64,000 nucleotides of DNA from contig JAEUJQ010000052.1 of the NCBI GenBank assembly GCA_016793095.1, forward strand, positions 186,001-250,000. Direction: 5' to 3'. Shown in pieces: positions 1 through 64,000 of the stretch. Positions within the stretch are counted from its first letter, which is position 1; each line of letters begins with the position of its first letter. The position numbers were made by a program, and so were the translations under genes. The DNA comes from Myxococcaceae bacterium. GTDB taxonomy: Bacteria > Myxococcota > Myxococcia > Myxococcales > Myxococcaceae. The notes beneath the pieces were generated by a model, which had not been told where the DNA came from, made no database searches, and worked only from the letters and a program-made list of their open reading frames with translations.

Positions 1-58
1 CGGCGCGGCCCACTCCGACCTCCTCGCGAGGCGGTCTGCGAGGGCGGGGGGAGCGAGG

Positions 59-1222
59 ATGACGGTCCTGGCCACACCGTCCGCGGTGAACCGCGGGCTG
101 GAGCGCCGTGTCAGAAGGAAAGGCACGCCAGCCGAGACGGGCTCCTGTACCCTGCCGCGCGTGTCTGGACTGCGACTGGTCGGAATCAAGAAGAGCTACG
201 GCGACAACCCGGTGGTGAAGGGCGTCGATCTCGACGTCGCGCCGGGCGAGTTCCTGGTGATGGTGGGCCCCTCGGGCTGCGGCAAGACGACGCTGCTCAG
301 GGTGATCGCCGGCCTCGAGCAGGTGGACGCGGGTCAGGTGCTGATGGACGGCCAGGACCTCACGCCCCTGCCGCCGCGTGATCGGGACGTGGGCATGGTG
401 TTCCAGAGCTACGCGCTCTACCCGCACATGTCGGTGAAGCAGAACCTCGCGTTCGGGCTCGAGCTGCGCCAGGTGCCGCCCGCCGAGATCGACGCGCGGG
501 TCGCCGAGGCCGCGAAGATGCTCGAGCTGTCGCACCTGCTCGATCGGAAGCCGAAGGCGCTCTCGGGCGGCCAGCGGCAGCGCGTCGCCATGGGCCGGGT
601 GATCGTGCGCCGCCCGCGCCTCTTCCTCTTCGACGAGCCGCTCTCGAACCTCGACACCGCCCTGCGCGTGCAGATGCGGGGCGAGCTGGCGCGCCTGCAC
701 CGGCAGCTCGGCGTGACGATGATCTACGTCACCCACGATCAGGTCGAGGCGATGACGCTCGCGACGCGCGTGGCGGTCTTCAACAAGGGAGTGCTCCAGC
801 AGGTCGGCCCGCCGCTCGAGCTCTACCACCGGCCGGCGAACACCTTCGTCGCCACCTTCCTCGGGTCGCCGTCGATGAACCTCTTCGAGGCCCGGCGCGA
901 TGGCTCCCGGTTCGTGGGCCAGGGCTTCGCGCTCGAAGCGCGTGGTGAGGTCACTGGAGAGGTGAAGCTGGGCCTGCGCCCGCAGGATCTCAGCGTCGCG
1001 GCCGACGGACCCTTCTCGGGTGAGGTCGAGGCCGTCGAGCGCCTGGGCTTCGACGGCTACGCGTTCCTCAAGACCGCCGCGGGTCCGCTCGCGGCCCGCT
1101 TCGACGGCTCCGTGCCGGTGGACGTCGGCCAGCAGGTGAAGGTGAAGCCGCTGGGAGACGTGGTGCACCTCTTCTCCGCCGACGGCGCGAAGGCGCTCTG
1201 GCACCCCGAGGCCCGGCGGTGA
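59..1222 (+). CDS. MalK-type carbohydrate ABC transporter ATPase
   Basis: ATP-binding subunit of a CUT1/MalK-type sugar importer, acting at the inner face of the cytoplasmic membrane. The nucleotide-binding domain starts near residue 39 and shows Walker A GPSGCGKTT, Q-loop VFQSYALYPH, signature LSGGQRQRVAMGR, Walker B LFLFDEPLSNLD and H-loop THDQ. A TOBE-like regulatory region fills the C-terminal third. The receptor and permease genes follow with 4-bp overlaps. The ATG has a purine-rich GGGGGGAGCGAGG upstream, but the first 34 residues are not family-like. A GTG at 161 would give 353 residues, closer to normal MalK length. The substrate cannot be read from sequence. Confidence 0.9.
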   Translation: MTVLATPSAVNRGLERRVRRKGTPAETGSCTLPRVSGLRLVGIKKSYGDNPVVKGVDLDVAPGEFLVMVGPSGCGKTTLLRVIAGLEQVDAGQVLMDGQDLTPLPPRDRDVGMVFQSYALYPHMSVKQNLAFGLELRQVPPAEIDARVAEAAKMLELSHLLDRKPKALSGGQRQRVAMGRVIVRRPRLFLFDEPLSNLDTALRVQMRGELARLHRQLGVTMIYVTHDQVEAMTLATRVAVFNKGVLQQVGPPLELYHRPANTFVATFLGSPSMNLFEARRDGSRFVGQGFALEARGEVTGEVKLGLRPQDLSVAADGPFSGEVEAVERLGFDGYAFLKTAAGPLAARFDGSVPVDVGQQVKVKPLGDVVHLFSADGAKALWHPEARR

Positions 1223-3381
1223 CGCGGCTGTCGGTGCTCGCGCTGCTGATGGCGACCGACGGGCTGGCGGCCGAGCCGCTCAAGCTCTGGCACGCGTACC
1301 GGGGCGGCGAGGAGCAGGCGATCGAAGCCGCGGTGAAGAGGTACACCGACAAGACCGGAGTCCAGGTCGAGCTGCTCTCGGTGCCCTACGACGCGTTCTC
1401 GTCGAAGCTCACCAGCGCCATTCCCCACGACGCGGGGCCCGACGTCTTCATCTTCGCCCACGAGCGGCTGCGGCAGTTCCACCGGCTCAAGGTGATCGCG
1501 CCCTCCACCGGCCGCCTCGATCGCTCGAAGTACATCAAGAGCACCGTCGACGCCCTCGAGGTGGACGGCGAGCTGTACGGCTACCCGCTGTCGCTGAAGA
1601 CGCTGGCGCTGTTCCTCAACACCGAGCTGGTGCCCGACGCCCCTACCACCACCGACGACTGGCTGAAGGCCCTCGAGCGCACGACCGATCCCTCGAAGCC
1701 GCGCTTCGGGCTCGCCTATGCCGCGGGTGACTTCTACCTGCACGCGCCGTTCGTGTTCGGGTTCGGCGCGAAGCTCTTCGACGACACCACCGGCCGCGCC
1801 ACCTTCGACACGCCGGGCATGGCGAAGTCGCTCGCCTTCGTGAAGGGCCTGCAGGATCGGGGCTTCCTGCCGCAGGAGGTCTCGGGCGCGCTGGTGAAGT
1901 CCCTCTTCAACGAGGGCCGCGCGGCGATGGTGATCTCAGGGCCCTGGTTCACCGGTGAGATCGACCAGGCCGTGAAGTACCGCATCGTGCCGTTGCCGAC
2001 GGTGACCGAGACGGGCCTGCCGCTCATGCCGTTCCTCGGGGTCGAGGCGGCGCTCGTGTCCGCGCGCACCAGGCAGCCCGAGCAGGCGCAGGCGCTCGCC
2101 GAGTTCCTCTCGCTGGGAGAAGCCACCGCCCTGCGCGTCAACCCCGGCCGGCAGATCCCCGCCGAGCTCGCCGCCTACGAGCTGACCGAGGTGCAGCAGG
2201 ATCCCGTCATCTCGGCCTTCAAGGACGTGGCCGCGCGCGCGGTGCCGACGCCGAACACCCTCGAGATGGCGAAGGTGTGGGAGCCGATGAAGCTCGCGCT
2301 CCGCGGCGTGCTGCAGGGCGAGGTCGCTCCCGAGGCGGCAGGCCAGCTGGCCGAGCGGCGCTACCGGGCGCTGAACCGTGACCGGCCTCCCGACGCACCG
2401 AAGCTCCCGTACGCGATCGCCCTCGTCGTCGCCCTCGCGGGCTTCGCGTTCTGGCGGTGGACGAAGCGGGGCCCTGCGCAGGCGTTCGCGAGGCGCTACC
2501 CCGAGGCGGCGCGTGGGCTCGCGTGGGTCTCCCCGGCGGCGGTCGGCATCTTCGTGCTGATCGTCATCCCCTTCGTCTGGGGCATCTCGCTCGCGTTCTT
2601 CCACCACGACGCGGGCGAGTACTCCTTCGTCGGGCTCGCCAACTTCACCGACATCCTCACCTCGAAGGGCTACCGCGTCACCGAGCCCCTCTCGTTCTGG
2701 TTTACGCTCGCCGTCACCATCGCGTGGACGTTCGTCAACGTGACCCTTCACGTGTCGATCGGGCTCGCGCTGGCGATCCTGCTAAAGGATCCGCTGCTCA
2801 AGCTGCGCGGCGTCTACCGGGTGCTGCTGATCGTGCCGTGGGCCGTGCCGAACTACATCACCGCGCTCATGTGGAAGGGCATGTTCCACCGCCAGTTCGG
2901 CGCCATCAACGGGCTGCTCTCGGCGCTGGGGCTCGAGCCGGTGAGCTGGTTCACGCAGTTCTCGACCGCCTTCGCGGCGAACGTGATCACGAACACCTGG
3001 CTCGGCTTCCCCTTCATGATGGTGGTGTCGCTCGGCGCGCTGCAGTCGATCCCGCAGGATCTCTACGAGGCCGCCGAGGTGGACGGCGCCTCGAAGTGGA
3101 CGCAGTTTCGCCGCATCACCCTGCCGCTGCTCAAGCCCGCGCTGCTGCCGTCGGTGATCCTCGGCTGCGTGTGGACGTTCAACATGTTCAACATCATCTA
3201 CCTCGTGTCGGGCGGTGAGCCCGGCGGGGCCACCGACATCCTCGTGAGCGAGGCGTACCGTTGGGCGTTCCAGCGCAACGAGCAGTACGGCTTCGCGGCG
3301 GCCTACGCGGTGCTGATCTTCTTCGTGCTGCTCGGGTGGACTCGGCTGACCCGCCGCCTCACCGGCCCGGAGGCGGCATGA
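1219..3381 (+). CDS. Fused sugar-binding protein and MalF-type permease
   Basis: A 720-residue fusion of two ABC importer parts normally made separately. Residues 1-18 look like a signal peptide (ALLMATDGLAAEP). Residues ~20-385 are a family-1 extracellular solute-binding protein (KLWHAYRGGEEQAIE, GELYGYPLSLKTLALFLN, GPWFTGEIDQA). A transmembrane segment at ~392-410 then leads into a MalF-like permease with several helices and the EAA loop EAAEVDGASKWTQFRRITLP that contacts the ATPase. The GTG start overlaps the upstream stop (GTGA) and the stop overlaps the next start (ATGA). The receptor is therefore probably tethered to the membrane at the transport pore. The frame is continuous across the join. 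Confidence 0.88.
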   Translation: MTRLSVLALLMATDGLAAEPLKLWHAYRGGEEQAIEAAVKRYTDKTGVQVELLSVPYDAFSSKLTSAIPHDAGPDVFIFAHERLRQFHRLKVIAPSTGRLDRSKYIKSTVDALEVDGELYGYPLSLKTLALFLNTELVPDAPTTTDDWLKALERTTDPSKPRFGLAYAAGDFYLHAPFVFGFGAKLFDDTTGRATFDTPGMAKSLAFVKGLQDRGFLPQEVSGALVKSLFNEGRAAMVISGPWFTGEIDQAVKYRIVPLPTVTETGLPLMPFLGVEAALVSARTRQPEQAQALAEFLSLGEATALRVNPGRQIPAELAAYELTEVQQDPVISAFKDVAARAVPTPNTLEMAKVWEPMKLALRGVLQGEVAPEAAGQLAERRYRALNRDRPPDAPKLPYAIALVVALAGFAFWRWTKRGPAQAFARRYPEAARGLAWVSPAAVGIFVLIVIPFVWGISLAFFHHDAGEYSFVGLANFTDILTSKGYRVTEPLSFWFTLAVTIAWTFVNVTLHVSIGLALAILLKDPLLKLRGVYRVLLIVPWAVPNYITALMWKGMFHRQFGAINGLLSALGLEPVSWFTQFSTAFAANVITNTWLGFPFMMVVSLGALQSIPQDLYEAAEVDGASKWTQFRRITLPLLKPALLPSVILGCVWTFNMFNIIYLVSGGEPGGATDILVSEAYRWAFQRNEQYGFAAAYAVLIFFVLLGWTRLTRRLTGPEAA

Positions 3382-4223
3382 AGCGCTCCCAGCTCACCGT
3401 CGCGCTCGTGCACGTGGTGCTCGTCCTCGCCTGCGTGGCGTCGCTCTACCCGGTGCTGTGGGTCGTGAAGATGGCGCTGTCTCCGGCGCAGTCGCTCTCG
3501 CTGTCGCTCAACCCCTTCCCGCAGGAGGTGACGTTCGATCACTTCCGCGAGGTGCTCCTCTCACACGACAGCCAGGGGCGCTGGCTGTTCGGCCGGCAGC
3601 TGCTGGCCTCGGTGGTGGTGTCGGGCGCCACGACGCTCGTGGGCCTCTCGCTCGCGGTGACCGCGGCCTACGCGCTCTCGCGCTTCCGCTTCCCCGGGAA
3701 AGACGCGGGCATGCAGACGCTGCTGGTGACGCAGATGTTCCCGGCGACGCTCATGCTGGTGCCGCTCTTCGCGATCCTGCAGCGCCTGTCGCTGCTCGAC
3801 TCGTGGGGCGGGCTGGTGCTCGTGTACTCGACCACCTCGCTGCCGTTCTGCGTGTGGATGCTCAAGGGCTACTTCGACACCATCCCGCGCGAGCTCGAAG
3901 AGGCCGCGGTGATGGACGGCGCGTCGGCCTGGCAGGTGTTCTGGAAGGTGGTGCTGCCGCTGGCCCGCCCCGCCCTCGCGGTGACGGCGCTGTTCTCGTT
4001 CATGACCGCGTGGAACGAGTTCATCCTCTCGGCGACGCTCATCAACGACGCGGCTCGCTTCACCCTGCCCGTCGCCCTGCAACAGTACGTCGGTGAGTGG
4101 AAGACCGAATGGGGCCACTTCGCCGCCGGCGCCCTCGTCGTCTCGGCCCCGGTGATGGCCCTCTTCTTCGCGCTCCAGAAGTACCTCGTGGGCGGCCTCA
4201 CCGCCGGCGCCGTGAAGGGCTGA
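3378..4223 (+). CDS. MalG-type ABC sugar permease
   Basis: Second permease subunit (281 aa) of the same importer. It has an N-terminal helix (LVHVVLVLACVASLYPVLW) and further membrane segments. The EAA loop is EEAAVMDGASAWQVFWKVVL followed by PLARPAL, and the C-terminal region FALQKYLVGGLTAGAVKG matches MalG-family ends. The ATG at 3378 overlaps the upstream stop as ATGA, which fixes the start; the longer open frame upstream is not used. It should pair with the permease half of the fusion protein and the ATPase to form the complete importer. Confidence 0.9.
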   Translation: MKRSQLTVALVHVVLVLACVASLYPVLWVVKMALSPAQSLSLSLNPFPQEVTFDHFREVLLSHDSQGRWLFGRQLLASVVVSGATTLVGLSLAVTAAYALSRFRFPGKDAGMQTLLVTQMFPATLMLVPLFAILQRLSLLDSWGGLVLVYSTTSLPFCVWMLKGYFDTIPRELEEAAVMDGASAWQVFWKVVLPLARPALAVTALFSFMTAWNEFILSATLINDAARFTLPVALQQYVGEWKTEWGHFAAGALVVSAPVMALFFALQKYLVGGLTAGAVKG

Positions 4224-4271
4224 ACGCAGTCGGTGCACGTCTGCTCCTCATGCGGCATCTTCCCTTCCGCC

Positions 4272-5027
4272 ATGATCCGATCCCTGCTCCCAGTCCTCTT
4301 CCTCGTGGGTTGCGCCACTGCGAAGCCCGCCGTCTTCGATGATCTGCGCGCGCTCGACAAACAGCAGAACTACGTCGAGATGATGGGCCGGCTGAAGGAC
4401 GTGCCGCCGGCCGCTCGTGACGACGAGTGGGAGGGCTTCGTCGAGCGCGCCTCGATCGACGCCCTCGCGAAGGCCGAGATCAAAGACGCCAGCGCCGGCG
4501 AGGTGGCCCTGCGCACCATGGAGGAGCAGCTCGTCGCGTTCCCCTCGCTCAAGAAGTCGGCGGCCTGGTTCGCCGCCCGCGCGGACAAGGGGGTCGAGGC
4601 CTTCAAGTGGACGTACTCGAACTACCGCCACGCGACGAGCGATGAGCAGTGGGTGCCGAAGGTCGTCGCGTTCGTCGAGAAGGACACGCTGACGAAGGGG
4701 CTCGCGCAGCGCTTCGCGAAGGACGTGGTGGCCGCGCGCCTCGTGGCCTCGAGCGCCTGGCCGCTCTACGAGCTCGCCTTCAAGCGTGACGGTGATGGGG
4801 TGTGCGCTGACGCGAAGCTGGTGGACGTGGTGATCGACGTCATCGACTACCAGAGCTGGCTCGACGTGATGAAGCCGCTGGTGACGACCCGCTGCGCCGC
4901 GCAGCTCAAGAAGCCCGTGGCCGAGAAGCTGAAGAAGAACGACAGCACCTCGTTCCGCAAGGGCGCCTGCAAGGTGCTCGAGGGGCAGGCTGACGTCGCG
5001 GAGGCGCTGAAGATCTGCGAGGGCTGA
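4272..5027 (+). CDS. Putative lipoprotein of unknown function
   Basis: A 251-residue protein starting MIRSLLPVLFLVGCATAK. This is a lipoprotein signal with lipobox LVGC, so it is probably anchored in the inner or outer membrane facing the periplasm. The remainder is mostly helical and charged, with repeated Lys/Glu/Ala segments, and no domain is recognised. The ATG at 4272 is preferred over an in-frame ATG at 4233 because it places the lipobox at the N terminus. It lies 48 bp after the sugar permease in the same direction, but nothing ties its role to transport. Confidence 0.75.
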   Translation: MIRSLLPVLFLVGCATAKPAVFDDLRALDKQQNYVEMMGRLKDVPPAARDDEWEGFVERASIDALAKAEIKDASAGEVALRTMEEQLVAFPSLKKSAAWFAARADKGVEAFKWTYSNYRHATSDEQWVPKVVAFVEKDTLTKGLAQRFAKDVVAARLVASSAWPLYELAFKRDGDGVCADAKLVDVVIDVIDYQSWLDVMKPLVTTRCAAQLKKPVAEKLKKNDSTSFRKGACKVLEGQADVAEALKICEG

Positions 5028-5076
5028 CGCTCACGGCGCCCACCGGGGCGCTCGAGTGACCGTAGAATGACGCCTG

Positions 5077-6159
5077 GTGTTCCGCGCGCTGGGTCTGGCT
5101 CCACTCTCGATCGCCCCGCTCGCCGAGCCGCGCCCGGACTCCTTCCGCGTGGTGCGCGCCGAGCACGGCTGGTTGCTCGAGACGAGCGGGGAGGTCGTCA
5201 GCGTGCGCCGCCGCCTGCAGCAGGAGGTGATGGTGCCCCGGCAGACGCGCTCCCTGCTCGAAGACGGCGACGTGCTGTGGGGCTCCCGCGACGGCCTGCT
5301 GATCGCGCCCGAGCCCGAGCATCGGGAGCCTGCGCTCGAGCGCCGCGCCGTCGAGAACTGGGATCACACCGCGCACTGGGGCGTGCTCGCGGACCACCTG
5401 CTCGATCACGGCGACCCGCTCGGTGAGCAGATCTCGGCGGCGCTCGGGCGGCGCTCGGCGACGCCGCTCTCGCCGCACACGTGGCTCGGAACGCACTGGC
5501 GCCATGGGGTGCTGCGCCGCGTCTTCATCAGCCGCCCTGAGTGGGCCGGCCGGGTGCCGTGGCGCGAGGCGCTCCTCGAGGTGCTCTGCGCGCGCAGCGG
5601 CCGCTTCCTCGAAGAGGTCTCCATCGATCTCCCGCGGCTCGAGCCCGAGGCGACCGCCGCAGAGCTGGCCCCGCTGGCTCACGAGCTGCTCACCCTGCCC
5701 TGGCCGCGGTGGCTCACCCGCCTGGACTTCGGCCTCATGTCCACCCCGCCGAACGTGGCGACTCCCCAGCGCCTCCTCGAGGAGCGGCCGCGGCTCGCGC
5801 GTGGTGCGCTCTTTCACCGGGCCGATCACGCCCGCCTCGTGCTCGAGGCAGGCTCCGACGCGTTCGCGCTCGACGGGCTGCGGGGGGACTCGCTGGACCT
5901 CGCCGAAGGCCTGCGCCTGCGCGTGTTCCCGAAGAAGGTCCTCTTCGAGCGCCCGCAGTGGCCCCGCTACGACTCGTGGCCCTCGTGGGACTTCGCGTTC
6001 CACGACGGGCGGTGGTTCGTTGCGTGGAGGCACGGCGCGCCGCGCAGCGACGACGTCAAGCTCAACGGCATGGAGTTCTTCAACGCCGCGCTCGTGCCTG
6101 GTGACCGCGTCGAGATCATGGAGCACCTCGTCCTCCGCTTCGAGGTGAGCGCGGAGTAG
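5077..6159 (+). CDS. TIGR02996-like protein with FHA-like C terminus
   Basis: A 360-residue protein. Around residues 88-125 it carries NWDHTAHWGVLADHLLDHGD, then PLGEQISAALG, closely resembling the TIGR02996 repeat-companion domain (VYADWLEERGDP..EFI) seen in many myxobacterial paralogues. The following segment (GTHWRHGVLRRVFI, FLEEVSIDLPRL) fits the leucine-rich-like region those proteins carry. The last ~35 residues (VKLNGMEFFNAALVPGDRVE, then IMEHLVLRFEV) resemble the end of an FHA fold, so phosphopeptide binding is possible but unproven. Translation would start at a GTG; no strong ribosome-binding site is visible. The cellular role is unknown. Confidence 0.7.
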   Translation: MFRALGLAPLSIAPLAEPRPDSFRVVRAEHGWLLETSGEVVSVRRRLQQEVMVPRQTRSLLEDGDVLWGSRDGLLIAPEPEHREPALERRAVENWDHTAHWGVLADHLLDHGDPLGEQISAALGRRSATPLSPHTWLGTHWRHGVLRRVFISRPEWAGRVPWREALLEVLCARSGRFLEEVSIDLPRLEPEATAAELAPLAHELLTLPWPRWLTRLDFGLMSTPPNVATPQRLLEERPRLARGALFHRADHARLVLEAGSDAFALDGLRGDSLDLAEGLRLRVFPKKVLFERPQWPRYDSWPSWDFAFHDGRWFVAWRHGAPRSDDVKLNGMEFFNAALVPGDRVEIMEHLVLRFEVSAE

Positions 6160-6169
6160 CCTCGGGCGC

Positions 6170-6970
6170 GTGCTCCCCCTCCTCGTGCTGTTGACCCTCG
6201 GCGCCGACGCCCCCGAGCGCCCGAAGCTGGTGGTGTTGTCCCTCGAGATGCCGGCGGGCGTCGATCCCGCGGTGCGGGGCGCGTTCGACGACGCCGTCGC
6301 CGCAGAGGCCGGCCGACGGGGGTACTTCGAGGTCGTCTCGTCGCGCGAGGTGCAGTCGCTGCTCGGGCTCGAGCGGCAGAAGCAGCTCCTCGGCTGCGCC
6401 TCCGACGCCAGCTCGTGTCTCGCAGAGCTGAGCGGCGCGCTGGGCGCCCGCTTCCTGATGACGGGCACCCTGGCCCCGCTGGGCGCGAGCTGGCAGCTCT
6501 CGCTCCAGGTGCAGGACACCACGAAGTCCAGCACCGTCGGGCGCAGCACCCGGATCGCGAAGAACATCGAGGCGCTTCGGGGGCTCTTGCCGTGGGCGAT
6601 CGCGGAGGCCACCGCCACGCCCCCGCCCCCCGCGCCCTCGAAGGTCGGTCCCCTCGTCATGATCGTCGGTGGAGGCCTCGTCGCAGCCGCCGGTGGCATC
6701 TTCGGCCTGCAGGCGCTGGGCACCGAGGTCTCGTTGCGGCGCGAGCTCGACCGCGGCGTCGACGTGCCCGGGCGGCTCGACACCCTCGCCTCGTACCAGG
6801 CGCAGGAGCGCCCACTCACCATCCAGAAGGCGCTCGGCCTCGTCGGGCTGATCGTGGGCGGCACGGTGCTGGCCGGGGGCATTCTGTTGTGGCCACCCGA
6901 CGTCGCCCGCGCCCAGATCTCCCTCGTCCCAACCGGGACCGGCGCCGCCGTCGTGGGAGTCTTCCCATGA
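6170..6970 (+). CDS. Secreted/membrane protein with CsgG/TolB-like N-terminal domain
   Basis: A 266-residue protein starting at GTG with a short hydrophobic leader (MLPLLVLLTLGADAPE). Residues ~20-150 match a pattern common in myxobacterial envelope proteins: a degenerate CsgG/FlgO-like fold with FEVVSSREVQSLLGLERQKQ, then GCASDASSCLAELSGALGAR and FLMTGTLAPLG. Two hydrophobic segments at ~163-185 and ~223-246 probably span the membrane. The stop overlaps the next start (ATGA), so it is co-translated with the following lipoprotein. The molecular function is not known; an envelope-associated role is inferred. Confidence 0.7.
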   Translation: MLPLLVLLTLGADAPERPKLVVLSLEMPAGVDPAVRGAFDDAVAAEAGRRGYFEVVSSREVQSLLGLERQKQLLGCASDASSCLAELSGALGARFLMTGTLAPLGASWQLSLQVQDTTKSSTVGRSTRIAKNIEALRGLLPWAIAEATATPPPPAPSKVGPLVMIVGGGLVAAAGGIFGLQALGTEVSLRRELDRGVDVPGRLDTLASYQAQERPLTIQKALGLVGLIVGGTVLAGGILLWPPDVARAQISLVPTGTGAAVVGVFP

Positions 6971-9348
6971 GGGTCGCGGCGCTGACGATCGTGACGGTGC
7001 TCGTGGGCCAGGCCTGCCGAACCGAGCTCGACCTCGACCGGGGCCGAAGGTACGCGTGCGCACGCGACGCGGGGGTGGGGGCCGATGGCGGCACTGACCA
7101 GTGCTCCGCCGGCTTCCGCTGCGGCCTCGACGGGTACTGCTTCGACCCGGACGCCGGAGAGCCGCGCGCCTGCGAGGGCCCCCTCGACTGCTCGACAGGC
7201 TGGCGCTGTGGGCTTGCCGTGAATGGCGTGGGCGCGTGCCAACGAGTCGGCGTTCCCGCCCCCTACCCGTGCCTCGACGACTCGTGGTGCGAGGGCGGCT
7301 GGCGCTGCGGTCCAGGCGGGGTCTGCCTCGAAGCGACGAACGACGCCCTCCTCGCTCCTCCCGGCCGCGCCCGCCCTGCCTCGATCCTGAGCCCTGCCCC
7401 CTTCCCGCTCCGCGGCTTCGGCGCCGCGATGACGGACAACGGGGAGTGGCAGGCGATCGCCCTCGGTCCCGGCGCCGTCCAGGTGCTGACCGTCGGCCAG
7501 CGGGAGTTCTGGGCACGCCGGCTCCCGATCGACGGCGGCCTGTTCGCGGTGCGCTCCGGCGATGTGCTCGCAGTCGCCGATGACAGGGGCTCGACCCAGG
7601 TCGGCCCGATCATCGGGCAGGACGTGTCACTCGCTCCGGTCGCGTTCCCCGGCTTCCGGCCAACGGGGCTCGTCCTCTCTCCCGGCTACAAGCCCCACTG
7701 GAGACCGAACCTGCCAGCCCCGGGCCTGCTCATCGCCTGGACGCCGAGCCGGTTCGCCGCGTGGAACCTCGACGGCCACGCCCTCGAGCCGCTGCCGGCG
7801 CCGCCGGGCGCGACGGCCGCCATCGACACCTGGCGCACGCCCATCACGCGGGGACCGCGCGAGGAGAGCCGCCTCGTCGCAGCGACCAGCCAGGGCCTCT
7901 TCGAGCTGATCCGTGACGGTGACGGCGGGTGGACTCCGCTCCCCTCCTCGAGGAAGTGCGGAGCGCCCATCGCGGCGCGCTACGTCGAAACCGGCGAGGA
8001 GGACGGCGGAGAGGACGCAGGGGCCCTTCAACGCGGGAACTCCCCGCCGGCCGTCGCGGCCCTCTTCCAGGCCCAGGACGGCGGGACGCCCTGTGGCGTC
8101 CTCTACGATCGACTGGCCGACGGCGGAGTCGAGGCCGCCGTGGAAGCAGAGGTCTGTGACTCCGAGTCGACAGCGACGGGCCTCCGGCCCGCGGACGAAC
8201 AGCTCAGCGGTGTCTGGGTTCAGTGCCGCGCGCCGGGAGGGACCGTGCGAGAGGTCGGCCTGTGCCGCTCGACGAACTGCCCCGCGAGCGCCGCGCCGGC
8301 TGCGCAGGAGAGAGCGCGCGCCTCCGCCAGGGACAGCGACGTCATCGTCGACGAGCTGGGCTTCACGGCGCGTCAGCAGTTCAAGACCCTCGAGCGGCCG
8401 CTCTTCGGGTCAGGCGTTGGCACGTGGGGCGTCGAGCGCGACACGCTCGTGTCGGTGACCCGCGGCGCCGACGGAGGCCTCGAGGTCCTCGGGCGAAGGG
8501 CGGCCGGTGATGGAGGCCTCGTGCGCTTCACCGACGTCGCGGGCGTCGGCTTCGTCCGCGCGAGCGGAGACGACGGCGTTCAGCCGCTGACCAACGTCGT
8601 CGGCTGGCCGGGGGTGCGGGTGCTCGCGAACGGCGAGATCCGCACCGGTGACGAGCAGGCGCTGGCGCGGGTCGATCCGATCCGGCCGCTCGAGGGCGAC
8701 GTCACCGCGGTCGGGCGTCCCGAGGGTGACGGCGGGTTCCTCTACGTCAGCAGCTTCGACGCGCTGTTCGCGGGGCCGATCAACCCGGAGGCCCCGATGG
8801 CGCTGCGGCTGGTCCCGGCGAGTCGCAGCGCGATCACCTCGCTCGCCGCAGCTCCCGGACCGGTGAGCCTGCCAGATGGCGGCGTCGTGCAGCGCTGGGG
8901 GTACCTCGTGGCGCAGGGTCGGCTCTTCCGCTTCGAGTCACGGAACCGGGTGTGGCGCAGCGACGAGATCGAGCTGCCAGAGCTCGCCGTCAGCGTCTGG
9001 TTCGACGGGGTGCGCGGGCGCGTCGGCACCAGCACGGGCCGGGTCTTCGGCCTGCCGACCCGGGTGCCGCTCTCCGAACCGCTGGCCGGCGCTGCGACGA
9101 GCTACGCGAGCCTCTGCGGGCACGCCTTTGCGGCCACTCCCGCCGGCGTCTTCACGCTCGAGCGCCCCGACGCGGGGCTCGCCACCTGGCGACTGCACGA
9201 GGAGCTCGCCCTTGCCCTGCCGAGGCGGAGCGGCGCTGGCCTTCCCGGCGACGGGCTGCGCCTGATCCCGCTCGACACACAGCTGGTCGCGGTGAACGCT
9301 GACGGCGTCGTCGCCAGCATCGCCTTTGAATGCGGAGGAGCCCCATGA
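6967..9348 (+). CDS. Large Cys-rich putative surface lipoprotein
   Basis: A 793-residue protein with an N-terminal hydrophobic stretch ending at a cysteine (IVTVLVGQAC), probably a lipoprotein signal. Residues ~25-125 hold three short Cys-rich repeats of the form CSAGFRCGLDGYCF, CSTGWRCGLAVNGVGAC and CEGGWRCGPGGVCL, each preceded by Asp/Gly spacers. The rest is rich in beta-strand-like segments and DGG turns, possibly a propeller-like fold, with several further cysteines. The start is fixed by the ATGA overlap with the upstream gene, and the stop overlaps the next gene. Function unknown; the operon context suggests a cell-envelope complex. Confidence 0.72.
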   Translation: MRVAALTIVTVLVGQACRTELDLDRGRRYACARDAGVGADGGTDQCSAGFRCGLDGYCFDPDAGEPRACEGPLDCSTGWRCGLAVNGVGACQRVGVPAPYPCLDDSWCEGGWRCGPGGVCLEATNDALLAPPGRARPASILSPAPFPLRGFGAAMTDNGEWQAIALGPGAVQVLTVGQREFWARRLPIDGGLFAVRSGDVLAVADDRGSTQVGPIIGQDVSLAPVAFPGFRPTGLVLSPGYKPHWRPNLPAPGLLIAWTPSRFAAWNLDGHALEPLPAPPGATAAIDTWRTPITRGPREESRLVAATSQGLFELIRDGDGGWTPLPSSRKCGAPIAARYVETGEEDGGEDAGALQRGNSPPAVAALFQAQDGGTPCGVLYDRLADGGVEAAVEAEVCDSESTATGLRPADEQLSGVWVQCRAPGGTVREVGLCRSTNCPASAAPAAQERARASARDSDVIVDELGFTARQQFKTLERPLFGSGVGTWGVERDTLVSVTRGADGGLEVLGRRAAGDGGLVRFTDVAGVGFVRASGDDGVQPLTNVVGWPGVRVLANGEIRTGDEQALARVDPIRPLEGDVTAVGRPEGDGGFLYVSSFDALFAGPINPEAPMALRLVPASRSAITSLAAAPGPVSLPDGGVVQRWGYLVAQGRLFRFESRNRVWRSDEIELPELAVSVWFDGVRGRVGTSTGRVFGLPTRVPLSEPLAGAATSYASLCGHAFAATPAGVFTLERPDAGLATWRLHEELALALPRRSGAGLPGDGLRLIPLDTQLVAVNADGVVASIAFECGGAP

Positions 9349-9716
9349 AGACGCTGTCCATGACTGTGCTGGCGAGCGCCCTGGCGTGCGGGGCGCTGCC
9401 GCTCAAGACGCCCTTCGTGGGGTTGACGCCGGGCGGCGCGTGCACCGCAGACACTGACTGCGCGATCGGCGCGTGCCCCAACGCCTGCAACCTGGGTCAG
9501 CCCTTCTGCACGTACCCGAACGTCTACCTGCGCGCTGACGTCGAGAAGGCCTGTCCATGCGTGAAGACGCCGGCCGCCGCGACCTGCGCCCCACCCACCG
9601 GAGAAGCCTGCGGCCCACAGCCGGGCTGCGCTCAGCCCGCCGACGCCGCGCTCCTCGCCGCTCGCTGCGTGGCCGGGAAGTGCGTGGGCCAGCTGCCCGA
9701 TGGCGGCGTGCCGTAA
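9345..9716 (+). CDS. Small cysteine-rich lipoprotein
   Basis: A 123-residue protein. The ATG at 9345 is preceded by GGAGGAG at a good distance and overlaps the upstream stop as ATGA. The leader MKTLSMTVLASALACGALP has a lipobox ALAC. The mature part contains fourteen cysteines in closely spaced pairs (CTADTDCAIGACPNACNLG, ACPCVKTPAAATC, ACGPQPGCAQ). This suggests a disulfide-knotted extracytoplasmic protein. It is the third gene of a tightly overlapping set beginning at 6170. No family is recognised. Confidence 0.72.
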   Translation: MKTLSMTVLASALACGALPLKTPFVGLTPGGACTADTDCAIGACPNACNLGQPFCTYPNVYLRADVEKACPCVKTPAAATCAPPTGEACGPQPGCAQPADAALLAARCVAGKCVGQLPDGGVP

Positions 9717-9791
9717 CGCGGCGACACCCGAGCAGCAACACGGGCGCCGGGGCCTGTTGCACGAAACGACGACGTTGCTACGACGGCGCCC

Positions 9792-12700
9792 ATGCGCCTG
9801 CGTCTGCTCGCCATCGGACTGATCCCCTTCACCCTCGCCTGTCCCACCAACTCCCGCCCGGACGGCGGCATGGCGCAGCCCCCGACGATCTCGGCCGTCT
9901 CCCCCACCACCGGCCCCATCACCGGCGGCACCACCGTCACCATCACCGGCTCGCGCTTCGCGGACGGCGCTACGGTGAAGTTCGGCGAGGCGTCCGGCCT
10001 GCAGGTCGTCGTGACGAACGCGCTCCGCCTCACCGCGCGCACCCCGGCCGTGACGAACCCCGGGCGCGTCGGCGTCACCGTCACCAACCCCGACGGGACC
10101 TCGGCCACCCTGCCCGACGCCTTCACCTTCGAGGCGGGCATGATGCGCACCATCACCGAGGCCATCGTCACCCTGCCCGCGACCGCGAGTGATCGATCGG
10201 GCAGCGCGACGGTGATGGCGACGGTGACGGCGCAGGTCGAAGTGCCGAACGTCACGCGGGGCGTCGGGCCGGGCATGGGCGTGCGGGCGCAGGTGGGCTT
10301 CGCGACGATGCTCTCGGCGACCCCTGCGGAGTCCGACTTCACGTGGACCGACGCGACGCACTCGGGTGACGCCGATGGCGCGATGGCTGGCGACCTGGCC
10401 CGCGACGTCTACACCGGCGCGGTCAGCCTGATGGGCGTGACGACGACGCCCCGCACCTACCGCCTCGCCGCCCGCTTCTCGGTGGACAACGGCATGACCT
10501 GGAAGCTGGCCGACCGCGACGGCAGCGCGAACGGTGTCCAGGAGGCACAGGTGCCCCGCTTCGTCGTCGAGCCGAAGGGCATCGACTGGTGCCGAATGGG
10601 CGGGCAGTCGGTGGGCATGGTGCCTCCGTCGGTGATGCTGCGTGGGAACCAGACCGGCCCGGTCGTCTACGCGCAGGTCTTCGCCATGGGCCGCACCGAG
10701 GCGATGGGCGCGGGCTCGGGCGTCAAGGGCCAGCTCGGCTATGGCCTCATGGGCTCGGATCCCGCGACCTGGACGTGGGTGGACGGCGCCTTCAACACCG
10801 ACCTCGGCAACAACGACGAGTGGCGCGCGACGCTGCCCAACCCCGGGCAGGGCACGTACCGCTTCGCGTGGCGCTTCAACCTCGATGACGGCGCCTCGTA
10901 CGCGTACTGCGACAACGATGGCCTCGCGATGAACGGCTTCACCGAGGATCAGACGGGCACGTTGAGCGTGACGGCCCCCGGCATCGACAGCTGCGTGCTG
11001 CAGTTCCCCAACAACGCGCAGGCGCTGGTGAACGCGGTGGGGCCGGCGGTGTACGGGCGGGTCTTCGCGGGGGGCGTGACGGATCAGCTCGACGGCGGCG
11101 CACCGCCGATGACGCTCACCATGGAGCTCGGCATCGGCCCCGGCGGCGTACAGCCGGATCAGAGCTCGTGGACCTGGCAGCCAGCGACCTTCAACCCCGT
11201 CGCGGTGATGGGTGGGGGAGCCGAGTACGAGGCACGCCTGCCGGCCGTCGTCCAGGGCACCTACGCCTATGCGTTCCGCGCGCGGCTGGGGGCCACCGGC
11301 ACGTACTCGTACTGCGATCTCGATGGCAGCCAGAACGGCTTCCAGCCGAACCAGGCCGGCGTCTACACGGTCGCGCCGTTCAGCTTCTCCGAGTGCCGCG
11401 TGCAATTCCCGGCGTCCCTCTCCGGGTACGAGGGCCGGCAGAGCGGCCCCATCTTCGGGCAGGTGTTCGCGCCGGGCGTGACGAGCGTGGCGCCTGACGC
11501 GGGCGCGCCGCCGGACGTCGAGGCGCAGCTCGGCTTCGGGCCGAACAACAGCGATCCGCAGACGCCCGACGCCGGGTGGACCTGGGCGGCCGGTGCCTTC
11601 AACGTCCCTGTGATGGGTGGGGGCGTCGAGTACCAGGGGCGCCTCACCAGCGCGAGCAGCGGCACGTTCAACTACGCCTGGCGCGTGCGCTACCAGGGCG
11701 GCGCGTGGACGTACTGCGATCGCGACGGCGCCTCCAACGGGTACCAGGCGGCGCAGGCGGGCGTGTACACGGTCACGCCCTTCAGCTTCGCCGAGTGCCG
11801 CCTGCAGTTCCCCGCGAGCCTCACCGCGTACGAGGGGCGGCCCAGCCCGCTCGTCTACGGGCGCCTCTTCGCTCCGGGCATCACCGACGTTCCCGACGCG
11901 GGCGCGCCGACAGGCGTCGAAGCGGAGCTGGGCTTCGGGCCGCTCAACTCCACGCCGTCGGACGCAGGGTGGACGTGGGCGGGCAGCGCCTTCAACGTGC
12001 CGGTGATGGGCGGCGGCGTCGAGTACCAGGCACGGCTCACCGGCCCCGCGCCGGGCAACTACCACTACGCGTACCGCGCGCGGCACCAGGGCAGCGCCTG
12101 GCAGTACTGCGATCGCGACGGCGCGGCGAACGGCTACCAGACGGCGCAGGCAGGCGCGCTCACCGCGCTGCCGCTCGCGGTCGAGCAGTGCTTCGTCGAC
12201 ACCGCGTCGAACACCGCCCTGCCGTCCACCCCCGTGGCGAGCGGCTACCTCGCGAGGGTGAAGGTGCCCACCATCACCGACGTGACGGGGATGCCCTCAG
12301 GGCTCATCGCGCAGATCGGCTACGGGGCACAGGGAACACAGCCGTCCACCTGGACGACCTGGAGCGCCGCGACCTGGAGCGCCGACGCGATGATGGACTT
12401 CGACGCGTACTCGGGGAGCTTCACCGCGCCGGCCATGGTGGGGAGCTACGACGTCGCCTTCCGTGTCCAGGTCGGGTCGAACGCCTTCGTGTACTGCGAT
12501 CGCGACGGCTCGCAGAACGGCTACTCCAGCGCGCAGGCCTCGCAGTTGCTGGTGTCGAGCGCGGTGCTGAGCGCTTGTCAGCTGATCATGCCCAGCGCCT
12601 TCAGCGTCGAGAGCGGCAGCCCGCTGACGGCGTCGGTCAGCGTCGAGGCGACGGGCACTTCGGCGAGCGGGCAGGCGCCGAACGTGCGGGCGCAGCTCGG

Positions 12701-13367
12701 CTTCGGCCCGCAGGACGACGCGTCGCAGAGCCCGCTGTGGGGCTGGGCTGAGGCCAGCTACTCGGCAGACATGGGCCAGCGCGACGTCTACCAGCTCACC
12801 TTCCACCCCTCGTACATCGGGCTGCGTGCGGTCTCGGCGCGCGTGTCGGTCACCAACGGCGCGAGCTGGACCTACTGCGATCTCAACGGCTCGGATCAGA
12901 ACGGCTACGAGGTCAGCCAGCAGTACAACGTGACGGTGACGCGACACCAGTCGCTGCAGTTCTGCAAGCTGCAGTTCCCCACGACGGCCTCGATCGACGC
13001 GGGCACCACGCGCATCTACGGGCAGGTGTTCCAGGCGGGCCTGACCCCCGACGCCGGCGCGCCGATTCGGGCCGAGTTCGGCATCGGCGCCCGGAACGCC
13101 GAGCCCGCCCTGGCGTGGCAGTGGGACCGGGCCGCCTTCCTCGGGTTCGGCCTGCCCCCGACGATGAACAACAACAACGAGTACTTCGTGGACTATCGGC
13201 CGGACGGCGGCGCGCCGAACTACGCGTTCCGCTTCTCGAGGGATGACGGCGGCACCTGGTGCTACGCCGACAACGACGGCAACGGAGCCAACGGCATGGG
13301 CCAGTCGTGGGACGGCTTCAGGGGCGATCTCGGCGGGCCCGTGAACCTGGGCGTCGTGGTGCCGTGA
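9792..13367 (+). CDS. IPT/TIG lipoprotein with eight ~131-residue modules
   Basis: A 1191-residue protein with lipoprotein leader ending FTLAC. Residues ~30-115 form an IPT/TIG immunoglobulin-like domain (PPTISAVSPTTGPITGGTTV). Behind it come eight imperfect modules of about 131 residues. Each ends in a YCDRDGxxNGY-type turn (DNA near 10512, 10911, 11316, 11718, 12111, 12498, 12879 and 13269) and most begin with C-x-x-Q-F-P. The two conserved cysteines per module suggest one disulfide each, and the Asp-rich turn resembles a Ca2+-binding loop. Modules 4 and 5 are the most alike, which implies recent internal duplication. It is probably a surface or adhesion protein; ligand unknown. Confidence 0.82.
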   Translation: MRLRLLAIGLIPFTLACPTNSRPDGGMAQPPTISAVSPTTGPITGGTTVTITGSRFADGATVKFGEASGLQVVVTNALRLTARTPAVTNPGRVGVTVTNPDGTSATLPDAFTFEAGMMRTITEAIVTLPATASDRSGSATVMATVTAQVEVPNVTRGVGPGMGVRAQVGFATMLSATPAESDFTWTDATHSGDADGAMAGDLARDVYTGAVSLMGVTTTPRTYRLAARFSVDNGMTWKLADRDGSANGVQEAQVPRFVVEPKGIDWCRMGGQSVGMVPPSVMLRGNQTGPVVYAQVFAMGRTEAMGAGSGVKGQLGYGLMGSDPATWTWVDGAFNTDLGNNDEWRATLPNPGQGTYRFAWRFNLDDGASYAYCDNDGLAMNGFTEDQTGTLSVTAPGIDSCVLQFPNNAQALVNAVGPAVYGRVFAGGVTDQLDGGAPPMTLTMELGIGPGGVQPDQSSWTWQPATFNPVAVMGGGAEYEARLPAVVQGTYAYAFRARLGATGTYSYCDLDGSQNGFQPNQAGVYTVAPFSFSECRVQFPASLSGYEGRQSGPIFGQVFAPGVTSVAPDAGAPPDVEAQLGFGPNNSDPQTPDAGWTWAAGAFNVPVMGGGVEYQGRLTSASSGTFNYAWRVRYQGGAWTYCDRDGASNGYQAAQAGVYTVTPFSFAECRLQFPASLTAYEGRPSPLVYGRLFAPGITDVPDAGAPTGVEAELGFGPLNSTPSDAGWTWAGSAFNVPVMGGGVEYQARLTGPAPGNYHYAYRARHQGSAWQYCDRDGAANGYQTAQAGALTALPLAVEQCFVDTASNTALPSTPVASGYLARVKVPTITDVTGMPSGLIAQIGYGAQGTQPSTWTTWSAATWSADAMMDFDAYSGSFTAPAMVGSYDVAFRVQVGSNAFVYCDRDGSQNGYSSAQASQLLVSSAVLSACQLIMPSAFSVESGSPLTASVSVEATGTSASGQAPNVRAQLGFGPQDDASQSPLWGWAEASYSADMGQRDVYQLTFHPSYIGLRAVSARVSVTNGASWTYCDLNGSDQNGYEVSQQYNVTVTRHQSLQFCKLQFPTTASIDAGTTRIYGQVFQAGLTPDAGAPIRAEFGIGARNAEPALAWQWDRAAFLGFGLPPTMNNNNEYFVDYRPDGGAPNYAFRFSRDDGGTWCYADNDGNGANGMGQSWDGFRGDLGGPVNLGVVVP

Positions 13368-13415
13368 CCGCCGGCCCGTCAGGGTGCGCTGGCCCGGGAG
13401 TCTGGCGGATCACGG

Positions 13416-13444
13416 TTGACACGTGCAGCCTCGAAACGTACAAG
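13416..13444 (+). promoter_or_regulatory. Promoter of the tRNA-Val/tRNA-Asp unit
   Basis: A perfect -35 TTGACA (13416-13421) and a -10-like TACAAG (13439-13444) are separated by exactly 17 bp. Transcription would start near 13451, about 20 bases before tRNA-Val. This is a housekeeping sigma-70-type promoter by inspection. Confidence 0.75.
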
Positions 13445-13472
13445 CCGCGCGCTCTCGATGCAGGACTGAGCA

Positions 13473-13544
13473 GGGCGGATAGCTCAGGGGTAGAGCGTCG
13501 CCCTTACAAGGCGAGGGTCGCAGGTTCGAAGCCTGCTCCGCCCA
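13473..13544 (+). tRNA. tRNA-Val (UAC anticodon)
   Basis: A 72-base cloverleaf. Acceptor stem GGGCGGA pairs with TCCGCCC, the D arm is GCTC/GAGC, anticodon stem TCGCC/GGCGA carries loop CTTACAA (anticodon TAC, reading GUA), and the T arm GCAGG-TTCGAAG-CCTGC is canonical. The discriminator is A and CCA is not encoded. Confidence 0.97.
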
Positions 13545-13582
13545 AGCTGGTGAAGGACAACTGAATACGCAGGTCCCCACAT

Positions 13583-13656
13583 GGGGGGTTAGTTCAGCTG
13601 GTTAGAACGTCGGCCTGTCACGCCGAAGGTCAGGGGTTCAAGTCCCCTACCCCTCG
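13583..13656 (+). tRNA. tRNA-Asp (GUC anticodon)
   Basis: A 74-base cloverleaf. Acceptor GGGGGGT pairs with ACCCCTC (one G-T pair), D arm GTTC/GAAC, anticodon stem TCGGC/GCCGA with loop CTGTCAC (anticodon GTC), T arm AGGGG-TTCAAGT-CCCCT. The discriminator is G, as expected for tRNA-Asp, and CCA is not encoded. It lies 38 bases after tRNA-Val and is probably co-transcribed with it. Confidence 0.97.
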
Positions 13657-13664
13657 CAGAGATG

Positions 13665-13698
13665 AACCCCGGAAGCTCTCGCAGCCTCCGGGGTTTTT
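13665..13698 (+). terminator. Rho-independent terminator of the tRNA unit
   Basis: A nine-base-pair stem, AACCCCGGA with TCCGGGGTT, closes a 13-base loop and runs into TTTTT. It begins nine bases after tRNA-Asp, which fits termination of the tRNA transcript. A near-copy lacking the T-run occurs at 17594. Confidence 0.9.
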
Positions 13699-13764
13699 CT
13701 TTTCTCTCCACTCGTCTCTCTGACCCTCCAACTCCATCGCTTCGACCGAGTACGGTGACGCACC

Positions 13765-15159
13765 ATGTCCGAGAACCTCTACCTCGTCGGTGAACACGAG
13801 CCGGTGCACCAGGAAGTGTCGGCGGAGCACCTGAAGACGACGGGCGCGCTCCCGGCGGCGCTCCGCGGCCTCTACGTGCGCAACTCGCCCGCGCCACAGT
13901 TCGCGCCCATCGGCCGCTACCACTGGTTCGACGGCGACGGCATGGTGCACGGGCTGTGGCTCCGCGATGGCCAGGCGCGCTACGCGAACCGGTGGATCCG
14001 CACGGCCGGCTTCGAGCGGGAGCGCGCCGAAGGCCAGGCGATGTGGACGGGCATTCTCGAGGCGCCGCGCCGGAAGGATCTGCCCGGCGGCCCGCTGAAA
14101 GACACCGCCAACACAGACCTCGTCTTCCATCAGGGCCGGCTGCTCGCGCTGTGGTGGCTGTCGGGCACGCCGTACGAGCTCGACGTCACCTCGCTCGCGA
14201 CGAAGGGCCCCGAGAACTTCCAGGGCCGCCTCACGGGGGGCTTCTCGGCGCACCCGAAGGTCGACCCGCGCACGAACGAGCTCGTCTTCTTCGACTACTC
14301 CATCGTGAAGAAGCCCTTCCTTCGCTACGGCCTGGTGAGCCCGACGGGAGAGCTGATCCGCTACGAGGCCATCGAGACGCCGGCGCCGCACATCCTCCAC
14401 GACATGGCCATCACCGAGCGCTTCTCGATCCTCATGGACTTCCCGCTCGGGTGGGACGCGGCGAAGCTCAAGGAGGGCAAGCGGCGCATCGCCTTCGATC
14501 GGGGCACGCCGAGCCGCTTCGGCGTTCTCCCGCGGCACGGCGCCGCCGCCGACGTGAAGTGGTTCGAGGCCGAGCCCTGTTACATGTACCACACGGTCAA
14601 CGCGTACGAGGTCGGCGACGAGGTGGTGCTGCTCGGCTGCCGCGTGAAGAACCTCATCCCCGAGACGCAGGACACGACGGGCACCGTGGCGCGGCTCGAC
14701 ACCATCGAGCTGGTGCCGCACCTCTACGAGTGGCGCTTCAACCTGAAGACCGGCGCCACCACGGAGCGTCAGCTCGACGACGTCGCCACCGAGTTCCCGC
14801 GCATCAACGACTCCATTCAGGGGCGGCGCGCCGCCTTCGGCTACCACCCGCGCGTCGCGAAGCGCCCTGACCTCATGTTCGACGGGATCATCAAGTACGC
14901 CTTTGGCGACTCGTCGGCGAAGGCCGTGGCGACGTGGAACGCACCGGCAGGGTGGTTCGTCGGCGAGGCGTCGTTCGCGCCGAACGACACGAAGCGCTCG
15001 GAAGACGACGGCTTTCTCGTCACCTTCGGCACCAACGCGCGGGAGCAGCAGTCTGCGGCCTTCGTGATCGACGCGAAGACGATGCAGCTGGCCAGCACCG
15101 TTCATCTACCGCAGCGCATCTCGCTCGGCTTCCACTCGTACTGGTGTCCCGGAGTGTGA
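13765..15159 (+). CDS. Carotenoid oxygenase (RPE65/CCD family)
   Basis: A 464-residue non-haem iron dioxygenase that would cleave carotenoid-type double bonds in the cytoplasm or at the membrane surface. Length matches the family. The four iron-binding histidines are present in their usual contexts: H163 (GFSAHPKVDP), H212 (HILHDMAIT), H276 (YMYHTVNAYE) and H457 (LGFHSYW). The N-terminal motif GLYVRNSPAPQF and HWFDGDGMVH are typical. A GMC oxidoreductase lies downstream in the same direction after 116 bp, so oxidation of an apocarotenoid or sterol-like product is conceivable, but the substrate is not determinable. Confidence 0.93.
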   Translation: MSENLYLVGEHEPVHQEVSAEHLKTTGALPAALRGLYVRNSPAPQFAPIGRYHWFDGDGMVHGLWLRDGQARYANRWIRTAGFERERAEGQAMWTGILEAPRRKDLPGGPLKDTANTDLVFHQGRLLALWWLSGTPYELDVTSLATKGPENFQGRLTGGFSAHPKVDPRTNELVFFDYSIVKKPFLRYGLVSPTGELIRYEAIETPAPHILHDMAITERFSILMDFPLGWDAAKLKEGKRRIAFDRGTPSRFGVLPRHGAAADVKWFEAEPCYMYHTVNAYEVGDEVVLLGCRVKNLIPETQDTTGTVARLDTIELVPHLYEWRFNLKTGATTERQLDDVATEFPRINDSIQGRRAAFGYHPRVAKRPDLMFDGIIKYAFGDSSAKAVATWNAPAGWFVGEASFAPNDTKRSEDDGFLVTFGTNAREQQSAAFVIDAKTMQLASTVHLPQRISLGFHSYWCPGV

Positions 15160-15275
15160 CGACTCGAGCGTGACCGGCGGCGACACGGTGTGACATCGGC
15201 GCTCACAGCGGACCGGGGCTTCGCCCGGCTTCTGGCAGACCTGGCGCACGGCACGGGTGTTGAAGGAACGGCGGC

Positions 15276-17435
15276 ATGGCGAGAGAGCAGCCTGGCGGGG
15301 GGTTGACGCAGCCGGTGACCGAGCTTCGGTCGCACTACGGCGTGGTGGTGATCGGCAGCGGCTATGGCGGGGCGGTCGTCGCGGCACGGCTGGCCGAGGC
15401 AGGCGTCGACGTCTGCGTGCTGGAGCGCGGGCGGGCGTGGCAGCCCGGCGAGTTCCCCGAGAGCCAACTGGCGTTCGCGGAGGCGACCTCGCTTCACTTC
15501 CCGCGGGCGACGGTGGGCCGCGCCGACGCCCTGTACCGTTTTCAGATGGGACGGCATCTGTCGGCGCTGACCGGCTCCGGGTTGGGCGGCACCTCGCTCA
15601 TCAACGCGGGGGTGCTGCTGAGGCCGACCTCGACGCAGCTCGAGCACGCGCTCCCGGGCGCAGTGCTGGGGCCTCAGCTCGAGCGGGCGTTCGAGCGCGT
15701 CGAGCGGGTCTTGACGCCGGCCATCGCTCCTCGCCACCTCGCGACCCGCCTCGCCGTGCTCGAGCGCCATCAGGTACACGGTCGCCCGCACGAGCCAGTG
15801 CCGGTCGCGGTCACCTTCGAGGGCCGTGCCGGTTCGCCGGCGTGCACGGGCTGCGGCAACTGCATCACCGGCTGCAACGTGGGCGCGAAGGGCTCGCTCG
15901 ATCGCAACTACCTCCCGCTCGCCCATCGGCACGGCGCCGAGCTCTTCACCGGCATCGAGGTGCGACGGCTCGTCGAGCATTCGCGGGGAATGGGGCTGTT
16001 CCTTCGGCCGCTGAGGCTCGGTCGCGAGCGCTTCGAAGAGACGGAGCTCTTCCTCACGGCCGACGTGGTGGTCGTCGCGGCTGGCGCGCTCGGCAGCACC
16101 GAGCTGCTCTGCCGCTCCAGAGATGCAGGGCTGCCGGTGTCGTCGAAGCTCGGGCTGCGCTTCTCGGGAAACGGAACGGTCCTGGCCTTCACCGACCAGC
16201 TCTCGGCGGAGCTCGAGGCGCTGGCGAACCGCTCCTCGCTCGGCCCGGCGCGAGTCGGCCCCTCGCTGACCGGCATGTTCGATCTCCGGGGCCGCCAGCC
16301 GTCGATGCTCCTCCAGGACACGGCGGTTCCCCGAGCGCTCGTCCCCTTCTTGAGAACGGCGCTGCGGACGAGGGGGGCCTCGCTCGTCGCCTGGTCGGTC
16401 ACCGCAGGAGACGACGCCGGCGGCAGGCTCGAGCTGAGGCACGGCCGGCTGAGAATCGAGTGGCCAAATGCGAGCAGGACACCGCGTCAGCGCGAGGTCG
16501 ACGCCGCGCTCGAGGAGGTGTCTCGGCAGCTCGGCGGCCGGCACCATCGCAACCCGACAGCGAGCCTCCCGGGCGCTCCGCTCATCACCACGCACCCGCT
16601 CGGTGGGTGTGCGATGGGCGAGGTGGTGGATGCATCGCACCGCGTGCTCCGGAGCGACGGCGGTGAGCCATCACCGAACCTGTACGTCTGCGACGGCTCG
16701 GTCTTCCGGGGCGCCCTGGGGACGAACCCGTTGTGGACCATCTCGGCCCTCGCCGAGCGGTGCGCGGAGAAGGTGCTGGAGGCGCACCCCAGGCTCGGCC
16801 GGCGGCGGCCTCGCAGTCAACGAGTCCGGCGTGAGGACGCCGTGCGCTTCACGGAGCGAATGAGCGGGTGGCTGAGTCGAACGGCTCCGGCGCGGCCGGC
16901 ACCTGCCTCGAAGCCGAGCGATGCGGTCTCATTGTCCTTCTTGTTGACGGTGGAGTGGCCGTCCGCCGCGGCGCTGGCGGCTGACCCCTCGGTCGTCGCG
17001 CGATCGCTGGGCACGCTGCGGTGCTCGATGTTGGCGGACGAGCCGTTGACGGTCACCGGTGGCCAGTTCCAGCTCTTCGTCGAGACGCCGGAGGGCACCC
17101 GGATGCGGCACGTGCTCGAGCTGCGCGCGCGGGATGGCACGGTGTTCACCCTGGAGGGGCACAAGGAGATCGTCGACGACCCCGGCCCCGACCTCTTCTT
17201 CGACACCCGCACGCTCTTCGTCCGCGTGAGCCGCCACGAAGACGAGCGACGAGCGCTGGTGGGGCACGGCGTGGTCCAGACGGGGCTGGTTGATCTCTCG
17301 AAGCAGGTGCGCACCATCGCGGGGGTCGAGCAGCCCTTGTGGAGCGACCTGCGCACGCGGGCGTCGTTCCTCCGCACCTTCCTCGGGCGCGTCCGCAGGG
17401 AATACGGTGGCCTGCTGCTGCCCCTCGTCCGCTGA
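15276..17435 (+). CDS. GMC / cholesterol-oxidase-like flavoprotein
   Basis: A 719-residue FAD-dependent oxidoreductase. The Rossmann motif GSGYGG is at residues 27-32 (VVVIGSGYGGAVVAARLAEA), and the catalytic-type histidine motif HPLGGCAMG is at H440. A four-cysteine cluster, CTGCGNCITGC (C190, C193, C196, C200), precedes GAKGSLDRNYL, as in cholesterol-oxidase-like members, and resembles a ferredoxin site. An extra C-terminal region from ~520 to 719, starting FTERMSGWLS, carries beta-rich sequence ending in ARDGTVFTLEGHK. It is longer than simple GMC enzymes. It probably oxidises a sterol or other alcohol. A GAAGGA stretch sits about 12 bases before the ATG. Confidence 0.85.
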   Translation: MAREQPGGGLTQPVTELRSHYGVVVIGSGYGGAVVAARLAEAGVDVCVLERGRAWQPGEFPESQLAFAEATSLHFPRATVGRADALYRFQMGRHLSALTGSGLGGTSLINAGVLLRPTSTQLEHALPGAVLGPQLERAFERVERVLTPAIAPRHLATRLAVLERHQVHGRPHEPVPVAVTFEGRAGSPACTGCGNCITGCNVGAKGSLDRNYLPLAHRHGAELFTGIEVRRLVEHSRGMGLFLRPLRLGRERFEETELFLTADVVVVAAGALGSTELLCRSRDAGLPVSSKLGLRFSGNGTVLAFTDQLSAELEALANRSSLGPARVGPSLTGMFDLRGRQPSMLLQDTAVPRALVPFLRTALRTRGASLVAWSVTAGDDAGGRLELRHGRLRIEWPNASRTPRQREVDAALEEVSRQLGGRHHRNPTASLPGAPLITTHPLGGCAMGEVVDASHRVLRSDGGEPSPNLYVCDGSVFRGALGTNPLWTISALAERCAEKVLEAHPRLGRRRPRSQRVRREDAVRFTERMSGWLSRTAPARPAPASKPSDAVSLSFLLTVEWPSAAALAADPSVVARSLGTLRCSMLADEPLTVTGGQFQLFVETPEGTRMRHVLELRARDGTVFTLEGHKEIVDDPGPDLFFDTRTLFVRVSRHEDERRALVGHGVVQTGLVDLSKQVRTIAGVEQPLWSDLRTRASFLRTFLGRVRREYGGLLLPLVR

Positions 17436-17593
17436 CAGGGAGGGGACCTCGTTGGTCCGCCGAACGCCAGGTCCGCTCGGGCTCCCTGCATTCACTCATT
17501 CAGGCCGCGCGTCGAGCGCGAGCGCAGGTGCGAGGCGCCCCACCCCGCGGCCTCCCGATGGCCCTGGCGAGGGCGCTTGCTACAGTGGCGCGT

Positions 17594-17625
17594 GATGAAC
17601 CCGGAAGCGCTCGCAGCCTCCGGGG
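17594..17625 (+). repeat. Near-copy of the tRNA-Asp terminator sequence
   Basis: These 32 bases match 13661-13693 with one single-base gap and one substitution. The stem CCCGGA/TCCGGG is kept, but the run of T is replaced by CTCAA. The copy lies in the leader of the NmrA-like gene, 35 bases before its start. The sequence ATGAACCCGG inside it also opens a 21-codon frame whose TGA overlaps the gene start. Confidence 0.7.
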
Positions 17626-17659
17626 CTCAACTCTGCCTTCACACCCGAGGAGGTCGCTG

Positions 17660-18520
17660 ATGTTCGCCGTCGCCGCCGCGCAGGGCCGCTCTGGAGCCGC
17701 AATCGCCGAGGCGCTGCTGAAGCAGGGAGAGAAGGTGCGAGCGCTGGTGCGCACCGAGGCGCAGGCCGAGCGCTGGCACAAACGCCACGCTGAGGCGGTG
17801 ACGCTGGATCTCGCCGACACGGCCGCGCTGACGAAGGCGCTCACCGGCGTCACCGGGGCCTCCCTCACGCTGCCGCCGAACCCGAAGGCCGACGACGTCA
17901 TCGCTGATCGGGTGGCCTTCTTCGAGAAGGTCGCTGCAGCGGTGAAGGCGGCGAAGCTGCAGCGCGTGGTGTTCCTCTCGTGCATCGGCGCGCAGCACCC
18001 GTCGGGCACCGGCGCGACCGTCGCTCTGCACCGCGCCGAGGCCCTGCTCAAGAGCGCCGCGCCCGTCGTCACGCACCTGAGAGCGGCGACGTTCCTGGAG
18101 CGCTGGGGCAGCCAGCTCATGTCAGCGCTCGAGTCAGGCGAGCTGAAGAGCGCGATCCCCGTGCACCAGAAGTTCCTCCAGGTGGGCGCTCACGACGTGG
18201 GCGACGCGGCGGCGCGGGCGTTGCTCGACGTACACAAGGGCGTGAAGGTGCTGGAGCTCGCCGGCAGGGAGCCGTGGTCTGCCGACGACGTCGCCGTGGC
18301 CTTCGCGGGGCTCCTCGAGCGTCCCGTCAAGGCGGTCGCCATGACGCCTGACGACGCCGGCGACCTGCTGCGGGCCGGGGGCGCGTCCGACTCGGCGGCG
18401 CGCCTCGAGGCTGAGTGGTTCCACGCCCACGCGCGCGGGCACATCTCGTTCGCGCACCCGCACGGGTACGCGCATGGCTCGACTGCGCTCTACGACGCCC
18501 TCAAGCCGTTGATGGACTGA
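17660..18520 (+). CDS. NmrA-like NAD(P)-binding protein
   Basis: A 286-residue atypical short-chain-dehydrogenase/NmrA fold. The N terminus MFAVAAAQGRSGAAIAEALL is a glycine-poor version of the usual dinucleotide-binding loop. EKVRALVRT follows, and LQRVVFLSCIGA and THLRAATFLERW are characteristic of NAD(P)H-binding NmrA/isoflavone-reductase relatives. It may act as a redox sensor or a quinone/NADPH-dependent reductase. The ATG at 17660 has GAGGAGGT eight bases upstream, so the longer open frame is rejected. It ends seven bases before a convergent PEGA gene. Confidence 0.82.
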   Translation: MFAVAAAQGRSGAAIAEALLKQGEKVRALVRTEAQAERWHKRHAEAVTLDLADTAALTKALTGVTGASLTLPPNPKADDVIADRVAFFEKVAAAVKAAKLQRVVFLSCIGAQHPSGTGATVALHRAEALLKSAAPVVTHLRAATFLERWGSQLMSALESGELKSAIPVHQKFLQVGAHDVGDAAARALLDVHKGVKVLELAGREPWSADDVAVAFAGLLERPVKAVAMTPDDAGDLLRAGGASDSAARLEAEWFHAHARGHISFAHPHGYAHGSTALYDALKPLMD

Positions 18521-18527
18521 GAGGCGA

Positions 18528-19010
18528 TCACTTCTTCTGTCCCTCGGCCTCGCGCTCGAGGTCCTCGTCAACGAAGCCGGCCGGCTCGGGCGGGCGCAAG
18601 GGCCCTCTGGGGTGCAGCGGCCGGTCGTCTTCGATCCTCACCTCGTCGTCGAACTCGATGGCCACCTCACCGGCGTCGCCCTGGCCGGCGTCGGCCACCC
18701 GGCGGGCCTTCTTCTGGACCAACGTCACCTCGACGCGCGTCTCGCGGCCGCCCGGGAAGGTGCCGGCCCAGCTCCGGTACCCGCGCTTCGTCACCTCGAA
18801 CGGCACCTCGCCCTGCCAGGTGTTGTCGGCGAAGTAGGGCGTCGTGCCCACCTCCTTGCCGGCGATGGTGAGCGTCGCGCCGGGCGGCGTGGTGACGAGG
18901 CTCAGCGTGCCGTGCGCGGGTCCCTCGGCCGGCCTCGTGGCCCACCAGCTCGCCGCGCCCACCATGAGCACGCCGGCTGCCGCTGCCCCCGCGATGATCG
19001 CCGTTCGCAT
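18528..19010 (-). CDS. Membrane-anchored PEGA-domain protein
   Basis: A 160-residue protein with an N-terminal membrane anchor (AIIAGAAAAGVLMVGAASWW). A single PEGA domain follows at ~35-105 (GTLSLVTTPPGATLTIAGKE, VGTTPYF, VPFEVTKRGYRSW), then an acidic, Arg/Pro-rich tail ending EREAEGQKK. PEGA domains are surface or carbohydrate-associated beta modules common in myxobacteria. The ATG at 19010 starts exactly at the membrane helix; the upstream in-frame sequence is Arg-rich and unlikely. It is divergent from the zinc-ribbon gene at 19115. Confidence 0.78.
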   Translation of the reverse strand: MRTAIIAGAAAAGVLMVGAASWWATRPAEGPAHGTLSLVTTPPGATLTIAGKEVGTTPYFADNTWQGEVPFEVTKRGYRSWAGTFPGGRETRVEVTLVQKKARRVADAGQGDAGEVAIEFDDEVRIEDDRPLHPRGPLRPPEPAGFVDEDLEREAEGQKK

Positions 19011-19114
19011 CGACGGCCAGTCTCCCACCCCTGCCCCGTGCGGAGTACGGTGAATCGACGCGCGATCCCTTCGTCTGTCGCGTCGCGTTCCGAGGGGAGG
19101 GACACACACCAGCG

Positions 19115-20389
19115 ATGAACGAGCGGCAGATCGAGATGCTGTGGCGGTGTTCGAGCTGTGGCCACCAGAACCTGGGTCGCCACGGCACCTGTCAGGGCTG
19201 CGCCAACCCGAAGGACGGCTCCGAGGAATGGGTGATGCCGGCCGACACAGCGGCCGCGCCCACCGTCACCGATCCCGCGCTGCTCGCGATCGCGAAGGGC
19301 GGCGCCGACTGGCGCTGCCCGCACTGTGACGCGAGCCACCGCAACGCCGACGGCTCCTGCCGGAACTGCGGCGCCGGCAAGCCCTCGGCGCCGGTCTCCG
19401 CCCGCCCGCCCACCGTCATCCGCACCACTGGCTGCACGTGGGGCTGCGGCGCCATCCTGACCCTCCTCGCCGGGGTCGTCGTGGGCGGTGCGCTCCTCAT
19501 CGGCGGAGGGGCGTGGTTCTTCCTTCGCCCGCCGCAGGCCCCCTCGAACGCCAGCGTCTTCGGTCTCTCCGCCGAGACCTCGGTCGAAGCCACGGTCGCG
19601 TCGGCGCACTGGGAGCACGAGGTCGACATCGAGCGCGAACAGCTCGTCGACCGCGAGGGCTTTCGTGACGACGTTCCGAAGGGCGCCCAGGGGGTGAAGG
19701 CCGCCGGCACCCGGCTGCACCACCACGACACCGTGCAGGACGGGTGGACGACGGAGATGTACGAGGTCGAGGTGCCCGACGGCACGCGCACCCGCACCGT
19801 CAGTGAGCAGGTCGCCGACGGCTTCGACACCCGCCACCGAACCGACCGCGTGCGCTGCGGTGAAGAGTGTAGTCCCGGCCCCGAGACCTGCCGCGAGCGC
19901 TGCCAGCCCAACGGCAACGGCTTCGCGACCTGCCGTACCGAGTGCACACCGGGCCGAGAGCGCTGCACGACGAAGTGGTGCGACGAGCGCCGCACCGAGC
20001 AGAGCCCCCGCACGCGCACGGTGACCCGCACCATCTCGGAGCCGGCCACGAGAACCGAGGCCCGCTCCCGTAGGGTCCCCGCGTTCACGCAGGTGCCACG
20101 GTACGCCCCCTACTTCACCTGGAAGGGCCTCGAGTACGTCTTCGATCGCACGGAGCGGGCGCGGGGCGAGGGCTTCGAGACGCGCTGGCCCGAGGCGCCT
20201 CGACGAGGAGTGACCGAGCGCCCCGCCGCTCGCCGGGCCCACTACCGCATCGTCTTCAGGGCGCTGTCGGGGCCAGCGACCTGGAGCTGGTCGCCCACCA
20301 CGCACGACGACTTCCTGTCCTTCGCGCGCTCTGGCCGGTACCGGCTGTTGCTCCGCGACGGCGTCGTGCTGGGCGTGGAGGAGCGCTGA
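19115..20389 (+). CDS. Membrane protein with two N-terminal zinc ribbons
   Basis: A 424-residue protein. Two RanBP2-like zinc ribbons lie at ~12-30 (CSSCGHQNLGRHGTCQGC) and ~68-87 (CPHCDASHRNADGSCRNC). A transmembrane helix at ~112-136 (TLLAGVVVGGALLIGGGAWF) follows. The large outer part contains a second cysteine cluster of eight residues around 249-292 (CGEECSPG through CTTKWC), flanked by Thr/Arg-rich repeats, and a C-terminal domain with WKGLEYVFDRTE. The topology suggests ribbons in the cytoplasm and a periplasmic disulfide- or metal-bound domain. No assigned function. Confidence 0.75.
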   Translation: MNERQIEMLWRCSSCGHQNLGRHGTCQGCANPKDGSEEWVMPADTAAAPTVTDPALLAIAKGGADWRCPHCDASHRNADGSCRNCGAGKPSAPVSARPPTVIRTTGCTWGCGAILTLLAGVVVGGALLIGGGAWFFLRPPQAPSNASVFGLSAETSVEATVASAHWEHEVDIEREQLVDREGFRDDVPKGAQGVKAAGTRLHHHDTVQDGWTTEMYEVEVPDGTRTRTVSEQVADGFDTRHRTDRVRCGEECSPGPETCRERCQPNGNGFATCRTECTPGRERCTTKWCDERRTEQSPRTRTVTRTISEPATRTEARSRRVPAFTQVPRYAPYFTWKGLEYVFDRTERARGEGFETRWPEAPRRGVTERPAARRAHYRIVFRALSGPATWSWSPTTHDDFLSFARSGRYRLLLRDGVVLGVEER

Positions 20390-20432
20390 TCAGGGGTTCG
20401 CCCGCTGATCAGGCACTTCGAGGCTGATCAGG
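20385..20432 (+). repeat. Three GCTGATCAGG boxes at 19-bp spacing
   Basis: Identical decamers GCTGATCAGG lie at 20385-20394, 20404-20413 and 20423-20432, exactly 19 bp apart. Each contains the perfect palindrome CTGATCAG. The first box overlaps the stop codon of the zinc-ribbon gene. The array ends 81 bp before the Pal-like gene, so an operator for a dimeric regulator is a reasonable guess. Confidence 0.75.
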
Positions 20433-20513
20433 CCGAAAATTCGACACGGCTGTAGCGGGCCGTAGAACCCCGATGCACGCCGTCGCACCTCGACGGCAGA
20501 CAACGGAGGTCTC

Positions 20514-21029
20514 ATGAACCGCTTCACGCTGCTCGCCGTCCTCGTGGTGCTCACTGGCTGCAACCGCGCCGTCCAGACGTCGTTCACGCGCCCGCCCTCG
20601 ATGGCGATCGCGCCCGACCCGGACGATCTGCCCCCCACCGCCGACGCCATCGCCGCCGTCGAGCAGGCGCTCAAGAACACCACCGTGCGCTTCGCGTTCG
20701 ATCAGGATCAGCTCACACACGAGGCCCAGCAGTCGCTGCAGCACCTCGCGCGGGTGCTGAGGAAGCACCCCAACGTGAAGATCACCGTGGCCGGCAACTG
20801 CGACGAGCGCGGCACCGAGGAGTACAACTTCCTGCTCGCGCAGCGCCGCGCCGAGGCGGCCGCGCACTACCTCTGGGTGCTCGGCGTGCGGGAGCGCCAG
20901 CTCGAGACGATCAGCTACGGCGCCGAGCTCCCGCTGAGCCTCGAGGGCACTGAGGAGGCCTGGGCGCTCAACCGCCGCGACGACCTCACCGTGAAGCGCG
21001 TCACGCCGGTCGCGTCCATCGCGCCCTGA
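20514..21029 (+). CDS. Pal/OmpA-family peptidoglycan-associated lipoprotein
   Basis: A 171-residue lipoprotein with leader MNRFTLLAVLVVLTGC (lipobox LTGC). A complete OmpA-like peptidoglycan-binding domain covers ~60-160: VRFAFDQDQLTHEAQQSLQH, NCDERGTEEYN, LAQRRAEAAAHYL, SYGAELP and NRRDDL. It should anchor the outer membrane to peptidoglycan. ACGGAGGT lies just upstream of the ATG. It is not next to tolB, so it may be a Pal paralogue. The triple CTGATCAG array upstream may regulate it. Confidence 0.88.
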   Translation: MNRFTLLAVLVVLTGCNRAVQTSFTRPPSMAIAPDPDDLPPTADAIAAVEQALKNTTVRFAFDQDQLTHEAQQSLQHLARVLRKHPNVKITVAGNCDERGTEEYNFLLAQRRAEAAAHYLWVLGVRERQLETISYGAELPLSLEGTEEAWALNRRDDLTVKRVTPVASIAP

Positions 21030-21059
21030 CTCATCGAAGCTCGAGGCCGCGCCGTTCTG

Positions 21060-21941
21060 TCAGCGACGCGGCTTCACGCGGGGCGCTTCCTTCGCCGCGA
21101 CGATCTCGAGCGACAGATCCATCGCCCGCGCCGAGTGCGTGAGCGCCCCCATCGACACGAAGTCCACGCCCAGCTTCGCCAGCACGGGCAGCCGCTCCAG
21201 CGTCACCCCACCCGACACCTCGAGCTCGCAGCGGCCGTTCGCGCGCTTCACCGCGGCGGACACCTGGGCGTCGTCCATGTTGTCCAGCATGACGATGTCG
21301 GCTCCCGCGTCGATCGCCTCGTCGAGCTGCTCGAGCGACGTCACCTCGATCTCGATCTTCACCAGCCGCGGCGCGTTCTTCCGCGCGCGCAGGAGCGCCT
21401 CGCGCACCGAGCCCCCGACCGCCGCGATGTGGTTGTCCTTGATCAGCACACCGTCGAAGAGGCCGACGCGGTGGTTGGTGCCCCCGCCGTGCCGCACGGC
21501 CGCCTTCGACAAGCCGCGCAGCCCTGGCGTCGTCTTGCGCGTGTCGAGGATCTGCAGCTTCGTGCCCTTGACGTGCTTGATGGCCGCGACCGCGTTCGCC
21601 GTCATGGTGGCGATGCCCGAGAGCCGCTGAACGAGGTTGAGCGCGGTGCGCTCCCCGCCCAGCAGCACCCGAAGCGGCCCCTCGAGCTTCGCGACCAGCT
21701 CCCGCTTCCCGGTCCGCTCGCCGTCACCGAGCACGAGCTCGACCTGCACCGAGGGATCGAGCCGGTGGAACACCTGGGCGAAGACGTGCAGGCCCGAGAG
21801 CGTCATCTCCTCCTTGGCCCACAACTCGGCGCGGCCACGGGAGGCCGCAGGCACCAGGGCGTCGCTGGTGACGTCGCCTGCCGAGCCGAGATCCTCGTCC
21901 AGGGCGAGGTCGATCAGCCGCTCGATGAAGTGATCGCGCAT
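21060..21941 (-). CDS. nadC: Nicotinate-nucleotide pyrophosphorylase (carboxylating)
   Basis: Quinolinate phosphoribosyltransferase (293 aa), which converts quinolinate and PRPP to nicotinate mononucleotide in de novo NAD synthesis. Visible family motifs include [55 protein letters not shown] (substrate-binding Arg/Lys), IKDNHI, and the C-terminal EVSGGVTLERLPVLAKLGVD. Length is normal. The ATG at 21941 is seven bases after the valS stop, so the two are probably co-transcribed from the right. Confidence 0.96.
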   Translation of the reverse strand: MRDHFIERLIDLALDEDLGSAGDVTSDALVPAASRGRAELWAKEEMTLSGLHVFAQVFHRLDPSVQVELVLGDGERTGKRELVAKLEGPLRVLLGGERTALNLVQRLSGIATMTANAVAAIKHVKGTKLQILDTRKTTPGLRGLSKAAVRHGGGTNHRVGLFDGVLIKDNHIAAVGGSVREALLRARKNAPRLVKIEIEVTSLEQLDEAIDAGADIVMLDNMDDAQVSAAVKRANGRCELEVSGGVTLERLPVLAKLGVDFVSMGALTHSARAMDLSLEIVAAKEAPRVKPRR

Positions 21942-21948
21942 GGCGTCC

Positions 21949-24900
21949 TCAGCGCTTCGACTTCTTCGGGGCAGGCTTCTTCGGCTTCGACGCGGGCTTC
22001 TTCGGGGCGGGCTTCTTCGGAGCGGGCCTCTTCGCTTTCGCCTTCGGGGTCGGCTTCTTCTTCGGCGCCGCCGCCGGCTTCGCCTTCTTCGCGACCGCCT
22101 TCCTGGGAGCGGCCTTCTTCGGAGCGGCCTTCTTCGCAGCGGGCTTCTCGTCGGGCTCCTTCGCGGCGTTGAACTCGCGCACGGCGTCATCGACGAGGCC
22201 CATGTTCATGTAGGCGACGCCGAGATCCCGGTGATCCTGCGACGAGAGCCCCTCCTTCGTGCCTTCGCGCAGCTTGTCGAGGGCCTCCTTCACCTGGTTG
22301 TCGGGATCGGGGACCATCACGCCCGAGAGCTCTTCCCGGAGCTCTTCCTCGAGGTTGACGGGGCCGGCCGCGGGAGGCGCGACCCTGACCTCGACGGGCG
22401 CGATCCGGCGCAGGTTCTCTGACAGCTTCGCGATGCGGCCCTCGAGCTCGGCGATGCGGGCCTTGTCCTTCTCCACGACGTCCGCGGGGGCGCGGGTCGC
22501 GTAGTTCGGGTTCTCGAACTTCTTCTGGATCTGCGCCGTCTCAGCCTCGGACTTGCCGATCTCCTTCTTCAGGCGCTCGCGCTCTTCGGCGAGGTCGACG
22601 ATGCCGGCGAGGGGCACGAAGATCTCCATCTGCGCGCGGATCTCGGCGGCGGCCTGGGGCGGCTTGGTGCCGAGCGGCTCCACCGAGAGCTTCGAGAGGC
22701 CCGCGAGCGGCATCACGTAGTGCCGGTACGTCTCGAGCGTGCCGCGCACGATCGTCTCGGCGCTCTGCACGTGCGCCTCGATGCGCAGCGACGGCGGCAG
22801 GTTCGACTCGCCTCGAATGGTGCGGATCCCCTCGATGGCCGTGATCAACGGCGCCATCGTGGCCTCGGCGACCTCGTCGCGGAGGCGCTCGTCGGGCTTC
22901 GGGAACTCGGCGATCGCGATCGAGTCCACCGTGCGCGTCATCGGCAGCTTCTGCCAGATCTCCTCGGTGATGAAGGGCGCGAACGGGTGCAGCAGGCGCA
23001 TCACGCGATCGAGGCAGAAGACCAGCGTGGCGCGGGTCGACTCCTTCGCCCCGTCGTCGTCGCCGTAGAGCGCGCCCTTCGCGAGCTCGATGTACCAGTC
23101 GCAGAACTCGCCCCAGAGGAACTGGTACAGGGTCGAGGCGGCGTCCGAGAAGGCGTAGCGCTCGAGGGCGTCGGTGGTCTCACGCACGGCGCGATCGAGC
23201 CGCGAGAGGATCCACCGGTCGGCGAGGCTGAGCGCGCGCTCCTTGATGTACACGCGCCCGTCTTCCTGGAAGTCGCCCAGGTTCATCAGCGCGAAGCGCG
23301 CCGCGTTCCAGATCTTGTTGCAGAAGGCCTTGTAGCCGCCGATGCGATCGATCGAGAGCTTGATGTCGCGGCCCTGCTGGGTGAGCGCGGCGAGCGTGAA
23401 GCGCAGGGCGTCGGCGCCCATCGGCTCGAGGCCCTTCGGGTACTTGTTCCTGATGCTCGCGGGCAGGCGCTCGGGCGGCGCCCCCTGGATGATGTCGAGG
23501 GGATCGATCACGTTCCCCTTCGTCTTCGACATCTTCTCGCCCTTCTCGTCGCGCACCATCGCGTGCAGGTAGACGGTGCGGAAGGGCACCTCGCCCATGA
23601 AGTGCAGGCCCATCATCATCATGCGGGCCACCCAGAAGAAGATGATGTCGTGCCCGGTCTCCATCACGGAGTTCGGGTACCAGGTCTTGAGATCCTTCGC
23701 GTTCGCGTCGGGCCAGCCGAGCGTCGAGAAGGGCCACAGCGCCGAGCTGAACCAGGTGTCGAGCACGTCGGGGTCCTGCACCCACTGGCCCTCGGCGGGA
23801 GCCTCCTTGCTCACCACCGGCGTGGACTTCTCGAAGTCGACCGTGCTGTCGGCGCCCACGGGGAACCAGGCGGGGATCTGGTGGCCCCACCACAGCTGCC
23901 GCGACACGCACCAGTCCTGAATGTTCTCGAGCCAGCGGTTGAAGGTGGCCGTCCACTGGTCGGGCACGAACTTCGTGCGGCCCTCGGCCACGGCGCCCAG
24001 CGCGCGCTCGGCGAGCGGCTTCGTCTTCACGTACCACTGGGGCGACAGGCGCGGCTCCACGGGCACGCCCGAGCGCTGCGACTTCGCCAGCGGCAGCTTG
24101 TGGGGCTTCTCCTCGACGAGCAGCTCTTGAGCCTTGAGATCCTCGAGCACGCGCTTGCGGGCGGCGAAGCGCTCGAGCCCCTGGTACGGGCCGCCGTTCT
24201 CGTTCACGAAGGCGGTCTCGGTGAAGATGTTCACCATCGGCAGACCGTGGCGCAGGCCCGTCTGGTAGTCGTTGTGATCGTGCGCGGGCGTCACCTTCAC
24301 CACGCCGGTGCCGAACTTCGGATCCACCAGCACCGCGTCGGCGATGATGGGAATGCGCCGCCCCACGAGCGGCAGCACCACGTGGCGGCCGATGAGGTGC
24401 TTGTAGCGCTCGTCCTCCGGGTGCACGGCCACGGCGGTGTCGCCCAGCATCGTCTCGGGGCGCGTGGTGGCGACGACCAGCTTCTCGTTCGAGCCCTCGA
24501 CCGGGTACGCGATGCTCCACAGCGAGCCGTTGGTCTCTTCGTTCTCGACCTCGAGATCCGACAGCGCCGTGCGCAGCACCGGGTCCCAGTTGATGAGCCG
24601 GTTGGCGCGGTAGATCAGGCCTTCCTGGTACAGGCGGACGAAGACCTCCTTGACCGCGTCCGACAGGCCGGGATCCATCGTGAAGCGCTCGCGGGACCAG
24701 TCGAGGGAGGCGCCCAGGAGCTTGTGCTGCTCGCCGATGCGCTCGCCGTACTGCTTCTTCCACGCCCACACGCGCTTCAAGAACTCCTCGCGACCGAGAT
24801 CGTGGCGCGTCTTCTTCTCGGTCTTCATCAGCTCGCGCTCGACGACCATCTGCGTCGCGATGCCGGCGTGATCGGTGCCCGGGAGCCACAGGCAGTTGAA

Positions 24901-25125
24901 GCCGCTCATGCGCTTCCACCGCGTGAGGATGTCCTGGATGGTGGCGGTCAGCGCGTGGCCGAGGTGCAGGCTGCCGGTGACGTTGGGCGGCGGCAGCACG
25001 ATGCAGAACGGGGGCTTCTTCGAGTCCGGGTCAGCGGTGAAGAGGCCGTCAGCGATCCACTGCTTCGACCACCGCGCTTCGACCTCGGTGGGCTCGTAGG
25101 ACTTCGACAATTCGGCAGAACTCAT
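21949..25125 (-). CDS. valS: Valyl-tRNA synthetase with Lys/Pro/Ala-rich C-terminal tail
   Basis: Class I aminoacyl-tRNA synthetase (1058 aa) charging tRNA-Val. Motifs: PPPNVTGSLHLGHAL (HIGH-type), GEKMSKTKGNVIDPL (KMSKS-type), the editing domain (TTRPETMLGDTAVAVHP), the anticodon domain, and a C-terminal coiled coil (EERERLKKEIGKSEAETAQI). Beyond the usual end it adds about 130 residues: an acidic segment, one TPR-like unit (DHRDLGVAYMNMGLVDDAV), and a ~65-residue lysine/alanine/proline tail resembling histone H1. Typical bacterial ValRS ends around 880-950 residues. The tail may help bind tRNA or other nucleic acid (inference). nadC follows. Confidence 0.97.
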   Translation of the reverse strand: MSSAELSKSYEPTEVEARWSKQWIADGLFTADPDSKKPPFCIVLPPPNVTGSLHLGHALTATIQDILTRWKRMSGFNCLWLPGTDHAGIATQMVVERELMKTEKKTRHDLGREEFLKRVWAWKKQYGERIGEQHKLLGASLDWSRERFTMDPGLSDAVKEVFVRLYQEGLIYRANRLINWDPVLRTALSDLEVENEETNGSLWSIAYPVEGSNEKLVVATTRPETMLGDTAVAVHPEDERYKHLIGRHVVLPLVGRRIPIIADAVLVDPKFGTGVVKVTPAHDHNDYQTGLRHGLPMVNIFTETAFVNENGGPYQGLERFAARKRVLEDLKAQELLVEEKPHKLPLAKSQRSGVPVEPRLSPQWYVKTKPLAERALGAVAEGRTKFVPDQWTATFNRWLENIQDWCVSRQLWWGHQIPAWFPVGADSTVDFEKSTPVVSKEAPAEGQWVQDPDVLDTWFSSALWPFSTLGWPDANAKDLKTWYPNSVMETGHDIIFFWVARMMMMGLHFMGEVPFRTVYLHAMVRDEKGEKMSKTKGNVIDPLDIIQGAPPERLPASIRNKYPKGLEPMGADALRFTLAALTQQGRDIKLSIDRIGGYKAFCNKIWNAARFALMNLGDFQEDGRVYIKERALSLADRWILSRLDRAVRETTDALERYAFSDAASTLYQFLWGEFCDWYIELAKGALYGDDDGAKESTRATLVFCLDRVMRLLHPFAPFITEEIWQKLPMTRTVDSIAIAEFPKPDERLRDEVAEATMAPLITAIEGIRTIRGESNLPPSLRIEAHVQSAETIVRGTLETYRHYVMPLAGLSKLSVEPLGTKPPQAAAEIRAQMEIFVPLAGIVDLAEERERLKKEIGKSEAETAQIQKKFENPNYATRAPADVVEKDKARIAELEGRIAKLSENLRRIAPVEVRVAPPAAGPVNLEEELREELSGVMVPDPDNQVKEALDKLREGTKEGLSSQDHRDLGVAYMNMGLVDDAVREFNAAKEPDEKPAAKKAAPKKAAPRKAVAKKAKPAAAPKKKPTPKAKAKRPAPKKPAPKKPASKPKKPAPKKSKR

Positions 25126-25152
25126 GGTGCTCCCGCGCCCGTGGGGGCGACG

Positions 25153-25188
25153 AAAAACGGCGTCGACCCACCCTGGAGCCGACGCCGT
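25153..25188 (-). terminator. Rho-independent terminator after romR
   Basis: Read leftwards, a perfect nine-base-pair stem (ACGGCGTCG with CGACGCCGT, 14-base loop) is followed by TTTTT. It lies 53 bases beyond the romR stop and just before valS, so it would separate the two leftward transcription units. Confidence 0.8.
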
Positions 25189-25241
25189 CTTCTCTCACAT
25201 CTGACCCTCAACACAACGGAGTCGACGCCGACGCCGAGGGC

Positions 25242-26444
25242 TCAGGCCAGGCCCTTCGCCTCGCGTTCCTTGATGAGGCGGTCGAGCTCCTCGCGGATGA
25301 TGGTCTCGGCGAGCTGGGGCACCACTTCCCAGGCGATCTTCTCGATGACGTCTCTCGAGGCGGCCGAGAGCGCGGCGCGCAGCTGAGCCTCGCCACCGTC
25401 GGCGGGCTTGTCGTCGAGCGACAGGGTCTCGTGGTGGGGCTGGGCGTGAGGCGGCGCGTGGGGGTGGTGCGGCGCGTGGGGCTGGCCGGGCATCGGCGGG
25501 CGACCGGGCGGTGGGCCCATCGGCCGACCCTGCATGGGTCCACCGGGTGGAGGCGCCCCGAGGCCGAAGGGATCACGGCGCTGCATCGGCGCACCGGGGA
25601 GCGGCGCGCCACCCGGGGGACGCGGCAGCCCGGGCCCACCCATTCCAGGACCGGGCGGCATTCCAGGGCCGGGCATTCCCGGCGGTCGTGGCATGCCGGG
25701 CTGGGTCCCCATCGGGACACCTGGCGGTCGAGCCATGCCGGGGCCCGGCATTCCCGGGGCGCCAGGCATTCCCGGCGGCCGCATGCCGGGCTGGGTTCCG
25801 GGTGGAATGCCAGGCCCGGGAGGACGCGCCATGCCGGGACCCGGGGGCATTCCGGGCCGCATCCCGGGCTGGGTACCGGGGGGAATCCCGGGGCCCGGAG
25901 GCCGCGGCATGCCTGGACCCGGCGGCATGCCCGGGCCGGGCGCCATCGGGTTGCGCATCATGCCGGGCTGGGTGCCCATGGGGATGCCGGTGGGCGGCGC
26001 CGCGACCGGCGGACGCGCGACAGGCGCCGTGGCGGTGGAGACTGGCGCGACGGTGGTGATCGGCCCTGCGCCCGGCGCCATGCCGACGAGCGCTCGCACC
26101 CGCTCCATGAAGCCCTGGCTGTCGAAGGGCTTGACGATGTGGGCGGTCGCTCCCGACGCGCGGGCGCGGTTCTCGTCGAAGGGCTCGAAGGTGCCCGCGA
26201 GCAGCATCACGGGCGTCGCAGCCGTCGAGGGGTCGTGCCGGATCGCCTGCGCGACCTCGTAGCCGGTCTTCCCCGGCATCATGCAGTCGGCGATGACGAG
26301 ATCGGGCCTCAGCTCCCGCGCCTTGTTGATGGCGTCGATGCCGTTGTCCACCATCGTCACGGTGAAGTCTTCGGTCGAGAACACCATGCCGATGACCTTC
26401 CGCATGGTGATGGAATCGTCAGCGACCAGAACGCTCTTGGGCAT
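25242..26444 (-). CDS. romR: RomR-type polarity response regulator
   Basis: A 400-residue receiver protein. Residues 1-120 form a receiver domain with D9/D10, phospho-acceptor D53 (IADCMMPGK), T85 and K105. A long Pro/Gly/Met-rich linker (~125-330) of [12 protein letters not shown] repeats follows. The conserved C-terminal helix is [20 protein letters not shown] then [18 protein letters not shown]. This layout matches Myxococcus RomR, which sets front-rear polarity with MglA/MglB and whose phosphosite is also D53. A CheW-like gene lies 99 bp upstream and a divergent GGDEF gene beyond it. Assignment rests on architecture and context, not alignment. Confidence 0.78.
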
Positions 26445-26543
26445 CTTCGTTGTCTTTCGAGGGCCGGACAGTTCCGGCGAGATGGCGTCAGGAGTGTAGG
26501 CAGCCGGCTCTTTCCAGCCAAGAAAAGTACGCTGCCACGGCGC

Positions 26544-27284
26544 TCAGCCGAGGGTCGCGACCGCGTCGATCACCTGCGCGTCCCCGAGGGCGTCAGCGCC
26601 CTTGACGCCGTGCGCGCGTGACGCCGAGAGCGCGACCGGCCCGGAGGGCAGCTCGATGACGATCAGCAGGCCCTCGGCGTCGGTCCCGGTGAGTGAGAAC
26701 GCCGGCACGAGGCGCTGCTGGTGCATCAGCACCCCGACGAAGGCGCCCACGCCCGGCGCGGCGTTGAACATCGGCCCCTTCGACGCCACCTGCGAGACGT
26801 CCGCGAGGGGCAGCGCGAGGTGCAGCGGCCCCGAGTCGAAGACCAGGCACGGCCCCTTCGCGGTCGTCGTGGCCAGCTCGAGGCGCTTCGCCTGCCTCGG
26901 CAGCCCCCGCACCAGGTGCGCGACGTCGAGCTCGAACGACAGCCCCGCCTCCGACACGAGCCCCTGCTTCACCACCGGCGCGACGAGGTGCACGAGGCGG
27001 TTGGGCAACGGGAGCGTGAGGTGCGGGGCCGCGTCGAAGACCCCCTCGACCCGACGCGTGCGCGCCGCCACCGTGGGGCTCGAGTCGAGGAGGATGACGG
27101 TGCCCGGGCGCTCTTCGGGATCACCCCCGAGCAGCACCGAGAGATCACGAATGGCCAGGTGCCCGCGCAGCGTCTCGTCGTCTCCCACCGCGCGCGCGAC
27201 CTCGACCACGCTGGTCGCCTCGATGGCGTAGCGGGTGCGCGCCGCTTCGAAGAACACACACAGCCGGCGCTCCGAGAGGTTCAA
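26544..27284 (-). CDS. Tandem CheW-like domain protein
   Basis: A 246-residue protein that reads as two CheW-like folds. The first is RRLCVFFEAARTRYAIEATS with VVEVARAV and RGHLAIRDLSVLLGG. The second is GPCLVFDSGPLHLALPLADV with VSQVASKG and a GAFVGVLMHQQRLVPAFSL core. CheW domains couple receptors to CheA kinases. No receptor or CheA is visible here, so it may instead be a scaffold for the neighbouring regulators. It is transcribed toward romR (99-bp gap) and is divergent from the diguanylate cyclase (53-bp gap). Sequence similarity to canonical CheW is weak. Confidence 0.65.
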   Translation of the reverse strand: MNLSERRLCVFFEAARTRYAIEATSVVEVARAVGDDETLRGHLAIRDLSVLLGGDPEERPGTVILLDSSPTVAARTRRVEGVFDAAPHLTLPLPNRLVHLVAPVVKQGLVSEAGLSFELDVAHLVRGLPRQAKRLELATTTAKGPCLVFDSGPLHLALPLADVSQVASKGPMFNAAPGVGAFVGVLMHQQRLVPAFSLTGTDAEGLLIVIELPSGPVALSASRAHGVKGADALGDAQVIDAVATLG

Positions 27285-27337
27285 GGCGAATCCGCTGCGG
27301 GAAAAGCCCGCGTCATCTGGTACGACGAGCCTCGACC

Positions 27338-28732
27338 ATGGCGCAGATCCTGTTGGTGGACGACGAAAAGGTCGCGCGCACCCTGTACGCCGACTTCCTC
27401 ACGGGGGCAGGCCACCAGGTCGTGTCCGCGGCGTCCACCGCAGACGCGCACACCGCGCTCGCGAGCCAGAAGTTCGACCTCGTCGTCACCGATCTGATCT
27501 TCCCGCAGTCGGACGGCATGGAGCTGCTTCAGTCCGTGAAGTCGCGGTACCCGGGCTGTGAGGTGCTCGTCATCACCGCGCTCGACAAGGTGGAGCCTGC
27601 GGTGCGCGCCATCAAGAGCGGCGCCTCGGACTACCTCGTCAAGCCCGTCACCCCCGAGGTGCTCGCTCAGGCCGTCGTCCGGGCGCTCACGCAGAACTCG
27701 CTGCTCAAGGAGCACGAGGCGCTGCGCCGCTACGTGACCCTGCTCGAGGCCGGCCAGCGCATCGCCACCACGCTCGAGCGCGATCGCCTGATCGAGACGG
27801 CGAGCGCGGGCTTCCTGTCGTTGTGCGCCGCCGACGCCGCGGCCCTCTTCATCCGCGACGAAGACGCGCTGACGCTCGCGGGCTGGGCGGGCGCTCCAGA
27901 AGACGGCCGCGAGGCGCTCACCAGCGTCCTCACCCCGCTCGTCTCCACCGCCCTCGCCGCCCACCCCCGCTTCGGCCGGGAGCTCGAGCTCACCGAGGCG
28001 CACGGGCCCTACGACACCGCCTTCCTCCTGCCCGCGATCGACGGCGACACGCAGCTCGGCGCGGTGGTGCTGCTCTTCACCGGCGACATCCCCGACGCGG
28101 GCGTCGAGGCCGGCGCCTACCTCGCGCGGCACCTCTCGCTCGCGCTGAAGAACCTGGGCCGCTTCGCCGAGGTGGAAGATCTCGTCTACCTCGACGATCT
28201 CACCCACCTCTTCAACAGCCGCTACCTCGAGCTGGTGCTGGACAAGGAGTTCAAGAACTCGACGAAGGACGCCAAGCCCTTCTCCCTGCTCTTCCTCGAC
28301 CTCGACTACTTCAAGAGCGTCAACGACACCCACGGCCACGTCGTGGGATCGAAGCTGCTCGTCGAGGTGGCGCGCGTGCTGAAGGGCTGCGTGCGCGACA
28401 ACGACATCGTGTGCCGATGGGGCGGTGACGAGTACGTGCTGCTGCTCCGGGGCACCGACTCGGGCGGCGCCCTCAAGGTGGCCGAGCGCATTCGCCGCGC
28501 CGTCGAGAGCCACCGCTTCCTCGCGCGCGAGGGCTTCGGGCTCAACATCACGACCTGCATCGGCATCGCCACCTGGCCGGAGCACGCGCAGGACAAGGAC
28601 ACCCTGCTCGACTTCGCCGATCGCGCGATGTACCGCGGCAAGAAGGGCTCGCGGAACATCATCTACATGGCGTCGAAGGGCCTCGAGGCGACGCCCGCGG
28701 CGCGGCACCAGACCCAGCCGCCAGAGGAGTGA
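27338..28732 (+). CDS. REC-GAF-GGDEF diguanylate cyclase response regulator
   Basis: A 464-residue cytoplasmic regulator. Receiver domain 1-120 carries D8/D9, phospho-acceptor D52 (VTDLIFP) and K102. A GAF-like domain spans ~130-275. A GGDEF domain spans ~285-445 with active site GGDEY (362-366) and an intact inhibitory RxxD site (RDND, 353-356). It should make cyclic di-GMP from GTP and be product-inhibited. It is divergent from the CheW-like/romR pair. In Myxococcus xanthus I recall a GGDEF protein encoded two loci from romR, consistent with this order. The stop abuts the convergent PilQ-like gene with no spacer. Confidence 0.9.
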   Translation: MAQILLVDDEKVARTLYADFLTGAGHQVVSAASTADAHTALASQKFDLVVTDLIFPQSDGMELLQSVKSRYPGCEVLVITALDKVEPAVRAIKSGASDYLVKPVTPEVLAQAVVRALTQNSLLKEHEALRRYVTLLEAGQRIATTLERDRLIETASAGFLSLCAADAAALFIRDEDALTLAGWAGAPEDGREALTSVLTPLVSTALAAHPRFGRELELTEAHGPYDTAFLLPAIDGDTQLGAVVLLFTGDIPDAGVEAGAYLARHLSLALKNLGRFAEVEDLVYLDDLTHLFNSRYLELVLDKEFKNSTKDAKPFSLLFLDLDYFKSVNDTHGHVVGSKLLVEVARVLKGCVRDNDIVCRWGGDEYVLLLRGTDSGGALKVAERIRRAVESHRFLAREGFGLNITTCIGIATWPEHAQDKDTLLDFADRAMYRGKKGSRNIIYMASKGLEATPAARHQTQPPEE

Positions 28733-29221
28733 TCACTCCACGTCGCGGACGATCAGCGTGTTGGTGCGCGCGTCCACGCTCACCGTGCCCCGCGGCGACA
28801 AGAGGCCCTTCACCTGCTGCGCGAGCTCCTCGGCGTTCGCGTAGTTGACGGGGATGAGGCGCACTGAGAGCGGCCTCTCGGCGAGCTGGGCGTCCTGCAC
28901 CTTGCGGCGCGCCTCGGCCTCCTCGGCCAGCTTCGAGAGCGGCGCCACCCGCACGATCGAGCCGACCCGCTCGACGCCCAGCCCCTTCGACGCCACCACC
29001 ACCCGGAACGCCTCGTCCCAGGGCACGTTCCGCAGCTTCAGCGTCACCTTGCCCGACACCTCCTCGCTGGTGACGAGGTTGAAGCGGCCCACCTCGGCGA
29101 ACAGGCGCAGCACCGAGTGCAGCTCGGCGTTGTGCAGCTCGAGGCTGATGCGGCGTGGCGCCCCCGCGAGCGCAGCCGTGGAGGTGCAGAGGGTGAGGGC
29201 GAGGACGAGGGTGGTGCGCAT
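28733..29221 (-). CDS. Short PilQ-like secretin N-domain protein (no secretin pore)
   Basis: A 162-residue protein with signal peptide (LALTLCTSTAALA). An STN/N0-like domain follows (ISLELHNAELHSVLRLFAEV, TLKLRNVPWDEAFRVVVASK), then an N1-like segment (RLIPVNYANAEELAQQVKGL, VSVDARTNTLIVRDVE). This is the order found before the pore of PilQ-type secretins, yet the gene stops right after the TLIVRD motif. It may be a stand-alone periplasmic adaptor for a type IV pilus or secretion machine, or a decayed remnant. The stop forms TGATCA with that of the converging cyclase gene. Confidence 0.78.
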   Translation of the reverse strand: MRTTLVLALTLCTSTAALAGAPRRISLELHNAELHSVLRLFAEVGRFNLVTSEEVSGKVTLKLRNVPWDEAFRVVVASKGLGVERVGSIVRVAPLSKLAEEAEARRKVQDAQLAERPLSVRLIPVNYANAEELAQQVKGLLSPRGTVSVDARTNTLIVRDVE

Positions 29222-29290
29222 GGGCCCGGGGACTGGCTCGAGCCTACGCCCTGCCCGAGCGCCCCTGCACTCCCACCCGGCCCGACACGC

Positions 29291-30163
29291 TCACTTCGGC
29301 GGCGAGACGAACGAGTAGATGAGCCCGGCGACGCCACCGACCAGGACGACGCCGCCGCCGATCATCAACGCGTTGGCGGGCACGGCCTTGGCGTTGGCCT
29401 GGTTCGCGAACTCCTGCCGCTCGGCGCGCGAGATGGCCGTGTTGCGGGCCTGCGCCGCGTCGTTGGCCGAGCTCACGCCCAGCGCGATGCCTGGCGCCGC
29501 CGCGGCGACGCCTGCCACCATCGCGATGATGGAGACGATGCGCACCACGTTCGCCGGGGGTCCTTCGTCGTTGGTGACGCCCTTCGCCAACACCGCCTCG
29601 GGGAGCCCCTGCTCGGCGGCGAGCAGCGGGGGTTGGAGCGGCTCGAAGTTGATGCTGGCCACCTGGCCCGACTTCACGCGCAGCCGCGTCGTGCGCTTGC
29701 CTGACGGGAAGACGGCTTCGACCTCGTATTCGCCGGGCGCGACGAAGAGCGCCACCGGACCGGCGGGGAACTCCCTGCCTTGCACGGTGATGCGGGCCGC
29801 CCGCGCCGCGAACACCTCGACCAGCCCCTTGCCGTCCGAGCCTGCCTTGCCGAGGAAGGTGCCCACCTGCTGCGCGAGTACGGAGGCGTCGGCGGCCTCG
29901 GGCGCCCGCGCGAGGGCGACCCGGTAGTAGAGCGTCGCGAAGGCGCCGTCACCGACCTTCTCGTACGCCTTGCCCAGCCGCTTCGCCGACTCGGGGGTGC
30001 CCTTGTAGAGCTCGGCCTCGCGGTACAGGGCGATGGCCGCCGCGTCTTCACCCTTCGCGGCCATGGCCTCGGCGCGGGCGAAGTAGTCCGCGTACCCGGC
30101 TTCACCTTCTGCCTCTCCCGGCAGACCGGCCACCACTGCGCACGCCAGCAACGAGACGATCAC
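29291..30163 (-). CDS. TPR/PEGA-like envelope protein with C-terminal helices
   Basis: A 290-residue protein. A signal-like N terminus (MIVSLLACAVVAGLPG) starts at GTG. TPR-type helices at ~20-100 include YADYFARAEAMAAKGEDAAA and YEKVGDGAFATLYYRVALAR. A PEGA-like beta segment at ~115-170 has ITVQGREFPAGPVALFVAPG. Two hydrophobic helices (~205-228, ~265-285) end in YSFVSPPK. Similar TPR-plus-PEGA proteins are frequent in myxobacterial envelopes. It lies between the PilQ-like gene and the Mla operon in the same direction; gaps of about 70 bp leave operon membership open. Function unknown. Confidence 0.68.
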   Translation of the reverse strand: MIVSLLACAVVAGLPGEAEGEAGYADYFARAEAMAAKGEDAAAIALYREAELYKGTPESAKRLGKAYEKVGDGAFATLYYRVALARAPEAADASVLAQQVGTFLGKAGSDGKGLVEVFAARAARITVQGREFPAGPVALFVAPGEYEVEAVFPSGKRTTRLRVKSGQVASINFEPLQPPLLAAEQGLPEAVLAKGVTNDEGPPANVVRIVSIIAMVAGVAAAAPGIALGVSSANDAAQARNTAISRAERQEFANQANAKAVPANALMIGGGVVLVGGVAGLIYSFVSPPK

Positions 30164-30233
30164 ACGCTACTCCTGGTGTCGAAGGGCACTCGGGGCCTCT
30201 CTACACGAGCCGGGGCCGCGTGCCCACGGCTCG

Positions 30234-31376
30234 TCACTTCTTCTCGACGGGCTTGCCGGCCTTGTCCACCTGCTCGCTGTTCGAGATGGAGTAGCGGACC
30301 AGCTCTCTGAGGATGCGGTTGCGCTTCACGTTCCCGAGGATCTCCTTGAGATCCTCGTAGACCGTGGGGTCGTTGATGATCGCGCCGAGAGAGCCCTCCC
30401 CTTTGCTGATCTTCGTCGTCAGCGCCTTGATGTCGGCGGCCGCCTGACCGAGGTCGGACAGCAGCACCCGGGAGTCTCCATAGACGAGCTGGTAGACGAC
30501 CCCGTCTTTCCGGGTCTTCGCGTCGTTCACCAGGGTGGACACCTCTTCAGCGGCCTTCCCGAGGTCCGAGATCGAGGTGGCGATCTGCTTGTCGTAGATG
30601 AGGGCGTGCAGCGAGCCTTCACCGGTCTTCACGTCGGCGAGCAGGCCGTCCACCTTCACGATCGCCGAGTCGAGCTTCACCGCGCTCTGCGAGATCTGCG
30701 CGATCACCGTCTTCACGTCGGCGGGGATGCTCCGGTCGTAGATGAGGGTGTGCGCCAGGCCCTTCCCCTGCTCCACCTCGCGCATGATGTTCCTGGTGGA
30801 CTTCACGATCTCCGAGACGTCCGACACGAGCTCCTTGTTCGTGTACGACGCCACGCCGGTGCGCAGGTCGCGGGTGATGCCGACGGTGTTGTCGATGATC
30901 TCTCCGGTCGCCTTGAGGATCGACGAGATGTCACCGGACGAGCCGGTGGTCAGCTCGGCCCCGTCGGCCATGGCCGGTTCCGCCTGACTGCCGATGGAGA
31001 TGTCGACCGCCTTGTCGCCGAGCACGCCGCGGTTGGTGATGCGCGCCACCGAGTCCTTGCGAATGCGCTCCTCGTACTTCTTCACCACCTCCATGGTGAC
31101 GATGATGCGCTTGTCCTCGAGATCCGAGCCGAACTTGATGCTGGTGACCCGGCCCACGTTGACGCCACCCAGGCGCACGGGCGAGTCGAACTGCAGGCCG
31201 TCCACGTTCTCGAAGGCGCCCGTGTAGACGTTCTGCTTGTCGAAGAGGTTGCGCTCCTTGCCGATGACGAAGACGACGAGCAGGGCGAGGGCGATGCCGA
31301 GGGCGATGAAGAGCCCGGCGCGAATGATGATGCGGCGCTCGCGCTCGGCCGGGTTGAGGGGTTGGGGCGTGCTCAT
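30234..31376 (-). CDS. mlaD: MlaD-like MCE lipid-transport protein
   Basis: A 380-residue substrate-binding subunit of an Mla-type phospholipid ABC system. One N-terminal membrane helix (AGLFIALGIALALLVVFVIG) is followed by the MCE domain (~45-125: ENVDGLQFDSPVRLGGVNVG, VTSIKF, GVLGDKAVDI). A long helical C-terminal part with repeated GxGSLHALIYD/GEGSLGAIINDP segments follows. MCE proteins form hexamers in the periplasm and move lipids between membranes. Only three bases separate it from the upstream ATPase gene, indicating one operon. It is longer than E. coli MlaD, as in other delta-proteobacteria. Confidence 0.9.
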   Translation of the reverse strand: MSTPQPLNPAERERRIIIRAGLFIALGIALALLVVFVIGKERNLFDKQNVYTGAFENVDGLQFDSPVRLGGVNVGRVTSIKFGSDLEDKRIIVTMEVVKKYEERIRKDSVARITNRGVLGDKAVDISIGSQAEPAMADGAELTTGSSGDISSILKATGEIIDNTVGITRDLRTGVASYTNKELVSDVSEIVKSTRNIMREVEQGKGLAHTLIYDRSIPADVKTVIAQISQSAVKLDSAIVKVDGLLADVKTGEGSLHALIYDKQIATSISDLGKAAEEVSTLVNDAKTRKDGVVYQLVYGDSRVLLSDLGQAAADIKALTTKISKGEGSLGAIINDPTVYEDLKEILGNVKRNRILRELVRYSISNSEQVDKAGKPVEKK

Positions 31377-31379
31377 CGG

Positions 31380-32171
31380 TCAGCTCGCTCGCGCGTCGAG
31401 GAAGGCGCGCACGTCGGGGTGGGTCGAGGCCTTGAACTCGGCGACGGTGCCCTGGGCCACGATCTTCCGGTGGGCCAGCATCGCCATGCGATCGGACACG
31501 CGAAACGCGCTGTCCATGTCGTGGGTGACGACGATCTGCGTGCAGCCCAGCTTCTCCTTCATCGAGAGGATCAGCTCGTCGATCACCCGGGTCGAGATGG
31601 GGTCGAGGCCGGTGGACGGCTCGTCATACAGGATGATCTCGGGCTCGATGGCGATGGCGCGCGCCAGGCCCACGCGCTTGCGCATGCCACCGGACAGATC
31701 GGACGGCCGCATGTGCTCGACGCCTGGCAGGTTCACCAGCTTCAGCACCCGCGCCACGCGCTCGGTGAGCTCGTCGTGCGACAGCTTCAGGTGCTCGTTC
31801 AGGGGGTAGGCGATGTTCTCGCCGACGCTCAAGGAGTCGAACAGCGCCGCGCCCTGGAACACCATCGACACGCGCTTGCGCACCTCGCGCAGCTGCTTCT
31901 CGTTCATCTGCGCGACGTTCTCCTCGTGCAACAGCACCTGCCCCTGATCCGGGTACATGAGGCCGATGAGGCACTTGAGCAGCACGCTCTTGCCCGAGCC
32001 CGACCCGCCGATGATGGTGAGCGTCTCGCCCTTCTTCACGTCCAGGTTGAGCCCCTCGTAGATCTTCTTGGGGCCGAAGCTCTTCCAGAGCTCGACGAAG
32101 CGGATCACCGGCTCCTCGCTCGAGGGCTCGGGCGCGCGGCGGGTGATCTCGGTGGCGCTCACGGGCATCAC
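31380..32171 (-). CDS. mlaF: MlaF-type ABC ATPase
   Basis: ATP-binding subunit (263 aa) of the lipid-transport system. Walker A is GGSGSGKS, signature LSGGMRKRVGLARA, Walker B EIILYDEPSTGLDPIS, H-loop VTHDMDSAF. The Met-containing LSGGM signature and GLDPIS are typical of Mla/Ttg2A ATPases. The GTG at 32171 or the adjacent ATG at 32168 starts translation right after the permease stop. It energises lipid movement through MlaE and MlaD. No MlaB (STAS) gene is present in this operon. Confidence 0.92.
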   Translation of the reverse strand: MMPVSATEITRRAPEPSSEEPVIRFVELWKSFGPKKIYEGLNLDVKKGETLTIIGGSGSGKSVLLKCLIGLMYPDQGQVLLHEENVAQMNEKQLREVRKRVSMVFQGAALFDSLSVGENIAYPLNEHLKLSHDELTERVARVLKLVNLPGVEHMRPSDLSGGMRKRVGLARAIAIEPEIILYDEPSTGLDPISTRVIDELILSMKEKLGCTQIVVTHDMDSAFRVSDRMAMLAHRKIVAQGTVAEFKASTHPDVRAFLDARAS

Positions 32172-32172
32172 G

Positions 32173-33024
32173 TCAGAAGGCGAGGAACAGCTTGGTCATG
32201 AAGAAGTCGGACAAGCAGACGGACACCGACGCGATCGCCACCGTCTCGGTGGTGGCCTGCCCCACGCCCTCGGTGCCTCCGGTGACGTTGAAGCCCTTGA
32301 AGCAGCCGACGATGGCGATGATGAGGCCGAAGACGAAGGACTTGAAGATGCCGCCCCAGAAGTCCATCAGCGACACCGTGTCGATGGCCGAGCGGAAGTA
32401 CTGATCGAACGGAATGTCGTACTGCTGGTTCACCACCACCGAGCCCGCCGCCAGCCCGAGGATGTCGGCCAGCGCGGTGAGCGACGGCATCACGATCGCG
32501 CAGGCGATCAGGCGGGGCGTGACGAGCTTCTTGATCGGATCTGCGCCGAGCGCCGAGATGGCGTCGATCTGCTCGGTCACCTTCATCGAGCCGAGCTCTG
32601 CGGTGATGCCCGAGCCGATGCGCGCCCCGACCGTCAGCGCCGTCAGCACCGGCCCCAGCTCGCGGAAGAGCGTCAAGATGACGACCTTCCCCACGGTGTG
32701 CTGCACGCCGAACTTCGCGAGGAAGTAGGCGAACTGCAGCGAGATGACGAGGCCTGCGAAGAGGGCCACCAGGGTGGCGATGGACAACGAGCGCACGCCC
32801 AGCATCACCACCTGGTACGCGGTCGCGCCGAGGGCCAGCGGCGGCGTGACGGCGCGGACGCACGCCCGCGTGAACATGAAGACCATGCCCCCGAGCTGCA
32901 GCCACGCGCGGCTGATGCGCGCCGAGAAGGGGACGATCGACGCGAGCTCCTGCTGCACCATGTCGGCGAGCTCGGTTTCGCCAGACGTCGTTCGGCGCGG
33001 CGCGGGGGCTGATGGCTCGCTCAT
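32173..33024 (-). CDS. mlaE: MlaE-type permease
   Basis: Permease (283 aa) of the Mla-type lipid transporter with five to six membrane helices. Family motifs: FRELGPVLTALTVGARIGSG, AELGSMKVTEQIDAI, LGADPIKKLVTPR, YDIPFDQYF, CFKGFNVTGGTEGVGQATTE. The N terminus is a cytoplasmic Ser/Pro/Thr segment. The ATG at 33024 overlaps the stop of the upstream lipoprotein as ATGA, which fixes the start and rules out the longer open frame. It forms the membrane channel working with the MlaF and MlaD products. Confidence 0.93.
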   Translation of the reverse strand: MSEPSAPAPRRTTSGETELADMVQQELASIVPFSARISRAWLQLGGMVFMFTRACVRAVTPPLALGATAYQVVMLGVRSLSIATLVALFAGLVISLQFAYFLAKFGVQHTVGKVVILTLFRELGPVLTALTVGARIGSGITAELGSMKVTEQIDAISALGADPIKKLVTPRLIACAIVMPSLTALADILGLAAGSVVVNQQYDIPFDQYFRSAIDTVSLMDFWGGIFKSFVFGLIIAIVGCFKGFNVTGGTEGVGQATTETVAIASVSVCLSDFFMTKLFLAF

Positions 33025-33515
33025 GGGCGTTTCTCCTGCGCGAACCCGCTCACCAGCCCGTCGAAGGTGGCCTGCCACTTCGGGCGCTGGCCGCGCGGGG
33101 TGACGTACGTGAAGTCGTGCACGCAGCCGTTCTTCTTCAGCACCACCACCTCGACCTCGGCGGGCACGCCGTCGATCGAGACGCTGTAGATGCTCCGCAG
33201 CGCCGCCCGGCCATCGAGGGTCAACGGCGCCCGGTCGGTGAGCACCCGCTCCTCGAAGCCGATCAGCAGGTGACTCGTCAGCACCTCGAGCGTGGGGTCG
33301 CCGTGATCCTTGCAGGTCGAGTTGGTGGCGATGAGGTGGCCGTCGGTGGACGCCCAGGCGAGATCGTTCTCGGCGAAGTCGATGCGGCGCCACGCGGGGT
33401 CGGCGGGAGCCACCACCTTGTAGGCGAGCCCGTCTTTGAAGAAGCGACCCTCGCGCAGCCCCGCCCCGCACCCGAGCAGGAGCACCAGGCACACCCCTGA
33501 CGACAGGAGACGCAT
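33021..33515 (-). CDS. Mla-operon lipoprotein of unknown function
   Basis: First gene of the leftward Mla operon, encoding a 164-residue lipoprotein ([19 protein letters not shown], lipobox LLGC). The body is a single compact domain ([57 protein letters not shown]) resembling small lipoproteins that accompany Mla genes in myxobacteria. Its overlap with mlaE implies a linked role, perhaps as an outer- or inner-membrane partner of the lipid shuttle (inference). It is divergent from lexA with a 139-bp shared promoter region. Confidence 0.8.
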
Positions 33516-33591
33516 CGGCGGGCAGCTAACCCCGAGACGAGCGGCCGAGCACGATTTCGAACGGCCACCGCCCCGGCCGGCGCCTGAAAAG

Positions 33592-33627
33592 TTGACTCTA
33601 CACGGACGTTCAGGGACCATACTGAAC
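33592..33627 (+). promoter_or_regulatory. LexA operator and promoter of lexA
   Basis: The 17-mer CTACACGGACGTTCAGG (33598-33614) agrees with 15 of 17 positions of the delta-proteobacterial LexA box CTRHAMRYBYGTTCAGS as I recall it. GTTCAG (33608-33613) is mirrored by CTGAAC (33622-33627) with an 8-bp spacer. A -35 TTGACT (33592-33597) and a possible -10 CATACT (33618-33623, long 20-bp spacing) overlap the box, so lexA is probably self-repressed. Confidence 0.75.
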
Positions 33628-33654
33628 GCACGTTTCCGACTGAAAGGGTGTCCC

Positions 33655-34317
33655 GTGGAAGAGCTCACCGACCGGCAGAAAGAGATCCTCTCGTTCATCA
33701 CCAAGACGAGCGAGGAGCGCGGGTTCCCGCCGACGATCCGCGAGATCGGCGAGGAGATGGGCATCGCCTCCACGAACGGGGTGAACGATCACCTGAAGGC
33801 CCTCGAGCGCAAGGGGTACCTCACGCGGGGAGAACAGCAGAGCCGCTCGCTCGTTCCCACCAAGCGGGCGCGCCTCATCCTCGGGCTGGGCAGCCCCTCG
33901 AAGCGTGACGCCAACATGATCGACGTCCCCCTGCTCGGGCGGGTCGCCGCAGGTGCACCCCTGCTCGCGACCGAGAACATCGAAGACTCGGTGCGCATCG
34001 ACTCGTTCCTGCTGGGCGGCGCTGGTGGGAAAGAGGTCTTCGCCCTGCGCGTGAAGGGCGAGTCGATGATCGAAGACGGCATCTACGACGGCGACTTCCT
34101 CTTCGTGCGCAAGGCGCCGAGCGCGTCACCGGGCGACATCGTGGTGGCGCTGATCGAGGACGAGGCCACGGTGAAGCGCTACTACCCCGAGGGCGACAAG
34201 ATCCGCTTTCAGCCCGCGAACAAGACGATGCAGCCGATCTACGTCCAGAAGTCCCAGTTCAAGCAGACGATGATCCTCGGGAAGGTCGTCGGCGTGTACC
34301 GGAAGATGCCGAGCTGA
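33655..34317 (+). CDS. lexA: LexA SOS-response repressor
   Basis: Transcriptional repressor and self-cleaving protease (220 aa) of the DNA-damage response. The N-terminal winged helix is [20 protein letters not shown] with [20 protein letters not shown]. The cleavage bond is A99-G100 (GRVAAGAP), and the catalytic Ser-Lys pair is S137 (KGESMIEDG) and K174 (EATVKRYY). RecA filaments trigger self-cleavage and so derepress SOS genes. The GTG at 33655 with AAAGGG upstream is chosen because the preceding frame is unlike LexA. Its operator is described at 33592. Confidence 0.97.
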
Positions 34318-34325
34318 GACGCTCT

Positions 34326-34366
34326 TCCGGTTCGACTCCGCCTTCGTTCGGCCTGCGCTCCTCGGC
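34326..34366 (+). repeat. Dispersed intergenic repeat, copy A
   Basis: A 41-base stretch beginning TCCGGTTCGACT and ending TGCGCTCCTCGGC, just after lexA. A 35-base version with a short internal gap and two changes is found at 63760-63794. Both lie directly downstream of a rightward gene. No hairpin strong enough to be a terminator is evident. Confidence 0.6.
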
Positions 34367-34422
34367 GCATGGTGACGAGGTGACGTTGCCTCGTCGTCTC
34401 CGCCCTCACTCGCGGCTCCGTC

Positions 34423-35529
34423 TCACGGGCACTTCGCCGGCGCGATGCGCTCACAGGCCGTCTTCACCAGCTCCGCCCTGCCCTGCTCCTTCGCCATGCG
34501 CGCGAGCGCGAGCTGCAGCGGCTCGTTCTTCTTCTGCTCCTCTTCGGCGGCGACCGCCTCGAGCAGCTTGAGCCCGTCGGCCTTGCGATCGAGCGAGGCG
34601 AGGAAGGCGGCGAGCTCCATCGACTCGCGCACCTCCTCCCCGGTCGCGGTGGCCAGCGCCCGGTCGAGCTCGGCCTTCGCGCAGGCGCTGTCCTTGCGGG
34701 CGAGGCAGATGCGCCCGAGCCCCACGTGGTAGAGGGCCTGGTCCTTCGAGGCGAGCGCCTTCTTCCAGGCAGCCTCGGCCTTCTCGAGGCGGCCCTGGCG
34801 CAGCTCGAGCTCGGCGACCAGCTCCCAGGCGGTCGGGTCCTTCTCGGCCGTGGCCCCGTACGCGCCGATCGCGTCGTCCCAGCGCGAGGCCTCGACGTAG
34901 CGATCGCCCAGCTCCTGGTGGAGCTCCGGCGAGGTGATGCCCTTGCCCTTCGCCTGCTCGAGCACCTCGAGGGCCTTCGCGCCCTGCTTCGCCTTGACCA
35001 GCTCCTGCGCGGCCTTCACCACCAGCTCGGCCTGGGCCTTGCCGGGCGCCGAGTCGGCCGCCAGCAGGTAGCGTCGCACCGCCTCGTCGAGCTCGCCCTT
35101 CTCGAGCGCCGCGTCGCCGAGCGACTCGTGGGCGTTGAAGTCCTTCGGGTTGAGCTCGAGGGCCTTCGCGAGCGCCTCGGCCGACTTCGCTTTCTGATCC
35201 TTGATCGCGTACAGCACGCCCAGCCGGCTCCAGGTGGTGCCGCGCTTCGGGTCGAGCTTCGCGGCCTCCTCGAAGCGGGCGAGCGCCTCGTCGATGCGCT
35301 GCTCGGCCATCAACAGCTCCCCTTCTGCGCCGGGGAGCCGCTTGTCATCGGGCGAGAGCCTGCGCACCTCGTCGAAGTGCGTGTGGGCCTCCTTGAAGTC
35401 GCCCTTGAGGTACGCGGCCGTGGCGGCCACGTAGTGCCCGTCGGCCTCGGTCTTCGGGTCCACGGGCGGCGGGTCTTTCTTGCAGGCCCCGCAGACGAGG
35501 AGGAGGACGACCGTCGCGCGCAGCCTCAT
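34423..35529 (-). CDS. TPR-repeat putative lipoprotein
   Basis: A 368-residue protein with leader LRATVVLLLVCGAC and a likely lipid-attached cysteine. At least eight TPR-like helical pairs follow (AATAAYLKGDFKEAHTHFDE, RFEEAAKLDPKRGTTWSRLG, ALELNPKDFNAHESLGDAAL, LGRICLARKDSACAKAELDR), so it is a periplasmic-side protein-interaction scaffold. It is the last gene of a leftward set and overlaps the preceding TPR gene (ATGA). TPR lipoproteins often serve as pilotins or assembly factors in secretion and pilus systems, which fits the ATPase gene upstream, but this is inference. Confidence 0.78.
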   Translation of the reverse strand: MRLRATVVLLLVCGACKKDPPPVDPKTEADGHYVAATAAYLKGDFKEAHTHFDEVRRLSPDDKRLPGAEGELLMAEQRIDEALARFEEAAKLDPKRGTTWSRLGVLYAIKDQKAKSAEALAKALELNPKDFNAHESLGDAALEKGELDEAVRRYLLAADSAPGKAQAELVVKAAQELVKAKQGAKALEVLEQAKGKGITSPELHQELGDRYVEASRWDDAIGAYGATAEKDPTAWELVAELELRQGRLEKAEAAWKKALASKDQALYHVGLGRICLARKDSACAKAELDRALATATGEEVRESMELAAFLASLDRKADGLKLLEAVAAEEEQKKNEPLQLALARMAKEQGRAELVKTACERIAPAKCP

Positions 35530-36125
35530 CGCTTCTTGCCGAGCTTCTCGAGCAGTCGCTGCCGGCTGGCCGTCGCCTGGGGGTGGTTCGGCTGCGCCCC
35601 GAGCAGCGCGTCGAGCGTCGTGAGGGCGTCGTCGAAGCGGCCGAGGGCGTTCAGCGCGGCGGCGCGGTTGTAGCGGGCGGCCACGTGGGCGCCGTCGATG
35701 GCGAGCGCGTCGTCGAAGGACTTGAGGGCCTCGTCGGCGCGGTTGGCGACCAGCAGCGCGAGCCCGTAGTTCACGTGCACGTCGGGCAGCGCGGGCCCCC
35801 AGCGCATGGCCGTCTTCATCACCTCGAGCGCCTTCGCGGCTGCCGTGGCGTCTCCACCCCTGGCGCGCTCGAGCAGCACCGAGCCCAGGTTCGAGCGGTA
35901 CTCGGCGACCTCCGGCTCCGCGTCGACGGCCTTCTCGAAGTGGGCCTGCGCGGCGTCGAGATCGCCCTGGCGGAAGGCCAGGGTGCCGCGCGCGTACTGC
36001 CACAGCCCGCGCCCCTGCACCGGCACGGGCGCAGCGGTGAGGGCCTTGATCGCCCCGGCGACGTCGCCCTTCGCTTCGAGCGCCTTCGCCTGCTCGAGCA
36101 CCGTGTCCAGCGCGGCGCTGCTCAT
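35526..36125 (-). CDS. TPR-repeat protein
   Basis: A 199-residue soluble protein made almost wholly of TPR units (ALEAKGDVAGAIKALTAA, GTLAFRQGDLDAAQAHFEKA, DALAIDGAHVAARYNRAAAL) with no signal peptide, so probably cytoplasmic. It starts at the ATG overlapping the phospholipase stop (TGATG) and its own stop overlaps the TPR lipoprotein start (ATGA). Such coupling implies matched amounts of all three proteins. It may scaffold or chaperone the upstream gene products. No more specific family is visible. Confidence 0.75.
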   Translation of the reverse strand: MSSAALDTVLEQAKALEAKGDVAGAIKALTAAPVPVQGRGLWQYARGTLAFRQGDLDAAQAHFEKAVDAEPEVAEYRSNLGSVLLERARGGDATAAAKALEVMKTAMRWGPALPDVHVNYGLALLVANRADEALKSFDDALAIDGAHVAARYNRAAALNALGRFDDALTTLDALLGAQPNHPQATASRQRLLEKLGKKR

Positions 36126-37507
36126 CAGAACGTCCAGGCGAGCGTCGAGAGCGCCCACTGCTTCAGGTTCGTCATGAAGCTCTCGCGCTTCAGCTCGCCC
36201 AGGGTGATCTGCTTCGTCTCCTTGAGGCCGCCCGCGAAGCGCTCCTCGAGCGATCTGGCCGTCTTCGGGTCGGTGACGGCCATCGCGATCTCGGCGTCGG
36301 TGTTCTTCGAGCGCCCGTTCATGTTCACCGAGCCGACGATGGAGAAGTCCCCGTCGAAGGTCGCCGTCTTCGAGTGCAGCGTGCCGCCGTGCTTCTCGTA
36401 GATCTTCACGCCGGCCTTCATGAGGTCGTCGTAGAAGTGGCGCGCGGCGTCCGAGACGAAGCCCATGTCGTTGGCCTCGCGGCTGTTCGTCATCACCTTC
36501 ACGTCCACCCCGCGCTTCGCCGCGTCGATGAGCGCTCTGCGGATCTCGGGCGGCGGCAGGAAGTACGCGTTCTCGATGGTGATGCTCTTCGTCGCGGTGT
36601 CGATGGCCGTCTTGTAGAGGCGGGAGCTGGCCTGCTCGATGCCCTTCACCTCGGGGTTGTGCTGCACCACGCGCACCGAGGGGCCGCCTTCCTTCGGGAC
36701 CAGCGGCGGGTACAGCTTCGCCTTGTCGGCCTCGGAGATCGGCGCGCCGACCTCGTTCCAGTTGCGCAGGAACGCGTTCATGGAGTCACGCACCGCCGGC
36801 CCCTCGAGCTTCACGTCAGTGTCGCGCCAGGCCTCGGTGCCCTTGCCCTCCTTGCCGCCGCCGCGCGAGAGCACCATCTTGCCGGAGCCGCCGAGCGCGT
36901 ACTCGTCGGCGATGTTCATGCCGCCCAGCACCGCCGCCTGACCGTCGACGATCAGGTTCTTCTCGTGCCAGCGATCGTTGATGTCCCAGACCTTCCACTT
37001 CTCGCCGTAGGCGCGCACGTCGACGCCGGCCTGCTTCATCATCTCGAACATCTTCGGGTCGGCGCGGCCAGAGCCCACGGCGTCGTAGATGACGCGCACC
37101 TGCACGCCCTCCTTCGCTTTGGCCGCGAGCTGGTTGGCCAGCTTCCAGCCCGTCTCGTCGGAGTTGAAGATGAACGTCTGGAAGCAGACCGAGTGCTTCG
37201 CGCCGGCGATCATCTTCTCGCGCTCGGCGAACGACTGCACGCCGTCGTACAGCATCGACACGGTGTTGCCCTGTACGTTGCGCGACTTCGTCTCGGCGTC
37301 GAGGCGGGCCTCGAAGGCGGCGCTGCGGAAGCCCGACGGCGGCGGCGCGGTGGGCAGCGGGGTCGAGACCTTCTTCGCGGGCTGTGGCCCCTGCGCCGCC
37401 CAGCTCTTCTGGGTGGGCGCGGTGGGCGCGGCGGACGTGGTGGTCGCCGGCCTGGTGGGGGTGGAGACGCTCTGCGTCTGGGGTGTGGTCGGGCGCTGGA
37501 CCTTCAT
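36125..37507 (-). CDS. Phospholipase D / cardiolipin-synthase-like protein
   Basis: A 460-residue PLD-superfamily enzyme with two complete HKD motifs: H181-K183-D188 (RWHEKNLIVDG) and H378-K380-D385 (TLHSKTATFDG). The flanking GGMN and GSVNMNGRS are also standard. It could hydrolyse or transfer phosphatidyl groups or cleave another phosphodiester. The first ~60 residues are Thr/Pro/Ala/Gln-rich with no signal peptide or membrane helix, unlike cardiolipin synthases, which suggests either cytosolic action or export by a non-Sec route. It is 47 bp downstream of the secretion-type ATPase and overlaps a TPR gene. Confidence 0.88.
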   Translation of the reverse strand: MKVQRPTTPQTQSVSTPTRPATTTSAAPTAPTQKSWAAQGPQPAKKVSTPLPTAPPPSGFRSAAFEARLDAETKSRNVQGNTVSMLYDGVQSFAEREKMIAGAKHSVCFQTFIFNSDETGWKLANQLAAKAKEGVQVRVIYDAVGSGRADPKMFEMMKQAGVDVRAYGEKWKVWDINDRWHEKNLIVDGQAAVLGGMNIADEYALGGSGKMVLSRGGGKEGKGTEAWRDTDVKLEGPAVRDSMNAFLRNWNEVGAPISEADKAKLYPPLVPKEGGPSVRVVQHNPEVKGIEQASSRLYKTAIDTATKSITIENAYFLPPPEIRRALIDAAKRGVDVKVMTNSREANDMGFVSDAARHFYDDLMKAGVKIYEKHGGTLHSKTATFDGDFSIVGSVNMNGRSKNTDAEIAMAVTDPKTARSLEERFAGGLKETKQITLGELKRESFMTNLKQWALSTLAWTF

Positions 37508-37554
37508 GAGGAGCAGTTCTTACCGCCTGCTCGCGCCCCCGTCACGTCGGCCCG

Positions 37555-39378
37555 TCACTCCGCGCCGGTGGTCATGCGCACGACCTCTTCGAAGGCGGTC
37601 ACGCCCTGGTACAGCTTGCGGACGGCGGCCTCGCGCAGGTTGCGGAGCCCGCCCTTGCGCCCCGCCTCCACGAGCTGCTGGTGGGGCGCCTTGTGCGTGA
37701 TGAGGGACTTGATCTCGGGCGTCGCCGAGAAGATCTCGAACACCGCGGTGCGGCCGCGGAAGCCGGTGTTGCGGCACTTCACGCAGCCGGCCCCCTTCAT
37801 GAAGTTCGGCTCGCCGAGATCGGTGGGCAGGGGCGCCCTCAGCGCCTCGAGCTCGGCCCTGGCCAGCTTCACCGGCGTCGCGCAGTTGGTGCAGATCCGG
37901 CGCACCAGGCGCTGGGCCATGACGCCCAACAGGCTCGAGGAGAGCAGGAAGGCCGGCACGTCGAGATCGAGCATTCGGCCGACCGCGCCCACCGAGTCGT
38001 TCGTGTGCAGCGTCGAGAGCACCAGGTGGCCGGTGAGGGCCGACTGAATGGCGTTCTCGGCGGTCTCGGGGTCGCGGATCTCGCCGACCATGATGATGTC
38101 GGGATCCTGCCGGAGGATGTGACGGAGCGCGTTCGCGAAGTCGAGGCCGATCTTCGGCTGCACCTGGGTCTGGTTGAACGCCTCCCACACCATTTCGATC
38201 GGGTCTTCGATGGTGGTGACGTTCACGTCGGGTCCGGCGAGCGCCTTGAGGGCCGAGTAGAGCGTGGTCGTCTTGCCTGAGCCGGTGGGGCCGGTGACGA
38301 GGATCAGCCCGTGAGGCTCGGCGATCCACGACTCGAAGAGCTTCTTCTCGAGCGGGTCGAACCCGAGCTGGGCGATGTCCACCACCAGCGTCTCGGGGTC
38401 GAAGATGCGCATCACCACCTTCTCGCCAAAGGCGGTCGGCAGCGTCGACACGCGGATCTCGACCTCGTGGCCGTCGCGGTCGATCTTGATGCGGCCGTCC
38501 TGGGGCTTGCGCTTCTCGCTGATGTCGATGCGCGCGATCATCTTCACGCGTGACACGACGGGGGCGTGCACCTGCGGCGGCAACGTGTAGACCCCGTGCA
38601 GCACACCGTCGATCCGGAAGCGCACGATGGACTTGTCGCGCTTGGGCTCGATGTGAATGTCGCTCGCCCGGTTGTCGAAGGCCGAGCGCAGCAGGTGCTC
38701 GACGGCCTGGATGATCGAGCCGTCTTCAGGCGCCAGCTCCTTGTTCGACGCGCTCGAGAGGGTGACGAGCTGCTCGAAGTTCGAGACGCCGGTCGCGCTC
38801 GTCGCGAACTCGTCAGCGGCCGCGGCGAGCGTGCGCCGGAAGCCGTAGACGTCTTGAATGCCCTTCAAGATGTCCTGCTTGGCCGACAGCACCGGCTCGA
38901 TGGGGCAGTTCACCTGCCGCTCGAGGGTCTCGAAGAGCTGCGCGTCGAAGGGGTTGGCGACCGCCACCTTGAGCGGCATGCCCGGGCCGCCGCCCTCGAG
39001 GGGCAACAGGCAGTGCCGGGCGGCGAAGGGCTTCGAGATGGTGCGCGCCGCGAGGTTCATGTCGAGGCGCAGCGGGTCGATCTTCTTGTAGGGGACCTTC
39101 GCGGCGGCCGCGACGAGCTCGGTGATGCGATCTTGATCGAGCAGCTCGCCGGGCTTGTTCGGCATCGGCACCTGGAAGAGCGCGACGATCTCGATCGGCG
39201 AGACCTCGTACTTGTCGTCGCCCACCTGCTTGAGCACCCGCTTCTTCGCCTGCGCCTCGCGGGCGAGGACGTCCCCCGCCTGGCTGCGGGTGAGCAGCTT
39301 CCCGTCGACCAGCGCGTCGAGGACGAACTGGAGCGAGAAGTCCGTCGCCCGCCGCCGCCTGTCCTCCAGCTTCGTCAC
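37555..39378 (-). CDS. GspE/PilB-family secretion ATPase
   Basis: Hexameric AAA-type ATPase (607 aa) that powers pseudopilus or pilus assembly at the cytoplasmic membrane. It shows an N-terminal MshEN-like region, DNRASDIHIEP, Walker A GPTGSGKT (363-370), Asp box VTTIEDPIEM, Walker B RQDPDIIMVGEIRDPETAE, His box LHTND, and a tetracysteine zinc site (C496, C499, C532, C535). The zinc site favours GspE- or PilB-like assembly ATPases over PilT. It starts at a GTG overlapping the metzincin stop (GTGA). No other gsp or pil gene is adjacent, so it is probably a lone paralogue. Confidence 0.92.
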   Translation of the reverse strand: MTKLEDRRRRATDFSLQFVLDALVDGKLLTRSQAGDVLAREAQAKKRVLKQVGDDKYEVSPIEIVALFQVPMPNKPGELLDQDRITELVAAAAKVPYKKIDPLRLDMNLAARTISKPFAARHCLLPLEGGGPGMPLKVAVANPFDAQLFETLERQVNCPIEPVLSAKQDILKGIQDVYGFRRTLAAAADEFATSATGVSNFEQLVTLSSASNKELAPEDGSIIQAVEHLLRSAFDNRASDIHIEPKRDKSIVRFRIDGVLHGVYTLPPQVHAPVVSRVKMIARIDISEKRKPQDGRIKIDRDGHEVEIRVSTLPTAFGEKVVMRIFDPETLVVDIAQLGFDPLEKKLFESWIAEPHGLILVTGPTGSGKTTTLYSALKALAGPDVNVTTIEDPIEMVWEAFNQTQVQPKIGLDFANALRHILRQDPDIIMVGEIRDPETAENAIQSALTGHLVLSTLHTNDSVGAVGRMLDLDVPAFLLSSSLLGVMAQRLVRRICTNCATPVKLARAELEALRAPLPTDLGEPNFMKGAGCVKCRNTGFRGRTAVFEIFSATPEIKSLITHKAPHQQLVEAGRKGGLRNLREAAVRKLYQGVTAFEEVVRMTTGAE

Positions 39379-41135
39379 CGCCGACGCCTCCTGCGGGCCT
39401 CGAGCGCGAGCCCCAGCAGCGCCAGCATGGGGCCGAACGCGCCCGGCGTCGAACAAGCACACCCGGCGTTGCCCCCGCCGTTCGACACGCCTGCGTCGGG
39501 CCTCGGTACGAACGGCCGGCCGGCGTCGGGCACGTTGCAGAAGGTGCCGCAGCCGGCGTCGTTGGGATCGACGGGCAACACGCACTCCTGATCGAGGCAG
39601 GCCTGGCCGACGGGGCAGTCGGAGTCGCCCTGGCACGCGGGGACGCAGGCCTTCACGCCCGGGTAGTCGGCGCACCGCAGGCCCGGGCCGCAGCTGCGCG
39701 GGCCCGAGCACGTCTTCAAGCAGAACAGCTCGCCGCGATCGTCGGGGACACAGGCGGCGCCGGTCGGACACGCGCTGCACCCGCGCGCGCAGCTCAACGT
39801 GCACTGCTTCGCGGCGAACCGGCGATCGGCCTGCCGGCAGATCTGCCCCGAGCCGCACTGCGTGTCCTGCGTGCAGAGGGTGCCCACGGAGACGCCAGGC
39901 GTCTGCTTCGGCACACACCGGCCGTCGCACAGACGACACTCGTGGTCCACGGTGACGCCGTTGATGACCGGATCGACGCAGTCGGCCTCGACGCGGCAGA
40001 GCGGAATGCAGATGCCCGCGTTGCCTGACGTCATGCTGATGGTGTCGCACGCGTAGCCCGGCCGGCAGTCCGACAAGCCGACGCGACAGCTCTGCAGACA
40101 CACCCGCGTGCCCGACGTGGCCGGCAGGCACACGGAGTTCCCGGGACACGGGGGCTGGCCAACCTCGCACGTCTGGGTGCAGTAGCCGTCGGTCCACAGC
40201 GGCGTGCCGGTCGAGGCCTGGCCCGGCAGCAGGCAGTTGCCGAGGGCCGAACCACACTGGTTCGACATGGTGCACGCCTTGCCCACCTCGGTGACGCCGG
40301 CGCTCGGGTAGGTGCAGCCGTGGGTGCCGTTGGGCTGGAAGACCGTCGTCGGTTGGCACTCCATGGCCACCGGGCAGGGCACCGTGTTGGGCACGCACGC
40401 GTTCGAGCAGAAGCGCGTGGGGCCGACGTTACCCGTCCGGTTCACGCACTGGAGCGACGGATCGCAGCCTCCGTCCGCGAAGCACTGGGCGCCGGGTTTG
40501 CCGAAGGCGGGGTTCCCGTCGCAGACGCCGCGCACGTCGATCTGCGTGACGCTGCGTTTGTTCTCGCCACGCCGAATGTTCCCCTCCATCACCCCGAAGC
40601 CGTAGTGATCGAGCCCCAGACAGTGGCCCGCCTCGTGGGTCATCACCGACTGAATGTCGATGTCGTTCTGGGCGATCGGCAGCGTGGTGCTGAAGCTGAA
40701 CTGCCCGAGCCCGTTGAGGAAGACGTCGCAGGTCTGCAGCACGCCGCCGTACGCCCTGGGCACGGTGATGGCGAGGGTGAAGCCGCTGTCGAGCAGGTTC
40801 CGCGCATCGGGATCGGAGGCGTTCGTGATCCACGCCGGCGTCACGGAGAAGTTGTCGAAGCGGTCTTGCGGGTTGGCGACGAGGCCCGCCGTGAAGCCCT
40901 GGCTCTGCGTCTTCGGCATCGAGCAGAGGATGTTGTTCCACTCGTTCCACGCCGCCTCGATGGCGGGGCGCGCGGCGCTGATCGAGAACCCTCCCGGCGC
41001 GGCGACGCGGTTGTCGATGTAGTACGGGAAGGGCGCGGGGGCCGACGACAGCATGCGGTACTGCAGGAACTTGGGATCCTGCGCGAGCGCGGCGGACGAG
41101 AGCGCGAGGACCGTCACGACCAGCGCGCGCGTCAT
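39375..41135 (-). CDS. Secreted metzincin-type protease with MYXO-CTERM tag
   Basis: A 586-residue exported protein. A signal peptide (TVLALSSAALAQ) is followed by a catalytic domain with metzincin zinc motif HEAGHCLGLDH (H167, E168, H171, H177) and a downstream Met-turn candidate M183. A long disulfide-rich region with dozens of cysteines (CSNACVPNTVPCPVAMEC, CTQTCEVGQPPC) follows. The C terminus is Gly-Cys-Ala-Cys, a hydrophobic helix (GPMLALLGLALEA) and six arginines: the MYXO-CTERM tag that myxosortase processes for cell-surface display. It probably digests extracellular protein. It overlaps both neighbours. Confidence 0.88.
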   Translation of the reverse strand: MTRALVVTVLALSSAALAQDPKFLQYRMLSSAPAPFPYYIDNRVAAPGGFSISAARPAIEAAWNEWNNILCSMPKTQSQGFTAGLVANPQDRFDNFSVTPAWITNASDPDARNLLDSGFTLAITVPRAYGGVLQTCDVFLNGLGQFSFSTTLPIAQNDIDIQSVMTHEAGHCLGLDHYGFGVMEGNIRRGENKRSVTQIDVRGVCDGNPAFGKPGAQCFADGGCDPSLQCVNRTGNVGPTRFCSNACVPNTVPCPVAMECQPTTVFQPNGTHGCTYPSAGVTEVGKACTMSNQCGSALGNCLLPGQASTGTPLWTDGYCTQTCEVGQPPCPGNSVCLPATSGTRVCLQSCRVGLSDCRPGYACDTISMTSGNAGICIPLCRVEADCVDPVINGVTVDHECRLCDGRCVPKQTPGVSVGTLCTQDTQCGSGQICRQADRRFAAKQCTLSCARGCSACPTGAACVPDDRGELFCLKTCSGPRSCGPGLRCADYPGVKACVPACQGDSDCPVGQACLDQECVLPVDPNDAGCGTFCNVPDAGRPFVPRPDAGVSNGGGNAGCACSTPGAFGPMLALLGLALEARRRRRR

Positions 41136-41665
41136 CGCGACAGCTCCTTCGGCGCGGCGGGCCCACGCACCTTGCCGGCAGGGAGCGCCCGCACCTCGGC
41201 GATGAGGTCTCTCAGCGAGCGCCGCGCGCGCTCGTGGGTGAACATGTCGTGGACGATGACCGTGTCCGTGTCCACGATGGGCAGCTTCCCCTCCCCCATG
41301 GCGACCAGGTAGCAGCGCTCGGGCGAGGCCGCCGGGCAATGCAGGAAGACGAGCGCCCGCTCGCCGAGGGTGAACTCCGCGTCGCCGGGCACGATGACGC
41401 GCTCCTCGCCGCGCTGGCCCCCGAGCTGGATGAGGGTGACGCTCGACGGCCCCGTCCCCCGCACGTTCTCTCGAACCGTCAGCAGTGTGTGCGTCTTGAA
41501 CTTCCGCGGATCCACCGGGTCCGTCACGGTCTTGCGCTCGGTGACCTCGACCACGGCGACCCGGTCGGACGCCATCGCCCGTTGGGGCACCGTGTGCGGA
41601 ATCTGCGTCGTCGCCCAGGCCGCGCACGACAGCGCCGCCAGCACCACGAACACTCGCCTCTTCAT
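41132..41665 (-). CDS. Secreted protein of unknown function
   Basis: A 177-residue protein with signal peptide (MKRRVFVVLAALSCAAWA). The mature part is a beta-rich domain (ASDRVAVVEVTERKTVTDPV, THTLLTVRENVRGTGPSSVT, LGERALVFLHCP) with a C-terminal helix. It is the first gene of the leftward unit, and its stop overlaps the metzincin start (ATGA), so it may be a chaperone, inhibitor or partner of that protease. No family recognised. Confidence 0.72.
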   Translation of the reverse strand: MKRRVFVVLAALSCAAWATTQIPHTVPQRAMASDRVAVVEVTERKTVTDPVDPRKFKTHTLLTVRENVRGTGPSSVTLIQLGGQRGEERVIVPGDAEFTLGERALVFLHCPAASPERCYLVAMGEGKLPIVDTDTVIVHDMFTHERARRSLRDLIAEVRALPAGKVRGPAAPKELSR

Positions 41666-41808
41666 CGGGAACTGCCTCCTCGGGTGGCCCGCCGTGGAGC
41701 GTAGCCCAGGTCACCCGCCCTGCGGTGTCCGTTGACCTGCGCCTTCGGGTCGCGGGCCCGCACGGCGAGGGCCGGTGGAAACGAAGGAAGGTGCGGCCAC
41801 GGGAGACG

Positions 41809-42561
41809 TCAACGCGTCGTCGGCGCTGCGTCACCAGGGCGCTGGGAGTCGAGGACCCGCCGCGTCGCCTCGAACAACGCCTCTGTGGTGGGTCGCTCGG
41901 CGGCGGCCCCGACCGGAATGCCCAGCTCCGCGAGCACCGCCGAGGTCGTCGGGCCGCTCGCGACGACGTGGACGTGCCCACGCCACCCGGGCTCCGTCGA
42001 GGCGACGAAGGCCTCGGCCGCAGAGGGAGAGTGCACCACCACGATCGAACCGTCGGGCAGCTCGGGGGCCACCGGCACCTCCGCCTGATCGTAGAGGCTC
42101 ACGAACGTAGAGCGACCAGGCACCTGCCCCAGCCATTCGCGCCAGGCCGGCTCGGCAGGCCCGCCGACCCACAGCACCTCGTCGTCCTCGTGGAGCAGCG
42201 CCTGGAGCGTCTCGAGGCGACCTTCGGCGCGCTCCGGCAGCACGTGTCGTGCCTCCCACCCGTGGCGGCCCAGCGCGCGGACGGTGTCGAGGCTCGGCGC
42301 GAGGAACGTGGCCCGCTGTGACGCGCTCCGGGCGCCGCTCGCGCGCACCACCTCGGCCAGCACGCGCACGGCGGTCGGAGACTCGGGGATCACCCAGGTG
42401 AACCGTCCCAGCTGCTCCCCGAGCGCCTGCAGAGACGGCCGCGCTGCGGCAGGGCTCACCGCCAGCACCGGCCAGTGCACGACCGACGCGCCCTCCTCCT
42501 CGAGCAGGAACGCGAGGTCGCGCACCTCCGAGGGATCGCGAAGCAGCAGGACGGTGGCCAT
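41809..42561 (-). CDS. hemD: Uroporphyrinogen-III synthase
   Basis: A 250-residue bi-lobed protein matching the poorly conserved HemD family, which cyclises hydroxymethylbilane to uroporphyrinogen III in haem synthesis. Features: N-terminal [71 protein letters not shown] and [20 protein letters not shown]. Length is typical. It is preceded by a small conserved gene 11 bases away. hemC is not in view. Assignment is by pattern of the two-lobe repeats. Confidence 0.8.
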
Positions 42562-42572
42562 CGCTGGCGCGC

Positions 42573-42950
42573 TCAGAGCTTGTCGAGGATGAACGCGGCG
42601 AGCAGGTCGGCTTCGGGGTTCGCGGCCTTCTTCTTCGGGTCTGCTCTGGGCGGCGCGGGGGCCTGCACCTCGGTGACGTACCCCTCGGCCACCTCGTAGG
42701 CCGCCTCACCGAGGATGACCGAGTCAGCGAAGTGCTCGGCGCCCAGCCCCTGGAGCTGCGCCTGCGTCTTCACCCGCCCGACCAGGCTGTTCGTGTCTTC
42801 GCCCGAGACCAGCTTGACGAAGTGCACGGCGGGAGAGACGGGGTGCGACGACGCCCCACCTTCCTTCACCACGAGCTTGCCGTCCTGGAGATCGGCCTTC
42901 TCGTTCATCGACCAATCTTCCAGGGTCTTCTGAGGCAGAAAGAGCTTCAC
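42573..42950 (-). CDS. Conserved hypothetical protein
   Basis: A 125-residue cytoplasmic protein ([20 protein letters not shown]) with a compact N-terminal beta domain ([20 protein letters not shown]), a middle helix, a Pro/Lys-rich linker ([18 protein letters not shown]) and a short C-terminal helix. It lies 11 bases upstream of hemD, suggesting co-transcription, and is divergent from trxA. No domain is recognised; a regulatory or structural role cannot be inferred. Confidence 0.7.
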
Positions 42951-43043
42951 GAAAACGACTCCCGGGCTGCGCGGTCCGAAGATGCGTATTACATCGCCGT
43001 CTCACAGCCAACCAAAGCCCCCGCAAGGGGAAGGGTCAACTCC

Positions 43044-43370
43044 ATGAGCAAAGACACCGTCGCCGTCCAGGATGCCTCGTTCAAGGCCGAAGTGCTCGAC
43101 TCCAGCGTGCCGGTGCTGGTCGACTTCTGGGCCACGTGGTGCGCCCCCTGCAAGGCCATCGCGCCCGCGCTCGAAGAGCTGGCGACCCAGTACAAGGGGA
43201 AGGTGAAGATCGCCAAGGTGGACGTGGACGAGAACCAGCAGGTGGCGCAGCAGTTCGGCATCCGCTCGATCCCCACGCTGCTCTTCTTCAAGGGCGGCCG
43301 CGTCGTGGAGCAGCTCGTCGGCGCGATGCCGAAGGCGAAGCTGGAAGACGCCATCAAGAAGCAGCTCTGA
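43044..43370 (+). CDS. trxA: Thioredoxin
   Basis: A 108-residue thioredoxin that reduces protein disulfides in the cytoplasm with electrons from thioredoxin reductase. The fold is intact ([32 protein letters not shown], cis-Pro in [11 protein letters not shown]). The active site is C33-A-P-C36 rather than the usual CGPC. AAGGG lies close upstream of the ATG, and the longer frame upstream is not thioredoxin-like. It is divergent from the hemD pair. Confidence 0.96.
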
Positions 43371-43469
43371 GAATCGACCTGCAGGTTCACGCGGGCGCTT
43401 GCATCCCCTCAGCGACGGGAGCACAAGGCGCGCGCTCCCGATGGCCGGGGGGCCACGCTGGGGAGCTGC

Positions 43470-44879
43470 ATGCTCGGTCACCTGCTCAAGGCCGACTACG
43501 AAGAGCTGATCGCCAAGAAGGACTGGGAGTCCCTTCGCGTCGCGTTTGAGGACCTCGACCCGGCTGACATCGCGGAGGTGCTGGACGATCTGCCACCTGA
43601 AGATGAGGGCGTCATCTTCCGGATCCTGCCGCGCGACATCGCGGGCATCGCGTTCGAGTACCTGCCGCTCGATCAGCAGACCGAGCTGGTGCAGTTGTTG
43701 GGCAGCGAGCAGCTCGCGAACGTGCTCAACGAGATGGCGCCGGACGACCGCACGCGCCTCTTCGAGGAGCTGCCGGCCGAGGTGACGCGGCGGGCGCTCG
43801 AGACGCTCAAGCCAGACGAGCTCAAGGTCGCGCGCCAGCTGCTGGGGTACGCCGAGGGCACGGCGGGGCGCTACATGACGCCCGAGTACCTGGCGCTCAA
43901 GCCGTCGATGACCGCCTCCGAAGGGCTCACCTACCTGCGCGCGAACGGCAAGGGCCGCGAGACGCTCAACGTCCTCTACATCGTCGATGAGAAGAACACG
44001 CTGCTGGCCGATCTCCGCCTCGCCGAGCTGGTGATGGCCGCGCCAGACGCTCGCGTGGGCGATCTGCCGACGAGGCCGCTGGTGTCGCTCCCCGCGACGG
44101 CCCTGAAGGACGAGATCGTTCAGACGTTCGAGAAGTACGACCGCGTGGCGCTGCCCGTGACGGATTCCCGCGGCGCGCTGCTGGGCATCATCACCGCCGA
44201 CGACGTGCTCGACGTCGTCGAGGCCGTGGCCACCGAAGACATCCAGAAGCTCGGCGGCATGGAGGCCCTCGAGGCGCCCTACATGGAGATCGGCGCGCTC
44301 GAGATGCTCAAGAAGCGCGGCGGCTGGCTCGCGGTGCTGCTCGTCGGCGGCATGCTGACGGCCACCGCGATGGGCTTCTTCCAGGACGAGCTGGCGCGGG
44401 CGGACGTGCTGTCTCTCTTCCTGCCGTTGATCATCGCGTCGGGCGGCAACTCGGGCAGCCAGGCGACGTCGCTCATCATCCGCGCGTTGTCGCTGCGGCA
44501 GATCGAGCTCGGCGACTGGTGGCGCGTGGCGGCGCGCGAGGCGAGGAGCGGGCTGATGCTGGGCGTCATGCTGGCGAGCATCGGGTTCGTCCGGGTGATC
44601 GCCTGGGAGCACCTCTTCCGGCTCGGCGTCTTTTCCCGCGGCTACGGAGAGCACTACGTGCTGGTGGCCTTCACCGTGTCGGCCAGCCTCATCGGCGTGG
44701 TGCTGTTCGGGGCGCTCATCGGCGCCATGCTGCCGTTCGGGCTGCGGCGCCTCGGGCTCGATCCCGCCGCCGCCTCCGCGCCGTTCGTCGCCACCATCGT
44801 CGACGTCACCGGCATCGTCGTCTACTTCACGGTGGCGAGCGTGCTGCTGCGCACGACGCTGCTCGCGGCGCCGGGCTGA
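43470..44879 (+). CDS. mgtE: MgtE magnesium transporter
   Basis: Mg2+ channel/transporter (469 aa) in the cytoplasmic membrane. The N-terminal superhelical domain (EDLDPADIAEVLDDLPPEDE) is followed by two CBS domains (RYMTPEYLALKPSMTASEGL; PTRPLVSLPATALKDEIVQT) that sense Mg2+. A five-helix C-terminal membrane domain has LPLIIASGGNSGSQATSLII. All parts are present at normal length. The stop codon directly abuts the convergent lipoprotein stop. No M-box-like leader is obvious in the 99-bp upstream gap. Confidence 0.96.
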   Translation: MLGHLLKADYEELIAKKDWESLRVAFEDLDPADIAEVLDDLPPEDEGVIFRILPRDIAGIAFEYLPLDQQTELVQLLGSEQLANVLNEMAPDDRTRLFEELPAEVTRRALETLKPDELKVARQLLGYAEGTAGRYMTPEYLALKPSMTASEGLTYLRANGKGRETLNVLYIVDEKNTLLADLRLAELVMAAPDARVGDLPTRPLVSLPATALKDEIVQTFEKYDRVALPVTDSRGALLGIITADDVLDVVEAVATEDIQKLGGMEALEAPYMEIGALEMLKKRGGWLAVLLVGGMLTATAMGFFQDELARADVLSLFLPLIIASGGNSGSQATSLIIRALSLRQIELGDWWRVAAREARSGLMLGVMLASIGFVRVIAWEHLFRLGVFSRGYGEHYVLVAFTVSASLIGVVLFGALIGAMLPFGLRRLGLDPAAASAPFVATIVDVTGIVVYFTVASVLLRTTLLAAPG

Positions 44880-45506
44880 TCACTTCGCGGCCGGCCAGTC
44901 GAAGACGAAACGATCGGCCTCCTTCGATCGGAACCAGGCGATCGTCACCGACTGGTTCTTCACGTGCTTCTGCACGCCGACCAGCGTCACCAGCGACGAG
45001 TTCGAGTCGTTCGTGCGCACCCAGTAGACGTGGCCCTCCGCCACCTTCGCGCCGCTGTGCGCCTGGACCGCGGCGTCGACGGCGATGGTGCCCCTCTGCG
45101 CGGGGAAGGCGTCGGGGTTCACCGTCTCGGGCGCGTCGCGCAGCGGGCGCTCGCCGAGATCGACGATGAAGCTCCGATCGTCGGTCACGGTGTTCACGTC
45201 GAAGAGGTCGCCGGACGGGTCGGGATCGTTGCCGAAGAGCAGATCCCAGTCGTTGCCGGTGAGCTTGTCCGAGCCCGAGATGCCGCCATGCTCGAAGCTG
45301 GCGGCGGCGCTCCAATAGGCGCCGTCGGAGTCGGGGCCGGCGGAGCGCGCGGTGAGGGTCAGGGTGCCAGCCGCGGGCACCTCGCCGACGAAGCAGCCGC
45401 AGGCCTCGTCGAAGCCGCGCTGCTCTTTCCCCGGGGCGTGGCCACAGCCCTGGACCAGCAGGAGCACCGCTGACAACACCGCACCGGACACTGGCGTCAC
45501 TCGCAT
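44880..45506 (-). CDS. Putative lipoprotein of unknown function
   Basis: A 208-residue protein with leader ending LLLVQGC (lipobox). The mature part contains CGCFVGEVPAAGTLTLTARS and an Asp/Gly-rich middle (GNDWDLLFGNDPDPSGDLFD). A C-terminal beta-rich segment ends TIAWFRSKEADRFVFDWPAA. No known domain. It is convergent with mgtE with zero intergenic bases; the two stops read TGATCA. Its upstream neighbour ribD ends 40 bases away in the same direction. Confidence 0.72.
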   Translation of the reverse strand: MRVTPVSGAVLSAVLLLVQGCGHAPGKEQRGFDEACGCFVGEVPAAGTLTLTARSAGPDSDGAYWSAAASFEHGGISGSDKLTGNDWDLLFGNDPDPSGDLFDVNTVTDDRSFIVDLGERPLRDAPETVNPDAFPAQRGTIAVDAAVQAHSGAKVAEGHVYWVRTNDSNSSLVTLVGVQKHVKNQSVTIAWFRSKEADRFVFDWPAAK

Positions 45507-45546
45507 GCCACTTCGTTGCCGGGGCTGCCGGAGACGATCGGCCGCG

Positions 45547-46641
45547 TCAGCGCACCGGCCGCGCGCGCACGAGCAGGTCCCGCTCGATCGCCTCGACCTT
45601 CGTGATCTCGAAGCGGGGCGCGGTCTTCGGAGACCCGACGGGCAGCACGCCCGACCACGACAGCCCCTCGTGGCCGAAGAGCGTGGGAGCGAGGAAGAGC
45701 ACGAGCTCGTCGCAGAGCCCGGCCCTGAGGAAGAGGCTGGTGGTGCGCGCGCCGCCCTCGACGAGCACGTGCAGCACGCCCTGCTTCGCCAGCGCCCGGA
45801 GCGCCACCTCGAGCTCGAGCACCCCGCTCCGCGACGGCACCACCAGCACCTGAACGCCCCTCTGGGAGAAGCGCTGCTGGCGGTTGGGCGAGGTGGCCTG
45901 CGACGTCACCACCACCACCGGCGCGCCCGGCGCGTAGACCTTCGCCGTCGGCTTCGTGCGCAGGGAGGGATCGATCACCACCCGCATCGCGTCGCGCCCG
46001 TTCGGCAGCCGGGTGGTGAGGCGCGGGTTGTCGGCCACCACGGTGCCGGCGCCGACGACGATCGCGTCCACCCGGTCGCGCAGCTCGTGGGCCCGCCGCC
46101 GCGCCGCCTCCGAGGTGATCCACTTCGACTCTCCGCTGCGGGTGGCGATCTTCCCGTCGAGCGTCATCGCCGCCTTCAGCGTCACGAAGGGCAGCCCGGT
46201 GCGCATCACCTTCAAGAAGGGCTCGTTGAGCGCGTCGCACTCGGCCTCGAGCACCCCGCCCTTCACCTCGAGCCCGGCCCGGCGCATGCGCCGCACGCCC
46301 TTGCCGTCCACGAGCGGGTTGGGATCGGCCGAGCCGTAGACGACGCGCTTGATCCCCGAGTCGAGGATCGCCTGCGTGCACGGCGGGGTGCGGCCGAAGT
46401 GATCACACGGCTCGAGGGTCGAGTAGATGGTGGCGCCGCGCGCCTTCGGGCCGGCGAGCAGGAGCGCGTTGGCCTCGGCGTGCGCGGTGCCGGCGCGCGC
46501 GTGGTACCCGCTGGCGACGAGCTTCCCGCCCTTGACGATCACGGCGCCGACGGCCGGGTTCGGGTGGGTGCGGCCGAGGCCCTTCCTGGCCTCCTCCAGC
46601 GCGAGCCGCATGAAGCGCTCGTCGTCGCCCGTGCGCGCCAT
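45547..46641 (-). CDS. ribD: Bifunctional riboflavin-specific deaminase/reductase
   Basis: A 364-residue enzyme performing steps two and three of riboflavin synthesis: deamination then reduction of the ribosylaminopyrimidine. The N-terminal cytidine-deaminase domain has the zinc site (TAHAEANAL; TLEPCDHFGRTPPCTQAI). The C-terminal reductase has DGKIATRSGESKWITS, DAIVVGAGTVVADNPRLTTR and HVLVEGGARTTSLFL. Length is normal. The ATG lies five bases after the nrdR stop, so they share a transcript, a common arrangement. Confidence 0.96.
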   Translation of the reverse strand: MARTGDDERFMRLALEEARKGLGRTHPNPAVGAVIVKGGKLVASGYHARAGTAHAEANALLLAGPKARGATIYSTLEPCDHFGRTPPCTQAILDSGIKRVVYGSADPNPLVDGKGVRRMRRAGLEVKGGVLEAECDALNEPFLKVMRTGLPFVTLKAAMTLDGKIATRSGESKWITSEAARRRAHELRDRVDAIVVGAGTVVADNPRLTTRLPNGRDAMRVVIDPSLRTKPTAKVYAPGAPVVVVTSQATSPNRQQRFSQRGVQVLVVPSRSGVLELEVALRALAKQGVLHVLVEGGARTTSLFLRAGLCDELVLFLAPTLFGHEGLSWSGVLPVGSPKTAPRFEITKVEAIERDLLVRARPVR

Positions 46642-46646
46642 GCGCG

Positions 46647-47126
46647 TCAGCCCTTCCCCTTCGGCCGCGAGCCCCTCGCCTCGAGGATCTCCTTGAGCTC
46701 GTCCATGAACTCCGAGATGTCGCGGAAGCTGCGGTACACCGAGGCGAAGCGCACGTAGGCGACCTCGTCGAGCGTCGGCAGGCGCTCCATGATCAGCTCG
46801 CCCAGCCGCGTCGAGCTGACCTCCTTCTCTCCGAACTCCTGCAGGCGCCGCTCGAGGTCGGTGACGAACGCCTCGAGCTGATCGACCGACACGGGGCGCT
46901 TCTCGCAAGCCTTCTTGAGGCCGGCGATCAGCTTGTCGCGATCGAACGCCTCACGGCGGCCGTCCTTCTTCACCACCAGCGGGTTCAGCTCCTCCACCCG
47001 CTCGTAGGTGGTGAAGCGGCGCTTGCACGTCTCGCATTCCCGGCGGCGGCGAATGACGGCGCCCTCACTCGAGTCGCGTGAGTCCATCACCCGGGTGTCC
47101 TGCGCCGAGCAGAAGGGGCACCGCAC
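46647..47126 (-). CDS. nrdR: NrdR ribonucleotide-reductase repressor
   Basis: A 159-residue zinc-finger/ATP-cone regulator that represses ribonucleotide reductase genes in response to nucleotide levels. The zinc ribbon is [20 protein letters not shown] with [15 protein letters not shown]. The ATP-cone follows ([20 protein letters not shown]). Length is standard. It sits between glyA (seven bases upstream) and ribD (five bases downstream) in one leftward unit. No NrdR box pair was noticed nearby. Confidence 0.97.
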
Positions 47127-47133
47127 GGAGTCG

Positions 47134-48396
47134 TCAGCCCTTCTTGAGCCGCGAGGCGTACAGCGGGAACGACTTCGTGAAGTCCGTCACCTCGCCCTTG
47201 ATCTTCGCCAGGGCCGCGTCGTCGGCGGCCGCGTCGAGCGCCCGGCCGATCAGCTTCGCGACGGTGGCCATCTCGGCCTCCTTCATGCCCCGGGTGGTGA
47301 GCGCCGGCGTGCCGACGCGAACCCCGGAGGAGATGGTGGGCTTCTCGGGGTCGAAGGGGATCTGGTTCTTGTTGACGGTGATGTGCGCCTTGCCGAGCGC
47401 CTCCTCGGCGGCCTTGCCGGTGAGCTTCTTGGCGCGCACGTCCACGAGCATGAGGTGGTTGTCGGTGCCACCCGAGCACAGGCGCAGGCCCTGCCCCTTG
47501 AGGCCCTCGGCGAGCGCGGCGGCGTTCTTCACCACCTGCTTCGCGTAGTCCTTGAACGCAGGCTGGAGCGCCTCGCGGAACGCGACGGCCTTCGCCGCGA
47601 TGGTGTGCATCGCCGGCCCCCCCTGGATGCCGGGGAAGACGTTGCTGTTCACGCTCTTCGCGTACTGCTCCTTCATGAGGATCATGCCCGAGCGGGGGCC
47701 CCGGAGCGTCTTGTGCGTCGTCGAGGTGACGATGTCGGCGAAGGGCACCGGCGAGGGGTGCGCGCCGCCGGCGATGAGGCCAGCGATGTGGGCCATGTCC
47801 ACCAGCACCGAGGCCCCGACGCTGTCGGCGATCTCACGGAACTTCGCGAAGTCGATGGTGCGCGGGTACGCGGAGCCGCCCACGATGATCACGCGCGGCT
47901 TGTGCTCGGCCGCGAGCGCCTTCACCTGGGCGAAGTCGATCGTCTCGCCGTCGCGGGTCAGCCCGTAGTGGGCCACCTTGTACGTCTTGCCCGAGAAGTT
48001 GAACGTCGCGCCGTGGGTGAGGTGGCCGCCCGAGTTGAGATCGAGCGTCAGCATGAGCTCGCCCGGCTTCATGAGCGCCATGAAGGCCGCCATGTTCGCC
48101 TGGCTACCCGAGTGGGGCTGTACGTTGGCCGCCTCGGCGCCGAAGAGCTCGAGGGCCCGCTCGATGGCGAGGGACTCGGCCTTGTCCACCTCGTCGCAGC
48201 CGCCGTAGTAGCGCTTGCCCGGGTAGCCCTCGGCGTACTTGTTCGTGAGCACGCTGCCCGAGGCCTCCATGACCGCGGGCGAGACGAAGTTCTCAGACGC
48301 GATCAGCTCGAGGCCCTCTTCCTGGCGGCGGGTCTCGGCCTGAATGATGCCGGCGATGGCCGGGTCGACCTGCGACAGCGGGGCGGTGTTCTCCAT
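47134..48396 (-). CDS. glyA: Serine hydroxymethyltransferase
   Basis: PLP-dependent enzyme (420 aa) interconverting serine and glycine with tetrahydrofolate in the cytoplasm, supplying one-carbon units. Motifs: [64 protein letters not shown] and the lysine loop [14 protein letters not shown] with PLP-binding K229. Length matches the family. It is followed at seven bases by nrdR and ribD. The start ATG gives the usual N terminus. Confidence 0.98.
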
Positions 48397-48463
48397 GGCG
48401 GAGGGCAGGTAGCGCAGCAGGTCAACCTGGGCAACACGCGCGTGCTTCAGACCCGCTGACCGC

Positions 48464-48814
48464 TCAGGGCACGACCCACGCGTTGGCTTCCAGCTCGATG
48501 GGCGGGTCGGCCACGCTGGCGCCGGGCGCGCGGATCCAGCGCATCTGGGAGAACGCGTTGCCGCCGGCCTTGCAGACGGCCTCGCGGAGCGCGGCGAAGG
48601 TGGCGTCGTCGGTCTCCTTCCGATCGACCTTCACCCAGCCGATGTTCTGCGCCCCCGCCGGCACGTCGGTGCCTGCCGGGTAGTCCGTGGCCTCACAGCC
48701 CTGATCGACGAGGCGAACCCTCGGCTTCGGGTCCGGCTTCTTGAGGAAGGGCGCGATCTCGGTGCGGCAGCCGGCCGCCACCAGCGAGAGGACGAGCGCG
48801 AGCGTGAGCCTCAT
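48464..48814 (-). CDS. Small lipoprotein of unknown function
   Basis: A 116-residue lipoprotein ([15 protein letters not shown], lipobox AAGC). Its body, [20 protein letters not shown] and [19 protein letters not shown], resembles the small secreted domain family in which a Gly-Asn-Ala segment follows a conserved cysteine (DUF4156-like). The ATG overlaps the rpiB stop as ATGA. It lies between rpiB and glyA in the same direction. Function unknown. Confidence 0.72.
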
Positions 48815-49257
48815 CGGTCCACCTCCAGGGCCTTCACCTTGTCCACCCGGGTCTGGTGGCGCCCGCCCTCGAAGGACGCGGCGAGGAACGCCTTCGCGAT
48901 CTCGAGCGCCACCCCGCCACCGGTGACGCGCTGGCCGAGGCACAGCACGTTCGCGTCGTTGTGCTGCCGCGTGGCGCGCGCCTCGAACTCGGTGCGGCAG
49001 ACCGCCGCGCGAATGCCCTTCACCTTGTTCGCCGCGATGCTCATGCCGATGCCGGTGCCGCACACGAGGATGCCCAGCGGCGGCGCCCCTCTCGTCACGA
49101 GCGCGGTCAGCTTCGTCGCGAAGTCGGGGTAGTCCACCGAGGCGGTCGAGTCGGGGCCCAGGTCGTTCACCTCGTGGCCCAGCTTCCGCAGCTCGGTGAC
49201 GAGCTCGGCCTTGAGGGCGACTCCGGCGTGGTCGGCTGCGATGGCGAGTGCGGTCAC
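48811..49257 (-). CDS. rpiB: Ribose-5-phosphate isomerase B
   Basis: A 148-residue RpiB/LacAB sugar isomerase interconverting ribose 5-phosphate and ribulose 5-phosphate. Motifs: AIAADHAGVALKAELVTEL, DYPDFATKL, GILVCGTGIGMSIAANKVKG (catalytic Cys and anion hole), RHQTRVDKV. GTG start. It is first in a leftward run rpiB, lipoprotein, glyA, nrdR, ribD, a grouping known from other delta-proteobacteria. Length normal. Confidence 0.95.
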   Translation of the reverse strand: MTALAIAADHAGVALKAELVTELRKLGHEVNDLGPDSTASVDYPDFATKLTALVTRGAPPLGILVCGTGIGMSIAANKVKGIRAAVCRTEFEARATRQHNDANVLCLGQRVTGGGVALEIAKAFLAASFEGGRHQTRVDKVKALEVDR

Positions 49258-49335
49258 GGAGCCGCGTTGTAGCGAAAAGCGCGGACGAGGGAACGGGCTT
49301 GCAGCCCGGGACGTTCTGCGGCGTGAAGAGGACCC

Positions 49336-50076
49336 ATGGATCTCGATCGCAAAGCCCTGGCCGTCGCCCTCGTCGTGTCGACCCTCATCGCCTCCATCGC
49401 GTGGAGCGTGGTGCGGCTCTCACGCCCCACCACCATCGACGTGCGCGGCTCGGCCAAGCGTCGCATCACGTCGGATCTGGCCGAGTGGTCCGCGTCGGTG
49501 AGCGTCACCCGGAAGGAACGCGTCGAGGCCTACACGGCGCTCAAGAAGGACGTCGAGGCGGTCTCTGCCTTCCTCGAGGCGGCGGGCTTCCCCCGCGAGC
49601 AGGTGCGGATCTCGGCGGCGTCGCTCGATCAGCTGTCCCACGAAGACGTCATCGAGGAGAACAACCGCGTCACGCGCCGCACGGTCTTCGACGGGTGGCG
49701 CGCGACCCAGACCGTCAACGTCGTGTCGAAGGACGTGCCGCGAGTCGAGCGGGTGTCCCGCGAGGCCACCCAGCTGCTCGAGAAGGGCGTCGATCTCGCC
49801 TCGCAGTCGCCCTCCTATCTCTTCACCGGCGTCGGGCCTCTGAAGATCGAGATGCTGGCCGAGGCCTCCCACGATGCGAGGCAGCGGGCCGAGCGCATGA
49901 TCGAGGCAGCAGGCGGCGGCGCGAAGGTCGGGCAGGTCGTGGGCATCGACACGGGGGTCATCAACATCAACGCCGCCAACTCGACCGAGACGTCGTGGGA
50001 GGGGAACTTCGACACCACCTCCTGGGAGAAGGACATCCTCACCACGGTGCGCGTGCGCTTCGAGGTGAAGAACTGA
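49336..50076 (+). CDS. SIMPL-domain (DUF541) periplasmic protein
   Basis: A 246-residue protein with an N-terminal membrane anchor (ALAVALVVSTLIASIAWSVV) and a SIMPL/DUF541 domain (IDVRGSAKRRITSDLAEWSA, VSAFLEAAGFPREQVRISAA, ATQTVNVVSKDVPRVERVSR, EASHDARQRAERMIEAAGG). Such proteins localise to the periplasm and are linked to oxidative or envelope stress in other bacteria; the molecular role is unknown. Its stop lies six bases from a convergent small lipoprotein. Confidence 0.85.
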   Translation: MDLDRKALAVALVVSTLIASIAWSVVRLSRPTTIDVRGSAKRRITSDLAEWSASVSVTRKERVEAYTALKKDVEAVSAFLEAAGFPREQVRISAASLDQLSHEDVIEENNRVTRRTVFDGWRATQTVNVVSKDVPRVERVSREATQLLEKGVDLASQSPSYLFTGVGPLKIEMLAEASHDARQRAERMIEAAGGGAKVGQVVGIDTGVININAANSTETSWEGNFDTTSWEKDILTTVRVRFEVKN

Positions 50077-50082
50077 AGCGGC

Positions 50083-50355
50083 TCACTGCGGCTGCAGCCG
50101 GTCCGGCGGCGGGCCTGACGACTTCACCGGGCGCCAGCGGCTCTGCTCGAGCATGTACTCCGCGAAGCGGCCGCAGCCCGTCACCTTGACCCTCGACGGC
50201 GCGAGGAGCTGCTGGACTTCGGTGAACTCGAGCTTCGAGGCCTTGCAGGACAGGTCGCTCACCGCGCGCGGCGTGAGCTCGGTGCGCACCTGCTCGAGGT
50301 TGAGCGCACAGGAAGCGGCGCTGACGGCGATCGAGGCGAAGAAGACCGCTCGCAT
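50083..50355 (-). CDS. Small lipoprotein
   Basis: A 90-residue protein with leader MRAVFFASIAVSAASC (lipobox AASC). Two further cysteines lie in LSCKASKLEFTEVQQLL and VKVTGCGRFAEYML, which may form a disulfide. The C terminus is Pro-rich. It lies 20 bases downstream of fabF in the same direction, so read-through from the fatty-acid operon is likely. No family recognised. Confidence 0.68.
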   Translation of the reverse strand: MRAVFFASIAVSAASCALNLEQVRTELTPRAVSDLSCKASKLEFTEVQQLLAPSRVKVTGCGRFAEYMLEQSRWRPVKSSGPPPDRLQPQ

Positions 50356-50375
50356 GGGCCCTCCGTCGTGAGCGG

Positions 50376-51638
<1,263 letters not shown>

Positions 51639-51670
51639 GGTGAAGTTCCGAAAGGCCCGCGGGCCTCAGC

Positions 51671-51913
51671 TCACTTCTTGTGGGTGTTGATGTAGTTGAT
51701 CGCGTCGCCGACGGTCTTGATGTTCTCGGCCTCCTCGTCGGGGATCTCGATCTCGAACTCCTCCTCCATCGCCATCACGAGCTCGACGATGTCGAGGGAG
51801 TCAGCGCCCAGGTCCTCGATGAAGGAGGACTCCATCTTGATCTCGTCCTCGCTGACGCCGAGCTGGTCGGCGATGATCGACTTGACCTTGCCTTCGATGT
51901 TCTGGGCCGTCAT
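51671..51913 (-). CDS. acpP: Acyl carrier protein
   Basis: An 80-residue acidic carrier of fatty-acyl chains. The phosphopantetheine serine is S39 in [18 protein letters not shown]. Typical acidic helices follow ([19 protein letters not shown]). The ATG at 51913 gives the standard N terminus; the much longer frame upstream is not part of the protein. It lies between fabG and fabF. Confidence 0.98.
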
Positions 51914-51996
51914 TGCGTGTGTCCTTGGGGTGTTGGGGGGAGGAAACGGTTGCGCCGCGCCCCTAGCACGGGGGCCACGGGCAACCAACGGTGAAA

Positions 51997-52746
51997 CTAC
52001 ATGTACATGCCGCCGTTCACCTTCAGCACTTCTCCGGTGATGTACGAGGCGGCGTCTGACGCGAGGAAGACCACGGCCTTGGCGATCTCCTCGGGGTTCC
52101 CGATGCGACCCAATGGAATGGCGTCGGCCATCTTCTGCTTGAGCTCGTCGTTGAGCCCCGCCGTCATGTCGGTGGTGATGAAGCCGGGCGTCACCGCGTT
52201 CACGCGGATGTTCCGCGAGGCGAGCTCCTTCGCGATGGCCTTGGTGAGGCCGATGAGGCCGGCCTTCGAGGCGGCGTAGGCGGCCTGGCCGGCGTTGCCC
52301 ATCTCTCCGACGATCGACGAGACGTTCACGATCGCGCCGCCCTTCGCCTTCATCATCGGGCGGCTCACGGCGCGCATCAGGGCGAAGGCGCCGCGCAGGT
52401 TGGTGTCGAGCGTCTTGTCCCAGTCCTCGTCCTTGAAGCGCATCAGCAGCCCGTCGATGGCGACGCCTGCGTTGTTGACGAGCACGTCGATGCGGCCGTG
52501 CTCGCGCATCACCTCGTCGATGAACGCGGTGCAGGCGGCCGAGTCGCTCACGTCGAAGCGTTTGGCCTGGGCCTTGACGCCGAGGTCGGTGACGAGCTTC
52601 ACCGTCTCGACGGCGGCCGCCTCGTTGCCCGCGTAGGTGAAGACGACGGTGGCGCCGGCCTTGCCGAACTCGAGCGCGATCGCGCGCCCGATGCCGCGGG
52701 AGCCCCCGGTGACGACCACGACCTTGTTCTGGAAGTCCTTCATCAC
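51997..52746 (-). CDS. fabG: 3-oxoacyl-ACP reductase
   Basis: NADPH-dependent short-chain dehydrogenase (249 aa) reducing 3-oxoacyl-ACP. Motifs: [20 protein letters not shown] (cofactor loop), [13 protein letters not shown], catalytic S144 ([11 protein letters not shown]), Y157 and K161 (YAASKAGL), and the C-terminal [14 protein letters not shown]. Length normal. It is 83 bases upstream of acpP. The 147-base gap before it, after fabD, is the largest inside the fab cluster and may hold an internal promoter. Confidence 0.97.
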
Positions 52747-52893
52747 GTTCTCCCGAGGGGCCGCGCGCGCGGTGCAAGCGCAGGGCCGATCACGGTGCGG
52801 GCCTTTACGGAGGGAACAGCCCGTTGTCGAGGCTCAGCAGGTGGCGAAGTTCGTTCGCACCCCGGGGGAACTGCACAAACGGTTTCGCACCTG

Positions 52894-53826
52894 TCACTGC
52901 GCGGCGAGGGCCTTCTCGAGGCTCGCGGGATCTTCGACGTTCACACACTCGAGGCCCTTCGAGATGCGCTTGACGAGGCCGCACAGGACCTTGCCCGGTC
53001 CGAGCTCGACGACCTTCGACACGCCGGCCTGCTCGAGCGCCTGCACGCACTCGATCCACCGCACCGAGCCGGTCACCTGGCGCAGGAGCAGCTCCTTGAT
53101 GCGCGCGGCGTCTGCGTTCGGCGTCGCCTCGACGTTGGTGACGACGGGGGCGGCGGGCGCCTTGAAGGCCACCTTCGAGAGCACCTCGTCGAGCCGGGGA
53201 ACGACAGGGGCCATCAGCTCGCAGTGGAACGGCGCGCTCACGGGCAGCGGCAGCACCCGCTTCGCGCCGGCCGCCTTGAGCAGCTCACCCGCGCGCTCGA
53301 CGGCCTTCGCGTGGCCCGCGATCACGGTCTGCGCAGGCTCGTTGAAGTTCGCGCACGAGACGATCTCGCCCTGCGATGCCTGCGCACACAGCTCCTTCAC
53401 CTTCTCAGGCGCGAGGCCCAGCACCGCCGACATCGCGCCGACCCCGGCGGGCACGGCCTCCTGCATGAACGTTCCGCGAGCTCGAACCGCGCGCACCCCG
53501 TCCGCGAGGGACATCGCGCCGACGGCGACGAGCGCGGAGTATTCCCCCAGCGAGTGGCCGGCGACGAAGGCCGGCGAGGTGGCGAAGCGCTTCGAGAAGA
53601 CCGCGTGCGCGGCGACCGACGCGGTGAGGATCGCCGGCTGCGTGTTGGCCGTCAGCTTGAGCGCGTCTTCGGGGCCCTCGAAGCACAGCGCCGAGAGCTT
53701 CTCACCCAGCGCGTCATCGGCCGCGTCGAACACCGCGCGCGCCTCGGGGAACGCCTCGGCGAGCGCCTTCCCCATGCCGACGTACTGGCTCCCCTGCCCC
53801 GGAAACACGAACGCGACCGAACCCAT
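52894..53826 (-). CDS. fabD: Malonyl-CoA:ACP transacylase
   Basis: Transfers malonyl from CoA to ACP (310 aa). Motifs: VAFVFPGQGSQYVGMGKALA, nucleophile S92 in VAGHSLGEYSAL, and PVSAPFHCELM with the catalytic histidine. Length normal. It is 39 bases downstream of fabH in the same direction, giving the order fabH-fabD-fabG-acpP-fabF. Confidence 0.97.
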   Translation of the reverse strand: MGSVAFVFPGQGSQYVGMGKALAEAFPEARAVFDAADDALGEKLSALCFEGPEDALKLTANTQPAILTASVAAHAVFSKRFATSPAFVAGHSLGEYSALVAVGAMSLADGVRAVRARGTFMQEAVPAGVGAMSAVLGLAPEKVKELCAQASQGEIVSCANFNEPAQTVIAGHAKAVERAGELLKAAGAKRVLPLPVSAPFHCELMAPVVPRLDEVLSKVAFKAPAAPVVTNVEATPNADAARIKELLLRQVTGSVRWIECVQALEQAGVSKVVELGPGKVLCGLVKRISKGLECVNVEDPASLEKALAAQ

Positions 53827-53865
53827 GTCCGCTCCTTGAGACCTCGAGTGATCGACTGCGGGCTG

Positions 53866-54846
53866 CTACCAGCGAACGATGGCGCTTCCCCAGGACATCC
53901 CGGCGCCGATGGCCATCATCAGGATCGTGTCGTTCGGCTTGAGCCGACCGGCCCGACTGGCCTCGTCGAGCGTCATCGGGAGCGAGGCCGACGACGTATT
54001 GCCGTATTTGTCGATGTTGAGGAAGGCCTTCTCGCGCGGCAGCTTCACCCGCTCGAGCACGGCGTCGATGATGCGCACGTTCGCCTGGTGCGCGACGACG
54101 TGGGTGATCTGATCGGCGGTGAGGCCGTTGGCCGCGAAGGCCTCGTTGACCGCGTCGGAGAGCGCCCGCACCGCGAACTTGTAGACGTCGCGCCCGTTCA
54201 TCGAGACGAACTGAAGGCGCTGCTCCACCATCTCCTTCGAGACGGGCGTCTTCGAGCCACCGCCGGGGATGCAGAGGATGCCGGTCTGCGAGCCGTCCGT
54301 GTGCAGGTGGGTCGAGATGAGGCCTCGCGACGGCTCAGGCGAGGGGCCCACCACCATGGCCCCCGCGGCGTCGCCGAAGAGCACGCAGGTGTTGCGATCC
54401 TTCCAGTCCACGATCCGGGTGAGCAGCTCGACGCCGATGACGAGCGCGCGCTTCACCCGGCCCGTCTCGACGAACTGCGCAGCGACCGACAGCCCGAAGA
54501 GCGAGCCCGCGCAGGCCGCCGAGAGATCGAACGCGAAGGCCTTCGTCGCTCCCAGCTTGTGCGCCACGAACGCCGCGCAGGCGGGCATCGGCATGTCGGG
54601 CGAGATGGTGCCGACGACGATCAGCTCGAGCTCGTCAGCCCTCGTGTTCGCCAGCTCGAGCGCCCGGATCGCCGCCTTCACCGCCATGTCCGAGGTCGTC
54701 TCGTCGGGGGCGGCCATGTGCCGTTCCCGAATGCCCGTGCGCTCGACGATCCACTCGTCGCTCGTCTCGACGATCTTCTCGAGGTCGCGGTTCGTCAGCA
54801 CCTTCTCGGGGACGTAGCTGCCAGTGCCGATGATGTGTGCGCGCAT
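53866..54846 (-). CDS. fabH: 3-oxoacyl-ACP synthase III
   Basis: Initiating condensing enzyme (326 aa) that joins acetyl- or branched acyl-CoA with malonyl-ACP. The Cys-His-Asn triad is C112 (FDLSAACAGSLFG), H253 (VVAHQANVRIID) and N283 (KYGNTSSASLP). The start ATG has TAAGGAG upstream. In many bacteria plsX lies between rpmF and fabH; here only 253 non-coding bases separate them. Myxobacteria make iso-branched fatty acids, so a branched-primer preference is plausible but unproven. Confidence 0.97.
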   Translation of the reverse strand: MRAHIIGTGSYVPEKVLTNRDLEKIVETSDEWIVERTGIRERHMAAPDETTSDMAVKAAIRALELANTRADELELIVVGTISPDMPMPACAAFVAHKLGATKAFAFDLSAACAGSLFGLSVAAQFVETGRVKRALVIGVELLTRIVDWKDRNTCVLFGDAAGAMVVGPSPEPSRGLISTHLHTDGSQTGILCIPGGGSKTPVSKEMVEQRLQFVSMNGRDVYKFAVRALSDAVNEAFAANGLTADQITHVVAHQANVRIIDAVLERVKLPREKAFLNIDKYGNTSSASLPMTLDEASRAGRLKPNDTILMMAIGAGMSWGSAIVRW

Positions 54847-55030
54847 GAGGGGGCGCTCCTTACCCGCAAAACCAACTCCATGTCACTGCATCGGTTTGCT
54901 CGCATTCCGTTCTGCAACGGTCTGGAAAAACGACCGCTTCAGCGGGGAGCTGGTGGTGTCGTCAGGGGCTCCGCTGCTCGCGTTTTCGCGGGGGCTCGCC
55001 TGGGAGCGCCCGTCGGAGGGCTGGAAACAC

Positions 55031-55069
55031 GAAAACCCCTCGCGATCGCCGTGGGGGCGTCACGAGAGG
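55031..55069 (-). terminator. Probable terminator downstream of rpmF
   Basis: Read leftwards, an imperfect stem (CCTC, CG, CGCC pairing with GGCG, CG, GAGG, with small internal bulges) ends in GGGGTTTTC. It lies 31 bases past the rpmF stop and before fabH. It probably separates the DUF177-rpmF unit from the fab genes. The rest of the 253-base gap holds the fabH leader and nothing else recognised. Confidence 0.5.
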
Positions 55070-55099
55070 TCGTGTGGTGGTTCAGGAGGGAGGGTCAGC

Positions 55100-55288
55100 T
55101 CAGTCGCTGGTGCCGCGCGCGACCTTCTTGCCGCTGTAGTGCCCGCACGCGGGGCAGACGCGGTGGGGCATGGTCGGCGCCCCGCAGTTGGCGCACTTGA
55201 TCACCTGCACCGCGCTCTTGAGCTTGTTGTTCGCGGCGCGGCGGCGATCGCGCCGCATCTTCGAGGTCCGCTTCTTGGGAACGCCCAT
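55100..55288 (-). CDS. rpmF: Ribosomal protein L32
   Basis: A 62-residue large-subunit protein with the standard N terminus GVPKKRTSKMRRDRRRA and a zinc ribbon (CANCGAPTMPHRVCPACGHY). It is 25 bases downstream of the DUF177 gene, the usual arrangement. Length normal. Confidence 0.98.
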   Translation of the reverse strand: MGVPKKRTSKMRRDRRRAANNKLKSAVQVIKCANCGAPTMPHRVCPACGHYSGKKVARGTSD

Positions 55289-55313
55289 GGCTTCAATCTT
55301 CCTTTCGACGACT

Positions 55314-55916
55314 TCAGTTCTTCAGCTTGATGTCCTTCAGCTTCGCCAACCGGACATCGATCTCTTTCTTCTCGGAGTGACCGCAGTCCTTCTCGTTGAG
55401 GTCCTGCCCGCACGTCGAGCACAACCCCCTGCAGTCCTCCCGACACAGCACCGTCACCGGGAGGGCCAGCAATACCTGTTCACGCACGATCGGGTCCAGA
55501 TCGATCGTCTTTCCGTCGAACGGCTCGGCGTCGATTTCGTCCAGCTCGAAGCTGGCGGCGCTCTCGGCCTGCTCGTCGTCGTCCTTCTGGTTGCGGCGAC
55601 GGCGCGGCGGTCTGCCGTCGTCTTCGGCTTCGTCTTCCACCTTCGGCTGCTCGCGAATCATGCGCAGCGCGAACTGCACCGGCACGTCCACGGGCACGTC
55701 CTTCGTGCAGCGGCGGCACGGGCAGACGAGCTTCGCCTCGAAGGAGCCGGTGACGTGGACCTGGCCGCTCACCTTGCGGAACGCGGCGGAGAGCTCGGAG
55801 GCGCTCACGAGTCGAAAGCCGTCGCTGTCGGCGAGCGCCTGCTCCAGCACGCCGCGCGCGATCGGTTGGCTCAGCTCGAGGCCGGGCTCCTGAATTTCCT
55901 CAATCTTGACCAGCAT
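55314..55916 (-). CDS. DUF177/YceD-family protein
   Basis: A 200-residue member of the YceD family that lies next to rpmF in most bacteria and is linked to ribosome or 23S rRNA metabolism. Two cysteine pairs are visible: CPCRRC in the beta domain (SFEAKLVCPCRRCTKDVPVD) and the C-terminal CREDCRGLCSTCGQDLN. A charged insertion (PPRRRRNQKDDDEQAE) lies in the middle. The ATG at 55916 gives the family N terminus; the longer frame upstream is rejected. Confidence 0.9.
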   Translation of the reverse strand: MLVKIEEIQEPGLELSQPIARGVLEQALADSDGFRLVSASELSAAFRKVSGQVHVTGSFEAKLVCPCRRCTKDVPVDVPVQFALRMIREQPKVEDEAEDDGRPPRRRRNQKDDDEQAESAASFELDEIDAEPFDGKTIDLDPIVREQVLLALPVTVLCREDCRGLCSTCGQDLNEKDCGHSEKKEIDVRLAKLKDIKLKN

Positions 55917-56058
55917 TTGCGTTCCTGCACCCCGAACGGGTCGCGTCGTGTACATGCCGGGGAGACGGGAGTCAAACCACGCGCTGACGCCAGCCCGGAG
56001 CGGGCGTGCAGGCACCGCAGCGTGCTGGCTGAGCGGGAATCGGCGCGACAGTTCTGGT

Positions 56059-56928
56059 ATGGCCTGCGTCGTGCGACTGGCCGTGACCCTCACGACGCTG
56101 CTCCTCTCGAGCTCGGCGCTCGCCCAGGTGACGCCCAGGAACGAGGCGCTGACGAAGGGCCAGCAGCAGGTCGAGGACGGGGACTTCGAAGACGCGGTGA
56201 AGACGCTCGAGGCGGGCATCGGCGCGGCCGATCTCACCGACGAGCAGCTCGCCGAAATGTACCGGCTGCTGGGGCTCTCGTACCTGTACCTGAACAACGA
56301 GGACAGGGCGCGCGACGCGTTCGAGAAGCTGCTCCAGGCCCGGCCCGACTACGAGCTGCCGAAGGCGACGCCTCCGAAGATCCGCACGCTCTACGCGCGC
56401 ATCAAGGACGACATCCGCAAGCGACGGGTGCGCCCGGTGACGCTGACGGTGTCGGGCGTGCCTGAGCAGCCGCCAGGCCAGGCGGTGACGGTGGAGTCGC
56501 GCATCGACGACATGGCGCTCGGCGCGAAGGCCAAGCTCTTCTACCGGCGCGCGGGGGTGCAGAACTTCAGCTCGACGGACTTCCAGCGCGACCGGAGCGA
56601 TCGCAGCATCTACCGCGCGACGATCCCCGCCTTCGAGCTCCCTGAGGAGTCGGCTGCCTACGATCTCGAGTACTACGTGGAGGTGGCTGACGCCGCCCAG
56701 CGCCGCCTCGCAGGGCGGGGAGACCCGTTCACGCCCCTCACCTTCCGCGTCACGGCGAAGCTGGTGGCCGAGGACCCCGAGAAGCCCAGGCCCTGGTACC
56801 AGAACCCGTGGGTCTGGGTGGGCATCGGCGCAGGGGCCGCCGCGGTCACCACCGGCGCGATCATCCTCGCGACGCAGAAGCCGACGGGAACGCTGCCCAT
56901 CACCATTCAGATCGAGGGCATGCCATGA
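56059..56928 (+). CDS. TPR-containing envelope protein
   Basis: A 289-residue protein with signal peptide (LAVTLTTLLLSSSALAQ). TPR units follow at ~30-110 (EALTKGQQQVEDGDFEDAVK, LLGLSYLYLNNEDRARDAFE), then a beta-rich middle (VTLTVSGVPEQPPGQAVTVE, KLFYRRAGVQNFSS). A transmembrane helix near the C terminus (WVWVGIGAGAAAVTTGAIIL) ends the protein. This TPR-beta-helix plan recurs in myxobacterial envelope proteins. The stop overlaps the next lipoprotein start (ATGA). The start could instead be the in-frame GTG three codons later. Confidence 0.75.
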   Translation: MACVVRLAVTLTTLLLSSSALAQVTPRNEALTKGQQQVEDGDFEDAVKTLEAGIGAADLTDEQLAEMYRLLGLSYLYLNNEDRARDAFEKLLQARPDYELPKATPPKIRTLYARIKDDIRKRRVRPVTLTVSGVPEQPPGQAVTVESRIDDMALGAKAKLFYRRAGVQNFSSTDFQRDRSDRSIYRATIPAFELPEESAAYDLEYYVEVADAAQRRLAGRGDPFTPLTFRVTAKLVAEDPEKPRPWYQNPWVWVGIGAGAAAVTTGAIILATQKPTGTLPITIQIEGMP

Positions 56929-57440
56929 GGCGCGCGCTGCTGCTGCTGCTCGCGTCGTGGCTTCCAGCGTGCGGTCCCGAGGGGACCTCCGCTGAGCCGG
57001 GCTTCGATCTCGAGCTCGTGGTGCAGCGCGGCCTGCTGGACACCATCGGCGGCTTCCAGGTGGCGCTCGTCACCAACATCTCGTCGATCGAGAACGGCGA
57101 CTGCACCGTCATTCGCCAGCGTTGCATCAAGGACCAGGTGCCGACGAACCGCTTCGTGCCCTTGAAGAACCCGCAGACGAACCAGCCGCAGGTCGCCCTG
57201 GTGTTCCCGATCAACCTGAAGGCCGGCACGCCCAACACCCAGGATCTCACGCTCACCGAGGTGCCGCCGGGCCGCGACTACGGCCTCATCATCGAGGCGA
57301 TCGCGAAGGACGGCGTGCGGCTGGCGGGCGCGGAGTGCCAGTTCGTGCCGCAGCTCTCAGCGGGCTCCAACCCGCGCGTGCTGATGCGGATCCAGCAGTA
57401 CGACCCGCCGAAGATGTGCGACCCGCGACTGGTCCCCTGA
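56925..57440 (+). CDS. Putative lipoprotein paired with TPR protein
   Basis: A 171-residue lipoprotein (RRALLLLLASWLPACGPE, Cys near residue 16) co-translated with the upstream TPR protein (ATGA overlap). The mature domain is beta-rich (GFDLELVVQRGLLDTIGGFQ, ALVFPINLKAGTPNTQDLTL, VPPGRDYGLIIEAIAKDGVR) with two or three disulfide-capable cysteines. It resembles small carbohydrate- or envelope-binding modules but no family is recognised. It ends 16 bases from a convergent CorA-like gene. Confidence 0.72.
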   Translation: MRRALLLLLASWLPACGPEGTSAEPGFDLELVVQRGLLDTIGGFQVALVTNISSIENGDCTVIRQRCIKDQVPTNRFVPLKNPQTNQPQVALVFPINLKAGTPNTQDLTLTEVPPGRDYGLIIEAIAKDGVRLAGAECQFVPQLSAGSNPRVLMRIQQYDPPKMCDPRLVP

Positions 57441-57456
57441 GCGGCTGGTCGATCGG

Positions 57457-58272
57457 CTACGACGCCACCGGAGCGTCTCGAGCACCGGCGAGGGGCTCGT
57501 CGGCCTCAGCGGCCTCCTTCTCGCCGACGTCGGTTCGCCGGGGCTCGCCGCTCGGCAGGCTGAGCCGCCGACGCATGAGCGTGCCCAGGCCGACCCCGAA
57601 GGCCACGACGAGCCAGAAGAGCCACGGGGCCTGCACGGCCTCCAGCCCGCTGTGCAGCGTCATGCTGAAGATCGACGCGAGCGCGGTGATCGGCAGGAAC
57701 ACCGCGGCCACCACGTTCAGCTTGTGACTCTCGCGCCCAAGCTCGACGCTGGCGGCGGCCTGCGCCTCGGCCTTCTGGGCCGCGATGAAGTCGAGCGCGT
57801 CGCGCGCCTCGGCGGTGATCAGCTCGACCGCACGCTCGAGCTCGTTGGCCCGATCGCGCAGGTTGATGAGCTCACGATCGTCGATCGCCTCGCGCGCGGC
57901 CTGGAGGGCGGCGGCCAGGTGGTGCGCGGTGCGGTGCAGCGGGGTCGCTTCGCGCAACACGCCGAACCACTCGACGGCTCGCGTCGCCCTTCGCAGGCGC
58001 TCCTCGAGCTCGTCCACCGCCAGCTCGAACTCGCCCACGTGATCCCGCAGCGGGCCGGGCCCGTTCCCCATGCCCTGGGTCTTCCACTCGCCGCCGGGCG
58101 CCCGCCAGAAGAGCCGCGCGCCGCGTTCCCTCCTCGACGGCATCGGCACCTCGTGCAGCACCAGCAGCAGGTGGCCCTCGTCCACCATCGCCCGCTGGCG
58201 ACCGGCCACCTCTCCCATGCGCGCCTTGAACTTCGCCGGCACGCTCCACTGCGCTGGAATCGCTGTTCGCAT
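57457..58272 (-). CDS. CorA-like membrane protein lacking the GMN motif
   Basis: A 271-residue protein with the layout of CorA/ZntB divalent-cation channels: a long helical cytoplasmic domain (AVDELEERLRRATRAVEWFG, DRANELERAVELITAEARDA), then two C-terminal helices (LNVVAAVFLPITALASIFSM and WLFWLVVAFGVGLGTLMR). The selectivity motif YGMN at the first helix end is replaced by FSMT-LHSG, so cation selectivity is doubtful. An acidic tail follows. The ATG at 58272 begins the family-like part. It may be a CorA paralogue with another role. Confidence 0.75.
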   Translation of the reverse strand: MRTAIPAQWSVPAKFKARMGEVAGRQRAMVDEGHLLLVLHEVPMPSRRERGARLFWRAPGGEWKTQGMGNGPGPLRDHVGEFELAVDELEERLRRATRAVEWFGVLREATPLHRTAHHLAAALQAAREAIDDRELINLRDRANELERAVELITAEARDALDFIAAQKAEAQAAASVELGRESHKLNVVAAVFLPITALASIFSMTLHSGLEAVQAPWLFWLVVAFGVGLGTLMRRRLSLPSGEPRRTDVGEKEAAEADEPLAGARDAPVAS

Positions 58273-58384
58273 GCCCCCAGCTTCAGCAGCGCTGGTGACG
58301 CGCTGGTGGCGGCCTCGGCACGGCACGTCGACGGCGCCGCAAAATCAAGGGGTGTGCCGCGGGCGGTCTCGACGACTCGTGGGG

Positions 58385-58714
58385 TTACGTGGGCAGCCGC
58401 GCGGCGATCTTCTGGATGAGCGCCTCGATGCGCTTGCGATCCTGAGGGGCGAGGTTGAGGAACGACACGCCCATGCCGAGCTCTTTCGCGGTGACGATCT
58501 CGCCCTCGCACACGATCTCGGCGGCGTCGCCGGGCAGCTCGAACTTGAGGGCGACCCGCGAGCCCACGGGCAGCGGGATCGTCTGCGCGAAGTAGGCGCC
58601 GCCCACCGAGAGGTTCGCCGCGCGCTGGAAGTACAGCTCGCCTTCTCGCGACGCCTCGATCCAGAGATCGACGGGTACACGCTCTTCCTTCCGCTTCTCT
58701 TTGCCGGTGGCCAT
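58385..58714 (-). CDS. PilZ-domain c-di-GMP-binding protein
   Basis: A 109-residue stand-alone PilZ domain. The c-di-GMP motifs are present: an Arg-containing N-terminal switch (KEKRKEERVPVD) and NLSVGGAYF, a variant of D/NxSxxG. MGVSFLNLAPQDRKRIEALI closes the fold. It is likely a c-di-GMP effector for motility or envelope control. Divergent from the response regulator at 58762 with a 47-bp gap. The cyclase at 27338 could supply its ligand (inference). Confidence 0.88.
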   Translation of the reverse strand: MATGKEKRKEERVPVDLWIEASREGELYFQRAANLSVGGAYFAQTIPLPVGSRVALKFELPGDAAEIVCEGEIVTAKELGMGVSFLNLAPQDRKRIEALIQKIAARLPT

Positions 58715-58761
58715 GCGCGAGCGGCTTATGCCACGGAGCCAGATGAGTTAGGAAGCCGCGC

Positions 58762-59448
58762 ATGCCGCGCATCCTCATCGTCGAAGACGAGCAGGACCTG
58801 GCGTCGTTGCTCGAGTACAACCTGAAGCAGGACGGCTTCGAGGTGGACGTCGCGCGCACCGGGGCCGCCGCGGTCGCTCGCGCGCGCAGCTTCAAGCCCG
58901 ACCTCATCCTGCTCGACCTCATGCTCCCGGACATCGCCGGCACCGAGGTCGCGCGGCTGGTGCGCGAGGGCGAGCCCCGCCGCGTGCCCATCATCATGGT
59001 GACGGCCCGTGGCGAAGAGACCGATCGGGTGAAGGGCCTCGAGCTGGGCGCCGACGACTACGTGGTGAAGCCCTTCTCGGTGAAGGAGCTGATGCTGCGC
59101 ATCAAGAACGTGCTCCGTCGGGACAGCGGCGAGCCGAAGCCGTCGTCGGCCGGGGGCAAGCTCACGGCGCCCGACATCGTGCTCGACGCCGATCGCCATG
59201 AGGTGACGGTGAAGGGCAAGCCGGTGGTGCTCACCGCCCTCGAGTTCCGCCTGCTCAAGACGTTCCTCGAACGACCGGGGCGCGTGCAGACCCGCGAGAC
59301 GCTGCTCTCGGACGTCTGGGGCATCGACGCCGAGATCACCACCCGCACGGTGGACACCCACATCAAGCGGCTGCGCGAGAAGCTCGGCACCGCTGGCGAC
59401 ATCATCGAGACGATTCGCGGGGTCGGCTACAAGCTGACTGCGCCGTGA
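58762..59448 (+). CDS. PhoB/OmpR-family response regulator
   Basis: A 228-residue DNA-binding regulator. Receiver domain has D9/D11-type acid pocket (ILIVEDEQDL), phospho-acceptor D52 (LLDLMLPD) and K105-type lysine (DDYVVKPFSVKEL). The C-terminal winged helix ends in TRETLLSDVWGID, TVDTHIKRLREKL and IRGVGYKL. It pairs with the histidine kinase starting 41 bases downstream. PhoB/PhoP is the nearest functional group, so phosphate control is likely but not certain. Confidence 0.9.
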   Translation: MPRILIVEDEQDLASLLEYNLKQDGFEVDVARTGAAAVARARSFKPDLILLDLMLPDIAGTEVARLVREGEPRRVPIIMVTARGEETDRVKGLELGADDYVVKPFSVKELMLRIKNVLRRDSGEPKPSSAGGKLTAPDIVLDADRHEVTVKGKPVVLTALEFRLLKTFLERPGRVQTRETLLSDVWGIDAEITTRTVDTHIKRLREKLGTAGDIIETIRGVGYKLTAP

Positions 59449-59488
59449 CTGCGACCGCATCGTTGCCGATTCGTCACGAGGCCCGGGT

Positions 59489-60613
59489 ATGAGCGAAGGC
59501 ATGACACGAATGCCGCCGAAGCCTGAGCTGGGACCGGGCGCGGGCTCCAAAGAGGCCGCGCGGGCGCTCGCCGTGCTGCGCGCCGTGATCGACGGCATGG
59601 CCGAAGGCGTCTGGGTGACGGACGAGTTCGGCACCGTGCTCGAGCACAACAACGCCCTCAAGGAGCTGCTCTTCTCGGGTACCGCCATCGTCGGGCACCG
59701 GGTGTCCGAGATCGTGCCGAGCGGCGAGCTGCAGCAGGCGGTCGAGAAGGCGTGCCGCGAGAACAGCTCGAGCCGGCTCGAGCTGCAGCTCGAGGGCGTG
59801 CGCCCGCGCGTGGTGTCGGTGCACGTCTCGCCGCTGGGCCACGATCTGAGCGGCAGCTCGGCGGTCTTCTTCGACGTCACCGAGCTGCGGCGGCTCGAGA
59901 AGGTGCGCAAGGACTTCGTGGCCAACGTGAGCCACGAGCTGCGCACGCCCGTCACCGCGATCCGTGGCTACGCCGAGACCCTGCTGTCAGGCGCGCTCGC
60001 CGACCCCGTCGCGGCGCCGAAGATGGTGGACATCATCCACCGGCAGTCCGAGCGCCTCTCCGAGCTGGTGGAGGATCTGCTCGAGCTCTCGCGCCTCGAG
60101 TCGAAGGACCTGCAGCTCGCCGAGAAGCCGATCAACCTCGCGAACGCCGCGCAGCGGGCGTCCGAAGCGGTGCGGCCCAAGGCGCGCGCGCGCAACACGA
60201 CGATCGAGCTGCAGGTCTCCCCCGACCTGTTCGTGCTCGCCGACCCACGCGGCGTCGAGCAGGTGATCCTCAACCTGCTCGACAACGCCGTGAAGTACAC
60301 CCCGCCCAACGGCCACGTCTGGCTGGCCGCGCGACACTCCGGTGACGAGATCGTGCTGACGGTGAGAGACGACGGGCCCGGGATCGAGGCGCGCCACCTG
60401 CCCCGCATCTTCGAGCGCTTCTACCGGGTGGACAAAGGCCGCAGCCGCGACATGGGCGGCACCGGCCTGGGCTTGTCGATCGTGAAGCACCTCGCGACGG
60501 CCATGAAAGGTGACGTGCGCGTCGAGAGCGCCCCCGGGCAGGGCAGCACGTTCTTCGTCACCCTGCCCGTGTCAGCTCCCGAGTCCGCTGGGAATCCCGC
60601 GACCTCGGGGTAG
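59489..60613 (+). CDS. PhoR-like soluble sensor histidine kinase
   Basis: A 374-residue kinase with a PAS-type sensor (~25-130: VIDGMAEGVWVTDEFGTVLE). HisKA follows with phospho-acceptor H149 (FVANVSHELRTPVTAIRGYA), then a full ATPase domain (NLLDNAVKYTP, DDGPGIEARHLPRIFERFYR, GGTGLGLSIVKHL). It has no membrane helix, unlike classical PhoR, so sensing is probably cytoplasmic. It overlaps nothing but is 40 bases after its regulator gene. A second in-frame ATG four codons on is an alternative start. Confidence 0.9.
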   Translation: MSEGMTRMPPKPELGPGAGSKEAARALAVLRAVIDGMAEGVWVTDEFGTVLEHNNALKELLFSGTAIVGHRVSEIVPSGELQQAVEKACRENSSSRLELQLEGVRPRVVSVHVSPLGHDLSGSSAVFFDVTELRRLEKVRKDFVANVSHELRTPVTAIRGYAETLLSGALADPVAAPKMVDIIHRQSERLSELVEDLLELSRLESKDLQLAEKPINLANAAQRASEAVRPKARARNTTIELQVSPDLFVLADPRGVEQVILNLLDNAVKYTPPNGHVWLAARHSGDEIVLTVRDDGPGIEARHLPRIFERFYRVDKGRSRDMGGTGLGLSIVKHLATAMKGDVRVESAPGQGSTFFVTLPVSAPESAGNPATSG

Positions 60614-60625
60614 ACTCCACCGCCG

Positions 60626-61747
60626 ATGCGCGTCGCGGTGCTCGCCGACATCCACGGGAACCTCCCGGCCTGCGAAGCGGTGCTCGACGACATCAAGCGG
60701 CAGAGCCCCGACGTGATCATCGCCGCGGGCGATCTCTGCCTACGCGGAGCGTGGCCCACCGAGACGTTCGAGCTGCTGCACGACACCTGTGACGATCTGC
60801 TCATGGGCAACACCGACTGCTACCTCGCCGGGAACTACCTGTCCGGGGCCTACCGCGAGAAGGAGCACTGGAAGACCGAGCTGCTCGACTGGACGAGGGA
60901 TCAGCTCGGCGCCGAGCGCACCGCGAAGCTGGGGCAGCTCGCCTTCTCGAAGCGCTACTCCCCTCGCAAGGGGCAGGACCTGTTCGTCTGCCACGCGAAC
61001 CCGCGCAACCTGGAGGACTCGCTCGAGCCGACGCTGGACGATCACACGCTGCGCAAGCTGCTGGGCCACCTCGACGCGGCGGCGCTCGCCTTCGGGCACC
61101 TGCACTTCCCCTACCGGCGGAGGCTGGGGCGCATGGTGATCGCCGACGTCGCCTCGGCCGGCATCCCCAGGGACGGTGATCTGCGCCCGGCGTGGGGCCT
61201 CTTCACCTGGACGCCGCGCGGCTGGCGCGTGCAGATCCGCCGGGTGCGCTACGCCGTGCGCCGCGCGACCTCTGGCCTTCAGGAACGCAAGGTGCCGGGC
61301 GCCTCGCTCCTCATCCACAAGATGCTCGAGTGCCGCTATCGCCACCACGAGCTGATGGCCCAGGCCGCGCGCCGCCACTCCGGGTTGCCGCCCTACCTGA
61401 AGCCGCCTCCGGGTTCGCCGCTGCACCTCAAGCCGCTGGGCCACCCTGCGCCCGCGCTGCCGCCGCCGCCGGGCATCGAGCCGCCTCCGCCGGGCCAGGC
61501 GACCCAGGCCGACGAGGCGGCCGACGAGGTCCTCGCGAGGTTGAAGCTGCCCGACCCGAAGCCGGGCGACGTGCCGGCCGAGACCGAGGCCACCAGCACC
61601 GAGCTCGGCGAGCCGCTCGACGGGAACGAGCCCGGCGACCTGTCGGTCGACCCCGGAGCCGGCCCCGAGCTCGCCCAGCCGCACGACGGCGCTGAGCCCG
61701 GTGACGAGGTCGAAGCGCCCACGGCCGAGCCCGACACCGGCACCTGA
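60626..61747 (+). CDS. Calcineurin-like phosphoesterase with Pro-rich tail
   Basis: A 373-residue protein. Residues 1-170 are a metallophosphoesterase (AVLADIHGNLPACEAVLDDI, AAGDLCLRG, GNTDCYLAGN, CHANP, FGHLHFPY), with the D-x-H, GD, GN and GHLH metal motifs. From ~260 it becomes a disordered Pro/Glu/Ala-rich tail (PPYLKPPPGSPLHLKP, PPPPGIEPPPPG). The target could be a phosphoprotein, nucleotide or phosphodiester. It follows the kinase gene by 12 bases and may be part of the same unit. Confidence 0.85.
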   Translation: MRVAVLADIHGNLPACEAVLDDIKRQSPDVIIAAGDLCLRGAWPTETFELLHDTCDDLLMGNTDCYLAGNYLSGAYREKEHWKTELLDWTRDQLGAERTAKLGQLAFSKRYSPRKGQDLFVCHANPRNLEDSLEPTLDDHTLRKLLGHLDAAALAFGHLHFPYRRRLGRMVIADVASAGIPRDGDLRPAWGLFTWTPRGWRVQIRRVRYAVRRATSGLQERKVPGASLLIHKMLECRYRHHELMAQAARRHSGLPPYLKPPPGSPLHLKPLGHPAPALPPPPGIEPPPPGQATQADEAADEVLARLKLPDPKPGDVPAETEATSTELGEPLDGNEPGDLSVDPGAGPELAQPHDGAEPGDEVEAPTAEPDTGT

Positions 61748-61759
61748 GCGGCGCCTGGG

Positions 61760-61788
61760 GCGTCACCACCTTGTCACCCGCCGTTCAT
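61760..61788 (+). promoter_or_regulatory. Three Pho-box-like heptamers at 11-bp spacing
   Basis: Heptamers GCGTCAC (61760-61766), TTGTCAC (61771-61777) and CGTTCAT (61782-61788) repeat every 11 bp with 4-bp spacers, the geometry of PhoB boxes (CTGTCAT repeats). They match the consensus at 4, 5 and 5 of 7 positions. The set lies 38-66 bases before a PhoB-like gene, suggesting autoregulation. Confidence 0.55.
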
Positions 61789-61825
61789 CGCGGTGTCGAA
61801 GCCGGTCCCTATTCCTCCCGGCACC

Positions 61826-62530
61826 ATGGCCACCATCCTCATTGTCGACGACGAAGCCGATCTCGCGAGCCTCGTCGAGTTCAACCTCAAGCAGGCTGGC
61901 TTCGAGACGGCGGTCGCCCTCACCGGCGAGGCGGCCGTGCAGCTGGCGACGCGCCTCAAGCCCGACCTCGTGGTGCTCGATCTGATGCTGCCCGACCTCT
62001 CGGGGCGTGACGTCTGCCGGCGGCTGCGCGCGAACCCGCTGACCAGCGCCGTGCCGGTCGTGATGCTGACCGCCCGCGGCGAAGAGGCCGACCGGGTGCA
62101 GGGCTTCGAGGTGGGCGCCGACGACTACGTCACCAAGCCCTTCAGCCCGCGGGAGCTGGTGCTGAGGGTGAAGGCGATCCTCCGTCGCGCAGGCGTGAAC
62201 GAGAGAGGCGAGCACCTCTCGATCGGCCCGTTGTCACTCGATCTCGGCGCCCACCGGGCCTTCGTCGCGGGCGACGAGCTCGAGCTCACCGCCCTCGAGT
62301 TCAAGCTGCTGCACCACCTCATGTCCCAGCCCGGGCGGGTACAGACTCGCGAGCGGCTGCTCGCCGAGGTGTGGGGCATCACCAGCGCGCTCGAGACCCG
62401 CACCGTCGATACCCACGTCATGCGCCTGCGCGACAAGCTCGGCGTGGCCCGCGAGCTGGTCGAGACGGTGCGGGGCGTCGGCTACCGCATGACGGACACG
62501 CGCGGCGCGGGCGCGGCGGCGCAGGCCTGA
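61826..62530 (+). CDS. Second PhoB-like response regulator
   Basis: A 234-residue OmpR/PhoB-type regulator resembling the one at 58762: ILIVDDEADLASLVEFNLKQ, phospho-acceptor D52 (VLDLMLPDLSG), DDYVTKPFSPREL, and winged helix TRERLLAEVWGIT, TVDTHVMRLRDKL, VRGVGYRM. No kinase of its own is adjacent; the PhoR-like kinase upstream may serve both. The ATG at 61826 is preferred to one 33 bases upstream because it gives the normal receiver start. The upstream heptamers suggest control by PhoB. Confidence 0.9.
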   Translation: MATILIVDDEADLASLVEFNLKQAGFETAVALTGEAAVQLATRLKPDLVVLDLMLPDLSGRDVCRRLRANPLTSAVPVVMLTARGEEADRVQGFEVGADDYVTKPFSPRELVLRVKAILRRAGVNERGEHLSIGPLSLDLGAHRAFVAGDELELTALEFKLLHHLMSQPGRVQTRERLLAEVWGITSALETRTVDTHVMRLRDKLGVARELVETVRGVGYRMTDTRGAGAAAQA

Positions 62531-62559
62531 CCTCTCCACGCGACGTCACCATCGCAGGG

Positions 62560-62577
62560 CGATCACGCACGGGTCAC
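62560..62577 (+). promoter_or_regulatory. Weak Pho-box-like pair
   Basis: CGATCAC (62560-62566) and GGGTCAC (62571-62577) are 11 bp apart, with extra GTCAC copies at 62545 and 62592 out of register. Each matches the Pho consensus at 4 of 7. They lie about 110 bases before a metallophosphoesterase gene. Confidence 0.3.
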
Positions 62578-62684
62578 GGCGCGACCGCAGCGTCACCGAG
62601 GTGTTCGACAGGCTTCACCCTGGCGCTCCGCGTGCGCCATCGAGCCCCGGCAGACTCACCGCATCTCGAAGAAGGAGGTGCCCG

Positions 62685-63701
62685 GTGCTCCACACAGTCT
62701 CGCTGCTCCTGTTCGCGTGCGCCGGCCTCGGCGTCGTCGCCCTCGCCGCTCGAGCCATCGCCTCCCGGCGGCTGCTGGCAGATGGGCCCGGTGACGAGCC
62801 CGAGCGTCGCCGCGAACACTCAGCGCCCCTGCCGTCCCCCGCCGTGACCGGGGCGCTGACGACGCCACCCTGGCCCGCCGGGCGACCCAGCTCAGCGCGG
62901 CAGAGTGACGTCATGGGCCCGATCGTGCACCTGTCGGATCTGCACCTCGGCGGCTCACCCGCGGCTGCGAGCGCGCTCGAGGCCGCCGTCGCAGCGGTGC
63001 CGCCAGCGGCCCTCGTCGTGGTGACTGGCGACCTCACGAATGGAGGGCGTCGCTCCGAGCTCGCGCGGTTCGATCGCCTCGTCGAGCCGGTGGCCGACCG
63101 GCTCATCGTGGTGCCGGGCAACCACGATCGCTGCGGTGACGACGTGGGCGCTGGCCTCATGGGTGGCGCGCGGGTCGACCTGGTGACACGAGGCGGCTGC
63201 GCCATCGTCCGGGTGGACTCCACCGCGCCACACAACCGCATCGCGTGGCTGAGCCACGGGCGGCTGTGCGAGCTCGTCATCCGGCAGGTGGACGAGGCGC
63301 TCGCCTCGGTGCGGGACGGCCGCCTCACCGTCGTCGCGCTCCACCATCACGTCGTCCCGCTGCCCGCGGAGGGCTTCTGGGAGCGGGTGTCCGAGGCGCT
63401 GCACCTGCCGAACCACTCCGAGCTCGCCCTCGGCACCGAGTTCCTCAAGGTGCTGCGCGGTCGATGCGATCTGGTGCTGCACGGGCACCGCCACGTCCCC
63501 CGACAGTTCGTCATCGACCCCGACGCCGCGCGGCCGCTGCGCGTCTTCAACGCCGGCAGCACCACCGGCCTGGGCGCGTTCCGACAGTTCGACGCCCCCG
63601 CAGCGCAGCTCGACGGCGGGCGCTGGGTCCACTTCCAGCCCACGCCGAGACCCAGCCCGCACCTCGCCCCGCAGCCGCTCTGCAGGTTGCAGCTCGCCTG
63701 A
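62685..63701 (+). CDS. Membrane-anchored metallophosphoesterase
   Basis: A 338-residue calcineurin-like phosphoesterase. The GTG at 62685 is chosen because AGGAGG lies six bases upstream; it then begins with a membrane helix (HTVSLLLFACAGLGVVALAA) and a Ser/Pro/Arg linker. The catalytic domain has VHLSDLHLGG, VVTGDLTNGG, VPGNHDRCGDDV, ALHHHVVPLP and LHGHRHVPRQ, the full two-metal site of CpdA-like enzymes. Product or substrate (cAMP, lipid phosphate or other) is unknown. Its context with PhoB-type regulators suggests a phosphate-starvation role (inference). Confidence 0.88.
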   Translation: MLHTVSLLLFACAGLGVVALAARAIASRRLLADGPGDEPERRREHSAPLPSPAVTGALTTPPWPAGRPSSARQSDVMGPIVHLSDLHLGGSPAAASALEAAVAAVPPAALVVVTGDLTNGGRRSELARFDRLVEPVADRLIVVPGNHDRCGDDVGAGLMGGARVDLVTRGGCAIVRVDSTAPHNRIAWLSHGRLCELVIRQVDEALASVRDGRLTVVALHHHVVPLPAEGFWERVSEALHLPNHSELALGTEFLKVLRGRCDLVLHGHRHVPRQFVIDPDAARPLRVFNAGSTTGLGAFRQFDAPAAQLDGGRWVHFQPTPRPSPHLAPQPLCRLQLA

Positions 63702-64000
63702 GCGGAGGAAGAGGCCGCCCTGCCGCGGGTGAGCGCTCGACCGCCAGCGGCCCCGGACGTCCGGTTCGACTTCGCTCGGCCTGTGCTCCTCGGCCTCAGG
63801 ACGGAGGGCTCTCCATGGCCACGTGCGGTGTGGGGCAAGCACGAGTTGTGGAGGGACCAGACGACCCGCACGTGCTTCCAGATGCTGAGCCGTCGAGGGG
63901 GCGGTCTGAAGCGCGACGAGGCTCCGCCAGCGCTCGCCCCGCTGCGTCTCGCCCGGCGGCCGTCAGGCCCTGCGGGCTCGCACTCCGCCGCTGAACCAGG
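63702..64000 (+). other. 299-base terminal stretch without a convincing gene
   Basis: No gene can be supported here. It contains copy B of a dispersed repeat (63760-63794). A possible 59-codon frame from ATG 63815 to 63994 has GGAGGG upstream but an arginine-rich, unfamiliar product, so it is not called. The window ends before the next gene is visible. Confidence 0.6.
63760..63794 (+). repeat. Dispersed intergenic repeat, copy B
   Basis: Thirty-five bases matching 34326-34366 except for a short internal gap and two substitutions (TCCGGTTCGACT at the start, GCTCCTCGGC at the end). It follows the phosphoesterase gene as copy A follows lexA, in the same relative orientation. Confidence 0.6.

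Follow-up and report, generated by a model that had tools for sequence, protein, structure and literature searches.

A tandem CheW-fold protein encoded beside romR in the Myxococcaceae and its separate-gene counterparts at romR loci of other Myxococcota families

In gliding soil bacteria, RomR determines which of the two cell ends leads. In Myxococcus xanthus, RomR (MXAN_4461) is described as a D53 receiver, a Pro-rich linker and a C-terminal helix with an invariant W-P region (PMC3441718), a layout that the RomR studied here shares, although its linker sequence is different. Recent papers state that it is unknown in what way the polarity module receives Frz signals and by what means RomR reaches the pole (PMC10329633, PMC11255338), as is the mechanism of RomR polar localisation (PMC11255338), and the account given of FrzE is that it has not been shown to be the RomR kinase and that intermediates are possible (PMC4546325). 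The passages on RomR in PMC3441718 make no mention of a CheW-like neighbour gene, and a literature search, for the most part over partial texts, returned no description of this locus or of MXAN_4462, by position the CheW-like gene of M. xanthus, which is not proof that none exists.

The other products of the locus recall parts of several described systems. Canonical CheW, in which the NLRG-type hairpin with its conserved Arg is important, is a single domain of about 140-150 aa. The protein encoded next to romR, which we call CheW2, has the fold of CheW and of CheA P5, but it places two domains in 246 aa, its hairpins are trimmed complementarily, it has no NLRG Arg, and there is no CheA or MCP gene at its locus, the CheW and CheA matches of the genome lying elsewhere. 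In the Wsp system, the CheW-like adaptors WspB and WspD occur with the receiver-GGDEF protein WspR. As in Wsp, a CheW-type adaptor gene here adjoins a receiver-GGDEF cyclase gene, but CheR and CheB are also lacking and RomR is present instead. In Vibrio, the CheW-like (AIF) domain of ParP is associated with a pole-determining system and is reported to bind MCP and CheA, and ParP tethers the arrays to ParC (PMC5706961). The likeness to CheW2 is one of description, and ParP combines a single AIF domain with a distinct ParC-binding region at its N-terminus, whereas no such pole-anchor region is found in CheW2, whose whole chain is modelled as two CheW domains. Finally, Bdellovibrio RomR is reported to contact the polar GGDEF-family protein CdgA in two-hybrid assays (PMC3983030, PMC11025332), but CdgA is described as a degenerate GVNEF c-di-GMP receptor, whereas the cyclase considered here is predicted to be intact and receiver-controlled.

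The window, that is, the whole 64,000-nucleotide stretch of Myxococcaceae DNA that was analysed, contains the three genes listed in Table 1. The original prediction had recognised a RomR layout of D53 receiver, Pro-rich linker and C-terminal helix, and this was borne out by Pfam (PF00072 on residues 5-116, 4e-20) and by a RomR-C profile match at 25254-25430 (G000:C79:211254-211430). This RomR-C is 70-87% identical to those of 14 other loci, and after a non-conserved linker it contains an 11-residue stretch, including Trp and Pro, that is invariant in all 15 aligned sequences, while all 79 receiver loci, of which 76 are distinct, keep D53, D9 and D10 of the receiver. The CheW-like ORF does lie 99 bp upstream of romR, as had been claimed, and from this spacing and the common strand the two genes are likely co-transcribed. 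Other neighbours are an ORF resembling valyl-tRNA synthetase, labelled from reading the sequence, and one resembling a PilQ N-domain.

Table 1. Features of the romR locus in the window
Feature	Coordinates	Strand	Basis
romR, 400 aa: receiver, Pro/Gly-rich linker, RomR-C helix region	25242..26444	-	ORF call, Pfam, RomR-C profile
romR receiver domain	about 26097-26432	-	PF00072
Gap, CheW-like gene to romR, 99 bp	26445..26543	.	ORF positions
CheW2 (tandem CheW-fold protein), 246 aa, TTG start	26544..27284	-	ORF, Pfam, AlphaFold
CheW2 CheW-fold domain 2, residues 144-246	26547..26855	-	Pfam, profile match
CheW2 CheW-fold domain 1, residues 5-125, without NLRG-type hairpin	26910..27272	-	VIA alignment
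Divergent intergenic region, CheW2 / cyclase, 53 bp	27285..27337	.	ORF positions
Diguanylate cyclase, 464 aa: REC, weak GAF-like middle region, GGDEF	27338..28732	+	ORF, Pfam
Cyclase REC domain	about 27347-27676	+	Pfam, 1.7e-24
Cyclase GGDEF domain	about 28187-28657	+	Pfam, 9.1e-43

Pfam gives a single CheW match in CheW2 (residues 146-199, 23.7 bits against a cut-off of 23.5), but the AlphaFold (AF2) model (pLDDT 91.2, pTM 0.87) has two CheW-type domains, so that the two-fold CheW-like protein of the original prediction was recovered by structure prediction, which had been named as a way to refute it. PF01584 is matched by 20 of 21 CheW2 orthologues. With the model as query, Foldseek returned 18 PDB chains at probability 1.00, all of them CheW, CheA or chemotaxis core-unit, and VIA Z scores ran from 14.3 to 8.9 against CheW and CheA and were at most 4.4 against anything else. 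For instance, domain 1 aligned with the CheA P5 domain 2ch4_A at Z 14.3 (2.3 A over 116) and with the CheW 9a72_B at Z 13.7 (2.7 A over 123). A search of the PDB with the single CheW2 sequence gave nothing useful; a profile gave weak matches of domain 2 to the CheW chains 4jpb_W, 1k0s_A and 3ja6_A (E 0.001-0.0016). In the model, two CheW-fold domains in tandem take up the whole CheW2 chain. Orthologue conservation, fold and linkage rule out a chance or mis-called ORF. In a few high-GC genomes, open frames of 745-790 aa were considered as real long fusions, but because the CheW2 matches end within 247 profile positions, we treated them as frames without stops.

When gene order around romR was compared across myxobacteria, as had been proposed, the CheW2-romR linkage proved to be conserved. 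The A1 profile detected CheW2 in 87 genomes of the family, with RomR-C downstream on the same contig and strand in 75 and at no more than 2.15 kb in 74. The order of a cyclase gene divergent from CheW2, followed by romR, is conserved across the family and is found in further families of the order, with 8 of the 9 usable loci in f3, the single one in f7 and 2 of the 4 in f8 (L069, L074, L078 and L089 were left out, the receiver end of romR being off the contig or not found). Loci L012, L044 and L045 lack RomR-C on the available stretch and entered the locus counts through their receiver-domain matches. The f numbers denote families whose kinship is given only as same family, order, class or phylum, and "Myxococcus-like" is a label that we inferred. 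With some 75 genomes of the family and three more families of the order showing it, the layout is beyond chance. It is maintained where CheW2 sequence identity drops to 28-33%. A scan of genome contigs found only 5 close relatives.

The linkage also has exceptions. Within the genus of the window itself, G150, G151, G152 and G153 have it broken or interrupted, and in at least two genomes (G151 and G153) the cyclase-CheW2 pair has stayed together apart from romR; in G045 and G105, CheW2 is missing next to romR while cyclase and romR are still adjacent; and no CheW2 was found beside romR in the 6 usable f2 loci or in f4, f5, f6 and f9. Three independently useful genes might thus share a stable neighbourhood with no common function, as the breaks within the genus and the absence of CheW2 from f2 would suggest, but the gene order outlasts the divergence of CheW2 and an unfused form of the association recurs in families outside the order, and we consider mere co-location quite improbable.

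This unfused form consists of two genes, cheWa and cheWb. Of the 21 loci outside the order that could be used, 5 (G182, G189, G192, G193 and G194; families f24, f28 and f31) carry the pair directly upstream of romR and co-directional with it, while in G183 (f25) the pair is divergent from romR. Among deep families with a usable locus, the split pair is present beside romR in four only and absent from nine others; loci L093, L111, L113, L114, L117, L118 and L119 were left out for a romR receiver end off the contig or not found. No cyclase lies within 4 kb of the cheWa-cheWb-romR loci of the four families. All 10 co-directional split proteins match PF01584 (E 2.6e-12 to 0.016), 5 of them above the cut-off, and the AF2 model of cheWa has the CheW fold (pLDDT 88.9, VIA Z 14.2 to 2ch4_W). 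In the tree, domain 1 falls with cheWa on the same side of a branch (81/76) and domain 2 with cheWb (93/92), although swapped domain pairings were not rejected by the AU test (p 0.222 and 0.273). By gene order, fold and tree, CheW2 would seem to have arisen when an older, romR-tied cheWa-cheWb pair was fused. Unfused versions next to romR outside the order make the CheW-romR link older than the original prediction could tell. The cyclase joined the locus later. New here is that, at romR loci of four other Myxococcota families, the two CheW domains are encoded by separate adjacent genes. The interpretation given in the original prediction is partly supported, and its view that the three genes form one module has to be amended: the deeper cheWa-cheWb-romR loci have no cyclase, the cyclase lies with CheW2 away from romR in at least two own-genus genomes, and CheW2 itself was lost in two other genomes.

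The cyclase does have the intact sites that had been claimed, GGDEY (residues 362-366) and RDND (residues 353-356). Moreover, D8, D9, D52, T80, K102, R353 and D356 (the RxxD I-site) and GGDE at 362-365 are invariant in 57 of 57 loci, which correspond to 51 distinct ones because some places were counted under two locus ids. For the GAF domain named in the original prediction, the middle region gives weak matches: GAF_3 falls short of the cut-off (E 0.017), and 3 of 19 orthologues match PF01590, with a best E of 0.0032. A-site, I-site and phosphorylation set are intact, and from these motifs the protein is predicted to be a receiver-controlled cyclase. Its assignment as the orthologue of M. xanthus MXAN_4463 rests on the adjacency of its number to romR (MXAN_4461), on listing among cyclase deletions and on length, which is 457 aa in three Myxococcus-like genomes and 458 aa for MXAN_4463 in the deletion table (PMC4877007). 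Among the 11 M. xanthus cyclases, DmxA alone is reported to be implicated in motility during growth (PMC11255338), which argues against a large effect of the window cyclase under those conditions.

CheW2 could instead serve mainly the cyclase, as input adaptor of a Wsp-like c-di-GMP branch to which romR is a mere neighbour. The two genes stay together where romR moves away (G151 and G153), the phosphorylation residues of the cyclase receiver are complete in every locus, and the response regulator MXAN_4463 is reported to have at least two DifE-specificity residues in common with DifD (PMC4671073). We nevertheless find this unlikely, given that the split pair is linked to romR with no nearby cyclase in four deep families and that the cyclase remains with romR where CheW2 was lost (G045 and G105).

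Most likely, CheW2 is an adaptor that would join RomR to a CheA-type kinase complex or to a site at the pole. In ancestral Myxococcota, separate and degenerate cheWa and cheWb may have been immediate neighbours of romR, and the order to which Myxococcus-like bacteria belong may have fused them into the tandem protein. The two CheW domains would then act as a scaffold, not as an ordinary receptor coupler, and could bring the RomR receiver into contact with the kinase complex or pole site. A Frz-type kinase would be the obvious candidate partner in this genome, which has a cluster of that type (dual receiver, CheW, MCP, CheA-REC, CheB and CheR-TPR, as labelled by reading the sequences), and the pole-site option would resemble Vibrio ParP, which through its CheW-like domain links arrays with an anchor at the pole. 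With the addition of a receiver-controlled cyclase with a divergent start in the order, the same kinase contact could set local c-di-GMP.

Usual array binding is doubtful for these proteins, since the canonical NLRG-hairpin Arg is absent from domain 2 and cheWb (0 of 15 and 0 of 6, against 5 of 5 stand-alone CheW proteins of the same genome), and the hairpin itself is missing from domain 1 and cheWa in the alignment. Domain 2 retains the first hairpin (GVLMHQQRLVPAFSL) without the Arg, and its last hairpin is reduced. The loss of the Arg and of one hairpin would also fit a polar landmark or scaffold that has given up its ties to chemosensory kinases and helps RomR to locate the pole or to reset there, perhaps under the influence of c-di-GMP. 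Inspection by eye of the ORFs listed beside romR in L096, L098 and L102 showed no kinase or receptor gene, and one source postulates that RomR recognises a landmark dependent on c-di-GMP, which it says has not been found (PMC11255338). However, the linker and RomR-C of M. xanthus RomR are each reported to be sufficient for polar targeting (PMC3441718), and several RomR lineages have no CheW genes, which leaves a landmark without kinase ties a rather unlikely reading.

The RomR-adaptor explanation draws on the fold, the linkage, the split pair, the tree, the Frz-type kinase in the genome and the literature. Against it stand the absent Arg, the swapped pairings, the lineages without CheW2, the broken linkage in the window's own genus, the loss of CheW2 in G045 and G105, the DmxA result and the small number of deep families with the split pair. 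As a whole, with a dedicated RomR adaptor from a fused pair, a kinase or pole contact and a later cyclase, we give it somewhat less than an even chance. A bolder and more doubtful version is that RomR began in an orphan chemosensory-type unit (cheWa-cheWb-romR) of early Myxococcota, that the fused pair is the missing physical link from Frz to MglA/RomR, and that the cyclase was wired in later.

Judged from the genomes, a CheW-fold adaptor beside romR across the order, with unfused counterparts elsewhere in Myxococcota, would be a specific candidate for the link between Frz signals and the polarity module and for the way in which RomR finds the pole. On genomic grounds, the locus also invites a second look at one of the nine M. 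xanthus cyclases of unknown function, and the CheW-like genes may be the missing link from the cell's signalling system to its front-back switch.

The three open reading frames lie where the original prediction placed them (see table). The cyclase, described there as REC-GAF-GGDEF, retains its receiver and GGDEF parts (Pfam 1.7e-24 and 9.1e-43), but the GAF part is not well supported. At the usual Thr/Ser switch position of the RomR receiver, which we located by spacing from the conserved Lys in our alignment, 59 of 79 loci have Ala and no more than nine have Thr or Ser. As a separate observation, the romR of a Myxococcus-like genome (G122, locus L054) has its linker out of frame, so that RomR-C falls in another frame; a similar case is the truncation of M. 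fulvus romR noted in PMC3441718.

Features of the romR locus and of related loci (window positions unless a contig or locus is named)
Feature	Position	Strand	Description
romR	25242-26444	minus	receiver domain (Pfam 4e-20), Pro/Gly-rich linker, RomR-C region
Tandem CheW ORF, 246 aa	26544-27284	minus	99 bp upstream of romR; TTG start
Receiver-GGDEF cyclase, 464 aa	27338-28732	plus	begins 53 bp past the TTG start of the 246-aa ORF, opposite strand
162-aa ORF	28733-29221	minus	STN and secretin N domains only; directly after the cyclase, tail-to-tail; best match the N-terminal part of PilQ (TIGR02515, 4.8e-42, positions 2-152 of 428)
Frz-type cluster	contig C19 of the window's genome (L120), ~2438-10200		away from the romR locus; dual-receiver protein, CheW, chemoreceptor, CheA-REC kinase, CheB, CheR-TPR (our names, from the sequences)
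Conserved gene, ~600 aa, sister genome	L010, 1405-3210		between the tandem CheW gene and romR
Conserved gene, ~600 aa, sister genome	L012, 4321-6114		between the tandem CheW gene and romR

The 246-aa protein itself gives a single Pfam CheW match at the cut-off (23.7 against 23.5 bits, residues 146-199). PF01584 is matched by 20 of its 21 aligned orthologues (best E 7.7e-14), and when the orthologue profile was run against PDB sequences, CheW proteins took the top four places (E 0.001-0.0022) among eight matches with E up to 1. With the AlphaFold2 (AF2) model (mean pLDDT 91.2, pTM 0.87), the first 18 Foldseek chains, all at probability 1.00, are CheW, CheA or chemotaxis core-unit chains. VIA-align gives Z 14.3 to 2ch4_A (2.3 Å, 116 residues) and 13.7 to the CheW 9a72_B (2.7 Å, 123 residues), against a maximum of 4.4 for unrelated folds; these alignments span domain 1 (residues 5-125), while domain 2 (residues 144-246) is assigned from the Pfam and profile matches and the secondary structure of the model. 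The predicted two-fold CheW-like character is thus borne out, and the protein is, as modelled, a tandem CheW. In the alignment, the hairpin bearing the CheW NLRG motif is missing from domain 1, and most of the last hairpin is missing from domain 2. Where CheW carries the NLRG Arg, a residue important in receptor binding, Arg occurs in none of 15 domain-2 sequences versus all five stand-alone CheW proteins of the window's genome. The degeneracy of the usual hairpin argues that the tandem protein does not simply substitute for CheW.

Relatives of the protein were found in 91 of 195 Myxococcota genomes by single-protein search and in 127 by profile search, many of the latter matches being ordinary CheW proteins. 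In the window's family, 87 genomes carry a full or partial copy, and the anticipated linkage is conserved: RomR-C lies downstream on the same contig and strand in 75, within 2.15 kb in 74 and at 4.4 kb, past two genes, in G152. No RomR-C was found on the same contig in the other 12, among which the romR receiver part adjoins the tandem CheW at a contig end in two (G068, G111) and follows one inserted gene in G150. The divergent cyclase adjoins the tandem CheW in family loci with enough flank. Exceptions occur within the family: G105 has no CheW gene between cyclase and romR; the small genomes G144 and G145 have romR without tandem CheW or cyclase; and, in the window's genus, one or two genes are inserted before romR (G150, G152), cyclase and tandem CheW stand together away from romR (G151, G153), or the profile search finds no full match (G149).

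Elsewhere in the order, the divergent cyclase, tandem CheW and romR occur in this arrangement in eight of nine usable loci of family f3 (with about 1 kb between tandem CheW and romR in G053), in the single f7 locus and in two of four f8 loci. In the ninth f3 locus (G045) the CheW gene is gone, and cyclase and romR are divergent, 130 bp apart. The tandem CheW is not beside romR in f2 (0/6), f4 (0/1), f5 (0/1), f6 (0/1) or f9 (0/2). At three f2 and f4 loci (L060, L063, L076), a gene that we read as groEL-like lies upstream of romR in place of the CheW gene.

RomR-C was found in 171 of the 195 genomes. Outside the order, five of 21 loci with a readable romR start have, immediately upstream of romR and co-directional with it, two separate genes of ~130-160 aa (G192, G193 and G194 of f31, G189 of f28, G182 of f24), and in G183 (f25) such a pair is divergent from romR; no pair was found beside romR in two other f25 genomes or in nine other families, and no cyclase within 4 kb of the six split-pair loci. 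All ten proteins of the co-directional pairs match PF01584, five above the cut-off (E 2.6e-12 to 5.5e-5 for second genes, 1.5e-6 to 0.016 for first genes). The AF2 model of the G192 first gene, made with five relatives (pLDDT 88.9), has a CheW fold (Z 14.2 to CheW 2ch4_W, 2.6 Å over 126), and its strands nearly coincide in position with those of domain 1 of the window protein. In a 50-domain tree, first genes cluster with domain 1 (81/76) and second genes with domain 2 (93/92); the swapped pairings cost 5.5-6.2 log units and are not rejected by the AU test (p 0.273 and 0.222). Gene order, the hairpin missing from the first half and the tree together favour orthology of the respective halves, short of proof. 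The tree is unrooted, and fusion of a split pair is a simpler reading than splitting of a fused gene.

The losses of CheW in G045 and G105 left cyclase and romR in place, and in deep families CheW pairs and romR occur together with the cyclase absent. Since romR is common to most of these differing arrangements, the tandem CheW is best regarded as a partner of RomR in the first place. The proposal of one three-part module is partly upheld: the CheW-romR tie stands, and the cyclase link is real in the window's order but younger.

In all 57 cyclase loci (51 distinct, identity 47-100%), receiver residues D8, D9, D52, T80 and K102, I-site residues R353 and D356, and GGDE 362-365 are unchanged, the pattern to be expected of an active, phosphorylation-controlled, product-inhibited enzyme. 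According to PMC11255338, M. xanthus has 11 GGDEF proteins predicted to be cyclases: only DmxA has been implicated in motility during growth, the role of DmxB lies in development, and nine are without known function. The M. xanthus cyclase beside romR is very likely MXAN_4463.

In the Frz-type cluster on contig C19, the interval from the CheW gene to the receptor gene shows no frzB-like gene; the tandem CheW beside romR may be worth considering as a functional substitute. As a proposed mechanism, a CheW-fold scaffold would bring RomR to the kinase, or the kinase to the pole, and would so close the gap between Frz signalling and RomR. By analogy, Vibrio ParP, a protein with a CheW-like domain that tethers signalling arrays to an anchor at the pole (PMC5706961), offers a precedent for such a domain in pole tethering. 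Binding of Bdellovibrio RomR to the degenerate GGDEF protein CdgA (PMC3983030, PMC11025332) is likewise a precedent for direct RomR-GGDEF contact.

The romR-CheW locus is one of known parts in a new arrangement, with a candidate function. In the literature searched, the conserved tie between romR and a CheW-type adaptor, which has unfused counterparts in other Myxococcota families, appears to be undescribed.

Follow-up and report, generated by a model that had tools for sequence, protein, structure and literature searches.

A TfpB-like ATPase within a mosaic six-gene run of a Myxococcaceae bacterium

A run of six same-strand genes in a Myxococcaceae bacterium most probably combines three modules of separate history, namely an ATPase related to TfpB that would act as a pilus-accessory motor, a gene pair for ordinarily exported proteins (SEC1 and METZ) and a passenger block headed by a gene of the phospholipase D (PLD) superfamily. 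We hold this composite reading with moderate confidence. Several of its parts stand more firmly: at the level of sequence comparison the lineage of the ATPase, its orphan status, the modularity of the run, the intact active sites and the MYXO-CTERM tag of METZ are well established.

Results

Architecture of the six-gene run

The window analysed here is a stretch of 64,000 nt. All six genes lie on the minus strand, spanning 41665..34423, and the order from upstream is SEC1, METZ, ATPase, PLD, TPR and TPR lipoprotein. Together with their surroundings the features are:

42573-42950, minus strand: gene of 125 aa upstream of hemD, part of the same-strand run
41809..42561, minus strand: hemD (HEM4, 83.6 bits), neighbour on the upstream side of SEC1/METZ/ATPase, conserved across the family by synteny
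41132..41665, minus strand: SEC1, small predicted-secreted protein of 177 aa with an N-terminal signal sequence recognised by eye, companion of a matrixin-type protease
39375..41135, minus strand: METZ, predicted-secreted metzincin/matrixin-like protease of 586 aa with a MYXO-CTERM tail (profiles and motif)
37555..39378, minus strand: TfpB-like extension-type ATPase of 607 aa, GTG start (profiles, tree and motifs)
37508..37554, minus strand: 47-bp gap joining the hemD-SEC1-METZ-ATPase block to the PLD-TPR-TPR lipoprotein block
36125..37507, minus strand: PLD-superfamily protein, cardiolipin-synthase-like, 460 aa (PLDc_2 147 bits, two HKD motifs)
35526..36125, minus strand: TPR protein of 199 aa (domain call)
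34423..35529, minus strand: TPR lipoprotein of 368 aa with a lipobox-like CGACKK (domain call)
33655..34317, plus strand: lexA-like repressor, named from sequence, convergent and closing the same-strand run

A first-pass annotation had described six leftward genes with four overlapping junctions and one 47-bp gap, and inspection of all five junctions bears this out. ATGA overlaps join SEC1 to METZ (41132-41135) and TPR to the TPR lipoprotein (35526-35529), a GTGA overlap joins METZ to the ATPase (39375-39378) and a TGATG joins PLD to TPR (36125). The gene order and domain calls given there hold as well, with T2SSE at 424 bits, PLDc_2 at 147 bits, clear TPR matches and TIGR03901 above its cut-off. 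The same-strand run begins before SEC1, as hemD lies on the same strand across a gap of 143 bp. Scans of the run for promoters and terminators gave no match above shuffled expectation. Start/stop codon overlaps are frequent in high-GC genomes, and for this reason the overlaps suggest that the six genes are co-transcribed but do not show a functional unit.

The ATPase belongs to a third lineage related to TfpB

The ATPase is a member of the GspE/PilB-type superfamily (T2SSE, PF00437, 424 bits) and its top PDB matches are PilB and GspE structures. By alignment its Walker A motif, Asp box, Walker B/His box, tetracysteine zinc motif and hexamer-type core are intact. The best curated model is TfpB (NF053534) with 619.9 bits, the equivalog cut-off of 850 not being reached; the scores with the PilB model (TIGR02538, 533.9 bits) and the GspE model (TIGR02533, 522.2 bits) are under the cut-offs of 675.65 and 630.25, respectively. 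The genome encodes a PilB of its own adjoining pilT and pilC (G000:C9) and a GspE within a gsp cluster (G000:C55), which at 806 and 736 bits are over the respective PilB and GspE cut-offs. Relatives from Myxococcota, Acidobacteriota and Nitrospirota score 641-678 bits with the TfpB model, and four beta-/gammaproteobacterial members of the group exceed 850, the one from Pseudomonas with 963 bits.

A tree, as proposed in the first-pass annotation, places the ATPase outside both the PilB and the GspE clades. Among 83 proteins (quick search, LG+G4), the Myxococcota group and its homologues from Acidobacteriota, Desulfobacterota, Nitrospirota and Pseudomonadota lie on one side of a branch with an SH-aLRT support of 100, and 23 Myxococcota PilB, GspE and other paralogues all lie on the other, that side representing Myxococcota PilB/GspE only. 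Long branches were flagged in this tree and the deep order inside the TfpB-like group is not settled. A motif IDPL[KR][LIV] is found in the TfpB-like group, where it reads IDPLRLD in the window ATPase, and is absent from the genome's own PilB and GspE. Model scores and tree together rule out an ordinary PilB or GspE, and on these comparisons the ATPase represents a third lineage, related to TfpB.

The TfpB of Acinetobacter baylyi (NF053534; Ellison et al. 2021, PMC8213720) corresponds to the top curated model and falls into the same supported tree group as the window ATPase. It carries the motif as IDPLK[LI], and here too the gene is an orphan, distant from the pil genes and co-resident with PilB. 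In contrast, the window ATPase forms a deep sister branch, and its N-terminal region is unlike that of TfpB in length and sequence. Since 620 bits is below the cut-off of 850, a shared function would follow from relationship only, and a TfpB-like role here would be one by analogy. With PilB the window ATPase has the core and the Walker, Asp-box, His-box and tetracysteine motifs in common, but identity is about 40%, the gene is unlinked to pilT/pilC and the c-di-GMP motif RLGxxL is missing. The genome's own PilB carries this MshEN motif, and M. xanthus PilB binds c-di-GMP at the MshEN region (PMC11656802). GspE has the same ATPase core, but identity is about 42% and the gene is unlinked to gspD/F/G.

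The ATPase is a widespread orphan

Single copies of the ATPase are present in 87 of 117 sampled Myxococcota genomes, and TfpB-like ATPases also occur in Acidobacteriota, Desulfobacterota and Pseudomonadota. No recurring pilus or secretion genes were found near the gene in any phylum examined, its neighbours outside Myxococcota being unrelated housekeeping genes. The absence of platform, pilin and secretin genes beside it agrees with the first-pass annotation, according to which other secretion components are lacking and the ATPase would borrow a machine. Genomes of 98-100% completeness such as G015, G016, G022 and G023 contain two platform-type proteins, PilC and GspF, versus three extension-type ATPases, which leaves the third ATPase without a platform to itself as far as a search with one query, which could miss distant platforms, can tell.

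An orphan PilC/GspF-like platform protein is encoded at L209:7437-8483 (G000:C65), with no ATPase, pilin or secretin gene nearby. We rejected it as a general partner of the ATPase: just some 10 of 25 genomes from the same family encode it, and nearly all of these 25 have the ATPase. At L067:8915-10411 (G000:C76) lies the gene for another GspE/PilB-type ATPase, divergent, long-branched in the tree and hydrophobic in an N-terminal region, with no pilus genes nearby. The ATPase match in G025:C80 (L030, L055) crosses one internal TGA, perhaps through faulty assembly or because the gene is broken.

In other Myxococcota families an AAA ATPase directly follows the TfpB-like ATPase (L057, L058, L059, L061, L062, L069, L108, L272, L274); this neighbour is found in Anaeromyxobacter-type and other non-Myxococcaceae families. 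Its Pfam match is to AAA only, and we take it to be Ycf46-like. As an obligate partner it was discarded, its homologues being found nearly everywhere, whether the ATPase is present or not.

Co-occurrence favours the pilus over the type II secretion system

To which machine the ATPase belongs was approached through its co-occurrence with PilB and GspE in the 117 Myxococcota genomes. PilB was found in 85 of 87 ATPase-positive versus 16 of 30 ATPase-negative genomes (Fisher p 3e-8) and GspE in 86 of 87 versus 26 of 30 (p 0.015), in a test that ignores shared ancestry as well as small genomes and genome reduction. The two ATPase-positive genomes in which PilB went undetected are G124 (95% complete, GspE present) and G062 (75% complete). 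GspE accompanied by neither PilB nor the ATPase is found in six small genomes of family f26 (G065, G069, G081, G091, G093, G095) and in the same-family G126. Co-occurrence and the f26/G126 pattern favour the pilus over the type II secretion system (T2SS) as partner. In families f6 and f7, PilB and GspE are both present and the ATPase is not, so that neither the pilus nor the T2SS needs it.

In A. baylyi TfpB has been shown experimentally to be a second type IV pilus motor, the loss of which is not repaired by PilB overexpression (PMC8213720). Deletion of pilB in M. xanthus leaves no detectable pili (PMC11656802); the ATPase thus cannot replace PilB there and would be accessory. For the M. xanthus orthologue no published phenotype turned up in the literature searched. 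Overall, the ATPase appears to borrow an existing platform, more likely that of the type IV pilus than that of the T2SS.

SEC1 and METZ form a separate module

METZ has an intact zinc motif, HEAGHCLGLDH (HExxHxxGxxH), and matches Peptidase_M10 with 23.3 bits, just below the cut-off of 24. Its middle part is Cys-rich, and the tail, composed of GCAC, a hydrophobic stretch and an Arg run, scores 21.9 bits with the MYXO-CTERM model (TIGR03901), over the cut-off of 20. This tail is kept in all METZ orthologues examined. The protease region (residues 129-221) is related, with 35 bits, to the MXAN_2677/2678 myxosortase-dependent metalloprotease family (NF041905), but METZ remains far under the 250-bit cut-off of that model and its Cys-rich C-terminal half differs.

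The SEC1 family has no match in Pfam, NCBIfam or PDB, and further relatives sought in viral contigs were not found. An AlphaFold model from two sequences, with a pLDDT of 46, is too poor to judge the fold. That SEC1 might be a TIMP/NTR-like inhibitor of METZ, as its sequence suggested by eye, was considered and rejected: hhalign gave a probability of 3.4% against a single, approximate TIMP sequence, and Pfam and PDB profile searches revealed no TIMP/NTR similarity.

Of 29 Myxococcaceae-type loci, the family being so called on genome size and gene content, 21 carry an intact METZ gene immediately upstream of the ATPase, often with overlapping stop and start codons; the tally includes G004 and G008. 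One locus (L053) retains a degenerate METZ consisting of a 273-aa C-terminal part only, and seven (L052, L063, L260, L261, L264, L267, L269) lack METZ, with hemD adjoining the ATPase. Among the METZ-less ATPase loci are those of three out of four examined g35 genomes (9-13 Mb). The order SEC1-METZ-ATPase is also seen in G024, which belongs to another family, there without hemD; in all remaining Myxococcota families examined the ATPase occurs without METZ. The ATPase-metzincin linkage extends past close relatives: it is retained in the 21 loci and in G024, and it is broken in the seven. Such a linkage in most Myxococcaceae, often with overlapping codons, could reflect some functional tie.

Nearly everywhere that SEC1 occurs a matrixin-type gene goes with it, and such pairs exist unlinked to the ATPase, for example near gltX in G009, G012 and G016 and also in G025. 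The two-gene module of SEC1-family and matrixin-type genes recurs at L088, L090-L095, L097, L099 and L100, often near gltX.

MYXO-CTERM export and the ATPase

According to current work MYXO-CTERM proteins pass through Sec, proposed lipidation, cleavage by the myxosortase MrtX and the T2SS, in a model without a special ATPase (PMC11980579). The surface sorting of such proteins via T2SS and myxosortase, invoked in the first-pass annotation, agrees with this. METZ shares with them the signal sequence, the Cys motif, the hydrophobic stretch and the Arg-rich tail; it differs in that the window's genus has GCAC instead of GCGC, and its export is predicted. We infer that METZ takes the Sec/myxosortase/T2SS route.

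MYXO-CTERM matches, counted as lower bounds, are present in six ATPase-negative genomes (G028, G029, G034, G035, G037, G039), and none was detected, with counts that are again lower bounds, in the ATPase-positive G033. On sequence evidence MYXO-CTERM proteins and the ATPase thus occur independently. This pattern speaks in both directions against the suggestion of a dedicated secretion ATPase with its own cargo, as do the persistence of the ATPase without METZ and the SEC1/METZ pairs far from any such ATPase. As far as the comparative data show, METZ does not appear to depend on the neighbouring ATPase.

The PLD block is a variable attachment

PLD has no obvious signal peptide. The PLD-TPR-TPR lipoprotein block adjoins the ATPase only in the window, G006, G002 and G021. 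In three genomes of the same genus (G001, G003, G005) it follows a cbb3-oxidase/ccoG cluster on another contig, and in G001 and G005 lexA and Mla genes come after it. The ATPase is followed by unrelated convergent genes in G001 and G003, and in G004 the distance from ATPase to PLD is about 3 kb and contains a gene on the opposite strand. By synteny the join between the ATPase block and the PLD block is exactly the 47-bp gap. The earlier view of the six genes as one unit gives way to separate blocks, the PLD/TPR block being unlinked in three same-genus species. On comparison across genomes the run is not kept as a unit and is a mosaic of separate blocks.

Elsewhere in the window (28733-29221, minus strand) lies a gene for a 162-aa stand-alone protein with STN and Secretin_N domains and no secretin barrel. 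It adjoins genes for a TPR-like protein and MlaD/F/E-type genes.

Discussion

In the mosaic that we consider most probable, the ATPase would be an orphan hexameric extension-type motor whose gene is not accompanied by genes for a platform, a pilin or a secretin. With TfpB as the guide, this motor would dock on an existing platform, probably PilC of the type IV pilus, where it would help to build pili in an accessory role, alongside PilB and not in its place. METZ would leave by Sec, its MYXO-CTERM tag leading to myxosortase processing and lipid anchoring, and cross the outer membrane through the ordinary T2SS, with SEC1 as the secreted companion of this surface metalloprotease. Within the lineage of Myxococcaceae the pair may have come to lie between hemD and the gene for the ATPase, and it would be co-expressed with the ATPase rather than served by it. 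PLD, TPR and TPR lipoprotein would form a passenger block attached at the 47-bp gap.

Another possibility, which we regard as unlikely, is that the ATPase no longer serves pili or secretion and has a signalling or regulatory role in the cytoplasm, possibly in concert with the adjoining AAA protein of other Myxococcota. The lack of pilus or secretion genes nearby in any lineage, the conserved adjacent Ycf46-like gene in Anaeromyxobacter-type and other families and the loss of the c-di-GMP motif would fit such a role, and in M. xanthus PilB itself takes part in signalling that controls exopolysaccharide (PMC5544727, PMC11656802). However, all catalytic and zinc motifs are retained, the best-characterised relative, TfpB, acts on the pilus, and AAA homologues are nearly universal among the genomes, whether or not these have the ATPase. 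Somewhat less likely still is an alternative motor of the T2SS platform, tuned to MYXO-CTERM surface cargo such as METZ. The T2SS is the route by which MYXO-CTERM proteins cross the outer membrane (PMC11980579), and GspE accompanies the ATPase in 86 of 87 genomes, including G124 without detected PilB; the placement of METZ just upstream of the ATPase, seen at 21 of the 29 Myxococcaceae-type loci and often with codon overlap, points the same way. Against this, the ATPase persists without METZ and in phyla without MYXO-CTERM, MYXO-CTERM proteins occur in ATPase-negative genomes, SEC1-matrixin pairs are found unlinked to the ATPase, and the seven GspE-positive, PilB-negative genomes (six of f26 and G126) are also without the ATPase. 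The stronger form of this idea, in which a third, phylum-wide motor docks on the T2SS platform and specialises it for MYXO-CTERM cargo, with the cargo protease placed in the motor's transcript in Myxococcaceae, seems highly improbable to us; if true, motor swapping would alter what a shared secretion machine delivers.

Least of all do we expect the six genes to be one functional operon for predation or envelope remodelling, a reading that we give very little credence. It would account for the common strand, the four overlapping junctions and the short 47-bp gap, and the six-gene order is indeed retained in G006, G002 and G021. The position of the PLD block after the cbb3 oxidase cluster in G001, G003 and G005, the unrelated convergent genes that follow the ATPase in G001 and G003, and the 3 kb or so with an opposite-strand gene between ATPase and PLD in G004 argue against it.

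The mosaic reading corrects a misleading operon, in which the function of the ATPase is not reported by the genes beside it. Myxobacteria are a main model for type IV pili, and our comparisons indicate that most Myxococcota have a third extension-type ATPase, conserved and present in single copy, on which we found no study in the literature searched. Work on TfpB has so far come from Acinetobacter, and its authors compared Gammaproteobacteria only (PMC8213720). With the same lineage in Myxococcota, Acidobacteriota and Desulfobacterota, the breadth of two-motor pilus assembly becomes testable.
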